Of a DNA stretch of 64,000 nt, positions 1 to 64,000 are shown one piece after another. Numbering within the stretch: the first letter of the stretch is position 1; every line of letters starts with the position of its first letter. Both the position numbers and the translations under genes were made by a program. The notes under the pieces were generated by a model. The model searched no databases. It had not been told where the DNA came from and saw only the letters and a program-made list of their open reading frames with translations. This stretch comes from Anadara kagoshimensis (Eukaryota > Mollusca > Bivalvia > Arcoida > Arcidae): positions 37,632,763-37,696,762 of the forward strand of contig CM037868.1 in assembly GCA_021292105.1 (NCBI GenBank), read 5' to 3'.

Positions 1-227
1 CATGTATTTTGATCAATTTGGAATACCGCAAAACTTTATTTCTATGACTGAAATATGACATGGAAATTATATCATAAATCTATGGGAGATTGTCATCAAA
101 TGAATGACAATATGGATGGCAATGTATATATATTGTATAATACCCGTCATGTTATGTACAACGTAACCAAATAAATACAGTTATTTTAAAGTCATTATCT
201 CTAAACAAATAACATTAACAAAATTGA

Positions 228-541
228 TTGATTGATCAAATGGGGTTTTTACGTCCCAGTAAGTAATATTTCATTTATATCGAGAAGCCACCAGCTGTAG
301 TTGAAGTGGCATAAATTTTGAACTTTTGCAGTGCGCTCAATACAATGTGCGGGGGTGATTTTTTTAACGTGACACACCTGCCGTGACATTGGACACCGGT
401 TTCAAAGTCTCTCCATGACTTTCCATTTCAAAAGCCTGAGTGCTTAGCGAAAGAACAATCACTACCTATTTTCAAGTCTTGGTCAGACCCGACCAGGACC
501 TCCGAAATATGGAGCGAGCACTTTATCAACTTGGCTACCGT
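228..541 (-). mobile_element. R1 SINE, reversed
   Basis: GGGGTTTTTACGTCCCAGTA, AGTGCTTAGCGAAAGAACAA, GTCTTGGTCAGACCCGACCA and GGAGCGAGCACTTTATCAAC. Confidence 0.88.
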
Positions 542-639
542 ATACGAAGTGGTAGAACAAAAAGAGACTTGTGATCAGTGAAGGTAGGCCATACCTATCT
601 TATCTGGATAATCATATCTGGGTCATACGACACTGGACT

Positions 640-1102
640 ACAGTATAGACATGTCGAAAGTTAAACACCGAGATAACGAAAATAAGTCGGAGCAGAACTC
701 GATCGTAAAACGGCGGAGATGGGGATAGGTAGTGGCTGAACAGGTGCCGAGAGATATGAACATGTACCAACTGCCCAAAGGCTGCCGAAATATAGCATTA
801 AGCTGCCAATTTGGCAGATATGTTTAGCCGTGTGTTAAACTTTCGACAGGACTGAACTGTACGCTTTTATCACTTTTAGTACACAACTGTCGAAAGTTTA
901 ACACAGAGCTTGGGAAGAGAAATCAATTCTAGGCAGTCAAGTGGCTGAAATATGGGTATATTTAGTGACCAAAATAGATAGATAGCAGCTTCCGAGAAGC
1001 TGTCCAGGTATGGATAACAGGGGGGGGGGGGGGGGCTGAGAGAAGTCGCAGACTCGGTATTAATCTGTTAGCTTATAGTTAAACTTTGGACAGATTAGTA
1101 CC
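640..1102. repeat. Two R4 elements in succession
   Basis: 640-862: ACATGTCGAAAGTTAAACAC to GTTAAACTTTCGACAGGACT. 884-1102: ACAACTGTCGAAAGTTTAAC to TTAAACTTTGGACAGATTAG. A run of 16 G lies at 1021-1036 in the second. Confidence 0.75.
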
Positions 1103-1379
1103 GTTAATTGAATTTTGATCATATTTAACATAAGGAAGTTTAATTCCCATCATCTGTATAGATTTTATATCGCTTCATTTAAGAATGCAACGCATATAGT
1201 ACACGAAGTTAGTTCCTTCTTTGAGGTAAGAACTTTGAGGTAAATATTGGAAATTTAGTCTAAAGTAGAATTTATGATCTTGTATCTTGTTCCCGTGGTC
1301 TCTCGGAAGTTTGTTAAACGGGAAAACCCGTTCTATTTTCTCACAGTAAGTAATTAAGCCCATACTTAATGCCTTGGAA

Positions 1380-1562
1380 AACAGTCAAACCTGTCTATAA
1401 AAGCCACCCAAGGTGATCAGCATATGTGGCCTTTATGGGGAGGTAGCCTTTAAATCGGCTTCAATTAATATTAAAAACGAACAATTGAGATAGAATTCTA
1501 CTGGCCTTTATAAGCAGGTGTCCCATATATAGAGGCGGTCTTTGAGGCAGATTGAACTGTAC
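1380..1562. repeat. R5 TIR element
   Basis: ACAGTCAAACCTGTCTATAA and GAGGCAGATTGAACTGTACA are inverted ends; AAAAGCCACCC and TACTGGCCTTTATAAGCAGG inside. Confidence 0.75.
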
Positions 1563-1568
1563 ATTGTA

Positions 1569-1880
1569 GTATAAAATATTGTAACTCTGTTGGTAGATGC
1601 TCGCTCTGTATGTGTGAGGTCGTGGGTTCGAACCTTGAAAATAGTGACTTCTATCGCAAAGCACTCGGTATTCAGAAATGAAAGCCACGGGGTCCGGGGT
1701 GGAGAGACATTTCAAACCCGATGTCCTTGTGGCACGTTAAAGAATCCTACCTGCATACTGTCCTGAGGGCACTGAAATGGTAAAAAATCCTGCCACTTCT
1801 ATAGATGGCAACTTCTCTGTATAAGTAAAATATTCTTGAATAGAACGTAAAATCCCATTTAATTAAGTCATCATTGTCTC
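1569..1880 (+). mobile_element. R1 SINE, degraded
   Basis: TCTGTTGGTAGATGCTCGCT, GTCGTGGGTTCGAACCTTGA, AAAGCACTCGGTATTCAGAA and GTATAAGTAAAATATTCTTG. Confidence 0.85.
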
Positions 1881-1884
1881 CATT

Positions 1885-2395
1885 GATACAAGAAGTGCCG
1901 GTTACTAGACCTTTCGGAATACCTGATCTCACTTCCCTGAGGAAAGTTCACGTGTAAAACTCGTTTTTTCGTTTTTATTCGTATTTATTATCCAATTTTC
2001 AAAGTTTTTACTATGATTTGAGATTGCGATTTGGACATGGAACCGTCGGTATGTTTTGATTGAATAATAACGCACAAAAACAAAAATTCATATAAACTAG
2101 ATTAAAATCTTGCTTTAAAATGATGTAACAAATGGAAGATTTTTTTTAGTCCTTCTAAAGTCAGGAAGTATAAGTGTTTTGTTTTTGCTCTTTTAACGTT
2201 TGTATCACTTGCGTTGTGTCGTGTTCTATTTGGCAACGATGGCTGTTTTTTGTGTTTTGTTTGTTTTTGACAACGGTAGCCGTTTTTCCTCTTCCACAGT
2301 GTCATATTATTTTTTAGCATTTGTTTGTTGCTCACTACTTCAGTTTAAGAAATAAATTCCCTTTTTAATTTTATTTGTTTGACAAACAGGTGACG
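1885..2395. other. Upstream region of the CIDE-N gene
   Basis: Contains an R2 fragment (1933-2070, AAAGTTCACGTG and GATTTGGACATGGAACC) and AT-rich sequence. No clear TATA box or promoter was found. Confidence 0.5.
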
Positions 2396-2468
2396 ATGTT
2401 ACATCGAGGACATTACATTTTGTTGCTGATCAGTCTGCATGTTACTGGAAGTCCCGCAGCTCAAGAAG
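2396..2468 (+). CDS. Exon 1: signal peptide
   Basis: ATG at 2396 opens a short basic start (MLHRGH) and a hydrophobic core (YILLLISL), ending in TGSPAAQE before a donor GTAATT. It ends in phase 1, matching exon 2. Too short to appear as a long ORF. Confidence 0.75.
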
Positions 2469-5400
2469 GTAATTACATAATAATATAATACCAGTGTTCT
2501 TATCTTATCTTATCTTATCTTATCTTATCTTATCTTATCATCTCATCTCATCTCATCTCATCTCATCTCATCTCATCTCATCTCATCTCATCTCATCTTA
2601 TCTTATCTTATCTTATCTTATCTTATCTTATCTTATCATCTTATCTTATCTATATTCGACACCTTTTAATAGGCCATAGGTGCATTTTAATAATTGTCAG
2701 CCAGATCACACCAGCCTACACCGATGTGACCATGACTGGCAGTGTGTATTGTCAGCCAGATCACACTAGCCTACACCGATGTGACCATGACTGACAGTGT
2801 GTATTGTCAGCCAGATCACACTAGCCTACACCGATGTGACCATGACTGGCAGTGTGTATTGTCAGCCAGATCACACTAACCTACACCGATGTGACCATGA
2901 CTGGCAGTGTGTATTGTCAGCCAGATCACACTAGCCTACACCGATGTGACCATGACTGACAGTGTGTATTGTCAGCCAGATCACCCTAGTCTACACTGAT
3001 GTGACCATGACTGGCAGTGTGTATTGTCAGCCAGATCACACTAGACTACACCGATGTGACCATGACTGAGAGTGTGTATTGTCAGCCAGATCACACTAGT
3101 CTACACCGATGTGACCATGACTGGCAGTGTGTATTGTCAGCCATATCACACTAGCCTACACTGATGTGACCATGACTGGCAGTGTGTATTGTCAGCCAGA
3201 TCACACTAGACTACACCGATGTGACCATGACTGGCAGTGTGTATTGTCAGTCAGATCACACTAGCCTACACCGATGTGACCATGACTGACAGTGTGTATT
3301 GTCAGCCAGATCACACTAGACTACACCGATGTGACCATGACTGGCAGTGTGTATTGTCAGCCAGATCACACTAGCCTACACCGATGTGACCATGACTGGC
3401 AGTGTGTATTGTCAGCCATATCACACTAGCCTACACCGATGTGACCATGACTGACAGTGTGTATTGTCAGCCATATCACACTAGCCTACACCGATGTGAC
3501 CATGACTGGCAGTGTGTATTGTCAGCCAGATCACACTAGCCTACACCGATGTGACCATGACTGGCAGTGTGTATTGTCAGCCAGATCACACTAGCCTACA
3601 CCGATGTGACCATGACTGGCAGTGTGTATTGTCAGCCAGATCACACTAGCCTACACCGATGTGACCATGACTGGCAGTGTGTATTGTCAGCCATATCACA
3701 CTAGCCTACACCGATGTGACACTGACTGACAGTGTGTATTGTCAGCCAGATCACACTAGCCTACACCGATGTGACCATGACTGGCAGTGTGTATTGTCAG
3801 CCAGATCACACTAGCCTACACCGATGTGACCATGACTGGCAGTGTGTATTGTCAGCCAGATCACACTAGACTACACCGATGTGACCATGACTGGCAGTGT
3901 GTATTGTCAGCCAGATCACACTAGCCTACACCGATGTGACCATGACTGGCAGTGTGTATTGTCAGCCAGATCACACTAGTCTACACCGATGTGACCATGA
4001 CTGGCAGTGTGTATTGTCAGCCAGATCACACTAGCCTACATTGATGTGACCATGACTGGCAGTATGTATTGTCAGCCAGATCACACTAGCCTACACCGAT
4101 GTGACCATGACTGGCAGTGTGTATTGTCAGCCAGATCACACTAGACTACACCGATGTGACCATGACTGGCAGTGTGTATTGTCAGCCAGATCACCCTAGC
4201 CTACACCGATGTGACCATGACTGGCAGTGTGTATTGTCAGCCAGATCACACTAGCCTACACCGATGTGACCATGACTGGCAGTGTGTATTGTCAGCCAGA
4301 TCACACTAGCCTACACCGATGTGACCATGACTGGCAGTGTGTATTGTCAGCCAGAACACACTAGCCTACACCGATGTGACATGACTGGCAGTGTGTATTG
4401 TCAGCCAGAACACACTAGCCTACACCGATGTGACATGACTGGCAGTGTGTATTGTCAGCCAGAACACACTAGCCTACACCGATGTGACATGACTGGCAGT
4501 GTGTATTGTCAGCCAGATCACACTAGCCTACACCGATGTGACCATGACTGGCAGTGTGTATTGTCAGCCAGATCACACTAACCTACACCGATGTGACCAT
4601 GACTGGCAGTGTGTATTGTCAGCCAGATCACACTAGCCTACACCGATGTGACCATGACTGGCAGTGTGTATTGTCAGCCAGATCACACTAGCCTACACTG
4701 ATGTGACCATGACTGGCAGTGTGTATTGTCAACCAGATCACACTAGACTACACTGATGTGACCATGACTGACAGTGTGTATTGTCAGCCAGATCACACTA
4801 GCCTACACCGATGTGACCATGACTGGCAGTGTGTATTGTCAGCCAGATCACACTAGCCTACACCGATGTGACCATGACTGGCAGTGTGTATTGTCAGCCA
4901 GATCACGCTAGCCTACACTGATGTGACCCTAACTGGCAATGTGTATTGTCAGCCAGATCACACTAGCCTACACCGATGTGACCATGACTGCCAGTGTGTA
5001 TTGTCAGCCAGATCACACTAGCCTACACCGATGTGACCATGACTGGCAGTGTGTATTGTCAGCCAGAACACACTAGCCTACACTGATGTGACATGACTGG
5101 CAGTGTGTATTGTCAGTCAGATCACACTAGCCTACTCCGATGTGACCATGACTGGCAGTGTGTATTGTCAGCCAGATCACACTAACCTACACCGATGTGA
5201 CCATGACTGACAGTGTGTATTGTCAGCCATATCACACTAGCCTACACCGATGTGACCATGACTGGCAGTGTGTATTGTCAGCCATATCACACTAGCCTAC
5301 ACCGATGTGACCATGACAGACAGTGTGTATTGTCAGCCAGATCACACTAGCTTCACCGATGTGACCATGACTGGCAGTGTGTATTGTCAGCCAGATCACA

Positions 5401-8400
5401 CTAGCCTACACCGATGTGACCATGACTGGCAGTGTGTATTGTCAGCCAGATTACACTAGCCTACACCGATGTGACCATGACTGGCAGTGTGTATTGTCAG
5501 CCAGATCACACTAGCCTACACTGATGTGACCTTGACTGGCAGTGTGTATTGTCAGCCAGATCACACTATCCTACACCGATGTGATTATGACTGGCAGTGT
5601 GTATTGTCAGACAGATCACACTAGCCTACACCGATGTGACCATGAATGGCAGTGTGTATTGTCAGACAGATCACACTAGCCTACACTGATGTGACCATAA
5701 CTGGCAGTGTGTATTGTGCGTATGTCTGCTTTGTACTAGTGCGCACTAAGGGCGAGTTTTTAGGTGCTAGCTCACCGAGACGACAATTGCAGAGGTTGCA
5801 GCCTCACCGGTCCATTATCCTGACACCGGATAAGTCAGCAGCAATGTGAAATGAAGTGTTAGTTAATAGCACACTAGACGGCCGTTTCGGAATATAATTC
5901 CTCATCAGTAATGCTTGTACACCAAAATTGTGAAACTAACTTTTTTTGCAAGATGTTGAAAAAATGTCCAAAGGACAAAAATTTAACTAAGGAAATACTT
6001 TACATGAGATAGTATACCTAAGGTTTTGAGGATTTTACTTTTTGAAGGTTTTCTTTAAAATATTTGTAATAATGAACATTGGTTATTTATAAATGGAATG
6101 GATGAGACTCTTATATTAATTTAACCACATCAATGACTAATATTAAATTCCAATGTCTGCCAAAAGTAGGGGGTGCTCACATAAGTACCATAGACACACT
6201 GCTGGACATTTACTCCAATAGCCTATCAAAAGTCGGCAATTTTATAATATGACTAAAGCCACACCACTGAATATTTCCTCTAGTACCCGTCCAAAGTGGT
6301 CACAAAAGTACTATAGCTACACCACTTGACATTTACTCCAATATCCGGGTATCAAAAATTGGGAATTTTATAATAGTTCTAAAACCACAACACTGGGTAT
6401 TGGTTTTAGTTCCCGATAAGAGTCGGGATTCTTATAACCAGTTTTCAAAAATACTATATCTACACAAATGGACATTGTCAGCAAATAGTTAATCTATCAA
6501 GAGTACTACAAGACTTTAACCACGCTTCTGGACATTTACTCCATTGTCAGTCCAAAGTCAGGAGTTTTATAATCAGTCAAAATGGTTAAAGCACTAGAGA
6601 ACACAAAATGCAAGTCTAAGATGAACAGCAAAACAAGACATTATAGAAGATACGCCACTGATAAGAATACCCGACTGTAAATTAACCCTGTAGTTTATTC
6701 TAAGTAAGCATAGTATATAATATAGAACGGTGAACTACAAAATATGACACGTAATTCACATCAAATGATATCTGTTTCAGCTTGCAATAGTTACATTTTA
6801 AGACAGATGGGATCAAGTATTCATGCCCGACAACTCTTGGTGAAATCTACCGCTATACAAGGATCCGATAAAGTAGTATCCTTTAAGTGTCTTAGTAACG
6901 AGTTTTATCTGAATAAAAATGTCTACATAACTTGTTATTCCGGCGGTCAGTGGAATGATACCTTACCAAAGTGTTTAAGACGATGTCCGGAGATAGTACC
7001 CAGAAAACTGACCAATAGTGGACAACACATCAATGCTACTAACAACATTGTAAAGAGCACGGACGATAGGCGCCAAAACACAACTGTTTATCTGTCATGC
7101 GCAACGGATGGTTATGAACCGGAAACTACGCCATATTTGACATGTCTACCTAATTCATCTTGGGATAGAGCGGTTCCATTGTGTAAAAGTAAGTTGTCCT
7201 CTTTTTGTTTTACATATTATCTTTAAAACACAAAATTATGTTTTTTACAAATTACAAATAATGGTTTTTATTTACTTGTTAGTTTATTTATTAAATCATT
7301 TGGTTAAAAATTCGCTTGCCATTTACATTTTTTCTTGAAGTACCTTTGTGATCAAACTTGGGTTACTTTTGAAAACTTATTTGGTTGGTTGGTTGGTTGA
7401 ATGTTGCTTAACGTCGCATCAGCAATTTTTCAGCTATTCGCGACGAGAACTATTTTATTAATCTCTATGGATTAATCTATGAACAATTTTGTGTATGCAT
7501 GTGAAGTGCGAGTGTGTTGTATGGTCTGCCTTGTACTAGCGCGCACTCAGGGCAACTTTACCGTGCTAGCTCACAAAGTCAGTACGCCACAGACAAGCGT
7601 ACCACTACCCCAGTCCATTATACTGATACCAGGTGAACCAGTAAAGGCCAACGGTAAGGAAAATTCACTTTCCTACATGTGGTCCGAGGGGGGAGATTTA
7701 ATTTTCCTTACCGTTGGCCTTTACTGATTCACCTGGTATCAGTATAATGGACTGGGGGAGTGAAAACTTATGAAAAAATTTACTTTACTCACCAGGTGTG
7801 CCACCAAAACCGTTGCCATTGGAGACCAAGTTGACTATGATTTATGGATCGTTAGCAGGGTTGCTGTTTTTCCTTATAATTATAAATATAATAGTTGTAA
7901 TCATTTACAGAAGACGAAACAGGTAGTGATTATATAATTTGTATCAAGATGCATGAAAATATTTTTATAAAACATGTTGCCATGGGTATATTGCAAGCTT
8001 TGGCTCACAAAGGCCCTCAAAAGTTTTATGTCCGTCATTACAATATTGTTGATAAGTATGATGTCTCTGTATTTAAAAAAAAACCACTGCGGTAGCTCAG
8101 TTGGTAGAGTGCTCGCTCCGCAAGTGAGAGGTCGTGGGTTCGAACTCCGACCGGGTCTGACTCAAGACTTGAAAGTGGATAGTGACTGTACTTTCGTCAA
8201 GCACTCGGCATTACGAAATTAAAGTCACGGTTCTTTCTGATGGAAACTTAAAATAAACGATGTTCTGTGTCACGGTGGGCTTGGCACGATAAAGAACCCT
8301 GCTGTTTAATGCCATCAGCGCAACGCACAGGCAAAATTTCTGCACCTTCGCCTATAGCTGTCGATGTCTCGATATAAGTGAAATATTCTTTACTGGGACG

Positions 8401-11400
8401 TTAAACACCATTACTCAACTCAACTGTATTTAAAAATTATTCTGGATATACATTTGACGTCCCATAGTTACATTATGTTCCTTTAACTCCCAATTTCCTA
8501 TACGCGCACGGTGGGTGTAGCTAGATAAACAGAAGCTAACTTTTTTTGGAGCACCCGGTCTCACTTCCCTGGTGGTCTTTTGCGTGTTTAACCGAATTTG
8601 ACTGTTATAACGTTTTTACTTTGCGTTGGAATTGTTGTTTGGACATAGATTGGTATGTTTATTTTTACTTTGCGTTGGGATTGCGATTTTAACATGGATT
8701 GGCATGTTTGTTTTTACTTTGTTTGGAATTAACATTTTGACATTTATTAGTATGTTTGTTTTTTACTTTGCGTTGGAATTGTGATTTGGACATGGATTAG
8801 TATGTTTGTTTTTACTTTGCATTGTGATTGCGATTTTAACATGGATTGGCATGTTTGTTTTTACTTTGTTTGGAATTAACATTTTGACATTTATTAGTAT
8901 GTTTGTTTTTTACTTTGCGTTGGAATTGTGATTTGGACATGGATTGGTATGTTTGTTTTTACTTCGCATTGGAACTGTGATTTGGACATGGGTTGGTATG
9001 TTTGTTTTTACTTTGCGTTGGAATTGTGATTTGGACATGGGTTGGTATGTTTGTTTTTACTTTGCGTTGGAATTGTGATTTTGACATGGGTTGGTATGTT
9101 TGTTTTTACTTTGCGTTGGAATTGTGATTTGGACATGGGTTGGTATGTTTGTTTTTACTTTGCGTTGGAATTGTGATTTGGACATGGATTGGTATGTTTG
9201 TTTTTCCTTTGCGTTGGGATTGTTATTTGGACATTTATTGATATGTTTGTTTTTACTTTGCATTGGGATTGTGATTTTAACATGGGTTGGTATGTTTGTT
9301 TTTACTTTGCGTTGGAATTGTGATTTTGGACATGGATTGGTATGTTTGCTTTTGACTGCCTTTTTGAATTTTTGAACATATTTAATGATAAAGATAAAAT
9401 TTAAAAAACTTGTATTTGGCATTGATATATTAGACCGTTTTTTACCTTTGTTCATTTTTTCAGTAAGAAAGCTGTTCCCGAGGTATTTGAAGGTCAATAC
9501 CAAGCTCCTGAAAGGTGAGATGAATTTTTAAGTGTGCTTGTTTAAAAACATATTATATAATTTGTGTACTAGGACCGACTAAGGACTTCGACATCTAACC
9601 TTTCACCGGTTGAAATTTAAAGTCGTATTCCTTTTTCTAACAATATCTTTTATAGAAAAAACTACAAAAATACGGTCACCAAGTCTTATGTGAAATCTCG
9701 GAAACAATTGACGTCAAATGATGACGTCATGTGACGTGTGCCCTATTACACAGACTGTTCATGTACCTTGAGGAGTGATCTATAGATCCCGGTAACGGCA
9801 ATAACGTTCCATTATTTTTTCTGTCCATAGAATCTTCCCACCAAAAAACGGAAACGGGTAAGATCAATTATTCAATACAGTCCAACCTGCTTTAAAGGCC
9901 ACCTCTATATAAGGACCACCTGCTTATAAAGGCCAGTAGAATTGTATCCCAATTGTTCTTTATTCATAGAATTTGAAACTGTATGTTAAGGCCACCTGCC
10001 CATAAAGGTCAATTGTTCCCTTTATAGACAGGTTTGAATGTACTTCAATCGAAGCTTAAAAGCAGGTCACAATTAGTCAATCATCTACACATCATTAATA
10101 CTACCCTCTGTAAGTGGGAGATCGTGGGTTCGATCCAAGGGTCTGACCAAAGATTTGAAAGTGGGTAGCGACTGTACTTTCGCAAAGCACTCGGCTTTGC
10201 GTTGCGAAATGAAAGTCACCGTTCTTTCGGATGGGAACTTAGGATGGGAAATAATAGGTGTGATATGGTAATATATATATATATATATATGGTAGGTGTG
10301 GCACGATGAAGAACCCTGATGTATAAATGCCATCAAAGCATTGCACAGGCAAATCTCTGCACCTTCGCCTATAGCTGGCGACATCTCGATAAAAGTGAAA
10401 TATTCTTGAATCATAGGCGTAGGAGGGTTTTTAATATTGGGGGGGGGGGCCAAACCGAAGCTATGTCTATGTCGTACCGTATCGTTTTTTCAAAACTAAG
10501 TCTTGTCTAGACGCATTTTCAATGTATTGTGCATCTTTTTGATAGGTTAAAATACTGTGATATCAAGGCAATAAATAACTGTATGACACAAGTTCCATAA
10601 TCACCCCTCTCATTGGAGATGGATATCAGAAGCTGATCCAGAATTTTAGAAAGGGGGGCTTATGATGTGAGAGCCGAAGGCTCGAACCTTCTAGGGGGGT
10701 TCGGGGGCATGCTCCCCCGGAAAATTTTGAAAATGTGGCGCAAAAATCCTGCATTCTGGTGCAATCTGAGCTAAACAATATGTATTATTAGCGACATAAT
10801 GGGCTGAATCCGCCACTGGATATGGGGGGCAACCCTGGATTTTGACGCCCTTTTACAAGTATAATGATAAAATTTATAATTGATTGGTTACCAGAGCGAC
10901 ATTTCCTGTTAAAGCTCTTGTTTTTTTTGGTTTTTTTTTGTTTTCTTTTTTTTAGCACTTGCACTATAAACATAAACTATGATACAAAATTTCACACAAA
11001 ATATTGCGGGGGCCTGGCCCCCCCTTCTCTGACATTGGGGGGGCCCGGCCCCCGCTGGCCCCCCCCCTGCTCCTACGCCTATGTGAATGGGACGTTAAAC
11101 ATCATTACTTAACTAATACTACACGTGAGTGAAGACTAATTACTTCATAGCATACCGGAATATCATGTTTAACCTACCTACCTATCCTCTTCGCTCCACG
11201 TGGAGCATAAGGTCAATACAAGATTTGGCCATTCAGATCTGTTTTTTGCCTTTGACTCAGCCTCTCCCCAAGTCAGCTGCAGATCTTTCAGTTGACCTTC
11301 TACAGTTCTTCGCCATGTTGTTTTTGGCCTTCCGCGAGGTCTTTTCCCTTGGGGTGTCTATCTTAATGCTTCTTTGGTTATGCAGTCCCCTTCCATTCTA

Positions 11401-14400
11401 AAAACATGCCCAAGCCATCTAAACCTTCTTTGAGTGATCTCGTCAATTATACATTTTGAGTCTGTCATTTTCAATAAGTTTGAATTTGATATGGTGTTCG
11501 GCCAGAATATTTTACAAATTTGACGCAAACAGCTATGATGGAAACTAGATAGTGATCTCGTATCTGCCGCAAGTTTGGTAACCCTCCAGCATTCACTTCC
11601 ATACAACAATACTGATTTAACATTGCTGTTATAGAGTTTGACTTTGGTCTTTCTGCTGTATTGTTTTGATCTCCATATAGGTTGTAATTTGTGGAATGCT
11701 GTTCTTGCTTTGGATAGTCTGTTCTTTATGTATTTCTGTGTTGGGTCTTTCGTGCTTACAACTGCGCCTAAGTATGTGAATTTGTCTATTTGCTTAATTT
11801 CGTTTCCATCAAATTTTAATTTTTAATATCATGTTTAAATTCTATAGTAATTCTGTTTTGTTTTCTCCAGGTTTTATAAGGTATGGTGCAGTCATAGAAA
11901 CACACGGAAAGTGTTAAAAGCTAAAAGTTTAGAAGACCTAAAACAGAACGGTAGGAAACGAAATACATAATCAAAAAACACTAACATATAGTAAACACCT
12001 GTCGAAAGTTTAACAATAAGCTAACGGATAATGGCCAGGCCTCGGTTTCACAATCATTGCTTAGCTAAGATTTTCCTTAACTATTCAAACTTTATTGTCG
12101 TATAATCAGATGACAGATTGTGACAAACGAATACAATACAAACAAGCAAGGAACATAAAAAATACTATAAGTCTGGCATATATCGAATACAGAGTAAAAA
12201 ACAACTAAGAGTCTCCCGTCCTCAGTTCCAACGACTGTTTAATGAAGGAGGCTGATCTTTTTACTTGACAAAAGTCTGTAGGATTAAGCAGGTCCACCAG
12301 TTTTTCAATATCGGTAAAATTATTAAAGTTGGGTATTTTAAATGATATATCATCAAAGAAAGTATTTCTCAAGTTTTCATTAATTTTGCAATATAATAAA
12401 AAGTGTTTACTGAAAATCTGGTAAAATTTCAAATCTTTATAATTTTGTTAATTTTCAAGATATTTAGGAATTTAAAATGTCATTTTTAAGACCACTTCTA
12501 GATTTAAACACTTTCATTTAGTTTTGACAAAAATATTCATCAGTATTTCCAAAAATAGATAACCAAAATTTGCTAAATTTAAGTTAACTGGGACCAGCTC
12601 ATTTTGGCTCCTTCTCGCCACAGGGGTTCAAAATTCCCTGGGTCCGAGGTCCGGGACCTATTGATTTTACCTTGGGACCATTGATATTTAAATTGTAAAA
12701 GTCCGATGGACCTGCCATTTTTACCAGAATAATTCTACTTTTTCAATATAATTACATAATTGCAAATGGATCTTTCAATGTTGATATTGGACTTTTAAAA
12801 CTTTATATGAGGGACCTGCCAAAAATAAAGGCAAAAGGTCCTGGACCTTCCATTACAAAACATAATTTTAAACCCCTGCGCCAACTGCTACATATATTAT
12901 CTTTGCAGCTTTCGACCACTAGTTATGCATATCTCGGCTGTAGAGCTTTAACTTCTTTTGTTAGCTCAGTGTTAAACTTTCGACAGTTCTGTGCTGTACC
13001 CATCAAAGTAGAAATTCAGTCCTAAAAACAAAACAGAAACTTTGAAAACGATAGCAAATTAGTTTAGATAGTTTTCAAAAAAATTAAACTCCACAAAGGA
13101 ATGTGGATTGGCATGTCGTATTACCTCATCTAATAGATATATAGCTTTCGCTTCTGTACCACGTGATTAACACTCCTTAACATTTGTGTGGAACGCACGT
13201 CGCAAAATTCGCGGAATAACTTACCGTAGTTTTTACTGGAAAACATCATCTTTTGCGATTCCATATCCATTTTATATCTCCATTCATCAATTTAAATGTG
13301 TTTCGCGAAAACGTTAGAGGGTATCACGTGGTACATCGACAATCTCATTTGCATTTGTGACCAATACCTTGTATCCGGTCTATCCAGGAAACAGTACTGA
13401 AGAAGAGCAGCAGACAAGACCATGTGTTATTTCTTGTTCTCTGGTCATAGTTTCTTCCACTAAACAGGGACCCAATAATCGATTATTCAATACTTCTATC
13501 AAGAGCTTAAAATCTGTTTGATAAAATTCCATTAAATAAGATTTACACCCATGCAAAGTATTAAGCTTAGTTTAAACAATATATTATTTTAAAAAAGCAT
13601 TAGACAATTACATATTATACCAGTTTTAATTTTACAGCACTAGACGGCCGTTTCGAAATACAATTCCTCATCAGTAGTGCTTGGACCAAAATTATGAAAC
13701 CTAAATTTTTTTGAAGATGTCGAAAAGCTACCCAAATGACCAAAATATATTTTTCAATTTAAGCTAAGGAAATACTTTGCATGAGGGAGTATACCTTAGT
13801 TTTTGAGAAATTTAAAATGTTCAACATAAAAACATATAGACATGTATCCTGGAACAAGCCGAAAAGGCTTATATTAACCTGTTTCCATAAGTATTGAGTC
13901 CTAAATGGCTTATATAAGTATTGAGCTTTACAGTCAGTGGTCCTACCAGGTGGTAGTCTTGTCTTGTCTTGTAATGTCTTGTTTGGTTTTACGCAACAGT
14001 CAAGATCAACTACTTATTTATCGAGGCGGTCAGTTCAGGGATGGTGGAGGGAACTGGAGTGCCCGGATAATACAATCAGCCTTCTGAAAATGGACGGACA
14101 GATCTCTTGGCCAGCCGCCTTATCTTTGGGAAGAATGTGGCACCGGTGAAAAACACGAAGATATATATAAATGATGATGTTGGTAAATAAATTTAAATTT
14201 TTTTTTAATTCTTCGATAGCGGCGTTAGCCTTTAAATACACCGATACAGTTCGTATTGTCCTTGAAGAAGACGGAACTGAACTTGAAACAGACGAAGGGT
14301 TACTTGTGTACACAGATAAGATATTAATGGTTTTATCGGCTGAAGAAACATGGCGGAAAGTAACAGACGACAATGGTGACAGAGATGTCGACGGATCTAA

Positions 14401-17017
14401 GTGAGTATCAACCGGACATTGTCACTATATATAACCCCCATCTCATCAAAGACAGTGCCTTGTAAATACACATATTTTTAAAGAAAAAAATTGAGACAAC
14501 TGTTATACTGTTTCATGTCCCAGTTAAGATTATTTGACTATTCGAGGTGGTTAGTTCTGGGATGGTAGAGGAAACTAGGGTGCCCAGAGAAAAGGCGTGG
14601 TCTACCTTCAGCAAGAAAACTGACAATTTTCTCACACAAGAACCTGCCCGAACACCGTTACACAGTTACACCATACGCCATTCGCTTAAACACTATTGTT
14701 CCACTCCACTCAATACGCACGCCACATAGTTAATGACGTCATTTCAATTTAAAGAACGGGCATGCTAATGGGGACTGATATGTTGTAACACTAGTGTGAA
14801 TAGCCAAGTTACATGATTTATTCCGAAATAATAAACTTCCCAATTTCCGTTGTTTTCTAATGGGGACTGATTTGTTGTAACACAATTTGTGACTAGTGTG
14901 AATAGCCGAAGTTACATTGATAATTTATTGTGATATAAGCTTCCCAATTTTCGTTGTTTTGTTGGACATCCTTATAAGTCACGAATTTTCATATTAACTA
15001 AATAGTATATATTACGAATACCCATAAATCACTAATTTAACAACTTAAACCCAAAAGATACTACTTTTTCATAACCACAAAAATTAGAAAATACGAAAAA
15101 ATTGTTTTTAATGTTTCAGGTTTACTTTTGACGTTTGTTCTTTTGACCGGAAGTTACGAAAATTGATTTTGGCGGAAGGATTAGCAGATTTAAAACGACA
15201 AGGTATTTAATTTAGTTACCGTGTTACCGGAAGCAGATGTAGAAATGTATCATCGTGATATCCGCTTAAATTTGTGCGACGTTTTCGTTTGTTTAATTAC
15301 GAGAGCTTCTTAGAATTTAAAAAATTATGGTATTTCATATTCAATTAAAAATATCCTCTTAAGTAAGAGAAGAATTGTAGACTTCATGTGTGAACCAACT
15401 GTTGGAATAAATCTACTGTTTGTTTACAAGTTCATGATAAAACGGCCAATGTACGCATGAACACGACACAATAAAATACATTGACACAAACAGCCGAGTA
15501 AGACAAGGCAAATAAAAATGATTATAAAATTTCTGTTAAACGCGCTCCCTTTTGATATTGGTTTGACTATATAGCGTTTTCCCATTTTTACAGGTTCTGT
15601 TTGTTTTGGTTACCCTGTGTCTGTGGCGTGTTTGGAATCCGATGGTACCGTGATAGACGAGGATGTCAAGTTGTTAGCCTACGCTAACCAAGTGTTTATG
15701 TTACTGGGCCTAACCCAGATTTGGGCACCAAACTATTCAGCTTTTAATACTGATAAAGACTCGATGTGTGGAACAAACAGGTAAATATAGATAACGTAAT
15801 GGCGTTAAACGTCTCAGTCATAAATATTTCACTTATAACGGGACGTCGCCAGCTATAGGAGAAGGTGCGGAAAGTTTTTCTGTGTGTTGCCCTGATGGTA
15901 ATATAAAACAGGGTTCTTTATCGTGCCACGCCTACCGTGGCAGGTGACCTCATTTCTTTTAAGTTCCCATCGGAAAGAAGTGTGACTTTCATTTCTTAAT
16001 GCCGAGTGCTTGGCGAAAGAACAGTCGCTACCCACTTTCAAGTCTTGGGTCAGACCTGATCGGGATTCGAACCCACGACCTCCCATTTACGGAGCGAGCA
16101 CTCCAGTAAGGGTTTCTTTTTTTTCTTCAAAATTCACTGCAATTCATTTAAAACTTTGTCAATCATTACAGGAAAATGTTTAAAATCAAGACCATGGAAG
16201 GAAAAGACAAAATCGCAATTGTGGCGAATAATGTAGTAGAACTTCACTTGTTAGGTAAGCCTACGTGATAAATTTGATTTGTCTCCGTGGAAATGTTACA
16301 TTGTTAAAAACAGAAAAAAGGGTTTTACATTTTGTTAACACAGATTTTACTTTTGTGAACATGGGTTTCATGTAACAGATTTTACACTTTGTCAGCACGG
16401 GTTCTGCATTCTGTCAACTTGGGTTTTACGTTTGTCAACAGGGGTTTTACGTTTTATTAATACGTGTTTTACGTTTTGTCAACGCGGGTTTTACTTTTTG
16501 TTAACACGGGTTTTACGTTTTGTTAACGCGGATTTTCTTTGAATGGATCGTTTTTTGGTTTTTGTGTTAAGATTTATTCTGCCAAAGCACGTAAAATGTA
16601 TCTGTATCAGTCCGGTTTTTTTAATTTGTAGCTGCTAGGATATTAAAATTAAATCCTCCAATACAAGTTCACACAGAAGAAGGGACGACGGTTGTGTCGG
16701 ATTCCGACTTAGAAGCCAACCAAGGGAGACTACTCATTGTGTCCGAAGTGGACAATTCTGGTGCACTGGATAACAAAAAGAGACAAAGCAATGAACAGTC
16801 ACCAAGGCAACATGTTAATTCTTATCAACCGGGGTTATCCTCAAACAGACAAAGTGTTAATCTATATAGACACAGTCTTGCAAGTTATTCATCGAACGGG
16901 ATGCTGTCGGGAACGTATCAAAGGTCATATGATAGTAATCAAAGGATGCTCTCGGGAGCACACCAAAGGTCATATGATAGTCATCACAGATACTGCAATG
17001 AAGAAAGTGAAATGTAG
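2396..17017 (+). CDS. Sushi-TM-triple CIDE-N receptor-like protein, 11 exons
   Basis: Exon model: 2396-2468, 6781-7188, 7796-7922, 9464-9514, 9831-9857, 11871-11950, 14220-14400, 15120-15202, 15594-15780, 16172-16254, 16632-17017. Every border is AG/GT and the phases match across all ten introns (1,1,2,2,2,1,2,1,2,1), giving 562 codons ending in TAG. Order: signal peptide (residues 1-22), two sushi domains (25-160), TM helix (about 175-198) followed by RRRN, a short linker, then CIDE-N domains at about 229-303, 316-400 and 406-485, and a Ser/Asn/Gln-rich tail with a 14-residue tandem repeat (QRSYDS). Sushi domains bind proteins or glycans outside cells. CIDE-N domains (DFF40, DFF45, CIDE proteins) interact head-to-tail through acidic and basic faces. 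A membrane receptor that clusters CIDE-N domains is my inference. The exon chain was read by eye; skipped or extra exons are possible, especially around the 27-nt exon 5. Confidence 0.85.
2500..2652. repeat. Pentanucleotide microsatellite
   Basis: (TTATC)n runs pass into (ATCTC)n and back into (TTATC)n. It lies in intron 1 of the CIDE-N gene. The ORF across it is a repeat artefact. Confidence 0.95.
2685..5718. repeat. 55-bp minisatellite, about 55 copies
   Basis: The unit, beginning AGTGTGTATTGTCAGCCAGA, repeats every 55 bp with few changes for about 3 kb inside intron 1. Around 4360-4500 several successive units lack one base (54 bp), which briefly opens an 18-residue repeat frame. Because 55 is not a multiple of 3, no frame persists and I do not treat it as coding. 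Confidence 0.97.
5712..5845 (+). repeat. R6 repeat fragment
   Basis: Shares the TCTGCCTTGTACTAGCGCGCA-like core and the CCATTATCCTGACACC stretch with the copies near 7384-7757 and 55878-56190. It joins the 3' edge of the 55-bp minisatellite. Confidence 0.7.
5858..6060 (+). repeat. R3 interspersed repeat copy
   Basis: Carries CACTAGACGGCCGTTTCGGA, then TTCCTCATCAGTA and a conserved 3' part (AGGAAATACTTT.CATGAG). Same family as 13596-13815, 58070-58290, 51030-51140, 62455-62540 and, reversed, 26660-26840 and 43890-43975. No protein; likely a non-autonomous element. Confidence 0.8.
6120..6600. repeat. Degenerate tandem repeat
   Basis: About six diverged units of 60-75 bp share CCACACCACT, GGACATTTACTCCAAT and a TCAAAAGTCGG.AATTTTATAAT core. 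A reversed relative lies at 58430-58590. It fills the end of intron 1. Confidence 0.65.
6781..7188 (+). CDS. Exon 2: two sushi (CCP) domains
   Basis: The acceptor is TTTCAG at 6775-6780; the open frame upstream of it is intronic read-through. The exon encodes residues 25-160. Sushi 1 shows the family pattern: early Cys, FKC, YITC, GGQW, then LPKC. Sushi 2 begins CPEI, then has LSCATDGYEP, LTC, SSWDRA and PLC. Each domain has four cysteines as expected. One exon coding two sushi domains ends in phase 1 before GTAAGT. Confidence 0.88.
7384..7665 (+). repeat. R6 repeat copy, in intron 2
   Basis: Starts with (TTGG)n and GAATGTTGCTTAACGTCGCA, continues through GACGAGAACT and the shared GTACTAGCGCGCACTCAGGG core. 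A near-complete reversed copy is at 55878-56190. Confidence 0.8.
7598..7759. repeat. Perfect-looking inverted repeat at the end of R6
   Basis: About 60 bp, from CCCAGTCCATTATACTGATA to GGAAAATTCA, reappears inverted from about 7697 to 7757. The spacer is about 40 bp and includes CCTACATGTGG. It would form a long hairpin. The reversed R6 copy near 55.9 kb carries only one of the arms. Confidence 0.85.
7796..7922 (+). CDS. Exon 3: transmembrane segment
   Basis: The acceptor is CACCAG. The exon encodes a short juxtamembrane part rich in Pro (PPKPLPLE), then a run of about 24 hydrophobic residues (residues 175-198) and the stop-transfer sequence YRRRN. Phase 1 in, phase 2 out, with donor GTAGTG. 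It places the sushi domains outside and the CIDE-N domains inside the cell (type I topology). Confidence 0.85.
7972..9362 (+). repeat. R2 element with expanded 49-bp core, interrupted by a SINE
   Basis: Left part 7972-8066 matches the R2 start (ATATTGCAAGC, GTTTTATG.CCGTCAT, TTGTTGATAAGTATGATG). It resumes at 8437 with TGACGTCCCATAG, GGAGCACCCGGTCTCACTTC and then about 15 units of a 49-bp repeat (TTTTTACTTTGCGTTGGAAT, TGATTTGGACATGG). It sits in intron 3. Open frames across it are repeat artefacts. Confidence 0.85.
8080..8423 (+). mobile_element. R1 tRNA-derived SINE with 13-bp target duplication
   Basis: The tRNA-like head has an A box (TAGCTCAGTTGG) and a B box (GGTTCGAACTCC). It is followed by the body (GCACTCGGCATTACGAAA, CACCTTCGCCTATAGCTG, GATATAAGTGAAATATTC, GGGACGTTAAACACC). 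CTGTATTTAAAAA flanks it on both sides (8067-8079 and 8424-8436), and removing it joins the two parts of R2. Confidence 0.93.
9464..9514 (+). CDS. Exon 4: linker after the TM helix
   Basis: TTTTTTCAG acceptor, GTGAGA donor, phase 2 to 2. Encodes KKAVPEVFEGQYQAPE, a short cytoplasmic linker. Frame continuity with exons 3 and 5 is the main support. Confidence 0.7.
9831..9857 (+). CDS. Exon 5: 27-nt microexon
   Basis: CCATAG acceptor and GGTAAGA donor, phase 2 to 2. Adds IFPPKNGN. Its removal would not shift the frame, so it could be optional. Confidence 0.55.
9887..10041. repeat. R5 TIR element
   Basis: ACAGTCCAACCTGC at the left and GACAGGTTTGAATGTA at the right are imperfect inverted ends around AAGGCCACCT motifs. 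Other copies: 1380-1562, 30672-30862, 33298-33582, 43437-43520 and 49935-50062. Confidence 0.75.
10095..11106 (+). mobile_element. R1 SINE split by a DNA element
   Basis: The SINE head and body run 10095-10411. The final GGGACGTTAAACATCATTAC resumes at 11089 after the nested insert. A (TA)n stretch at 10269-10290 lies in its body. Confidence 0.9.
10412..11083. mobile_element. 672-bp non-autonomous DNA transposon nested in a SINE
   Basis: The 14-bp inverted ends CATAGGCGTAGGAG and CTCCTACGCCTATG are bounded by a duplicated TGAAT (10407-10411, 11084-11088). The interior has G-rich/C-rich foldback tracts (GGGGGCATGCTCCCCCGG) and no transposase frame. A MITE-like element that jumped after the SINE landed. 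Confidence 0.92.
11150..11836 (-). mobile_element. LINE fragment: C-terminal end of a reverse transcriptase ORF
   Basis: Translated on the minus strand it gives LYGSECW, CLRQICKIFWP, RRFRWLGHVFRM and, past an in-frame TAG, the tail GKRPRGRPKTTWRR and WGEAE. These are the standard C-terminal blocks of a non-LTR retrotransposon polyprotein. It is 5'-truncated and begins around a KFDGNEI / FTYLGAVVS stretch near 11.83 kb. It lies in intron 5 of the CIDE-N gene, antisense. Confidence 0.85.
11871..14400 (+). CDS. Exons 6-7: CIDE-N domain 1
   Basis: Exons 11871-11950 and 14220-14400. The first starts with FYKVWC, a basic SHRNTRK stretch and LEDLKQN; the second continues with VRIVLEEDGTELETDEG and ILMVLSAEETWRK. 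This is the ubiquitin-like CIDE-N (CAD) fold, about 75 residues. The best-conserved CIDE-N features are present: an N-terminal strand with KV, R-K before the LxxL helix, LEEDGT, and the acidic EGL/VL.L end. It is the most canonical of the three. Confidence 0.88.
12030..12592. repeat. Interspersed repeat broken by a retroelement fragment
   Basis: 12030-12075 (GGTTTCACAATCATTGC, TTAGCTAAGAT.TTCC) and 12430-12592 (TTTTCAAGATATT.AGG, AAAAATATTCATCAGTATTT) match, in order, an uninterrupted copy at 63800-64000. Confidence 0.75.
12076..12432 (-). mobile_element. Truncated non-LTR retrotransposon 3' end (probable)
   Basis: The minus-strand frame of 75 residues has KHFLLYCKINENLR and a Leu-rich end with LLNPTDF, which resembles the post-RT 'HFLL.C' region of non-LTR ORFs. 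A CGACAATAAAGTTTGAA tail is at the 3' end. The family was recognised only by general pattern. Confidence 0.5.
12621..12878. mobile_element. hAT-like foldback MITE, 258 bp
   Basis: The ends CAGGGGTTCAAAATT and AATTTTAAACCCCTG are inverted, and subterminal GGTCCGGGACC / GGTCCTGGACC motifs also mirror. CGCCA directly flanks both ends (12616-12620, 12879-12883). The CAGGGG end recalls hAT elements, though a hAT would leave 8 bp, so the superfamily is uncertain. Confidence 0.75.
12884..13012. repeat. R4 element fragment
   Basis: Right-hand part of an R4 element: ACTAGTTATGCATATCTCGG, then TTAGCTCAGTGTTAAACTTTC and GACAG. The hAT-like MITE lies at its left edge. Confidence 0.7.
13158..13341. repeat. 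R7 CACGTG-ended TIR element
   Basis: TGTACCACGTG at the left and CACGTGGTACA at the right are perfect inverted ends. The interior TCGCAAAATTCGCGGAA / TTTCGCGAAAACG also mirrors. A second copy is at 18170-18346. Confidence 0.7.
13596..13815 (+). repeat. R3 repeat copy
   Basis: One of the best copies: ATTACATATTATACCAGTTT, then GCACTAGACGGCCGTTTCGA, CCTCATCAGTAGTGCTTGGA and GCATGAGGGAGTATACCTTA. In intron 6. Confidence 0.85.
14020..14100 (+). repeat. Short dispersed repeat
   Basis: ATTTATCGAGGCGGTCAGTTC and GGGATGGTGGAGGGAACTGG recur, diverged, at 14530-14640, 20690-20880 (in part), 25150-25330 and 32160-32215. This explains the short ORFs here. Boundaries are unclear. Confidence 0.5.
14760..14965. 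repeat. About 100-bp unit duplicated in tandem
   Basis: AATGGGGACTGAT.TGTTGTAACAC, TAGTGTGAATAGCC and CTTCCCAATTT.CGTTGTTTT occur twice in the same order. In intron 7. Confidence 0.85.
15120..15780 (+). CDS. Exons 8-9: CIDE-N domain 2
   Basis: Exons 15120-15202 (83 nt) and 15594-15780 (187 nt). It encodes FTFDVCSFDRKLRKLILAE, LADLKRQ, then VACLESDGTVIDEDVKLLA and VFMLLGLTQIW. Intron position and phase (2 in, 1 inside the domain, 2 out) are the same as for domain 1, so it is an exon-pair duplicate. More diverged in the second half, but the E-DGT-DED core is kept. Confidence 0.85.
15800..16112 (-). mobile_element. R1 SINE, reversed
   Basis: GGCGTTAAACGTCTCAGTC through the body to ACCCGATCGGG-like and GGATTCGAACCCACGACCTCC and GGAGCGAGCACTC: the reverse complement of the SINE consensus. 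It lies in intron 9. Confidence 0.9.
16172..17017 (+). CDS. Exons 10-11: CIDE-N domain 3 and C-terminal tail
   Basis: Exons 16172-16254 (83 nt) and 16632-17017. It encodes KMFKIKTMEGKDKIAIVAN, VELHLL, then IQVHTEEGTTVVSDSDLEA and RLLIVSE. Same two-exon layout and phases as domains 1 and 2, and the first exon is again 83 nt. The conserved Arg/Lys before the helix is weaker, so this is the most diverged copy. The tail (about 75 residues) is Ser/Asn/Gln/Tyr-rich with a repeated LSG..QRSYDS motif, probably disordered and phosphorylatable. Stop TAG at 17015-17017. Confidence 0.82.
16318..16540. repeat. 22-bp minisatellite
   Basis: About ten diverged units of GGGTTTTACGTTTTGTTAAC in intron 10. Confidence 0.85.
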
Positions 17018-17460
17018 TATGCTTCCGTACAACTCAACTTGTGACCCCATTTAAATTCATTGGTATTACGTCATATCTCGGCCGATCTCCGAACTCCTAC
17101 GTAATTTTACGAGTGTGTATAACGAGTTCTGCCGAGGTTTGCCGAATGGTAAATCGCCAGCCATTCGAACAATCAAACACGAAGAGCTGGAGAAAAAACC
17201 ATTTGGATTATCAAATCAAATCAAATTTATTACATCATGACAGCTTTCATTTTTTGAGCAACGGATTTTTTTCGTGAAATTTGTCGTGAGATGACAATCT
17301 ATGATGTATTTGTTTTGTCAGTATTAGATGACGTCATTTTCAGATCTCATGGCTTATGGAATGAAAACTTATCATTTGATGCAAAATATTTGTTTACAAA
17401 TTGCGTATTTATGTTGCAAATGTGTGAGAAAAAGAATCCTACACTAGGAAAGTTTACCGC

Positions 17461-17508
17461 ATAAGACAGAGATATCTCAAACGAGGATGTTTTGAGATAT
17501 CTGTCTTG
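17461..17508. other. Hairpin-forming inverted repeat
   Basis: AGACAGAGATATCTCAAA and TTTTGAGATATCTGTCTT are complementary with a loop of about 10 bases. It sits 450 bp past the CIDE-N stop; role unknown. Confidence 0.7.
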
Positions 17509-17661
17509 CATTGTTACCGGTGTAAGATTCTATTAGTATTTCGTAAAGATAAAAAAATTCTTGAATCAAACAATTTTACAATTATAATTAGCTCCTAAGC
17601 GAGAGAGATTGATAGGATAGGTTTAAGGATTCTTTCACTTTTACCGAGGTATCTTTGGAAC

Positions 17662-17667
17662 AATAAA
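17662..17667 (+). promoter_or_regulatory. Possible poly(A) signal of the CIDE-N gene
   Basis: First AATAAA noticed downstream of the stop, about 645 bases on. Weakly supported by position alone. Confidence 0.3.
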
Positions 17668-17754
17668 GGGAACTTGAGTACCTGGGAAAAACACGACCAA
17701 ACTGACAAACTATCTAGGATGTCGGATGTTCCGGAAGGGTTAGCACATCCTTGT

Positions 17755-17928
17755 CAAATCGACAACTTATCTCGATCCCTCGTTAGATATATCTCGACAG
17801 TTGCTACTTATCTATCGACAGCTTATTGGTCACTAGTTATACATATCTTAGTCACTAGACAGCCGGGTTTAGACATCGTTTCGTTACCTCATCGTTTCTC
17901 AACTTTCGACAGGCTTGTAGTGAAAGTT
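17755..17928. repeat. R4 element copy
   Basis: Carries CACTAGTTATACATATCTTAG and ends in CTCAACTTTCGACAGGCTTG, like 25470-25713 and 61036-61230. Confidence 0.65.
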
Positions 17929-18032
17929 ATCCATGGAATTCATGAAAAATATCAAATTTGTTTTATTTTTCTTTATTCTAATTTTTTATTTTTGATGAAA
18001 ATATGTTAAATTTACAATAAGTCGCTACATTT

Positions 18033-18035
<3 letters not shown>

Positions 18036-18065
<30 letters not shown>
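18036..18065. repeat. Poly(A) run
   Basis: About 30 consecutive A. Confidence 0.95.
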
Positions 18066-18067
<2 letters not shown>

Positions 18068-18169
18068 GAGTCGGCGATAACTACAATACTGTAACAGATT
18101 CGTTCGTATGGTACAACTACCAACTAGAGCATTAAGAATCAATATTAAAAACAGACCAGACTGGGGAGT

Positions 18170-18346
18170 CGCCGCTGTACCACGTGTTGCCCACTAACGT
18201 GTGTACAGAACAATTATTTCTTTTGAATATGGTCTCGCTTCGAGTTTTCTCGTAAAACGATGATATTCCGAGAATTTGCGACGTTAAAGTTTTCTGAAAC
18301 GTCCCGTACAAACGTTTAGGGTACTTATCACGTGGTACAGAGGTGA
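18170..18346. repeat. R7 CACGTG-ended TIR element
   Basis: CTGTACCACGTG and CACGTGGTACAGA are inverted ends. Same family as 13158-13341. Confidence 0.7.
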
Positions 18347-18590
18347 ACCCATCTGTTGCTCCGATCAGCACTAGCCTTCTAAAATATATCATATTAAGGG
18401 ACACAATCTATGAAAATTAGTCTTAAATAACTATTTCTTTTTCAGCACTTGGCTCCTAAAATATCATATTTAAGGGGACTAAAGTAAGGGACGCACACAA
18501 AGAGGTCATGCGACTATTTTTGATTTTTTTTATAAAGTAAGCTATTAAAAAATTGGCACATGCCGACTGGATTGCGAATTCCAGCACATG

Positions 18591-19250
18591 TCACAAAAAT
18601 AACCCCAAAATAGGACCCAAAATTGGACCGAAAATCGACCTGAATATTCCCAAAAATATATCCAAAATATTTAAGATGGCTGCAATTATATTGTAAATCG
18701 AAAGGTAAAAAATTTCAAACAGGTTATATGGTAGGTCAGATTCACACCATTTGACGTCAAAGTCATAGGGGACATCGCCAACATAACAATATCTTCTCCA
18801 ATATTTACCACACTCAGTCCATGGCGCACAGCAGTAACCCCAATTTTTGTGAAAATCTGTGTAACACCAGAGATACGTTTTACCGTGAAAACCACATTGA
18901 TGATGTGACATACATACGTCACCATGACGTGTCCCATTACCCCAATCAACGCTTTCAAGGCTTGGTATACATTTTCGAAAAATCTCCTCACGTCTGAAGA
19001 TGGATTCTTTCTCGCCAATCTGACACACAGGAAGTGACGCTCCGTTTCCTTCACATTTTGTTTTACAACAGTTTTCCCAGCCATTTCCGGTCTGACAGTA
19101 GTAAGTACTTTCTCTCGTCCATATCCAAAAACCGGTGTACTCCTGACAATCATCCCGACATTTTTGACCACTCAGAGAAATCTGTTCCGTTGAGCAGACG
19201 ACAGCAGAATTAAACAATAGAAAAGATACAGCGGCGCCATATTGGAACAT
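18591..19250 (-). CDS. Secreted Cys-rich protein with hydrophobic C-tail
   Basis: A single open exon of 219 aa. ATG at 19248-19250 opens a clear signal peptide (residues 1-20). Seventeen cysteines follow, in two related modules: YYC...WENCC (50-62) and YLWCYT...WGYCC (126-141). The WCYT-x-W-x-YCC pattern recalls fibronectin type II-like modules of mollusc secreted proteins, but the spacing is not standard and I cannot name the family. From residue 176 on, the last 44 residues are almost all hydrophobic, with IFGPILGPILGLFL at the very end. This could be a membrane-inserting or amphipathic segment. It points toward, and lies about 1.6 kb from, the end of the CIDE-N gene. Confidence 0.82.
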   Translation of the reverse strand: MFQYGAAVSFLLFNSAVVCSTEQISLSGQKCRDDCQEYTGFWIWTRESTYYCQTGNGWENCCKTKCEGNGASLPVCQIGEKESIFRREEIFRKCIPSLESVDWGNGTRHGDVCMSHHQCGFHGKTYLWCYTDFHKNWGYCCAPWTECGKYWRRYCYVGDVPYDFDVKWCESDLPYNLFEIFYLSIYNIIAAILNILDIFLGIFRSIFGPILGPILGLFL

Positions 19251-19259
19251 TTTGGTACA

Positions 19260-21110
19260 AGCAAAAGATTAATTAATAATGTTAATTTTCAAAATTCAAA
19301 CCATGAAAATGGATTTAATTACTTTTCAGGTGAAATAATCCGGAATAAAGTCTAAATTCTCTTTTTTTTTATTTCACCGTAAAAATGAAGTTTAAAAGTT
19401 TCACATGATGGCTGAATAGCTGAATCTCATCGACATCTATCCATCAAAACAGATCGAAATAATTCTTCGTAAATTCCTCATAGTTCTACCTGTATAACTA
19501 CAGTTTGTAGACTTCTATGGCATTGGACAACCTTTAATAAAGAATAAAAACACTTATATTATCGTCATACACGATTTTTGAATGTATTTTTATTGTAATA
19601 TACTAGTTTCTTAAATGTATTTTATGATTAAATTTAAAAAAAAGTATATGACATATACAACAGCCGTTCTTAAATAACACCTTTCTCCAACACTCAATTT
19701 CTATGTGCCTACATAACATTCTAAATAGTTTTGTTCTTTTTAAGCCTTTGGTCGATCGCACTAATGCCCATTGACCGTAATTCCAGTTCGATCGGGTCCC
19801 GTGCGCCGGTCGCCCTAGTACCTGTGACAGCCAACCCGGCTGGGTCAAATCGAACTGATTACAACACGTTAAGTGGTTTATTCCACGAAACAATGTCTAA
19901 TGGTTAGCACTCAAAACACCAAAGTACAACCTAGATGTTCACATTATTGACCAATAATAAATATTTAAGTACAAAATCAACTGGACAGGTCAGTTTTGTT
20001 TGTCTATACAATACACGTTCAAGGAGGAACTGTTCATGTACAGACTTGACCACTGACCAAAAAACAGGTATACCTTCCTTTTTATAATGAATTGCGGCTC
20101 TAACTAGCTACATGTATTTTCCCAGACTGAAACGGTTTATAATCAAAGCATTTTCCTAAAAGTTTATAAGTTGATCAATTAAAAAAAAGACTGAAATGGT
20201 GCGTCAAGTTTAAACTGGCCGTTTGACCTTTAATTTGATTATTGGCTTGCGTTAATACACCGTATGTATGACATTGACAGCATATTCCATGACCATAAAC
20301 ACCCGGTACCCAGTGCTATCATCTATCCATAGCCGATAAATTACACAGTGGATATGTCTGTTTGGATATCCAAATTAAAGGTCAAGCGGACAGGTTAATA
20401 TTGTTTGCCTATTAAACAGTCAATAATATCAATAACCGTCAATAAAGTATTTAACTTCCTGGTTAAAACAGTTAAAATATAGCCTGATAACGCCTCAAAT
20501 AAAATACGACAGAATTCCTGGTGATAAAAACAGATTATCTTCTGAGAGATAAACACGTGGCTAAATTATTATCAAAAGTAAGTTAAACAAACACACAAAT
20601 TAAACAAATAAGTTTTACCTGGCGACAAGTGTACCTGTACCCGTCTATACCACGTACATACCTAACCTATGGTAGTTTCTTCCTGTTTAAAGAGCACCCC
20701 TGTAGCTAGAAGATACGCCCCAATGAAGATTCTTTTACTGATATCGAGACAATTATTTTTTAACTGTGGTGTCCTAAAAAACAACCGACCCTTTTAAAAC
20801 TGACAAACTTTCTCGCACTAGCTAGGATCTACCAGATCTGGATTCGAACCTAGAGTTTCCCGGCCACCAAAGCCCATTGAAGCTGGGGAAAGTAACGCCG
20901 TGATAAGAACATTTGATATAAGGATTGACGTTTGTATTTTTATCGTTTATGAAGGTTTATGTGTTGAGTCCCATACTTCGTTAACAGTTCATACCTTGAT
21001 GAATGATTAAAATCCTTCCAATCATTGAGTGGTTTGGCTAAAGCGCTACTTTAGGACCATCTACCTTACGCATTCTAGTCGTCTAACAACAAGTAAAATC
21101 TTTATGGACA
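19260..21110. other. Intergenic region, no gene recognised
   Basis: AT-rich. A 96-codon minus frame at 19603-19893 lacks family features. Near 20690-20880 there is a degraded dispersed repeat (GGATTCGAACC). AAATTAAAGGTCAAGCGGAC at 20373 and its imperfect mirror near 20209 suggest a diverged foldback. Confidence 0.5.
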
Positions 21111-21115
21111 GTCAC

Positions 21116-21432
21116 CATTACGGTAGCTCAATTGGTAGAGTGCTCGCTCCGTATGTGGGAGTTTAAACCCCGGTCGGGTTTGACCAAGACCAAGACTTCA
21201 AAATAGGTAATGAATGTTCTTTCACCAAGCACTCGGCATTTAGGAATTAAAGTCACGGGCCATTCTGAAGAGACCATAAAAACCGATATCCGTGTCACAC
21301 TGTTAAAGAGCCCTCCCTGCACATTGCCCTGAGCGCACTGCATAAGTAAATTTTTTTTGCTATTTCACCTATAGATGGTGGCGTCTCAATATAAGTAAAA
21401 TATTCTTGACTGGGACGTAAAACCTCATTTAA
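21116..21432 (+). mobile_element. R1 SINE
   Basis: Begins ATTACGGTAGCTCAATTGGT and ends near CTGGGACGTAAAACC. Full-length by comparison with 54907-55236. Confidence 0.9.
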
Positions 21433-21660
21433 TCAATTTATCGACAATTAATATTTATCTTTTCATAAAAAAATCAAACATGATCAGTTGTTTATAACTG
21501 TATTCACACAAACATGTTTACGATTTATAGCTCATGTAGCTGTCTTATAAAGCGTAACTATGACGTCATAATTTATAGGGGAGATTATTACTGTCTCTAA
21601 ACTACTAATAAATAAAGAGAGGAAATTTAAATAACAAAACAGTTACCCATAAACACCTAG

Positions 21661-22677
21661 CTACGTTGTCTGCTTTTTACATGAACAAGTTAGCAGTCGA
21701 ACAAAATGGGGACGATATTTTTGGTTCAAAACAAGGAAAATTATGCAGTTGCAAGTAGAGAATAAACTAGACGATAAAGCTTCAATTGAATATATGAAAA
21801 ACCGAGCTAATTCCAGGCTATATCCCACGGTGTTTCTGTTTATTTTACTGATAATGTTCATATTGGTCAAATTGAACAAAACTGCAAAAATATATAAACC
21901 GGAAATAAACATTAAAGTGATCGTCTGCTTTCTCTCCCTTTCAAGTTGATTGGTGTGGTGGACTTGAAGTTCGTGTGAAATTTGTCTTCTTCTTCGTAAT
22001 CCAACAAATGTTACAATGTTACAGACGACGACAACACTTCCGGTAATGGCTGACGCCAATGTCAACAACAGTAAAGCTGTTCTGAATTCGATCATCAGCA
22101 ATGTAATACCCAGAGCCAAACACGAAACGAATGAGACACAGATGACGGCTTTACCAATAAATGGCGTCCATATTGTCCGAAATTGTAACGCTTTAAAAAC
22201 AGCAAAATTTCGTTCAACTGACATACAAGCAAGGTGAGCCCCGGAACATGGTTTAAAAATGAAATACACAATTATTCCCTTTGAGAACAAAATTTTATAA
22301 AATCGGTACAAATGTACTGATGTTTGTTCGGTAAAACAACTGGTAACGTACCATACTAAAGAAAACCCCAACACAAATAAATCGCAAATGGTCAAGCCGA
22401 TAAACATGATTTCTGTCGACGTTTTCCGTTTCTGTTGAAACAAGACCGTCAGCGATAAAGAGTTAGTCCAAAGTCCAAATAGAAATAACAAACAAAGTAC
22501 AGTCGACACAGGGTATCTTATGTAACCAGGAACTTCAGCTACAGTCGTATTTCCAGATTTGATATTGGCGTCCATGTCTGTGGTGTTGGATAAACTCCAA
22601 TTGGCTGTTGCCATGGTATCCGTTAATACATCAGTATGGTTCAAAAGCGTAAACGCATGCGCAGTACTGTAAGTCAT
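21661..22677 (-). CDS. Orphan rhodopsin-like (class A) GPCR, intronless
   Basis: 338 aa in one exon. The N-terminus (1-52) has four N-glycosylation sequons (N13, N26, N31, N43). Seven hydrophobic segments can be placed at about 57-80, 90-113, 131-154, 174-197, 202-227, 252-273 and 290-317. The TM2 Asp is kept (D99 in LTICDL). C144 and C151 lie in TM3. The DRY motif reads ERN (155-157), and the NPxxY motif is replaced by NCIIF (310-314). A basic third loop (RRRR, then ERERKQ) and a Cys-rich C-tail (CSCKK, possible palmitoylation) follow. The shape resembles invertebrate peptide-receptor expansions; the ligand is unknown. It is followed by an R1 SINE. Confidence 0.85.
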   Translation of the reverse strand: MTYSTAHAFTLLNHTDVLTDTMATANWSLSNTTDMDANIKSGNTTVAEVPGYIRYPVSTVLCLLFLFGLWTNSLSLTVLFQQKRKTSTEIMFIGLTICDLFVLGFSLVWYVTSCFTEQTSVHLYRFYKILFSKGIIVYFIFKPCSGAHLACMSVERNFAVFKALQFRTIWTPFIGKAVICVSFVSCLALGITLLMIEFRTALLLLTLASAITGSVVVVCNIVTFVGLRRRRQISHELQVHHTNQLERERKQTITLMFISGLYIFAVLFNLTNMNIISKINRNTVGYSLELARFFIYSIEALSSSLFSTCNCIIFLVLNQKYRPHFVRLLTCSCKKQTT

Positions 22678-22699
22678 ATCACTTGTTTGATGTGATAGA

Positions 22700-23685
22700 A
22701 CCGGTGGAGAATCGTCCGTTTAAAGCTCTATAGTGTCTATTTCCGCCCGGTTTGTTAGTGACGTAAGAGGCTTTAACTTTCCATGTTAAAAGTGTTATAT
22801 ACTATTTATAGTTCAATAACACTATGCCAACTAATTAGTACGTATTTAAAATTACTTTGGTCCCAATGCTTTTATGACTGATTTGGAAACTGGAGCCTGA
22901 TGCAGTATTTCCCCTCAAACCGTGAATTAATCAGTTTCTCTATATCTGTAATTTTATCATAATTACTGTGCATTATATCCCTACATCACGGTTAAATAAA
23001 TAGATAAATAAAACTATTCTAACCACAAATCCAAAACGTTGACATTCACTGAAGATATGAAGTTGTGATTCCAAAAAACTAGTAGTTAATATTGTCCTGT
23101 TGGTTTGCTAACCAAATTTGTCGATCTCTGCTCGGAATTACCAAAAATAGAGAAGCCACATTAACGAAATTGTTATTTATGCACCTAGTTAATAGCGGGA
23201 AATTACATGGGGACTACAAGCATAATATTGCACAGCGCTATCTGACGTCAGGTTATTGCGATTGGTTGGTGAGAAAATTTTGAATTATGCGATTTTTGTT
23301 TTTGTTTTTCTTATTCTTTTTTATTTTATTTTATTTATTTATTAATTATTTATTTATTTGAAAATGAAACGGAATTTGTATGTTTCTTTAATATCATGAT
23401 TTGAGCTGTTAAAGAACGAATAATGTACAACAATTTTAAAATTTAATTCACTGAGTTATGTAATGCGACACTAGATGGCATGACAAAGAATAAAGCCCTG
23501 GAGTATTTCCACTCAGTGAGTTTGGCGTAAATAAACGCGTGCTTTCTTGCGTATAATCCTTTGAAATGTGATAGACAGATCAAATATGATCACAGAAAGT
23601 TTTGTTAGTTTTACTTATTAATTACTTTAGTGCTTGCGTACTAACAAGTACAGTACAGACCCGTCGAAAGTATAACTTTGGGTGA
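22700..23685. other. Intergenic region, no gene recognised
   Basis: AT-rich upstream region of the GPCR. T-rich low-complexity sequence with (TTTA)n lies at 23290-23360. I see no coding signal. Confidence 0.5.
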
Positions 23686-23689
23686 CTGA

Positions 23690-24018
23690 TTGATCGGTGT
23701 TTTACGTCCCAGTAAAGACTATTTCACTTATATCGAGACGTCACCAGCTGTAGGTGAGGTGGCATAAATTTTGACCTTTGCAGTGCGTTTAATGTGCAAG
23801 GATGGTTTACATGTCATGCCAGTCGTGAACGTGAAACTGGGCATCGGGTTTTGTTGTCTTTTCCGAAGGACACTGCGATTTTCAGTTCTTAGTGTCGAGA
23901 GCCTGGCGAAGAGCAGCGCAGCCACTACTAATTTTCAAGTTTTGGTCAAACCAAGACGGGGTTCGAACCCACGAACTTCCACATACGGGGCCAGCACTCT
24001 TCCTATTTATCTACCGTA
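23690..24018 (-). mobile_element. R1 SINE, reversed
   Basis: TGTTTTACGTCCCAGTAAAGA through GGGTTCGAACCCACGAACTTC to CTACCGTAGTGG. Diverged. Confidence 0.85.
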
Positions 24019-24576
24019 GTGGTGTGTCGAAAAGTTTAAGCTGTATCGGGGAGGGAGGGGGCGATTTACTGTCTTTATAATTATCAATGCCGCCGCTGTA
24101 CGGAGTATGATTCGAAATAAAATTTTCGTGAAGGATTATTTTTTGCAAAGATTTCCCGAGTATATTGAGTATTCGTAATTGTTAACAGTTTATCACAATC
24201 TAACGAACATTAGTGAAAACTCGGCTTGTGAACGATCTGGTGCCGGGAAATTTATAACAGTTGTCGAAAGTTGTCAGATGTAGAAAAGAGAGCCACAGAT
24301 AAATTATTGATTTGGTATTTGTCATATACCATTTTATGATTAAATTCCAGAAACTGTATATGACAAATTCATTGGCTTGGCGTTAGAATTTCGACATGCC
24401 TGTACTGTAGATTTGAGTTTGTCTGGTAAATTACGAAGTGCGTCAATAATTAAGAGGGAGAGTTTCGGATGGGTTGTGTTTGTTTAATTATTAATTCATA
24501 ATTTAAATTGTCTTCACTTCAGTAATCAAATGCTTTAATAATAAAATATATATTATATTAAATACCGCATACCATA

Positions 24577-24591
24577 ACACACACACACACA

Positions 24592-24669
<78 letters not shown>

Positions 24670-24670
24670 C
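24577..24670. repeat. Compound microsatellite (AC)n(TC)n(TA)n
   Basis: Three dinucleotide blocks in succession, about 18, 48 and 26 bp. Confidence 0.97.
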
Positions 24671-24689
24671 AAGGCTATTTCACTTATGT

Positions 24690-24910
24690 AACTAATCAAC
24701 CCAGCAGGTCATCCAAACAAGCTACAAACCAAACAGACTGCCAGCCAGAGAACAAATCAACCAGGAAACCAACTAGCCATCTTAAACAACCAGCAAATCA
24801 ACTAACAAACCAATCAACCAACTAATTAACCAGTCAATCAACCAATCAACAAACCAGTCAAGCAACCACTCGGCCTCGATCTGACAGCTCTAACCAACTA
24901 ACAAATCAAC
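24690..24910. repeat. Degenerate AACCA-rich tandem repeat
   Basis: Irregular 4-12 bp units related to CAACCAATCAACCAACTAA. Confidence 0.75.
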
Positions 24911-24919
24911 AAAACAAAA

Positions 24920-24989
24920 TAATTCTAGAGTGATCATTTTATTGATACAGTTTACAGAGATAAGTAGGTCTGCCTTTGATCTTGTAATT
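24920..24989 (-). other. 3' UTR exon of the EGF-like array gene
   Basis: On the minus strand a good acceptor (TTTTTTCATTTCAG) precedes 24989. AATAAA (24938-24943 on the plus strand, reversed) lies about 50 bases in. It follows the stop-containing exon at 25916-25950 and fixes the probable 3' end of the locus. Confidence 0.55.
24938..24943 (-). promoter_or_regulatory. Poly(A) signal AATAAA
   Basis: Reads AATAAA on the minus strand, inside the proposed last exon. Confidence 0.6.
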
Positions 24990-25469
24990 CTGAAATGAAA
25001 AAAGAAAATACGAGAATATAATGTGATAGTTGTAATGTAAAGATTCAGAGAAACAAAGCACCTCTAACATCAGTGCAGTAAATTAAAGTGGTGTAATGGT
25101 GTATTACCTCGCAGTCAAAATTCTTTCGCATATGACGGACATTGCCTATTTTTTCACGACAGGAGACGATCCCCGTTTTTGCTTGGTGGAGGAAACCAAA
25201 GAACCAGGAGAAAAAACATCAACTTTGAATAAGCGAACAGATAAAGTTTCTAAAATATTATATGTTCGAGCGAATCGATCTTGGGCGACAAGAGGTGCTG
25301 CGATCCGATGGTGCGCGTTATAGAACACTTGATCACCACCGAGAACGCCATCACAAATTGTCCAATAAAACCAGAAATGATATTCTACATGTTGTATATT
25401 TTATTTTTAGTCTATCAAATAAATCTTCTTTCATCACTGAAACATTTAATGAACACTTCTATATGATAC

Positions 25470-25713
25470 AGTGCAGAGCTGTCGAAAATTTAAATCTAAG
25501 CTATCAAATTAGCGCTGAATGATAAGCTCGTCACTTCTATCCCTTGTTACTTATAACCTATATCTCGACACTTTTTTGTCAGCTGCTACTCTATATATCT
25601 GTGTCTTTAGAGCCACTACCTATCCATATCTTAGCCGCCCGACAGCAGAGCATCGACTTCTTTTCGTTAGCTCATTGCTACACTTTCGACAGGTCTGTAC
25701 TGTAGAATGCAAA
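25470..25713. repeat. R4 element copy
   Basis: CAGTGCAGAGCTGTCGAAAA at the left and TTTCGACAGGTCTGTACTG at the right are inverted ends. Confidence 0.75.
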
Positions 25714-25915
25714 GAACACATTTTATATAGATTCGAACGACTTAAATTTTTGTACGATTAATCCATGTATCATGTCATGGCTTTTAAGGTCGTGTAAAAA
25801 GCCCGATTATTCTAAACCAATGGCCATAAAATTCGATGATCATTTTTATTTCTTTGACCGAACACATCCAGAAATAGAATTCCCTTCTGCTCCCTAGTCA
25901 ATAATTATTACTCAC

Positions 25916-25950
25916 CTAGAACTTCCGGATTTAGTTTATGATCAATGTAG
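25916..25950 (-). CDS. Terminal coding exon of the array
   Basis: Strong acceptor (CTTTTTTCACAG) and donor GTGAGT. Joined in phase 1 to M28 it reads PTLIIN then TAA (25931-25933). The remaining bases are 3' UTR before the last intron. Confidence 0.55.
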
Positions 25951-28900
25951 CTGTGAAAAAAGATAAAAAAGAAAAATGAGTCAGATGATTAGAAAATATA
26001 CGATTCCTCATAATTTTTTGTGGTACCAGATAGGAAATCCTTGTTCTTACATATTTAGTCTAGAGCTCGACAGGACTCGTTAATCTTGTACCACAGGTAA
26101 TTTAAATGGTTTTATTCTTGCGCTACAAAATACAGCAATTCAATTTAATTTCAACTTCATGAAAACATGAAAATTAACGATTTTACAGTCTATAGTCTGC
26201 TCTTTGTCGTCAAATTACGGAGAATACTTTCTTTTCAGATACAATACAAAGAGACAACTTACAGACTTAAAATTAAGAAAACAAAATATCAACACGTGCA
26301 TACTTTTTGTTTGTTTGTCTGGATTTTTCTGGTGTGGTGATTAAGGTATATTGCTTTTAAATATAGCTGAACCTGACAACCCCCTCCCTACCCCTCCTCC
26401 CAAAAAACCTTTAAATAACAAAAAAAAATATTTACAGCAATGCATACTGTATGGTCTGTTGTTTTTATTTTCAAGGAGGTAAGGGTCAGGTACATGCTTT
26501 TGAGATACAGATGACCTAATATCCTGATATATTTAATTTTAACAATTTGGTTAAAATATCTAGCGATTTGTTTTGAATATTTCTTTGTCTAATATTTTTG
26601 TTTAGTAAGAAATGTAATAGTTCTGAATATGCTGATAGTTATAATCTGTAATGGTACACCCCTTCACGTGAAGTATTTCCTTCGCTTAATTTTGTTAAAT
26701 ATATTTTGGTCATTTAGATATTTTTAACCTCTTGATCAATTTTGTTAAACAATTTTGGTCCAAGCACTACTGATAATGAAATTGTATTCCAAAAACGACC
26801 GTCTAGTAAATTAACACTGGTATAATATTTTTTTATTATAACTTACGTAAACAGCCCTGATATGGATCACCAGAGCATCCAGGATCACAAACGCATTCAC
26901 TGCCCATACACTGTGCATGTTGACCACAAACCAACGCTGAAAAAAACAAAATTAATTAAAATTAAATTAAAACTAAGTCGAATTGCTAAAAAATTTGATT
27001 TCATAAAAAAATATCAAATAGAATTTTTGGAAAATTGGATTTCAGGAAAAAATATTTTTTCTTATATATTAGAAGGAAACCTGTGGAGTGTTCTGCTAGG
27101 CTAGTTTTGACTCTGTCGGCAGTCTAAATTCTTGGCATTATTAGAGCTCAATCTAGGAAAGGTCCTTGCATCATTGATCCCAAAATAAATAACACTGTCT
27201 AAGGATCGTTCCTGGTTTAGTCGAGTTTTCAATAGATCTAATACTGCCTCTCTCTTATTCATAATTGTTACTTATTAGTATATTACTGGCCTTTTCAAAT
27301 CAAAGTACTGAAAGTACTGAAAGCAGAAGGGTCATTGATTGCTTCATCGTTTTGTAATTATATCGACCAGATTTTTGAAACCATTTTCCAGTTTTTTCTT
27401 GGGAGGACTGGACCAGTGTGATATCCATAACCACATTTCTGGATTGATTGCTACAGTATTTCTCTATTTTGTTAAACCACACAGCCTCTGTCTGTGCACA
27501 GTAATTACCCGTAGTTTATTGATCTACGATCTGAACTTTTCGGATATCCCAATCATCCTATTTAATTATCAAAAATCAACCCTGGGTATATTTGATGTCC
27601 CACAGTTTCATGTTTCTTCCATTCTTTTGATTACATGTGTGGCGGGTTTGGTTAGCAAAGTAGAACAAGCTTACCCTTCCGGAGCACCGGTCTCACTTTA
27701 AATTTCCATGTCTAAATACACGTGGTTAACCTAATTTGTCAGATTCAAAGTTTTTACTTTGCTTTTAGGATTATGGGTTGGGCATGGATTGGTATGTTTG
27801 GGTTTTCATTTGCTTTAGGATTGTGATTTGGACATGGATTGGTATGTTTGTTTTTACTTTGCTTTGGGATTGCGGTTTGGACATTGATTGGTTGGTTTTT
27901 TTTCACTTTGCTTTGGGATTGTGATTTGGACATGGATTGGTATGTTTGTTTTTACGTTACTTTAGGATTGTGATTTGGACATAGATTGATATGTTTGTTT
28001 TTACTTTGCTTTGGGATTGCGGTTTGGACATTGATTGGTTGGTTTTTTTTTCACTTTGCTTTGGGATTGTGATTTGGACATGGATTGGTATGTTTGTTTT
28101 TACGTTACTTTAGGATTGTGATTTGGACATGGATTGGTATGTTTGTTTTAACTTTGCTTTGGGATTGTAATTTGGACATGGATTTGTTTGTTTGATTATA
28201 CTTTGCTTTGGGAACTGCAGTTTGGACATAAATGGGTATGTTTGTTTTTGATGTATATACACCGGACATACGTTTGCATTTTCCGTTGTGTTTCTTATAA
28301 CAAGGTTGACATTCACACTTATCGCCTACACAGGCCTCGTTCTCCTTACATTTACCGCAACATGGTAAAGCTAAAAAATAATTATATGTTACAAGTTAGT
28401 CTCGGTCAAGCAGGTGCTCGTCACTATTTCCATGAAAATACAAAAATCAATGTAACAGACAGGAGAAAAAATGCGGGTTATGCCCGGGGATTGAACCCGG
28501 GACTTCCACAATTTAGGCAAGTGTTTTTACCAATTGAGCTATCTAGACCACTATATCGTAATGGAAACCAGTTTTACACGGATCTCGGTGACCGAGTGTC
28601 TAATAGGAGAACAGTGATCGTGCACGCACGTGTTGTGAGCGTGATTTGGTATGCAAGTTTATTGGGTTATGTGAACTCAATTCAACAACTGATTGTTACA
28701 TCAACTTAAAACATTATATGTATAACTTTCGCCTTACATAGAAAAGATGAAAATTATATAAAAAATTCAACAGTCTGTCCACTCCTTATTGTTTATCTAC
28801 AGAACTCGTATTACATGTATGTTACTCGTCCTCTATCACAATATCGTTGATACGTATAACGACTCTGTATCTAAACTTACCATAAATAATTACATCTATA

Positions 28901-29968
28901 TTTCCATATTCCTTTCATTTCACACGTGGTAGGTAAAGCAAGGTAGCCAAAAGTTGTTACCTGACCTGACCTTCTCCCTGTTTAACATAATTTTCCAGTT
29001 TCAAAGTTTTTTCCTCGTCTTTTGGGATTGTGATTTGTACTGGTATGTTTGTGGTTGATTTTTGGGATTGTGCTTTGAAAACATGACTGGAAGGTTTGTG
29101 GCTGACTATTTGGATTGTAATTTGGGCATGTGACTGGTATTTTTGTAGTTGATCAGAATACTCACGTGAACAGCCAATTGATGGATCCCCGCCAAAACAC
29201 TGGTTACATTTGCATTCGTCTTTATAATTACACATTGCATTTTCACTACATTTATTACAACATGGAATTTCTATAATTAGAAATATTTAAAATAGATTGT
29301 TGAATGTTTTGATTATTTGTATGAGAGGGAGGAGATTGATTGATTATATGACTGACTGATTGATTGCTTGATTAATTGATTGATTGTATTGGGTTTTTGC
29401 GTCCAAGTCAATGCAAGAATATTTTATTTACCAGTTATATGTGAGTGACAGAAGATTTTACCTTTGCAGTGTGCTAAGGACAAGGTGCAGGAAGGGTTCT
29501 TTGGTGTTCCACACCTGTCTTTACATTGGGTATGGCTTATAAAGGTCTCTTCCGAAAGACCTCAAATATTCATTTATTAATGAAAGTGCTTAGCGAAAGA
29601 ACAGTCGCTATCTATTTGTTCCTTTCACACAATTTTGATTACTTTGCTTCTGGATTGTGATTCGGACATAGATTACTAGTAGTATGTTTGTTTTTGTTAA
29701 GTTCTTGGTCAGACCCGGCCGAGGTTATTACCTACAATCTCCCATTTACGAAGTAATCACTCTACCAACTGAGCTACCATAGTAGTCCAATAAACACTGA
29801 AGGAGGAGAGTTAAATAATGTAGCCAATTTACCATGATTGGTGACTTTACATGGAATGAATTGTGATGGTTAGCATTCTAAAGTAAAAATTACTCTTTCA
29901 TAAATCCAATTAACACATGTATATGAATACAGGAGACCTTTGGCTCCCCATAAGGACACGTCCTTATG

Positions 29969-29999
<31 letters not shown>

Positions 30000-32900
30000 C
30001 ATTATATACAAAGTAAGTTGAGATTTACTTTTGCAACCGACATATGGGTCTCCCTCATAACATGGTTTACATTGACAAGTGCCCCCAAGACCACATTCTG
30101 CATTTCTTTCACACTTTCCACAGCATGGTATTGCTACAAAATAAAAAAAATGTTTGCAAGAGCAATGTGATTAATTATTTTAGTTATTTCCAGCCTAAAT
30201 ATATACACTAAACAATGCAACCAATAACACGAAATACAATAAATGATTCCAGAACAAGACTAATACTCTTATTTTAGAGTAAAAGATATTTTCCCTAGTC
30301 TTATTTATACAATGTATATCGCGACGGGCAGTTCAGGGACAGTTGCACGATGAAAACCACTGCGAACAGACAAATATGCCCTATTATTAATAAAAAATTA
30401 GTGGTTCTTTCTTTTGCTTTGATAAGCCTGGGCTTACAATATCCTTCTTTGTAAGCAGATTGCATTGTATAACGTTCCTCAACTACAAACATAGCGATTT
30501 ATGTTATATCTTACCAGTACATTCCTTGTATCCACGTCCTTTGTAACATTCCTTGCATTCACATCTTCCATCATCGTTACAGAAGGCGTTGTCCACACAT
30601 TTTCCACAACATGGCACAGCTTTAACAACAAAACAAGGCATATATACAACAATATATTTTATTTTTTGTCAGATACAGTCAAATATATCTATCCTTTACA
30701 TAAAGGCCACTTAAGGGAAACTGCAAATATGGCCTTTAGAGGTAGGAGGTCCCTATATACAGATTCAAATAAACCAGAATAAAGAGCAATTGCGATAAAT
30801 ATTTACTGGCCTTTAAAAGCATGTGTCCTTTGTATAGAGTTGGCTCTTAAACCAGATCTGACTGAATTTAGTGCAACACATTTCATTTTCAGATCTTTCA
30901 TATCATTTACAAAGTATATCCATTCCCATGCCCCTAAACTTCCCATCTCCTGTTTGATGAACCAAATTAATAACTTACACGCAAACCAAACAGTTTATCA
31001 AAACCGGATTGATAAACCACAGCTTATTATGATTAAATTTTATTTGGTTTTTCATTTTGTCTTACCTTCACACACCCCGTATAGGTTTCTTTCATGACAT
31101 TTTTCACAAACACAAACGTCGTTTTCACATTTTTCATTTCTTTGGCATTTATTACAACATGGTATAGCTGTGACATAAATAAGACAAACTTTTAAAAACA
31201 TATTTTAAAGTCATGTTTGTATTTTTAGAACATTGTTGGAAAATGTGATTTATCTATATTTAAAATAATGCTGTGTATATTTGACCTTCCTTTGATTAAT
31301 TTTTTTTCTAAATTTAAATTTTACCCTTGTGGAAGTGCACGTACTTAACTTAATTAACGAGTTAAGAAACTTTACTTTGCTTCTTTATTTAAGAAATAAG
31401 GCAATATTCCAATGTCTTTATGTACTTACAAAGTATAATGGACTGTCTCAAATTGCATAAAAGCCGTAACCTATCGTGAAAAAATTGAGACAGCCAGTTA
31501 TACTTTGTAGGTTCATAAAGAAATTGAAAAATTACCTCATGTCTTATTTTTACAATATTTATAAAATAATTTTATTGCCGCCTCACATTTTCCACGTTAA
31601 TTTGAAAACAATTTAAAATGGGCTGTTGTGCACCTTTTCATAAAATAGATAAGCTCCTGTCAGTGAATGAAAACATTGAACATCTAATGTCTCTATGAAG
31701 TTGCAATGTGTAGTCGATGTCAAATACTTTATTGAAGCAAAGATATTACAATTGTAAATATTTTGATTTAAATATGGGTTGGTCTGTTTGTTTCAGATTT
31801 GCACTCACGTTTGCATCTGTATCCACTTTTGTAGAAACATGGCTTACATTTACACTCTCCATTGTCACAAATCTCATTTTCTTTACATTTGTCACAACAT
31901 GGAATAGCTATAAAAGATAACATAGACTATAGCTATGCACCATGCGTATTCAACTCAAATAAACTTTGCCTATAAATCTCGTCATGTGACCAGTAACGTG
32001 ACTTAGCGACTTCCGGTTAAAAATCAACATGTTATTATGAACAGCTTGAAATGAAGTCGCAAGGTCACTGATCATTTGATTTAAGCGGCTGTATAGGTAC
32101 ATTTTTTATAATTTTTCTAGAATTCTTTCCTGTATTGGAATTAAGAGCACTCAATTGTTTAGAAAGACGGGAGTTTGAAAATGGTGGAGGAATCCGGAAT
32201 TCTTGGATAATCAATTAACCTCCAAGACAACTTTGTTACATATCTATATTTATGTGTAAAGCCATGATGATATGGGAATTCTAATATGCTGTTTATTTAT
32301 CATTCAGAATCAAAAAAAAAAATTTATTTGCGTATGGAAATGTAATCAAAATTATATAGAGCCCTCTAGAAAACGACCAAGGAGATTTACACCTACCGAC
32401 AAAAATCTGAATAAACAAACGTACATAGTGGATTTTGCTTTCCTCATAACGATATTTCCAGCTTCCAAAACTGACAGTGGATTTTAGGACAAATGTCATT
32501 TAACATAATAAAATGTTCTTTATAAAGACGAACTACTCACCAAACATCAATAGGATTAAAGTGAGTTTATTCATCTATGACAAAAACTGTCATATATCAC
32601 CTGTGATAATTATTTTTAAAATAATAATTGATCAATCAGCTATGATTGACACCTGTTTATAGTATGATTAGAGGCCGCCATTAAAATGCTATTGGATTTT
32701 GTGATAGTGAATAGAACATTGTTAAAACATAACTTACGTTGGCATACACCTAGATAATCCCGTCTGTAGCATTTCTGACAAACACAAACATCATCTTTGC
32801 AGTCCTCATATTCGCCACATTTGCCACAACACGGGATTGCTTTTTGAAAAAAGACAAAAAGAGTTCTGAAATCGAGCACAAGCACACTAATCCATTTCCA

Positions 32901-35900
32901 AATCACGATCCCAAAGCCAAGTAAAAACTTTGTAAACTTCCATCTGGACGGAACAGAAATTACTAAATAAATTACAAGCAAAATTTTTATCTCAGGTTTA
33001 ATGTTCATCTAGTCAGCCATAACTGTGTCTAGAAAATGCACAAATACTCTTTACAAATAGTGAATAGAACCCCCCTAGCACTATAGTCTAAACGATAAAA
33101 TATAATAAATGTCCTCTATAGTACAAAACGTAAATGTAGGCCTCTCAGTTTAAAATTGCAAGGTAAGCTAATGTTAATCAATGTTAATCAATTTTAAATT
33201 CGTTCAAAAAGGTTTTATGGTCGTCATCACAATGTTGATAAGTATACCCTAATGGGCGACGTAATCTACGTTACTTTAAATAAATCATAAACACATACAG
33301 TCCAACCTGCCTTAAAGACCACCTCTATATAAGGGTCACCTGCTTATACAGTCCAACCTGCCTTAAAGGCCACCTCTATATAAGGACCACCTGCTTATAG
33401 AGGCCATTAAAGTTGTAAAGGCCACCTCTATATAAGGGCCACCTGCTTATAAAGGCCATTGAAGTTGTATCCCAATTGTTCTTTATCCATATATTTTGAA
33501 CCTGTTTATAAAGGCCACCTGCCTATAAAGACCATTTTTACTGGTTTCCTTGGGTGGCCTTTATATACAAGCTTGACTGTATGCCAATCCATGTCCAAAT
33601 CACAATCTTAAAGCCAAGCTAACATCTTGAACTGGCAAATTAAATTAAATTAAACACACGCAATTTCACCAGGAAAGAACGACCGGGTGCTCTGGAAGGA
33701 TAGGCATCTCCTGTTAAGCAAGTTAAACCAGTTACGTGTGTTAAATGAACCTCAATCAAAATATAAATGAAAGACAAATCTAGGAATGGATTGTAACCAC
33801 TTTTACCTCTACAACTTCTGCCTTTCCTTTCATAGCATTCTTTACATTGACACTGATCATTTAAGCAGACTTCGGTATCTTTACATTTTCCACAACAGGG
33901 TATAGCTGAAAAAAATCATATTAAGATCATTGCATCAATAGCGTAATTGTTTGACGTTTTCTCTCATAAACTATCATGAAGTCATCAATTTACATTTTTT
34001 CACGTTATAAACAAAATAAATAACAGGTTTAGCACTGACAACTTTTACATCCTCTATAAGAATTCTAGTGATTCGTTAGCTTCATTTCAACAATACAAAC
34101 GTCATTCGCTTTATAATCAACCATAAATATATAAATCCATGTTCAAATTTTACTCGTAAAACTTACAAAGCAAGACAACAGTTTCCAGTAGAAAAAATGA
34201 AGTCATCATATTTGTCATACAGCCTCATAAGTAGTCTTTTGTGGGCGTCATAATTTAGGTACATGTATAAATATGAAGCAGAGCTTGAAGTATCAAACAT
34301 TTCTTTTATTTGAAGCTCATTAGGATACATGGCATTCACATTTTCAAAATTTTTCAGAGAAAGAACGGCGTCGTCTAAATGACATCATTACTACATAAAT
34401 TGTTATTCACCGGAAGTGTAAGATGCTGTTGTATAACTGACCTTTACATTGCCCGTCTGATGGATCTCGTTCGTAGCAGTCTTTACAAACACATTGGTTA
34501 TTATCGCATATTTCTTTATCGTTACATTTCCCACAACAGGGAATAGCTAGAATAACAATGTATAAACAATGTTCTACTGTGGTTCTTTATATAGTAGAAT
34601 AGATCATTTGTGGCAATAAAAAGTTTCTGTGAATTCTTAGCAAAAATCAGATAATGAAAAGTGGTATACAATCAAAATTCCTTTCTAAATTTGACATAAT
34701 TCCAAAATATTAAGCCTTACGTTTTCTGCTATATAGAGGAAAATGTGGTCTCTTACAGATCTGTTTTACTATGAAGATAGCCTTTAGTGCCTCATATGCA
34801 AATTTTATGTTTTGAGCTTACCCCTCTTAAAATAATCAACACACCTGTTAAACACCTTTTACAGGTGTGATTCTATGTAACCTATATAAATACATCATTT
34901 GGGGTATGTGGATAAATAAGAGGTACATTTGGGTGTTTTGTGACTTAGTTGCAGACTAAGCATTTTGTACAGCGTTCATTGCTTCTCTATACCCAGAATT
35001 GTATACAATTATCAAAAGTCTATAAGCATTTTTTCTTAAAGGGTATTTTAGTATTGAATATAATTTCACAGATCTTTCTTTATGATATTGAAATTTAGAT
35101 TTTTTGTAGCCACAAATTACCTATTTTACTATTTAAAGAACTACAGTAATAATAATAAAACAGTGAGCAGATGATAAAAGTAGTGAAGAAACAATGCCGA
35201 GTTAAGGATTCAGGGATCACAATTAATGGAGAACAGTAAAAAAAATTCCATGAAGATGTTAGAGGAGAAACAACGTTCAACAAAGGACCAGAAGAAAACA
35301 GAAAGGGTAAGCGCGTACATAAAAGCAACTGAGAATAACCGTATTCAAACTTGATTCCGTTGTAAAGACAGAATGTCCACATAGAAGTTATTTACGAACG
35401 AATATAATCATGATAATTAGACTATTAGGTTTTGATGAGTTTTGATGAGTTTTTCTTCAGTTGTCAGATTTACTTACGTTTACAAGTACTCCCTTTTCGT
35501 TCAAAACAATTCCTACACTCACATGTATTGTTGATACAAACTTCGTTTTCTTTACATTTATCACAACATGGAATATCTGTAAAAGAGAGAAACTTTTAAG
35601 ACATTAATGAAGTAATACTTCTCTTTTGGACACTAAAAAGTCTACTTGGGAACACTGAATATCTACAAGTAATTCATCGAAATATTAAATGCAGTAAAAC
35701 TTAATCCTTTCTAATATTGTGAAAAGTAGTGCGTCGTTAGATGATTTTACCTGGGAAGGCAAAGGCATTGAGAATTAACTGATGGGTAAAAACGATACAC
35801 AATTGAGAAAAAAAAAACTAAAAACTGCCTTTAAATAGAGGTGTTCATCCATATGGAATGCACGTTTTTTTGGTACAAACATGTGTTTTACATGTGTCGG

Positions 35901-38900
35901 ATGTAGCTGGCGAAAGAGGAGATGAGGACCCGGCTTTACCCAACTGTTAAAGGTATTTCAAAAGTTTTAAAAAGTTTCATTTTAGTTTTGAAAAATTGTG
36001 ATTCGGCCATTAACCAGTTTTATTTTGTTTGTTTTCTTTAAATATTTTTGACACAGTGACATGGACTGTAGTTTATTGATTTATTATTCCTACAATGGCA
36101 GACTCCGTACAAATTTAATGAATTTGACGGCTACATACTTAGTATGGATCTCGCTCATAACATTATACATTTATGGTTTTTGAAAAATTTGTCAAAATAC
36201 ACTGCCACAAATTCAGTGACACTAACAGTAGTCAATAATTAATTATTCTTACATTGACACACTCCATATAGATCCGCTTCATAACATTTGTCACAGACAC
36301 ACTGATCATCTGCAACATACTTCGTTTTCTTTACACTTCCCACAACATGGAATAGCTATAAATATTTAAAACATAATTCAGTAAATAAAAATTAAAATTT
36401 AAATTTTCATATAAATCAATATTACCTATTTGAAAAGCATGATTAAAATACAAGACTAAAACGACAATTGGCATAATAAAAAATGTCCAATATTAATGTA
36501 GAATGGAAAATTTCGCGTCAGATAATTTTTTCGATGGCAAAAATTGTAATTTCAAGATATTTACACACTTTTATTTTCGAGTCAAGTAATGATCATCGAT
36601 AAAATGCCTATAAATTACTTTAAAATTAAATAATAAAGTTTTTTTGTGTTGTGTTACTCTTGAAAATTTATGCGAAAATTAAAACCGGATTTACAGTATA
36701 ACTATAGAACCTTAGATAAGGCCAAACCATCTAATTTATATATTAACGTGTGACTAATTTAATGCGATCGATAATTTCGAAACAAACCTTATTTAATTGA
36801 ACAATAAACTAAAACCCAAGTATGTAACTACAGTATATATGGGCTGAAATCCAAACATAAACACATCTGAATTGTTTAGGAACTATGCTGAACAGTGAGC
36901 AGAAACCAACATCTCGCATTTTCTTGCTTTAAGTTTGGAGTATTCAGTTATCTTCAATATCTGTGTATTGTACCATTCTAGTATCCCTCCAATGTTTATG
37001 TTTATAATAAATGTCCAGTGAGTTTCCACTGATAAACATATACCAATCATTCTATAACAAGTTTGCTACTAAATGTAGTTCAAATTTCCTATTATGAAAA
37101 CAAATTAAACAGCTGCGTTCCCTATATATAGATGTACTGGCCCATAGTCAATTTTGCATTAAAGGTCAAGAGGTCAATGTTGTTTGACTTTACCTACCTT
37201 TACATGACCATCCACGTTTCTCATAACACGTTTTGCATTTACATTCGTTATCTATACACACTTCGTTCTTTTTGCATTTCCCACAACATGGAGTAGCTAG
37301 AAACAGAAAAAAATGAAAATATGACACTGTTGTCAAGGTCCTTAAAATGTTTTATGACATTGTTGAGAAATATGATAAGTCTCTGTATCCCTGACGTTCT
37401 TTTCATTTGTGAAGGCAATGTGTAATTTGGAAATAAACTGGTATGTGGTTGACCTTTGGGATAATAATTTGGACATAGACCAGTATATTTAAACGCCACA
37501 ATTTGATATATAAAAATTGTAGAACAGGTGACCCTTTTATACAGGTTCAAAAAACATAAATCAAAAACAGTTGGGATACAGTCTCATTAGCCTTTGAAAG
37601 CAAGTGGTCCTTATATAGAGATTGGACTTCAAATCGAAAACAAACATACTAATCCATATCCGAATCACAATCCAGAAGAAAATTAAAATCTTTGGACCTG
37701 CCAAGTTAGATTTAACACGTAAACTTCCACCAGGGAAGTGAGGCCAAGTGCTCCGGAAGGGTAAGCACCTTCTGTTTAGCTAGCTACATCCGCCTTGTGT
37801 GTAATCAAAATTGTGTGAAAGGAACAGGGAACTATTGGGCGTCAAATATATCCAGGGCAATCCTTGACACAGAGACATGAAGTACGTTATACATACCATT
37901 ACAAGCTACGTATCCGTCACCTTCAAAACACTTTTTGCACTGACAGTGATTATACTTATTACACTCGCCATTGGTTCCACATTTATTACAACATGGAATC
38001 GCTGAAATCGAATATTAAATATTTGTAGATGAAAAACACATACTTGACAACTGCAGACGCAAAAAAAACAAAAACAAAACGATTTAATGATGGTTATCAT
38101 TTAAGCTGCTTTAAATATGAAGTATTACAGAGCACCCCTCCCCCTAAAAAAATTAAATGTTTAACAACTTGTATACACGCATTTTAGTAACATGACATAT
38201 ATACAAATCATCGTTTCCGAAGTTCACGTTCTGTTATTATCCATTATTTAACAGTAACGTAACTAATTTCAAGGTCATGATTTCAGAAGTTCCTGACCCA
38301 TAATTGCCCGTAATTCGGCGGTTGTAATGTTAAACATTATGGTATCGGAAATTCCCGACCATGATATTTTTCACAATTTAATGATTTCGGAAGAACACGC
38401 CCTGTTATCACCAATTATTTACTGGTGATTATGTTCAACGTCAATATTTCGAAAGTTCTTAATCTGCAATTACCTATAATCCAGTGGTAATAATTTTCAG
38501 CGTCATGATTTCCGAAGGCCATGACCTGCAAATACCTATAATTCTCTGGTAATGATGTTCACCATTATGAATTTGGTGGGGTCATGTTGAATACCCATAA
38601 TTCAGCGGTGATGGCGACAAACACTTACGTTTACATCCCTTTTTCGGATCACCTTCATAACATTCTTTACAGGTACAATTAACTCCATTTTCTGAGCAGT
38701 AAGCATTTCGTCCACAGCTTCCACAACACGGCTTGGCTGTTAACATTAAATAATACGGTCACAACAATTAGTTAAACAGTCATGTACTGCAAAGTCGTCA
38801 ATTTCCATTTTGTTCCTTTTTTCGTAGATGCCCCAAACCAACAAATTTGCAACGAAGTGAAAAAAAGTTCAAATCACAATTCTAGAGTATAGTAAAAAAA

Positions 38901-41900
38901 CTTTGAAACTGGCAAATAATGACTTGCACTTCTACGAGGAAAGTGTGGTTGGGTGACCACCTGTCCAGCTAGCTTCATTCGTAGCGTTGCTTTGAAATTG
39001 TGATTTATACATAGACTGGTACTTTTTTTATTTTCGGCATTATACATTTCTCAGCTAAGGATTTCTTTAAAGTGAACTACGACAAAATTGTAAAACCTTT
39101 GTAAGATGAAATGGTGTAAGTCAGCGTTTCAGATGCTCAATGCTACTTGAAATTTGTTTAAAAACGTTAAATAGTTACATCCAATTTTCTCTAAACAGAT
39201 GTGTATAAAATGCCAAGTTCTGCCATTACATATCTAATTGATAAAGACTACCAAACGAACTAATTTGATATTACAAAAAAGAAATCAAATCACAGTCCCA
39301 AAACAAAGTAAAAACACCCTTGAAAACTAGCTAACTAAGGTACGCGTTACACACTTGAAATTCCACCAGGAGACTGAGGCCAGGTGCTGAATCACTTGAT
39401 TTACTTACGAGTATGTCAGCCCGTGACTGGGTCTCCGGTAAAATATTTGTTACAATGTCGGGATCACGTGGTTTACTTACAAGTACAGCCCGTGACTGGG
39501 TCTCCGGTAAAATATTTGTTACAATGTCGGGATCACGTGGTTTACTTACGAGTACAGCCCGTGACTGGGTCTCCGGTAAAATATTTATTACAATGTCGGG
39601 ATCACGTGGTTTACTTACGAGTACAGCCCGTGACTGGGTCTACGGTAAAATATTTGTTACAATGTCGGGATCACGTGGTTTACTTACGAGTACAGCCCGT
39701 GACTGGGTCTACGGTAAAATATTTGTTACAATGACGGGATCACGTGGTTTACTTACGAGTACAGCCCGTGACAGGATCTCCGGTAAAATATTTGTTACAA
39801 TGACGGGATCACGTGAATTACTTATGAGTACAGCCCATGACGGGATATCCGGTAAAACATTTGTTACAATGTCGGGATCACGTGGTTTACTTACGAGTAC
39901 AGCCCATGACGGGATCTCCAGTAAAATATTTGTTACAATGACGGGATCACGTGATTTACTTACGAGTACAGCCCATGATAGGATCTCCGGTAAAACATTT
40001 GTTACATTTACATTTCTTTCCGGCACAATATGAATTCACTCCACATTTGTTACAGCAAGGAATACCTACGTAAATAAAAAAAAATTTACGAAACATGACA
40101 AAATAGAATGATTTTAAATACTGTTAATCGTGAAATAATTGTTTCAGTAAATGTTTCGATAAGTATTTTAAATGTATTTGTATATTTTAATATTTTTTTA
40201 AAAATCGCGTCTGTCAATCTTTACGATAATTTTTGTACGCGAAAATAAACAATCGAGAAAATTTCCCGATTTACCTTGTCATTGGGAAAGGCACTAATCC
40301 AAAATTGAGAATGGAGAGGGTGTAGGCGGATTGCTTCTACTTATGCCCGCTTCGATTATAACTGCATAAAAATCTTTTAAAGATTTAATTTTAAAAATAT
40401 TTGGATTATTGCAATTTACAGCTGCGTTCTTCATTTAGAAGTTTTAGAGACAGAAATTGGGATAAATTCGTTACATATTTTTTATGAGTCAAGCAGGGTA
40501 AAAGGTTGGAAATTCCCATAAACCCTGCCTAAAAACTATGTGACACATATTATAAACCTGTCATATTCATCGAATACGTTCCTATAGTGACATTCAATCA
40601 GGCTTCTTGTTATAGAAATGTCTGTATTAAATTAATTATTAAATTATGGCATTAACAACGATAACTACAACTCCCAATACCACACATATTATTCTGATTG
40701 TGGTCCAAAAGAAACAAACACCATTATCTGTGGTCCAACAACGTGTTCTTGTGTTGATTAAGCGTATTTTATTCAAGTTTTGTGGTTTCGTGTTATTTCT
40801 TCAAAGGTTTTACATATTAACAATAAGTTCAAAAGCTTATGAAGTATAATTTCATTCAACCTTACATAGTCTGTACACTAAACTGTAACTAGTGATTTGA
40901 TATTCGCAATTTTGAATCAATTATTCTTAAACCAATTAGTGATATTTACGTGTACAGTTTGTGTACGGGTCACCATCATAGCATTCTTTGCACCGGCAGT
41001 TTATTCCATCATCACAATAAGCATTTTTCCCACAAATTCCACAGCAGGGAATTGCTGAAAATATATTAAAAGAAAAACGGATTAACGTGACGCCATAACA
41101 CATTATTCTGAGATAATGCTTATTGCCATGATGCAGTTTCCACAGCATCTGTTGATGAAAAGAAGGAAAATTAGTTATCGTTACATCATAACCCATTTAT
41201 TTATTATCTATTGGTAATGGTAATTTCCGTAATACAGATTCCCAGGCAGGGGCTCAGAAAATATATAAAAGGTGCGAACAAATAACGTGATGTCATTACT
41301 GAATACCAATTCAATAAGGTCGTAATTTGTATAAGGCAGACTCCGCAGAAGGAAATTGCAAGAATACCTATTAGCGTGAATCATTTCTATTAGATCTTTG
41401 AAATTTCCATTAGTTTAAATTATCTGTCTGTTTCTATGAATTTTTATTAATTATAATAATGAAAAACTAGATAAGACAAAGAAATAATCGGTTGTATCAT
41501 CAAAAACAAACATCAATCCGTATCCACTTACATATTTTGTCAAATGATTTTCAGCGAGAGATAAATAGCAGATTTGAAACCAAAAAAAGACAAAGAATTA
41601 GGTTCTTGACACTTAATTTGTTTTACAAAAGACCTTAATTCAATTTCCCTATGTTATTTAATATCTAGTGTGCTATCTTCAATTTTATTCGCAAGCTGAC
41701 TACGTATATACATACGCTGGCAGCCTTTCTTTGGATTTCCTTTGAAGCATTCTTTACATTGGCACGTGTCCTTGTTGTTACAAAAAGCATTTTCTCCGCA
41801 CTTATTGCAGCATGGGATTGCTAAAATTAGAAGAAAACCATTAATTCACAAACAGAAGAGTCCCAAATCAACGCCACATAGTGTTGAATGTTTTCTTTTA

Positions 41901-43034
41901 AGTGAAAGTAACATATAGACGAGTGTGTGCGTGTGTGTGTTAAATATTTTAAATATAACATAAAAGAATACAGATTATATGTATCGCGTAACTGCGGTCC
42001 AAATACTGGTTACAATATGTCATAGTGGTCCTTACTTTAGTTGTAACATATAAAAATATGCAACAAATTGACTATAAGAGGCAAAAATTTTAGGCATCCG
42101 TAAGTTTAGTTTTTTTAATGTGTTGTAAGGGAAAATACCAAATTGTGTCTAAACTTCGGCAAGGTATTGCATATCCGCAAACAATTTAACTCTAATCATT
42201 GATTTGCGATTATATACAGATGCTGCTAAAATTATAACACAAACAAACCTGTACATTCTTTAAAGTAGTTCCCTTCGAAGCACGATTTACATTCACAATG
42301 GTTGTCACGGTTACAAAATGCATTCTTCCCACACTTTCCACAACATTTGATTGCTGAAAAAAATCAAAATAAAATAGTTTTTAATTGTTCTTGAGCTTGA
42401 AATAAAAGACGACTGATTCCTCAAATTTTGCTTCATATTTAGACTTATACCTGAATTATAACGCACACGAAAGGCTACATCTGAAACTTTATGACAAACG
42501 TGATGACTTCAATTTTTCTATTGTTTACTTTCCTTTTTTATGTATCTATATACCTGCTTCTCCTGCTTATGGTGTATTTGTTTCCCAATTAATACGCTAT
42601 GGTAGAGCTTGTTCCCACTACGGGGACTTTGTACAACGAAGTAGGCTGCTTGCAAATAAATTGTTAGGGATATTGCAAGCCTAGGCTTATCAAGGGCCTC
42701 AAAAAAAGTTTTATGGCCGTCATCACAGTATTGTTGATAAGTTTGATGTCTCTGTGTCCAGGATTGCCTTGGATATTTTTGACGTATCATAGTTACATGT
42801 TCCTTTCACACAATTTTGATTACACACGTGGCGGGTATAGCTAGCTAAACAGGAGTTGCTTACCCTTCCGGAGCACCCGGCCTCACTTCCCTGGTGGAAG
42901 TTCACGTGTCTAACCTAACTTGTCAGTTCCAAAGTTTTTACTTTGCTTCTGGATTGTGATTCGGACATGAATTAGTATGTTTGTTTATATTCTCTAACAA
43001 AATTTAAAAAAAAAATCGTTATAACCGAATGTGT

Positions 43035-43065
<31 letters not shown>

Positions 43066-46000
43066 AAATAACGAAAATAATAATAAGCCTGAACCCCCGT
43101 AGTCTAGTAACATAAATGTGGTATTCATAACATTGTTTTAATGTAGGCTTATATCTGTGCCAAGTCTGATCAAAATTTGTCTTTAGACAGAAAACGAATG
43201 GATAAAGGGATTCCTAAGTATACCCTTTTAATTGGTTTTCAGGATTATAGCAATAAACAATTACGTAGACTTGTTTCTTTGGCTTGTATTGTCTTCCTCT
43301 GAACAGTAATATATTGTAATGACAATAAAAGATAATACATGTATTAATTAATCAACTGCAAACAAAGAAGAATTGAATTATTATTTATCGTTTTGTTCTT
43401 CATTGGAAACTATATTGATCTTTGTGATTTGAAACTTATATAAAGTTAAACCCGTCTATAAAGGTTATCTAAGTGAGCCAGCATTTGTTGCCTTTATGGG
43501 TAAGTGGTCCCTATAATAATGAATTACCTTTACACCTTTTGTATGGATCACCACTATAACACTTTTTACAGCGACATTGGTTATACTGGTCACATTCAGC
43601 ATTTTTTGTACATTTCCCACAACAGGGAATCTCTACAAATACACGAAAAAGTATGTCTGAAAAACGCAAAAAACTCTATTCCACTTCATACAACTAAGCA
43701 TGCTACTTACAAAGGAATTGGTGCAGCAATGACATTTCATGCCAAGGCTTATCAAGGCCAGAACAATGGCATTTTCAGTGAAAGAAGATCTGATATCATC
43801 TGCTGATTTTGGTAAAAGCTAAAGCGTTTTCTCGGCTCTTAATTCATAAAAAACATAAGGAAAATATCATACCGGTTTAACTATTTTAGCTCAAGCACTA
43901 TTGATGAGGAACTGTAGTCCGAAACGACCGTCTAGTGCTGTAACATTAAAACTGGTATAATATGTAATTTAATAAGAATATTGCACGCCTGAAGTTATCA
44001 AGGCTAAATAGGAGCTGCTTACCCTTCATCCAGCATCCAGCCTCACTTCCTTTGTGGAAGTTCACGTGTCTCGCTAACTTGTCAGTTTTTACTTTGCTTT
44101 TAGATTGTGACTCAGGCATGGATTAATATGTTCGTTTTTGAGTATGATAAAATTGTTTGATGGTCAAAATTTATATCCAAAGACGTAAATAACTCACGGG
44201 GTCAAATTTTTATAAACCAAACATGTACCTTTACATTCTTTTTGCGGATCACCAATGAAACACTTTCTGCATTGACATTTTCTTCCATCACAGATGGCAT
44301 TACGACCACATTTACCACAACAAGGTATACCTGTAATCATGGAAATTGAAAACTAAAAACACTTGTATTTGTGTAACTAACGTAATAGGATTAAGGTACT
44401 GACTTAACATATGTAACATTTATCCCAATCGAGGCTGAGATTGGGATATGTTGCATCACATCACCCGAGACTGAGATCAACCAGTATCGGTCACAAACAG
44501 GTGATAGATTCTATTTCTCGTACCATTAAATTGTTTATATTTGTGATACCTACAAAACAAAACACCTACACTCATAGGACTTCTTGCATTGCTTTGGGCA
44601 CCTAATGCATTGTACAAATCCGCACTTTGAAAATAATCCCATTGACAACTCATCAAAATTTTAAGATAAAATAAAACATGTATTTAAAATAAATAAATAC
44701 AGAAACCGTTTGTTTTGATGATGTCAAGCACAATGATCGGTTACGTCATCCTGATTGTTCAATTATCGCGTGAGGCAGTACCAGACAAACTGGACAAGAC
44801 TAATGGAATCTGTCACCTGTTTGTGACCGATACCGGTTGATCTCAGTCGAGGGTGCTGTGATGTAACATGTCCCAATCAAGGTTTTGCCGAGATTGGGAT
44901 ATGTTACATCGCAGCACCCGAGACTGAGATCAACCAGTATCGGTCACAGACAAATGATAGATTCTATTTCTCGTACTATACAAGTGCTTATAACTGCGAT
45001 ACATACAAAACAAAACACGTACCCTCATGGGACCTCTTGCATTTCTTTGGGCACCTAATGCATTGTTCAAATCCGCCCTTTGAAAAAAATCCCATCGACA
45101 ACTCTTTAAAATTTTAAAATATCGACGATTTGTATTCAATGCAAATATAAAAAATCTCTGACAATGAAATATTTTGAATAAAAAGTAAAATAAAACACAT
45201 ATGTGAAAAATAAATAAAAAAAACCGCTTTGTTTTGATGACGTCAAGCGCAATGATCGATACGTCATCCTGAGTGTTCAATTGTCGCGTGAGGCAGTACC
45301 AGACACACTGGACAAGACAGAAAAATCTAGCACTGGTGTGCGCGTGAGATTTTTCTGTCCGAGGTACGAGAAAAAAAATCTAGCACTGGTGTGCGCGTGA
45401 AATTTTTCTGTCCGAGGTACAAGAAAAGCACATATTGTTACTACGGGGTCACTGGTTATAAAACAATATGATGCTATCATTACAACATGTCCGATGTGTA
45501 CATTGGCCGATAGTCCATATTTTTTCTTGTTAATCTGGCAATCATCAAGATAGATTATAGTGGTAATATTACAGAATATTAATTGGACATTTTGTGTAGA
45601 GATGTAAGATGTGCCAAATGTCCAATTCTTTCATTTTTCTTATCTTTTTCAAAAATATATTTTCAATTTTTGTTATTCAATTAAATTCATGAGCTTTATA
45701 TGTGTATCGTCCATAAAAACGTGACGACAATGACAGCCAATTTGTTTATACAAAAATAACATACATGTGTAAAAAATCAAAATCAAAATGCTTGACACAA
45801 TGGTAAATGCTAGCTACACCCGTTAAGTTGAGCCAAATGCAATTAAGTAGTGACTCTTTATCATTTTTGGGTTCCAATAAAAAATAACAATTTACACTCA
45901 CGTTTACAACCGTAGTATGGATTCCCAGCGTAACATTTCTTGCATAGACATTCATTTGTTTCTTTGTCACAGACAGTATTAGGACCACATCTACCACAAC

Positions 46001-49000
46001 ATGGTTTTGCTATAAATAAATAAATAAATAATAAATAAATAATGAGAAACAAGAAAAATGTAACCTCTTCCTATGTTATTTCTTATTCAATAAATTGTTT
46101 TTGTAATTTGTTTTCAAAAGGAATCGGAATTTATAAAAGGGGCATGTTATTTTCATAAGAAGATTTTATAAAGCTTCAGAATAGAAGTGTGTGTGTGTGT
46201 GGGGGGATAGTGATAAAGAAATGAATAGCGTGAAGAGAACGAAAACTTGATAGTTAAAGAGAAGTAAATGGAGATAATTACGTTTGCATCCTTTATACGG
46301 ATCTCCTTCAAAGCATTGGTTACATTCACACGTGTTATTGCCAGTACAGTGGGAATTCACCTTACAGAGACCGCAGCATTTCTCCTCTGAAATATACACA
46401 TGGAAACAAGTAAGTAGGTGGACAGAAAAATTGACGAAGAAGACGAATAGCACCATGTGAATGGTTAAATTTTACGGGGTGAATGAAATAAACACGACAC
46501 TTTTTACTTTTGGTATTTGAGAAAAAAACCTCTGTAGTCCGCTATAGTTTGGGTAAATGACATTAATGAATACTAAATTAAAATAAAACTTTCTATCATA
46601 ACTCATAATTTTAAACCGAAACCTTAATTTTGTTGATTTTGTCGCTAATGTTGAATTGAAATAGAAAAAATGGTTCTAAAATGAGCTAAGCTGATATGGC
46701 ACAAAAACATCGATGAAAAAATTCATCATCTTAAGTTTTTTTTTATTGTTTTAGGTGCACCAGGGCTCACTTCCCTGGTAGAAGTTCACGTTGTAACTTT
46801 ACTTGTCAGTTTTAAAGTTTTTACTTTGCTTCTGGGTTGTTATTCGGACATGGATTAGTATGTTTGTTTTTACTTTGCTTTCGGATTGTTATTCGGACAT
46901 GGATTAGTATGTTTGTTTTTAATTTGCTTCTGGATTATTATTCGGACATGGATTAGTATGTTTGTTTACATTTAGTCAAGATAAAGTGCCTTTTTTCACA
47001 AGTGGCTAGACGTCCCTAGCAAGTTGTACAATTGAATAATCAAATACATGTATAAGGATACATACTTTCACATCTTTCATAAGGATCACCTTTGTAGCAG
47101 TTCTTACAGGAACATCTTTTCCCATCACAGAAAGCGTTCTCGCCACATTTACCACAGCAAGGTATCGCTATATAACAACATTAAATAGACAACTTGTAGA
47201 TGGATGTTAATATAAAAAGCAAAATAAATTATTTTAATATTTAAGTGTTTAGAAAGTATACCGTTACCATAATGTTACTAGCAATTGGCGACATAATCAC
47301 TTTTTTCTACCAGTGCAATGTGCAAGAAGGGTTCATTGGCATGTCAGATGCAACTCTTAACGTGACATCGGGCAATGTATTTTTAAAGTTTCTTCGGAAA
47401 AAACCCGTGACTTTCATTTCTAAATGACGAAAGAAGTCACTACCTTTTTAAGTTTTTGTCAGACCAAACCGGTGTTGGAACTCCAAACTCTCACAAACAC
47501 TGGCCGCCACTCTACCAAATGTAGCTGTACCTTCATTATGTATAGGATCTGTATTCTAAAATAGTATGCATGCGACAATTTTACCAACAGAGGTACACAT
47601 TTATAAATATAATAAACAAAAAATTCACAAATGATACTTACCCGTGCAACCTCTCATAGGATTTCCCTCAAAACAGTCTTTACATTTGCATACATTATCA
47701 ATAGTACATACAGAGTTTTCCTGACATCGACGACAACATGGTATTGCTATAGAAAAACATAGAATAGAAATTAGCTTACCAAAACATTTTTATAATGTTT
47801 TTTTTTTGTGACATAAATACATACAAATACAATTACAATCACCAAACTTTATCTAGTAACTAATACATGTACTTTAATTACATAATTACAATTACTTAAA
47901 TACTACATGAAAAGATGTGTATATACTAATTAAAACATTACTACGTATAAGACAGGGAGTTTGAAGAAATTTTTTCCATAAATTTCAGCCAGTATTTCCT
48001 TAAAACTTCATGTTTTTGACTTTTTAACATTATGTCTTTTTAAAAGCAAATTGTATCTATATAGGCTTAGCAAAACATATGACAAAAATATTGACCTACA
48101 CATTTTATGTACAATTTAATTGGATCAAAACTTTCAATATTGTCAGGAAGTATCCTTCACCACATGTGACTGAACACCTTGTAGCACTAGCACAATATTT
48201 AAGCGGTATTATAAATATTAAAACACAAACAATAATACATTTCACATGTATTAAATGTTTTTTAACATTATTGTAGTAAACCAGTTTAAGGGTTGAGAAA
48301 CTTTGATTATAACACCATTACAGTCACTGAAACCCTTCTGGATAGCCAGACGGATGGTGGACGTTTATGTCTTGCGCTTAATATGGCAGTTAAGAAAGTT
48401 TTTATTTATTTATTTTTATATTGGGGATCTGGTAAATAGGAAGGTTTGTGGTTGATAGCTGAATAGCGTTTTCTTTTATTATTAGAAAAGACGTTTCACT
48501 CTGTGATATGAAAATTTCGAATGCAAATAATATGTAAAATTACCTGTACAACCTTTGTATGGATCACCATGGAAACAATTTTTACAAACACATCTATTTC
48601 CGGAACACAAACACTGTTATTAGCACACTTTCCACAACAAGGTTTTGCTGTTTGTTAAAATAAACAAAATGTACAATGAACCAAATGAAAATCAACGTAT
48701 TCAAAGAATCATTTAAAAAAAATTCCATTGGGATATTGCGAGCCTAGGCTTATCTTGGCCCTCAAAAAAGTTTTATGGCCGTCATCTCAATATTTTTAAT
48801 AAGTATGATAAACATAATATAGTTATAAAGACATCATACTTATCAACAATATTGTGATGACGCCCATAAAACGTTTTGAGGGCCTAGATAAGGCAATACC
48901 CTAATGGAACTTTATTTGGGGTTTAATCTCGAAGCCTTGCGTAAACATCCTAATAAAGGATGTTGATCTCACGAAAACGTATGACAACATTAAACTTGAG

Positions 49001-52000
49001 GATGTTGATAATACGAATAATTACAGAAACATCCGAATAAAGAATAATGATCTTACGGATACTGTATATACGGAGCATTAAAAAGTTCTTGGTCTTGCAA
49101 ATACAATAGACACATCGAAATAAAAACTATTGATCTTATGAAACAGCCGAAATAAGGGTTATGGTCTAACGAATACGTATGGAAACATCCGAATAAAGGG
49201 TTTTGTTTCTATAAATACTTACAAAAACATCCGAGTAAGGGTGTTGATCTTACAAAGAATTGCGGAGACTTCCGAATAAAGGATTCTGAGTTGACGAATA
49301 CTTACGGAAACATCCAAATAAAGGGTTACCATCGTAACAGTGTTTACAATAGCATGTATTGTCCTCGCAGTAAGCGTTTCGTCCACATTTACCAGTGCAC
49401 GGGTTTGCTGTAAAACAAGCGCAGTAAATTATTATATGGAAATTGTTTTGTAGTTTGTCTGGTGGAACAGAATCAAAGCAAACAATATGAACCAAATAGC
49501 TAATCATTCAACTTGGACTAGGATTCATTTAGTTGGCAAAATCAAATGCATTAAATGCATCAAAATATTAATATACCTATTCGAACTTCGAATTGTCTGC
49601 GGGTTTTTATTAGGTCTTATAAACGCGATGCCATTACCCTTTTGGAACATCCGCCCTTTCTGTCCTGTTGAACTTTATTTGGCAGTTTTCCAAATTTTTT
49701 ACTCTGTTTTTGGAATTTGGACATTAATTTGTCAAAGACCAATTAACAAAAAGTAAAAAATTGTCTATAAAGGCATACCAATAGAATCATAAACAAACAT
49801 ACTATATCACAATCCAGAAGCAAAGTAAAATCTTTTGAAATGAAATCAGGTTAGACACGTGAACTTCAACCAGGGAAGTGAGGCCAGGTGCTCCGCAAGG
49901 AAAGCACCTTCTGTTTGGTTAGCTACGCCCGCCACGTGTGAACATAGTAAAAGTTGTCTTTATAGGTAGGAGGCCTTTACATAGAGATTAAATAACAAAT
50001 GGAATAAATGTTCACTGGTCCTTATACAGAGGTGACATTTAAGGCAGGTTCGACTGAATTTGTTTTCTAAATGTTTCTGTTGTTATTCTTTCTGTCCCTG
50101 AATTGTATTATCACAGTTCGTTACAAATCTGTTCCCGTTTAAAAGATTAATCCATTTTAGTTTTTTGAACCATTAAAAAGGTTATAAAATAGAAAAGACA
50201 GAAAGTTTTCTTAAATGAGCTTAACCAACAATTTATGACCCAGTAAAATAAATCCGCATTAACCCTTATAATACATAATAAAACCAGATGTTACTACTTA
50301 AACATTTCTTGTATTTTAAACCTATCAAACCGTGAAATTTTACAATAATATGCAATTTGACCTCGACCTTGGCCTCAGCAAATCCGTTCATTTTCCTAAT
50401 ACAAAGTAGTCTTTAATTTTCCAGAAATTTTCCAGGACAAGAACCTTTTATGGTCTTCTTTAAAAACACCTTTTGTTTTTTTTCAACCTATTCTATTCAG
50501 ACCAATGAAAATTTTAGGATAAAAACATCTGGAAATAAAAAACATACATACATCTACTATAGACCAACCTGATTGCAACAACGATGTCAAAATTGTCCAT
50601 GATAAAACGATAAACCTATATATTACGAAAGAGAATTTCTTTAATTTGCAAGGCTTTTAGGGAACAATATTTTCTCATAAATAAATAGGGACATAAAGCC
50701 CCCAAGTGGTCTAAATTACAATTTAGAAACAAACAAACTGACCACTGTCCAACAACAATCCCAATACTAAGTAAGATTTTTGAAGCTGAAAACGTTGACT
50801 TCCATCATATAAGTGTTGATATTGTTTACGTACGAAGACAGCCTTTGTACGGATCACCACGACAGCCTGGGTCACATACACACAAACCCCGCTCACAGTG
50901 AGAGTTATGTTGACATCTACCACCGCAGTTATCATCTTCCTCCTCTGTAATTAGCAGGGGTAACAGTCTATCTCCTAAAAGAACCAATGCAAAACAGTTA
51001 CAGTAATCACCACTAAACTTATTTCAATTTTGCAGCTTTAGACGACCGATTCGGAATTCAATTTTTCATAAGTGATATTTGGACCAAAAATGTGGAAATC
51101 AAAATATTATTGATGTTGAAATAAGAAAAATTCAAATACCAAAATCCATTTTTACTAAATCGATCTGAGGCAATATACGTCCAAACATTATATCTCTAAC
51201 CTCATTGTAATGATTTGTCTTATCAATTGCAAAGAAAATATTCTCTACAGTACAAAAGCAAATATTTATGTACACAATGTAGTAAAAACTAAAACTTCAA
51301 AATTAAACTCTACTTTTACCATAAATTCAATTACTTTCTTCATGTGAAAAATAAAATTAATACATCTTGAATATTCCAATAAAATAATTCAATTAATTTC
51401 AACAAGTAATATATGGTGTTATAAATGAATAAAAGTAGTGTAGTTCGTACATAGTTATTTCAGTATTAAAAGTAAAGACATTTTAAAATTAGGAGTCACA
51501 ACTTGTCATCAACTTGTGTTTATGGTGCTTTTAATTTGTCGAAATTTCTATTTTTCACTTTTTGTTGCAATGTATGTTATTATCATGAACATGTATTGTC
51601 ACATGCTCCGCCTGTGGTGTCTGTTTTTATTGTATTATGTTCTTGGTTGTGTCAGCTTGATGCTAAATCAAGTTCTTTGTTTCTTTTTAAATTGCAAAGT
51701 CAAATACAGTATTATTTGTATTTTATCATCGTTTAATGTGTTTTTGTGTTGTTTTTAAATTGTTTTACTTACTCAAACACTCCATCTATTCCATATGAAA
51801 CAACGTTCCTTACAATGCATATAACTTGCTGCCAAAATTTGTCATTAAATTCAGTCGTTATTCAGGAGTAGTCAAAGTTTCTCACGGTAACACACATGAC
51901 GGGTGTACTAGCTAAACAGTAGGTGCTTACAATTCCAGAAGCACCTGTCTCATTCCACTGTCGGAAGTTCACGTGTTTAATTTAAATTTATCAGTTTTCA

Positions 52001-55000
52001 AGTTTTTACTCTGTTGCTGGATTGTGATTTGGGTATTTGTTTTTGATTAAAAGGACCAGTCTCAAAATTATATTTGTCATAATCAAGATATATTTAGCAT
52101 TGGAAAGGTGAAATATATTCCCGCCCATTATCTCACTATTTTTGATAAATATGGTGTCTTGTATCCAAAATGATCCTGGCTATACTTGACGTCTCGTGGT
52201 TCCATGTTCCTTACAGATGAACCAATCTAATGCAATTTTCATATTTTTATGTTTTTATTCCAGGTTATATATATCTATTATAACAATTTAAAATTTCAGT
52301 ACGACATCAATAAGAACCCAGCCGACATGAAATAAAAAGCAAAACATCAATTTCACTTTTATGAGTGGGTGAAACAAACACAAAACGTTGTAACCGAGCG
52401 TCTTTTTAAATATCTCCCTTTCTAAATATATTACCCGACTGTAGATAACATCGGGGATAACTTTGAGTTTCACGTACATAATTTTATTGTCGGAGAAAAC
52501 CATCGGCATTTTATCTTCTCCAAAATGAAGGAAACTCGGTTTTTTAAGAGTCAAGGTATGAAGGGGCTGAGAATAACTAAAAAAATTGTTATCAAACGTA
52601 AATATTAAAGGCGCGATTTTACACCATTGTCCATAAAATTATTGTCGGAGAAAACGCCCTAATAACCCTAACTTGGTTGATTCAAGTCAATTTGTCTTTT
52701 AATTATTGTTGCTGGAGAAAACTCGCGGTATTTTTTCTGAAAAAAAATCTTGTAATATTTACTCATTTAGATACCACCATGGATAATTTTGACTTGATTT
52801 CACACCATAATCCATAAAATTATTATTGTCAAAGTAAAATTCGGGCATTCTTTCTTCTTCTCCAAAATAACCCCAATTCGGTCGATTTTCGCTGATTGGT
52901 GTATTGACAAAATATGGCCATCTCGATTGGTCAATGTTTGGTATTTCCAAATTTTGAGATTGAGGTCTTAAGGATTCATCGTTTAAAACTGATTGAACTG
53001 GGTTCTCAGAGGGCCATTGGTTCTGATCTGTAAATGGTGTCATATTATTTATAATACTTTGCGTATTCCCTGAGAAAGGAGATTGTTCTCGAGGCTCTTG
53101 TGCTAAATCGTCTGCAGGCCACATTGAATGATAAATAAACGGATGTAAATTAGTTTCCTCTTTGGCACCAAAATATTGTGGGACTTCTAATGACGTATGA
53201 TCAAGGAACTTAGATTGTTCATTCGCTTTATCAGAGGGCCATATTGATTGATAGTTAAATGGCATGAAATTATCGCGTTCGGTGGGTACATTTTGAATTG
53301 AATTAGGATATTGTGATCGGTCTACGTTTAGTCCAGTGTAGTCTTCAGACGGCCACATTGAATGATATACAAATGGCTTTATATTATCACTACTGGTGGG
53401 TAAAAATTGATTTTGTGGTTCCAATGAATTGAATTTGGAAAAATGTGATTGGTCCATTTTTGGTTCAGCAGATTCTTCAGAAGGCCACATTGAATGATAT
53501 ACGAATGGTTTTAAACTTTCTTCAATATTGGTAGCTTTTGGATTTTGTGGTTCAAAGTATTTCTGTCCAAGAAAATATGATTGGCCCGAATTAAGACCAC
53601 CAGATCCGTCAGTAGAGGTCATAAAATTTGATTTGTCATAATGGTCACCGGGTCCATCATCAGACGTCCACATTGATTGATACGCGAATGGCTTGAGACT
53701 ATCTTCATTTGAAGCAGTTTTCTTTTGTTTAGCCATATAATCCTCTGACCATAAAGAGTTATACATATACGGATCATAGTTATTATAGTTATCATTTTTT
53801 CGGTTTCCTGCTCTGTGTTTAGTTTGGGTCACGGTAGCAGAATTTCTATTTTCATTATTCGGATATGCATCAGGCCGTGTGAAATGCTGTCCAGTTATGC
53901 TAACATTGTCATCAAAAGACTGTCTATAGTTTTGTAAAATGGGCGTTTCTCTATTGGTCTGTGCATTGCGTTGCAAATACCATGAATACCATGAATTGTC
54001 AATACTGTTCTCTTTATTTTCTGTTCCCTTTGACGTGATTCCTTTATTTGTCATGGTGCTTTGTTTGGAAATTTCGGACGGACTCATCGAATCATAAAGA
54101 TTATCAATTCTGTAGCTGTTATATCTTTGGTTTTGAAAACCGGAAGTTTCTCCTTCACTATTTACTGCGGAATTCTCAACCTGCATTGTAGGATATTGCC
54201 AATTCCATGTCATATCATTGTTGTTTGCATTCGTTTTTGTTGCGACTTGTTTTGTATCATTTTTTAACAGCCCGTAGTTTGTTTCTCTGACCCCTAAAAC
54301 GAATAAATAATAAAAAGCAAAAAAGCAACTAAACTACGTATTTGATGAGTTCAACCCCGGTTTATCACCAAAAAGTGTAAATACAGTATAATTAAAAAAA
54401 ATAAGTTTCAGGAAAATGTTTAATAGATCAGGTTTGGGTAACTCGAAGTTATCTAAAGTATTCGTAATCATGAAAAACTAAAAAAAATAATCTAAGTCGA
54501 AATTAAAAACTTTGAAACTGATAAAGTAGGTTTAACGCGTGAACTTTCGCCTGGTAAGTGAGGCCGGGTGCTCTTGAAGGGTAATCTTCTCCTGTTTAGC
54601 AAGCTACAACTGTCAATCGTTGAGATAGCTTTAAGTTAACCATCCTAGAGCTATAGTCCTATAGCTATATAGATGCGGCTGAAATGACATTTATGTTGGT
54701 AAAGCTGTTTAAACATTTCGAGGATTAAACCAAGGTCAAACTCATCTAAATAAACTACAAACTTCTAACTAAATAGCTACCCAAGAATAGTCTGTACAAT
54801 TAAACTACCGAAAAGTTCCACTACCAATAACAACGTATAAGCGTGTATGATATAATACTATTACATGAATTAGTTAAATTGTAACCGGATCCAAAATCGG
54901 AATTAACCACTGCGGTAGCTCATTTGGTAGAGTGCTCGCTCCGTAAGTGAAAGGTTGTGGGTTCGAACCCCGGCCGGGTCTGACCCAAGACTTGAAAGTG

Positions 55001-57649
55001 GGTAGTGGCTGTTCTTTCGCCAAGCACTCGGGAATTACGAAATGATGAGAACTTAAAAGAAACGAGGTCCCGTGTCTTGGTAGGCTTGGCACGCTAAAGA
55101 ACCCTGCTGTTTAATGTCATAAGCGCAACGCACAGGCAAAATTTGCACCTTCGCCTATAGCTGGCGACATCTCGATATAAGTGAAATATTCTTAACTGGG
55201 ACGTTAAACACCATTACTCACTCACTCACTCAAATACGGAATTAAGACAAAGCAGTATTATAACAAGATCCTTCCTTAGACTCTAACAGTGAAATGTTTC
55301 CATTTTTTTCATTTTCCTGGTTTTTGAGGGTGTCTCAAGACGGTAATTAACGGATACACTGCCATCCATACATTAATACACATGTTTAAAACCAGTCATA
55401 TCGTTATACTGAATATTTTGATACATTTAAAGTGTTGGAAACATGATTCTGCTGAAACTGAATGTCTTTCAGCTAAAATTTTGTCTTCTTTTTTGAAAAA
55501 AAAAAAAAAATATTTTCCCACATTTTTACATTTTCTCCTAAAATAAAAATCCAAAATTGTTATTCTTCCAAGACAAACTAGTACACACTACCATCTATTA
55601 ATAACTTTACATAGGTTTTTATTGTAATTTATAATTTAATTAAATTAATAATTTATATATATTTTATTTCAGTCATAGATTTGAAATAATGAAGTTTTTT
55701 TGAAAATGTTTTTTTTTTTTCAAAAATGTTCAATCTTTAACAATAGGCCTAGTTTTTAAGATATATAATAATTATGGATGTCAGTGTTTATAAAATGAAA
55801 ACGATTGAAGGGTTCTAAAAATAAGCAATCATTAAAACATGAGATTCTTTCTGTTGATGGATTTATTCCCCTTCAAGCTGGGAGTTTGAGTCCCGCTTAA
55901 ACCACATGTGGGAAAGTGAATTTTCCTTGTCGTTGGCCTTTATTGATTCACTTGGTATCATTATAATGGACTGGGGGAGTGGTACCTTATCTTTGACGGC
56001 GAACTGACTGAGGTAGCACGTTAAAGTCACCCTGAGTGTGCGCTAGTACAAGGCAGACTATACAACACACTCGCACTTCACATGCATACACAAAAATTGT
56101 TCATAGATTAATCCATAAAGAGTTCTCGTCGCAAATAGCTAAAAAATTGCTGATGCGACATTAAGCAACATTCAACAAACTAACCAAATGCCCTTCAAGC
56201 TACTATAACATCAGGACCCCGTTGTTCTATACTCTGTAACTGTAAATATTTCGTTATGGAATATTTAAAGCATCGTTTGAAATACAATGTTTCTCTTGCG
56301 GAAAGATAAATTAATACAAACAGAAGTCACCTCTAAATGCAAATTGTAAGTATATGAACTTATGTTTTAACAATTTATTATTTAAGACACAAAATTAAAG
56401 CTAACAGAAAATTGAACAACTGGGTCTAGATCGTGAAGAATATGTATCAAGGCGTACTACGTAATATGATAATGTACTGTATTCGATGTAATTATTAATT
56501 TTCGTGGTGTACTAATTTTAGTTGTTTTCTTTGTCACCCTGGTCCACGAAATTACATGTTACAAAATGTCATGTATAATAATAATAACATCATTTAAAAT
56601 TTAACCGCCACGAATCAATAACCCAACAAAAAGACAAAGTTCTAAGAACCACGAAAATTGAACACCACGAAAATATAAATTTGTTCTACTGGAAGGGATC
56701 AAATAATTTAAAATAAATGCCAAAATATTTTACCGCTTATGATTTCACTCACGAAATTTCAACACCGCGAAAAAATTTTTTTCCACAAGAATGGAAAAAA
56801 TAGTTTAAAATAAATCCCAACATATATCTACCACACCTGTCTAAGAAACATAACAATTGAATACCATAAAACAAAATTCTTCTACGGAAAAGGATAAAAT
56901 AATTAAAATAAAACCAAAATTCTAAAACACTAATAATAAAAGATAATAACAGATGATATTTACTAATGCACTGTACATGTCCGTCCCCACTAAATCCTTG
57001 CTTACAATAACACACACCATCTTTACATAATGAATGTTCTACACAAACCGAACACAGATCTGGAACAACTGAAAAACAGAGAGTACAGTATTATATGTTC
57101 TATAGCCGTCATCAGAGTATTGTTAATAAGTTTGATGTGTCCAGGATTTTCCTGGATATAGTTCCATGTTCCTTTCACTCAATTTGAAATATTTTGAAAT
57201 TTTGAAAGTGGTGGGTTTAGCTATCTAAACAGGAGGTGCTTACCATTCCGGAGCACCCGATCTTACTTCCTTTCCTGGAAAATTATATATTTAACCTAAG
57301 TTAACAAGTTTTTACTTTTTCTGGATTGAGATTTGGACATGGATAAGTATGTTTATTTTTTTATATGGATTCTTTTAGTTTTAGATATCTACGTCTGGTC
57401 TACCCGTTTTTATTGATTGATTGAAAATGGTTTTACATCAAAGTCAAAAAGTCCCTACGATATATGCTCTGATGTCATAAAATTCTTTTAGAGGCGCGTT
57501 TTACCTAATTTATCAGCCTGAAAACTTTTACTTTGCTTTGAATTTAGACATGAATTGGTATGTTTGATTGTTGATGATTACTTACATATTCCTTCGCTAT
57601 GGCACGTGTTTACAAAAACAAATATCCAAAACAGAGAAAGTAATCCCAT
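25931..57649 (-). CDS. Giant multi-EGF-like secreted protein locus, about 31 coding exons
   Basis: Proposed transcript: signal-peptide exon (57586-57649), EGF-like exon (56964-57068), 28 module exons (M1-M28), and a terminal exon with TAA at 25931-25933. All internal introns are phase 1, so any module can be skipped or repeated without a frameshift. If all modules are used, the protein is about 1,000 residues. The typical module reads C-C-x2-C-x5-C-x4..6-C-x-C-x2-C-x7..9-C, eight cysteines, often starting AIPCCGKC and ending GDPY.GC. It looks like an EGF-like fold (CxC and the GDPYxGC end as in Dumpy-type EGF repeats) with two added cysteines. A 1.5-kb exon (52759-54293) with its own stop lies between the EGF exon and M1. 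So either it is an alternative last exon, or M1-M28 belong to a second gene whose start I did not find. No TM segment seen; expected extracellular. Confidence 0.7.
26660..26840 (-). repeat. R3 repeat copy, reversed
   Basis: CACGTGAAGTATTTCCTTCG, TTTGGTCCAAGCACTACTGA and ACGACCGTCTAGT: the R3 sequence reversed, ending in ACTGGTATAATATT. Confidence 0.8.
26847..26936 (-). CDS. Module M28 (six-Cys EGF-like)
   Basis: 90 nt, phase 1-1. Reads LVCGQHAQC, ECVCDPGC, SGDPYQGC. Lacks the CC start and has DPGC in place of KxCY, like M1. The two bracket the eight-Cys modules. Confidence 0.8.
27540..28257 (+). repeat. R2 element with expanded 49-bp core
   Basis: The R2 body (GATGTCCCACAGTTTCATG, CTTACCCTTCCGGAGCACCG) leads into about ten 49-bp units (TTTGGGATTGTGATTTGGACA). 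It stops about 15 bp short of the donor of module M27. Confidence 0.85.
28272..28370 (-). CDS. Module M27
   Basis: 99 nt, phase 1-1. LPCCGKCKENEAC, KCECQPCYKKHNGKC. Eight cysteines; the 'KENE' short-loop class found in M16-M23. Confidence 0.85.
28385..28565 (-). mobile_element. Second tRNA-derived SINE type (fragment)
   Basis: On the minus strand: TAGATAGCTCAATTGGTAAA (A box) and CCGGGTTCAATCCCCGGGCA (B box region). The acceptor-stem halves do not pair, so it is not an intact tRNA gene. Different from R1. Confidence 0.65.
29166..29270 (-). CDS. Module M26
   Basis: 105 nt, phase 1-1. EIPCCNKCSENAMC, ECKCNQCFGGDPSIGC. Eight cysteines, GDPx class. Confidence 0.87.
29330..29790 (-). mobile_element. 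R1 SINE, reversed, with R2 fragment inserted
   Basis: The SINE runs from GGGTTTTTGCGTCCAAGTCA to ACCAACTGAGCTACCATAGTA. Between CAGTCGCTATCTATTTG and AAGTTCTTGGTCAGACCC, about 80 bp of R2 is inserted (29619-29697, CTGGATTGTGATTCGGACAT). Confidence 0.8.
29969..29996. repeat. (AAT)n microsatellite
   Basis: Nine or so AAT units followed by TATTATTATC. Confidence 0.9.
30029..30133 (-). CDS. Module M25
   Basis: 105 nt, phase 1-1. IPCCGKCERNAEC, TCQCKPCYEGDPYVGC. Eight cysteines, GDPY class. Confidence 0.87.
30515..30619 (-). CDS. Module M24
   Basis: 105 nt, phase 1-1. VPCCGKCVDNAFC, RCECKECYKGRGYKEC. Eight cysteines; first loop as in the GDPY class but GRGY in the last loop. Confidence 0.87.
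30672..30862. repeat. R5 element copy
   Basis: ATACAGTCAAATATATCTAT at the left and AGATCTGACTGAAT at the right; AAGGCCACTTAAGG and ACTGGCCTTTAAAAGCA inside. Confidence 0.65.
31066..31167 (-). CDS. Module M23
   Basis: 102 nt, phase 1-1. IPCCNKCQRNEKC, VCVCEKCHERNLYGVC. Member of the alternating 'LYGVC' type with M17 and M21. Confidence 0.87.
31353..31560. repeat. Imperfect foldback
   Basis: ACAAAGTATAATGGACTGTC and its mirror GACAGCCAGTTATACTTTGT, with further mirrored TTATTT / CTTTATG parts outside. Lies between M22 and M23. Confidence 0.6.
31809..31907 (-). CDS. Module M22
   Basis: 99 nt, phase 1-1. IPCCDKCKENEIC, ECKCKPCFYKSGYRC. Short-loop type. Confidence 0.87.
32738..32839 (-). CDS. 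Module M21
   Basis: 102 nt, phase 1-1. IPCCGKCGEYEDC, VCVCQKCYRRDYLGVC. 'LGVC' type. The acceptor (TTTTTTCAAAAAG) is poor compared with its neighbours. Confidence 0.83.
33298..33582. repeat. R5 element, compound copy
   Basis: ACAGTCCAACCTGCCTTAAAG occurs twice 50 bp apart, with partial internal duplication of AAGGCCACCTCTATATAAGG. The right end is TACAAGCTTGACTGTATG. Confidence 0.75.
33586..33780 (-). repeat. R2 copy, reversed
   Basis: CAATCCATGTCCAAATCACAA, ACCAGGAAAG and GGTGCTCTGGAAGG: one core unit and part of the body. Confidence 0.75.
33807..33905 (-). CDS. Module M20
   Basis: 99 nt, phase 1-1. IPCCGKCKDTEVC, QCQCKECYERKGRSC. Short-loop ERKG type. Confidence 0.87.
34442..34546 (-). 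CDS. Module M19
   Basis: 105 nt, phase 1-1. IPCCGKCNDKEIC, QCVCKDCYERDPSDGQC. Longest last loop (9 residues). Confidence 0.87.
34560..35470. other. Intron, no other feature recognised
   Basis: A 95-codon minus frame at 35095-35382 and a charged plus-strand frame (35205-35335) have no recognisable family or splice support. Confidence 0.5.
35478..35576 (-). CDS. Module M18
   Basis: 99 nt, phase 1-1. IPCCDKCKENEVC, TCECRNCFERKGSTC. Short-loop ERKG type. Confidence 0.87.
36125..36175 (-). pseudogene. Relic of a module exon
   Basis: The minus strand reads CYERDPY then a stop, followed by TATGT where a donor GTATGT would be expected. The upstream half of the module is gone. Lies between M17 and M18. 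Confidence 0.55.
36253..36355 (-). pseudogene. Module M17, frameshifted by one base
   Basis: 103 nt instead of 102; acceptor and donor are intact. It starts IPCCGKCKENEVC and ends CVCDKCYEADLYGVC, but one extra T after EVC puts the two halves in different frames and brings in a stop. If spliced in, it would end the protein early; if skipped, the frame is kept. An assembly error is possible. Confidence 0.75.
36490..37190. other. Intron, nothing recognised
   Basis: AT-rich sequence between M16 and M17 without coding or clear repeat signal. Confidence 0.5.
37198..37296 (-). CDS. Module M16
   Basis: 99 nt, phase 1-1. TPCCGKCKKNEVC, ECKCKTCYEKRGWSC. Short-loop type. Confidence 0.87.
37655..37860 (-). 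repeat. R2 copy, reversed
   Basis: CTAATCCATATCCGAATCACA, CACCAGGGAAGTGAGGCC and GGTAAGCACCTTCTGTTTAG. Confidence 0.8.
37897..38001 (-). CDS. Module M15
   Basis: 105 nt, phase 1-1. IPCCNKCGTNGEC, HCQCKKCFEGDGYVAC. Eight cysteines. Confidence 0.87.
38010..38620. repeat. Intron with degenerate tandem repeat
   Basis: From about 38200 units of 50-70 bp recur: ATGATTTC.GAAG.TC, TGACC, ATTACCTATAATTC and GTGGTAAT.. Strongly diverged. Confidence 0.5.
38629..38736 (-). CDS. Module M14
   Basis: 108 nt, phase 1-1. KPCCGSCGRNAYC, NCTCKECYEGDPKKGC. Eight cysteines, six residues between C4 and C5. Confidence 0.87.
39290..39395 (-). repeat. R2 fragment, reversed
   Basis: CAAATCACAGTCCCAAAACAA, TCCACCAGGAGACTGAGGCC. 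It abuts the 69-bp array. Confidence 0.7.
39405..39975 (-). repeat. 69-bp tandem array copying the M13 exon end and its splice donor
   Basis: About eight units, each with 43 bp matching the last 43 bp of exon M13 (CNKCFTGDP..GCT) and 26 bp matching the start of the following intron (GTAAGTAA). The array directly continues from the real M13 donor. 69 is a multiple of 3, so long frames open on both strands; none matches a known protein. Read through the true donor, the module frame meets TAA at once. Confidence 0.92.
39964..40065 (-). CDS. Module M13
   Basis: 102 nt, phase 1-1. IPCCNKCGVNSYC, KCKCNKCFTGDPIMGC. Its last 43 bases seed the adjacent 69-bp array. Confidence 0.88.
40080..40940. other. 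Intron, nothing recognised
   Basis: AT-rich, no repeat family match and no coding signal seen. Confidence 0.45.
40950..41054 (-). CDS. Module M12
   Basis: 105 nt, phase 1-1. IPCCGICGKNAYC, NCRCKECYDGDPYTNC. Eight cysteines. Confidence 0.87.
41060..41710. other. Intron with degenerate duplication
   Basis: TGACG.CAT.AC, ATTCTGAG / CAATAAGG and CAGACTCCGCAG-like segments echo the M12 flank twice. Otherwise AT-rich without coding signal. Confidence 0.4.
41716..41820 (-). CDS. Module M11
   Basis: 105 nt, phase 1-1. IPCCNKCGENAFC, TCQCKECFKGNPKKGC. Eight cysteines. Confidence 0.87.
42249..42353 (-). CDS. Module M10
   Basis: 105 nt, phase 1-1. IKCCGKCGKNAFC, HCECKSCFEGNYFKEC. Eight cysteines; IKCC replaces IPCC. 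Confidence 0.87.
42668..42985 (+). repeat. R2 element, near full-length single-core copy
   Basis: Begins GGATATTGCAAGCCTAGGCT, then GTTTTATGGCCGTCATCACA, TTGTTGATAAGTTTGATGTC, GAGCACCCGGCCTCACTTCC and one core unit. Best reference copy in the window. No protein coded. Confidence 0.85.
43035..43085. repeat. (AAT)n microsatellite
   Basis: About ten AAT units followed by AT-rich sequence. Confidence 0.9.
43528..43632 (-). CDS. Module M9
   Basis: 105 nt, phase 1-1. IPCCGKCTKNAEC, QCRCKKCYSGDPYKRC. Eight cysteines. Confidence 0.87.
43890..43975 (-). repeat. R3 repeat copy, reversed
   Basis: CAAGCACTATTGATGAGGAA, GAAACGACCGTCTAGTGCTG and ACTGGTATAATATGTAATT. Confidence 0.75.
43980..44150 (+). 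repeat. R2 copy
   Basis: ATATTGCACGCCTGAAG, GCTTACCCTTCATCC, GGAAGTTCACGTGTCTCGC, then one core unit. Confidence 0.75.
44229..44330 (-). CDS. Module M8
   Basis: 102 nt, phase 1-1. IPCCGKCGRNAIC, KCQCRKCFIGDPQKEC. Eight cysteines. Confidence 0.87.
44420..45305. repeat. Two tandem copies of a long-TIR element
   Basis: CGAGACTGAGATCAACCAGT at 44465 is mirrored by CCGGTTGATCTCAGTCGAGG at 44834, with about 100 bp of inverted ends in the first copy. From 44880 the left end and interior (AAAACACGTACCCTCATGG, TGACGTCAAGCGCAATGATC) repeat in direct order, truncated at the right. Confidence 0.8.
45318..45430. repeat. Tandem pair of small hairpins
   Basis: AAATCTAGCACTGGTGTGCG and TTTTTCTGTCCGAGGTAC occur twice, about 56 bp apart; each unit is itself self-complementary (AGAAAAATCT / AGATTTTTCT). 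Confidence 0.85.
45902..46009 (-). CDS. Module M7
   Basis: 108 nt, phase 1-1. KPCCGRCGPNTVC, ECLCKKCYAGNPYYGC. Eight cysteines. Confidence 0.88.
46282..46386 (-). CDS. Module M6
   Basis: 105 nt, phase 1-1. EKCCGLCKVNSHC, TCECNQCFEGDPYKGC. Eight cysteines. Confidence 0.87.
46765..46975 (+). repeat. R2 copy with three core units
   Basis: CACTTCCCTGGTAGAAGTTC followed by three units containing TATTCGGACATGGATTAGTA. Confidence 0.85.
47066..47167 (-). CDS. Module M5
   Basis: 102 nt, phase 1-1. IPCCGKCGENAFC, RCSCKNCYKGDPYERC. The most typical module. Confidence 0.88.
47270..47525 (-). mobile_element. R1 SINE, reversed, degraded
   Basis: CAGTGCAATGTGCAAGAAGG, GTGACTTTCATTTCTAAATG and CACTCTACCAAATGTAGCTG. 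Confidence 0.75.
47642..47746 (-). CDS. Module M4
   Basis: 105 nt, phase 1-1. IPCCRRCQENSVC, VCKCKDCFEGNPMRGC. Eight cysteines. Confidence 0.87.
47760..48540. other. Intron, nothing recognised
   Basis: AT-rich. A 65-codon plus frame at 48079-48276 has no family features. Confidence 0.45.
48544..48647 (-). pseudogene. Module M3, frameshifted by two bases
   Basis: 104 nt instead of 102; both splice sites look fine. It starts KPCCGKCANNSVC and ends RCVCKNCFHGDPYKGC, but a duplicated dinucleotide (GT) in between shifts the frame. Skipping it keeps the frame of the transcript. An assembly error cannot be excluded. Confidence 0.75.
48728..48900. repeat. R2 left ends in inverted orientation (foldback)
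   Basis: GGGATATTGCGAGCCTAGGC to AATAAGTATGAT is mirrored by ATCATACTTATCAACAATAT to GGCAATACCC; arms about 75 bp. Two R2 left halves head to head. Confidence 0.85.
48900..49303 (-). repeat. 42-bp degenerate tandem array seeded by the M2 exon end
   Basis: About nine units of ACTTACGGAAACATCCGAATAAAGGG with a GATCTTAC spacer. The last unit is the M2 exon end and its donor (minus strand: NPLFGCF then GTAAGT). The pattern repeats what is seen at M13, with an unrelated unit length. Confidence 0.8.
49306..49407 (-). CDS. Module M2
   Basis: 102 nt, phase 1-1. NPCTGKCGRNAYC, TCYCKHCYDGNPLFGC. The second Cys of the CC pair is Thr, so seven cysteines plus an unpaired partner. Confidence 0.87.
49790..50062 (-). 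repeat. R2 copy (reversed) followed by R5 copy
   Basis: R2: AATCCAGAAGCAAAGTAAAA, CAGGGAAGTGAGGCCAGGTG (49790-49945). R5: AGGAGGCCTTTACATAGAGA to AAGGCAGGTTCGACTGAATT (49935-50062). Confidence 0.75.
50065..50825. other. Intron, nothing recognised
   Basis: AT-rich with no gene or repeat family match seen. Confidence 0.45.
50834..50944 (-). CDS. Module M1 (seven-Cys EGF-like)
   Basis: 111 nt, phase 1-1. EEDDNCGGRCQHNSHC, LCVCDPGCRGDPYKGC. It has DPGC like M28. A better pyrimidine tract ends at 50975 (GGTTCTTTTAG), and using it would add about ten in-frame residues (up to 50974). Confidence 0.82.
51030..51140 (+). repeat. R3 repeat copy, degraded
   Basis: GCAGCTTTAGACGACCGATTC, TTTTTCATAAGTGATATTTG. 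Confidence 0.6.
51885..52225 (+). repeat. R2 pieces in rearranged order
   Basis: The right half (CGGGTGTACTAGCTAAACAG, one core unit) precedes a left-half piece (ATCTCACTATTTTTGATAAA, TTGACGTCTCGTGGTTCCAT). Confidence 0.6.
52254..52259 (-). promoter_or_regulatory. Possible poly(A) signal for the Trp-repeat isoform
   Basis: AATAAA on the minus strand, 500 bp past the stop at 52759; another lies at 52483-52488. Supports the 1.5-kb exon being a true last exon, weakly. Confidence 0.35.
52440..52750 (-). repeat. Two degraded tandem copies of the 3' end of the Trp-repeat exon
   Basis: Plus-strand TAATTTTATTGTCGGAGAAAA (52480), AAAATTATTGTCGGAGAAAAC (52635) and the real exon end with AAAATTATTATTGTCAAAGT (52815) align. 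On the minus strand the first copy still reads FGEDKMP, matching FGEEERMP in the exon. Confidence 0.7.
52759..54293 (-). CDS. Large exon: Trp-motif repeat protein end (about 511 aa)
   Basis: Acceptor TTCGTTTTAG before 54293, phase 1, joining in frame to the EGF exon; stop at 52759. With the two upstream exons this gives about 567 aa. The ATG at 54213 is internal. The sequence has no cysteine and is rich in Ser, Asn, Asp, Gln, Pro, Tyr and Trp. It carries seven or eight spaced copies of KPFxYHSMWPSED-like motifs (near ORF residues 147, 174, 235, 288, 316, 356, 391). The motif is acidic and aromatic. I do not recognise the family; low complexity and the signal peptide suggest an extracellular matrix, shell or adhesive protein. 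Confidence 0.82.
54505..54620 (-). repeat. R2 fragment, reversed
   Basis: AACTTTGAAACTGATAAAGT, GCCTGGTAAGTGAGGCCGGG. Confidence 0.7.
54907..55236 (+). mobile_element. R1 SINE, full-length, 9-bp target duplication
   Basis: From CCACTGCGGTAGCTCATTTG through GGGTTCGAACCCCGGCCGGG to GGGACGTTAAACACCATTAC and a (CTCA)n tail. CGGAATTAA flanks both ends (54898-54906, 55237-55245). Best copy in the window. Confidence 0.95.
55250..55875. other. Intron 2, nothing coding
   Basis: AT-rich, with A and T runs near 55497 and 55714. Confidence 0.45.
55878..56190 (-). repeat. R6 repeat copy, reversed
   Basis: TATTATAATGGACTGGGGGAG-like start, GTGTGCGCTAGTACAAGGCA, and CGACATTAAGCAACATTCAA at the far end. 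Long enough to define the family together with 7384-7665. Confidence 0.8.
56490..56785. repeat. Foldback built on CACGAAAAT motifs
   Basis: AATTTTCGTGGTGTACTAAT and ACCACGAAAATTGAACACC are mirrored with about 120 bp between; further CACGAAATTTCAACACCGCG copies follow. Confidence 0.65.
56964..57068 (-). CDS. EGF-like exon near the start of the giant locus
   Basis: 105 nt, phase 1-1, acceptor CTGTTTTTCAG, donor GTAAAT. Reads PDLCSVCVEHSLC, VCYCKQGFSGDGHVQC: a standard six-Cys EGF-like domain, related to M1 and M28. It follows the signal-peptide exon. Confidence 0.85.
57095..57570 (+). repeat. R2 copy and a second core fragment
   Basis: GCCGTCATCAGAGTATTGTT, AGGAGGTGCTTACCATTCCG, then a core unit. 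A partial second core is at 57505-57570. In intron 1. Confidence 0.8.
57586..57649 (-). CDS. Signal-peptide exon of the giant locus
   Basis: ATG at 57647-57649 opens MGLLSLFWIFVFVNTCHSEG, a clear signal peptide. Phase 1 donor GTAAGTAA. The 64-nt exon has only weak sequence before the ATG, and no TATA box was identified. Confidence 0.78.
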
Positions 57650-58069
57650 GTTGAATCTACATCTAACAAAGTGAAATGTAACGCCTGCCAGATACAGAGG
57701 TAAAAGTCTTAATCTAATACCATGATTATTCATTAGTTGTGTTATGAATATTCATGAGCTGTGCCACATGTTCAACGTTTTATTTTGTTTTTTATTCATT
57801 TTATTTACGGGGCTATAAATTAGGAATAAAAAGGTTTATATTGAATTTAAACTAACAAACACTTAAGACTTGACACTTTAAACGATTCCGGTTTTTTTTG
57901 TCGTTAATCCGATTTGTGCAATATACTTAATCTCGAAGGCACGTTACTATGACAATAAAAATTTACGTTACTACGTTACACTGGTCAATTTAGTTGTACA
58001 CGTGAAATTCAAACAGGGAAATCAGGTCGGACGCTGATGGTTCACAGGTAGTAATTTTACTGCCAAAAA

Positions 58070-58290
58070 TTGATTTGGTAATTACATATTATACCAGTTT
58101 TACTTTACAGCACAAACGGCCGTTTCGGAATACATTTCCTCATCAGTAGTGCTTGGACATAAAGTGTGAAACCAAAATTATTTCTCCAAGATGTCGAAAA
58201 AGAAACCCAAAGGACCAAAATATATTTTTCGAAATTAAGCTAGGTAAATACTTTGCATGAGGGAATATACCTTAGTTTTTGAGAAAATTC
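58070..58290 (+). repeat. R3 repeat copy
   Basis: ATTACATATTATACCAGTTT, GGCCGTTTCGGAATACATTT and GCATGAGGGAATATACCTTA. Confidence 0.85.
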
Positions 58291-58429
58291 AGATTTTAAC
58301 TAGCAACAAATTTAGACAATAGTATATTTCTAATACAAAATTATTGTGTACTGAGTTTGCGATATCCTCGGGGAAGAATCCACCAGCAGAGATACAGGCT
58401 CAGTGTTTAAATGTCATACTATGAAAAGA

Positions 58430-58600
58430 ATAGATAAACGCATATTGTAAATGTCCAGTGATGTGGTTAAAGTAGATCACTATTTATAAGCCCCGACTTT
58501 AGACTGAGTAACTGCATGTCGTTATAACACTATTGGTACCAATGAACATAAGTTCCGTACCGTAGACGGGTATTGGAGTAAATGCCATGTAAGCCCAGAT
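58430..58600 (-). repeat. Reversed relative of the 6120-6600 tandem repeat
   Basis: AAATGTCCAGTGATGTGGTT and TATTGGAGTAAATGCCATGT match the reversed units. Confidence 0.6.
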
Positions 58601-58639
58601 ACAATATCTAGTATTGAATATGGATTCTGGCTATTCTAT

Positions 58640-58990
58640 CACGCATCATACGAATTCCAAACAAAAATATGCTGAAGAAACCGTCAACAAAATGCTATAG
58701 ATTTTGTTAGACAACATATTTCTTGTTTGGTAAATAAATATAAATTTCAAACAAACAATTGGTATACCAATGGGCACAAAATGTCCACAATTGCCTGCTT
58801 TATACGTTTAAAGCATTTATGCAGAACCTTGTTTAAACTGGAGAACAGATTGTCGCAAAATCATTCAACAACGCATACAGATATATGTATATAGATGACG
58901 TTTTATCTACTAAAAAGCCTATAGTTGGAGATAGTGTGATTGTCATCTGTCCCAAAGTACTTGAAGTAAAAACGACCAATTCTTCAAGTT
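58640..58990 (+). mobile_element. Fossil reverse transcriptase fragment (Penelope-like or similar)
   Basis: Short stretches recall the RT blocks around IPMGT and the YIDDV catalytic region. Broken, with several breaks, and only a few hundred bases long; old. Family assignment is tentative. Confidence 0.5.
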
Positions 58991-59349
58991 CTGCTTCATG
59001 TTAAGACGTATATATCTCAATTATTATATAAATTTCTATATTGACGTAAAATTTTAACAGTCGATTCCTAAATATTTTTTGCTAAATATTTTTCGCTGAC
59101 AAAATATAATTCTAATATAAAAAGTGACGAATATCTGCCAAAGCAAAAAAGTTTATTAAAATAAAAATTAATATGCATAATATTCCTGTAAAATCACAGA
59201 TTTAACTTAACAAAAATCAATTATCATTTGTAGTATATATAAGGCAGAATGATAGCAAATAACAAATAAATGAATGATTAAAGTGTGACGATATCAAAGA
59301 CACAATACATATAACATTTCAGCTAATTATTTGACCTCTTAATAGGTTG

Positions 59350-59432
59350 GTTACAATTCCTTGTTTTTCAATATTTCATATAACTGTTTACAATTCCTTG
59401 TTTTTCAATATTTCATATAACTGTTTACTTGA
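59350..59432. repeat. 42-bp tandem duplication
   Basis: CAATTCCTTGTTTTTCAATA and TTTCATATAACTGTTTAC occur twice in a row. Confidence 0.9.
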
Positions 59433-59434
59433 AT

Positions 59435-59700
59435 TTCGTTTCTGATAATATTTCCCTTTATTACCCAATATTAATTCCCGTTTATTTCTCTTGATTTCTT
59501 ATATCTCTGGTGTTTTTCTACATTTATTTCCATCGATTTCAAACAGTTACTTCCCTTGAATTCCATCATTAAGTTCCCAATATTTAATTTCGTTCTTTTC
59601 TAATATTGTTTAACTTGGTTTTCCTGGATTTTTCTTTATTTCGGATATTTAATATTTACTTCCCTTTATTTCCGATATTAATTTTCCTTCATTCCCTATA
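59435..59700. repeat. Degenerate TTCCCTTGATTTC-type tandem repeat
   Basis: About ten diverged 20-25 bp units, related to the cleaner array at 61562-61660. Confidence 0.65.
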
Positions 59701-60314
59701 GTTATACAACTTACATATTACTTAAACATTCAGAGGCAATGAAATTGCAAAGTCCTGTGTGGATATCATAGATTAAAAAGATATAATAACCTTTAGCCTC
59801 ATCTACTGTTTTTATATATTTAAAATATATAGAGATATAACAAAAAATCACTATACACCTGTATAATTAAGCCTATATATATAATAACTTTTTTTTTTTA
59901 AATTGACCCGTTTTTACAATCTGAGGTTTTCCAAAAGTTAGGAGAATTGTGAAAATCCTGGTCATGGCACCAAAATACTTCACAGATATCTATGTTTGTC
60001 TCATTTTTTATATAACCAACAGACTTTTCTCTGATATTTGATGGAAATAGATTAAAAAAGAAAACCTAATACTAAAATATTATCTCTTTTTTTCCATTTC
60101 ATGGAAACTATACATAATAAATTTTCAAGTTTAAAAGAAACTTCACCAGATTATTCTAAAAATTCTAAATTTCATCTAAAACTCTTTAAATGTTTACAAA
60201 TTCTAACAACAACCACCACAGCTATGTAATCACAACATTTAGAATTTATACAACACGAACATGGGCCTTTTCGCTCACCTGAATTATCTCTCTTTTAGTA
60301 TTTAATTGAGTTCT

Positions 60315-60470
60315 TGGAAAAAAAAACCTAATGTGGCCTCAGATTTCAGATATCTCTTGATGGGGCCTCACATTTCAGATTTCTCCTTATGGGACCACAG
60401 ATTTCAGATATCTCTTGATGGGGCCTCACATTTCAGATTTCTCCTTATGGGACCTCATAATCGAGATTTA
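60315..60470. repeat. 62-bp tandem repeat of two half-units
   Basis: TGATGGGGCCTCACATTTCAG and TTTCTCCTTATGGGACC alternate about 2.5 times. Confidence 0.9.
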
Positions 60471-60769
60471 AAGAATAATGAATAATTGTACTAAGGATGA
60501 TGAATATATAATTCATAATAATGTCTATCTATTGTATCACTTGTCATTTATGATTTTTTAAACAATCTAAATGACCCTTCTATGGCTTCTCTATTAGGAA
60601 GCCTAAAAGTTTTCACTTGCTTCTTGTATTTACATTAAGCTTGATACATTATGTTTGAAAATAAGCAAAGTTGCACAACATTACTATTTGACAATTACAT
60701 TTTTCTGCACACATGTACATGTTTATATATATAAGTCAATATATACACAATTAAAACATACTTCCTTCA

Positions 60770-60801
<32 letters not shown>

Positions 60802-60807
60802 TATATA

Positions 60808-60992
60808 CAGTAAAACCTTGATTCATCGGCACCATTTGTTCAGTCAAATTCTGGCTTTATAAAGGGGTTTGGCGATAAATTGGGGGAGGTGGATAAAAAA
60901 AACTTAAACAAAATGGACTTTGGGACTTCAAAATAGTTTGGCGTTAAGCGAGGTGGTAAAGTTATTGAGGGCATTATAACAAGGTTTTACTG
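60808..60992. mobile_element. 185-bp mariner-like MITE
   Basis: Perfect inverted ends CAGTAAAACCTTG and CAAGGTTTTACTG are bounded by TA on each side, within (TA)n blocks. TA duplication and CAGT ends point to Tc1/mariner or pogo type. No transposase. Confidence 0.88.
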
Positions 60993-61025
<33 letters not shown>

Positions 61026-61035
61026 TATATATATA

Positions 61036-61230
61036 AGTACAGGTCTGTCAAAGTTTAACACTAAGTTAACGAATAAGTACTGAGAACACAGCTCATCTCG
61101 GCCTTTCAGAGTCTGCTTTCTATCCCTTGTCAGCTTATTTGGCAACTAGCTATCCTAAAATTCGGCAAATAAGAAGCTGTGTTTTGACTCCTATTCGTTA
61201 GCCCCAAGTTGAACTTTGACAGCCTGTACT
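61036..61230. repeat. R4 element, best copy
   Basis: AGTACAGGTCTGTCAAAGTT and AACTTTGACAGCCTGTACT are inverted ends about 195 bp apart. Other copies: 640-862, 884-1102, 12884-13012, 17755-17928, 25470-25713. Confidence 0.85.
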
Positions 61231-61479
61231 GTTACAAAGAAATGTGATGGATCATCTCATGAGGACAGTTAAAAAACGATTTTTGATGTTTTGGTTACAT
61301 GTGTAAAATAAAATAAAGTGGAATTTGAATAAACCTATTTGTCTGAAATGTGATGTACCAGGCAATACCCAAGTTGTGGTTTTCCATTTTTCTTTGTTTG
61401 ACTGGAATGTGTTTATATTGACTATAAATATCACTGATCATATGCCATTACTTGCAATAAATTATGTCTCCTTAAGTTT

Positions 61480-61508
61480 GGTGGGGTGGGGAGGGGGGGG
61501 GGGGGGCG
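61480..61508. repeat. G-rich run
   Basis: GGGGTGGGGAGG followed by about 14 G; could form quadruplexes. Confidence 0.9.
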
Positions 61509-61561
61509 TATAGTGTTTACTTCATTTCTTCTGTCTGCCACTCTTCTTGTAAATATCTATA

Positions 61562-61662
61562 TGAAACTTCCCTTGATTTCCAATAGTTACTTCCCTTGAT
61601 TTCTAATAGTTACTTCCCTTGATTTCCAATTAGTTACTTCCCTCAATTTCCCCTTGAAAAAT
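61562..61662. repeat. 24-bp tandem repeat, four copies
   Basis: TTACTTCCCTTGATTTCCAA repeated with small changes. Confidence 0.9.
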
Positions 61663-61789
61663 AATATGTCATATACTATTTCTCACTTTGATGCTTTCAT
61701 TAATTACATTAACTTTTGTGATTATTTATAACAGAATAGATACAGATTGTTCAGCAATAAATCCAACTATAACTGTCTCTTGAGAACCA

Positions 61790-62030
61790 AATACCCCCCC
61801 CCCCAACATTGACCTCGACCTTTGACTTATGCATCTTAATTTGATATGCGACACATTACTTCATGTTGGTTTACATTTGTGCCAAATTTGATCAAAATCT
61901 ATCCATGGACATGAAAGATATGGAGTGGACACGATATTGGGACAGAAAACCAGAAAGAAAGACAGACAGACAGATAGACAGACTGTGATTAATATATACC
62001 CCCTTAAACTTTGTTTGCGGGGGAAAAAAG
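61790..62030. repeat. Interspersed repeat with GACAGACAGA tail
   Basis: GACCTCGACCTTTGACTTATG, TGATCAAAATCTATCCATGG and (GACA)n, ending ATATATACCCCC. A partial relative lies at 43140-43240. Confidence 0.6.
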
Positions 62031-62394
62031 ATGGATTTTAGTAGTGTGACAGATCATGATAGAATTTTCATTCATAGTAATCATATGCATGTCATCAATT
62101 TTTTCATCTCTTTTTCTCAGAACACACAAAATCATGATTTTAACCTGACACATCACAAATCAGCCATTTATTGTAATTTAATTAAAAATGTATTTTATAT
62201 TTAAAATGTATCAACACAACCCAGAACAGAAAACAAATATAACATAAAAAATATTCTACATGCATGTCGTAAAAACTAAACATAATATGTATATCTAAAA
62301 GATACATAACACACAAAATTGAAACAGACTACAACTGTGTACAACCTGATCTATATATGATACAGACTATAATTGTGCACCAAATACATATACA

Positions 62395-62740
62395 AACCAA
62401 TTGATGTCCAAATCACAATCACAAAACTTTGAAACTGGCAAATTATTAATCGTACCAGTGTTATTTTACAGCACTAGAAGACCGTTTCAGAATAATTTTC
62501 CTCATCAGTAGTGCTTGGACTAAAATTGTGAAAAATTTAGTTGAACACAAGGGAAGTGAGGCTGAGTACTTTGGAAGAATAAGTACCTCCTGTTTAGCTA
62601 GCTATCCCAGGCATGTGCATGATCCAATTTGAGAATGAAAAGAACATGGAACTATGGGGAGTCAAATATGTCCAAGGTAGTTTTGGAAGGAGACATCATA
62701 TTGTCAACAATATTGTGATGACAGTCAATATGTTTCAATC
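62395..62740 (-). repeat. R2 copy, reversed, with R3 nested inside
   Basis: The R2 body (GTCCAAATCACAATCACAAA ... ACAATATTGTGATGACAGTC) is interrupted at about 62455-62540 by R3 (GCACTAGAAGACCGTTTCAG). Confidence 0.8.
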
Positions 62741-62744
62741 CTTG

Positions 62745-63780
62745 TTAGAACATACAGTCACACTCAGAGTACCTGAACATTGATTTTTTTTTACTTTGAT
62801 ATTTATATTATTTTTTAATTATTATAATAGAAAAAGAATAATTTCATGCATATTTAACTTGATTTATCAGTTTTCAAACTTTTTACTTTCAATTGGGACT
62901 GCAATTTGACCATGGACTGGTATGCTTGATTATGATATATACCATATAACTGATAAAATTTTCAGTAACCTGTGGATAAAAATTTAATTTGTGACAAATG
63001 GAAGAACTTGTTCTACTTAAAAATGTTCTGTACATAAAAATAATTTTGTTACGAGGCAATTGACGCATCACTGGCCACGCCCACAATGTTCCAACAAAGG
63101 CCAGGCATGCTTGAATAAGACGCAAAAGAATTTCAAACTATGTCTGAATTGTACCTGACACTAATACATCATTAGAGGAAGAGATGGTGATTTGATACCG
63201 TGATAGCGGTAAGTGTCGGAACATAATAGGCATGGCCGCCAAAACGTCAATTATACCTCGGACAACTTTATTGTTAGCTATGTCTTACAATGAAAAGCTA
63301 TATCATTAGTCATTATATAACAGTTATTCATTGTGACCCTATTTGTTTTATCCAGAAGTTGTAAATGTGAAATTTGAATGGGAAAATTTAAAAAAAGAAA
63401 TTAAATGAAAGCATTGTTGGATAAAAAAACAAAGTTGAATAAAAAATTCTAATCAGATAATTGAAATCAAACTAAATTATATTGGGGAAAAAATTAAAAA
63501 AAAAAGAAATAAAAAATTAAATATATTCCAAAAGAATAATTTCATTGCATCATTTTGTAATTGAACACAAGAACCTTGTTGCCAATTTTCATCATATCAT
63601 CCTTCACTAAAAATTCAAAATAAAATATTCTTAAAACAAATGAAGTCAGAACAAATCCCACCCTGTCATAAGAAATAGCTATAAAACTAATGGAAAATAT
63701 CAAAGTATTCTAAAGTCTTAACTTACCTAAAAATGAACACCGTTGGAGCTTTGCAAAAGGCAAACTATGAACACAACCCT
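62745..63780. other. Intergenic, nothing recognised
   Basis: AT-rich. A short R2-like fragment is at 62870-62935. No gene is supported. Confidence 0.5.
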
Positions 63781-63789
63781 CTTTATTGC

Positions 63790-64000
63790 ATTATTAGTAC
63801 CAGGTCCCAGTTACACAATAATTCCTTAACTAAGATTTCCCTTTACTTAAATCTTGCCAAATTTCAAAACTTAATAATTTTTTTAATTTTCAAGATATTC
63901 AGGAAAGTAAAGTGTCATTTTTAAAGTCACTGCTAGATTAAAACATTTGAGTATAATTTTTACAAAAATATTCATCAGTATTTCCAAAAAGTGATTACAA
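63790..64000. repeat. Unbroken copy of the 12030-12592 repeat, cut by the window end
   Basis: GGTCCCAGTTACACAATAAT, TTTTCAAGATATTCAGGAAA and AAATATTCATCAGTATTTCC match in order. Confidence 0.75.

Follow-up and report, generated by a model that had tools for sequence, protein, structure and literature searches.

The window (the whole stretch of 64,000 nucleotides of DNA analysed here) carries a gene whose predicted product joins sushi modules, a transmembrane helix and three tandem CIDE-N domains in a single protein. It is close to certain that the same architecture, with sushi, transmembrane stretch and three CIDE-N domains in this order, characterises a family of proteins, which we found in oysters, a mussel and scallops. 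The domains themselves are known, but the receptor architecture that they form is apparently undescribed.

Gene structure and domain content

The window lies on contig C12 of a 1.115-Gb genome of 36 contigs, 36 to 100 kb before the end of this 37.73-Mb contig. The sequence-only reading had proposed eleven exons with matching phases between positions 2396 and 17017, and all eleven were confirmed in place (Table 1). They are separated by GT-AG introns (10 of 10) of compatible phases, and splice to one 1686-nt frame (561 aa plus stop) which encodes, in order, a likely signal peptide, two sushi modules, a transmembrane helix, three CIDE-N domains and a tail. The gene spans 14.6 kb, and its donor sites agree with the consensus at 6 to 8 of 9 positions.

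Table 1. Exons of the window gene, with their content and supporting evidence
Exon	Position in window	Strand	Content	Support
1	2396..2468	+	Start codon, likely signal peptide (by eye)	Aligns to spliced relative P0012
2	6781..7188	+	Two sushi (CCP) modules, 8 cysteines	Pfam PF00084; PDB complement receptors; 78% to P0012
3	7796..7922	+	Stalk and transmembrane stretch	Hydropathy; P0012
4	9464..9514	+	Juxtamembrane	P0012 ends at same place
5	9831..9857	+	27-nt microexon, least certain of the exons	
6	11871..11950	+	CIDE-N 1, first half (basic face)	
7	14220..14400	+	CIDE-N 1, second half (EEDGT acidic face)	P0001
8	15120..15202	+	CIDE-N 2, first half; Asp320 vs Lys/Arg in other CIDE-N compared	
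9	15594..15780	+	CIDE-N 2, second half, DGT kept	P0001 (84%)
10	16172..16254	+	CIDE-N 3, first half (basic face)	
11	16632..17017	+	CIDE-N 3, second half (DGT core lost), C-terminal tail, stop	

Two exons encode each CIDE-N domain; the first of them is entered in phase 2, and the intron between the two is in phase 1. Exon 5 is optional, as the join of exon 4 to exon 6 is also in frame. The frame of exon 6 is closed about 20 bases upstream, with no in-frame ATG there, so that it must be preceded by an exon whose donor is in phase 2, as those of exons 4 and 5 are. A paralogue or repeat artefact was considered and rejected: a genome search gave at least 13 matches, of which nine fall on exons of this gene and the others on two CIDE-N loci of C12 and two sushi loci of C4. 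The gene appears to be present once in its genome.

Tandem repeats occur in intron 1 (a 55-bp unit repeated 55 times, window 2693-5717) and in the tail exon (a 45-bp unit present twice, window 16899-16986, so that part of the C-terminal tail is repeated). On the minus strand of the window, a cysteine-rich open frame that reads as a secreted protein adjoins the gene (18591-19268), a 352-aa open frame reads as a seven-helix receptor (21661-22719), and several short open frames at 28105-57090 resemble one another in their cysteine pattern (CCGKC and the like). These short frames are perhaps exons of an EGF-like repeat gene.

Both domain assignments of the sequence-only reading hold, as each Pfam profile passes its cut-off in the window protein: CIDE-N (PF02017) scores 104.4 bits (E 3.3e-30) over three stretches (residues 230-302, 317-390 and 408-473, followed by a low-complexity tail) and Sushi (PF00084) scores 34.6 bits over two stretches (cut-off 20.7). 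Scored singly, CIDE-N 1, 2 and 3 reach 55.5, 39.1 and 24.3 bits, all above the Pfam cut-off of 23.5, CIDE-N 3 barely so. A hydropathy scan (threshold 1.6) flagged a single stretch, the transmembrane one at approximately residues 175-197, and the N-terminus reads as a signal peptide by eye. There are four N-glycosylation sequons, one in sushi module 1 and three in module 2. Among PDB sequences, residues 25-135 of the 135 submitted from the sushi exon match CR1/CR2 (E 3.6e-11 and 8.1e-11). No match to the DFF-C, nuclease or CIDE-C Pfam profiles was found in the window protein (E<=10) or in the set of eleven database proteins put to the same scan (E<=10 or <=1), to which P0012 does not belong. 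NCBIfam gave no match for four of four proteins, and a comparison of exon 7 with phage sequences gave none either, an uninformative result. A KHA domain was rejected, its matches in homologues lying below cut-off.

The alpha/beta roll fold of CIDE-N is predicted in the homologue P0002. Its alignment-based model (mean pLDDT 63, three-module blocks mostly 70-89) comprises three beta-beta-alpha-beta-alpha-beta modules, with a pTM of 0.36 at which domain-domain geometry is not given. In Foldseek comparisons, these modules match entries 4mac, 4ikg, 4d2k and 7v6e with a TMt of 0.84-0.86 and an rmsd of 1.3-1.6 A, and CIDE-A and DREP4 entries with a lower TMt of 0.70-0.79. When the whole P0002 chain is used, tandem ubiquitins rank first, at a low TM-score, and CIDE-N structures are matched by single modules. 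Compared with solved sequences, the family profile finds complement receptor 2 with one end and CIDE-B, CIDE-3, CIDE-A and DREP2 with the other. The P0012 ectodomain model is good for sushi 2 only (sushi 1 blocks are mostly at pLDDT 45-58); complement sushi proteins make up most of the 50 Foldseek matches listed for it, and none of the 50 reaches E<=0.001.

A bivalve family and the one-gene question

We ran three homology searches, each scoring approximately 8000 candidates sharing most words, and the distribution across bivalves refers to the candidates scored. Ten of the 11 proteins matched are family members, the eleventh (P0011) being an insect protein with one CIDE-N; the third search, made with a profile, added only P0012. 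Annotated proteins with three CIDE-N domains each come from Saccostrea cucullata (P0002), S. echinata (P0003), Ostrea edulis (P0004), Mytilus coruscus (P0007), Argopecten irradians (P0008) and Mizuhopecten yessoensis (P0009). By alignment and reading, all of them have a sushi-like N-terminal stretch and a transmembrane stretch ahead of the CIDE-N domains, so that the domain order first read in the window recurs in oyster, mussel and scallop proteins. The Sushi profile is above cut-off in P0008 only, below it in P0002, P0007 and P0009, and not listed at E<=1 in P0003-P0006, but the C, C, W, P, C marks are invariant in 9 rows of the alignment (A4). In addition, P0005 (500 aa, from a 1817-bp contig) and P0006 (496 aa, longest contig 2194 bp) each hold the whole domain order in one uninterrupted frame. 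As the window gene occupies 14.6 kb, these contigs are most simply spliced transcripts; the contig label 'lgn' presumably denotes assembled sequencing reads.

Family proteins are labelled uncharacterised or 'Sushi domain-containing' in public databases. A search of PMC full text (subscription papers being outside its scope) found no description of a CIDE-N membrane protein, in agreement with the earlier suggestion that no receptor of this kind had been described, and we show here that it belongs to a conserved bivalve family. Among the passages retrieved, a jellyfish QTL list holds 'CIDE-N' and 'sushi' on different genes (PMC8748825), and a mussel paper treats Dff-A (PMC3634015).

The tails of these proteins vary. 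An NPxY-like motif is found in seven of the 12 database proteins (P0002 and P0004-P0009) and is absent from the window protein, P0001, P0003, P0010, P0011 and P0012; given this distribution, we did not use it as a conserved feature. P0007, P0008 and P0009 share the C-terminus GGAKQ....SDVLF, which we take to be a possible PDZ ligand and which is absent from the nine other database proteins and the window protein.

The sequence-only reading would have fallen if the sushi/transmembrane exons and the CIDE-N exons belonged to separate genes. For the family, we rejected such an artefact, because the annotated proteins and the two short contigs join both halves; for the window's own lineage, separation keeps a low weight. 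There, P0012 covers exons 1-4 (71% identity) and P0001 covers exons 7-11, and both, from one or two close relatives, support splice sites. The homology-search matches include neither a transcript from the window's own lineage that runs across exons 4 to 7 nor a contig from a near relative that covers exons 5-6. One might imagine two products at one locus, a short sushi-transmembrane protein whose frame closes in intron 4 and a cytosolic CIDE-N protein whose start lies in intron 6, with the joined receptor minor or absent in the window's lineage. Indeed, P0012 stops right after exon 4, where intron 4 of the window brings an immediate stop (window 9510-9519), and the first residues of P0001 are not encoded by exon 6; the last of them align to intronic sequence directly ahead of exon 7. 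In the window, intron 6 holds an open frame with ATG codons that continues into exon 7 (window 14171-14219) and resembles the P0001 start. We nevertheless consider this scenario quite improbable: exon 6 has no upstream in-frame ATG and needs the phase 2 donor of exons 4 and 5, a start in intron 6 would yield only half of CIDE-N 1, and both parts are held together in the oyster, mussel and scallop proteins and in the two full-length contig proteins. The simplest reading is that the split between P0012 and P0001 reflects broken or unspliced contigs, as incomplete splicing or contig breakage accounts for both fragments. The stop after exon 4 and the open frame in intron 6 may still mark alternative products; for example, a truncated sushi-transmembrane isoform, which could act as a decoy, is possible.

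Charged faces and age of the repeats

Interface residues known from studies of DREP2, DREP3 and DFF40/DFF45 (as described in passages of PMC6292858 and PMC8647176) were mapped in DREP2 numbering on ten family proteins and nine other CIDE-N domains (including P0011), with three MAFFT settings in agreement. Repeat 1 is represented by nine rows, as P0001 lacks its first half. P0003 was left out of both the face table and the tree because its ends look mis-modelled; its repeats agree by eye with the family (FDVC in repeat 2).

The faces of the three repeats differ. Position 13 is Lys or Arg in repeat 1 (9/9), repeat 3 (10/10) and the other CIDE-N domains (9/9), but Asp or Glu in all ten copies of repeat 2. 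Repeat 2 also has Gln or Thr at position 36 (10/10), where the nine other domains all have Lys or Arg, and retains R22 and K23 (10/10). Repeat 1 is basic at position 36 in six of nine rows and at position 40 in none. The DGT motif is kept in repeat 1 (9/9), repeat 2 (10/10) and the other domains (9/9), but in none of the ten copies of repeat 3, which in the window's clade also lacks basic residues at positions 23 and 36. Mean basic-face charges are +2.9, +0.9 and +3.3 for repeats 1, 2 and 3 (+4.4 for other CIDE-N), and mean acidic-face charges -6.1, -4.2 and -3.1 (-6.4 for other CIDE-N), the column-wise reading of the repeat 3 acidic face being soft because of indels in its acidic stretch. The face defects are partial in charge and fixed by position in the ten proteins: repeat 1 keeps both faces, with a basic one weaker than in other CIDE-N domains, the basic face of repeat 2 is reduced but not gone, and the acidic face of repeat 3 is weaker but not neutral.

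According to the mutant descriptions in PMC6292858, K13D alone makes DREP2 monomeric and breaks the filament, and DREP2 carrying R36E still assembles, so that the loss of the basic residue at position 36 of repeat 2 may matter less. The initial idea of three equal polymerising CIDE-N domains was not supported in that form, as by the published interface residues only repeat 1 keeps both faces, the basic face of repeat 2 being reversed at position 13 and the acidic face of repeat 3 degraded; the array is better read as one adaptor with two faces and two with mainly one than as a row of three equivalent filament units.

In a tree of 38 CIDE-N domains, the repeats group by position, with support of 81/89 for repeat 1 (moderate), 99/99 for repeat 2 and 100/99 for repeat 3, the root being arbitrary and several rows long-branched. 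Judging from these position groups, the triplication most likely predates the separation of oysters, mussels, scallops and the window's lineage. Intron positions provide a further comparison. CIDE-N exons of two DFF-like genes were found on contig C14, the names DFFA-like and DFFB-like being taken from these exons only. A phase 1 intron occurs at the same place in the three window repeats, in the DFFA-like CIDE-N, in a CIDE-N locus on C12 (L021) and in a transposon-borne CIDE-N, but the CIDE-N intron of the DFFB-like gene appears elsewhere. The CIDE-N of amphioxus Dffa is also reported to have a phase 1 intron (PMC2426694), a likeness in phase.

Loci L021 (C12:24.31 Mb) and L022 (C12:26.16 Mb) are similar, and each holds a CIDE-N related to exon 7 (47% and 44% identity). 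Each has a candidate first-half exon nearby, and several surrounding ORFs are common to both, which makes it likely that they belong to a duplicated block or a mobile unit. The transposon-borne CIDE-N gene (L023-L030) lies in a mobile DNA element of approximately 17.6 kb (C13:32929023-32946625, with copies on C2, C3 and C8), which we assume to be CACTA-like. It has terminal inverted repeats CACTGTAAAAACAAGTGT and apparent 2-bp target duplications (TA, TG), the ends having been compared for two copies. Nine copies have an identical score in the genome search, and four copies compared over approximately 10 kb are 99.4-99.9% identical in long matches, the exceptions being an 847-bp segment with 95% identity and an insertion carried by the C2 copy. 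One ORF of the element has a weak DUF4218 match, below cut-off.

Possible function and significance

The CIDE-N fold and motif are shared with DFFA/DFFB, DREP1-4 and CIDEA/B/C, but these proteins are described as intracellular with one CIDE domain, whereas the window protein has three in tandem behind a transmembrane helix, with unequal faces. Tandem sushi modules are shared with CR1/CR2, CD55 and CD46, and CR1/CR2 are the best sequence matches of exon 2; we know of no CIDE-N in any of them. The window protein has two sushi modules, in contrast to the one sushi-like module of other bivalve proteins. PB1-domain adaptors are ubiquitin-like, exist in acidic, basic and two-faced types and bind head to tail via one acidic and one basic face; we use them as a working analogy for the CIDE-N array rather than as shown homologues.

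Our tentative proposal, which we put forward at somewhat less than even confidence, is that of a conserved bivalve type I membrane protein whose CIDE-N array would serve as a charged-face clustering or recruitment device. The sushi modules would lie outside, binding a ligand or a neighbouring cell, and the array inside. Repeat 1, being two-faced, could associate head to tail with like domains. Repeat 2, with its mainly acidic face, and repeat 3, with its mainly basic one, could pair in cis and form a self-capped pair whose other faces are weak, which would leave repeat 1 free to contact a neighbouring receptor or cytosolic CIDE-N proteins. Alternatively, the one-faced repeats might cap or recruit cytosolic CIDE-N proteins, for example the products of the two DFF-like genes on C14. 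Sushi-mediated clustering would raise the local concentration of CIDE-N, on which CIDE assembly is described as depending (PMC8647176). We infer in this way the partners, the clustering and the output, which could be cell death, nuclease control or another process, as well as the ligand-triggered filament seeding initially imagined. A fuller scheme, that of a new receptor class in which surface recognition is wired to CIDE assembly and ligand-clustered arrays of one two-faced and two one-faced domains seed or cap DFF-like filaments on a route to an apoptotic nuclease, is conceivable but on balance doubtful.

We hold as rather unlikely the reading of the array as a plain oligomerisation tail that clusters receptors in cis for adhesion or scaffolding, with no link to a DFF nuclease or to cell death. 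It would suit the formation of separate position groups by the family repeats in the tree, and CIDE domains are also described in lipid-droplet proteins and in the synaptic DREP2 (PMC8647176), but the altered faces of repeats 2 and 3 are a poor fit to an array in which all three domains polymerise openly with themselves. A role in membrane contact or vesicle fusion, like that of CIDEA/B/C at lipid droplets, is very unlikely: the likely signal peptide and the sushi ectodomain point to the cell surface, and neither the window protein nor the eleven database proteins scanned match CIDE-C, a domain stated to be vertebrate-only in PMC2426694, even though the closest solved sequences are CIDE-3, DREP2, CIDE-B and CIDE-A.

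Bivalves are thought to depend on large sets of innate receptors. CIDE-N domains have been described in cytosolic, nuclear and lipid-droplet proteins, among them regulators of cell-death nucleases. Through a conserved membrane protein that carries three such domains, CIDE assembly in bivalves would gain an input from the cell surface. The opposite charge changes fixed in repeats 2 and 3 provide a testable code for how head-to-tail domains start and stop.
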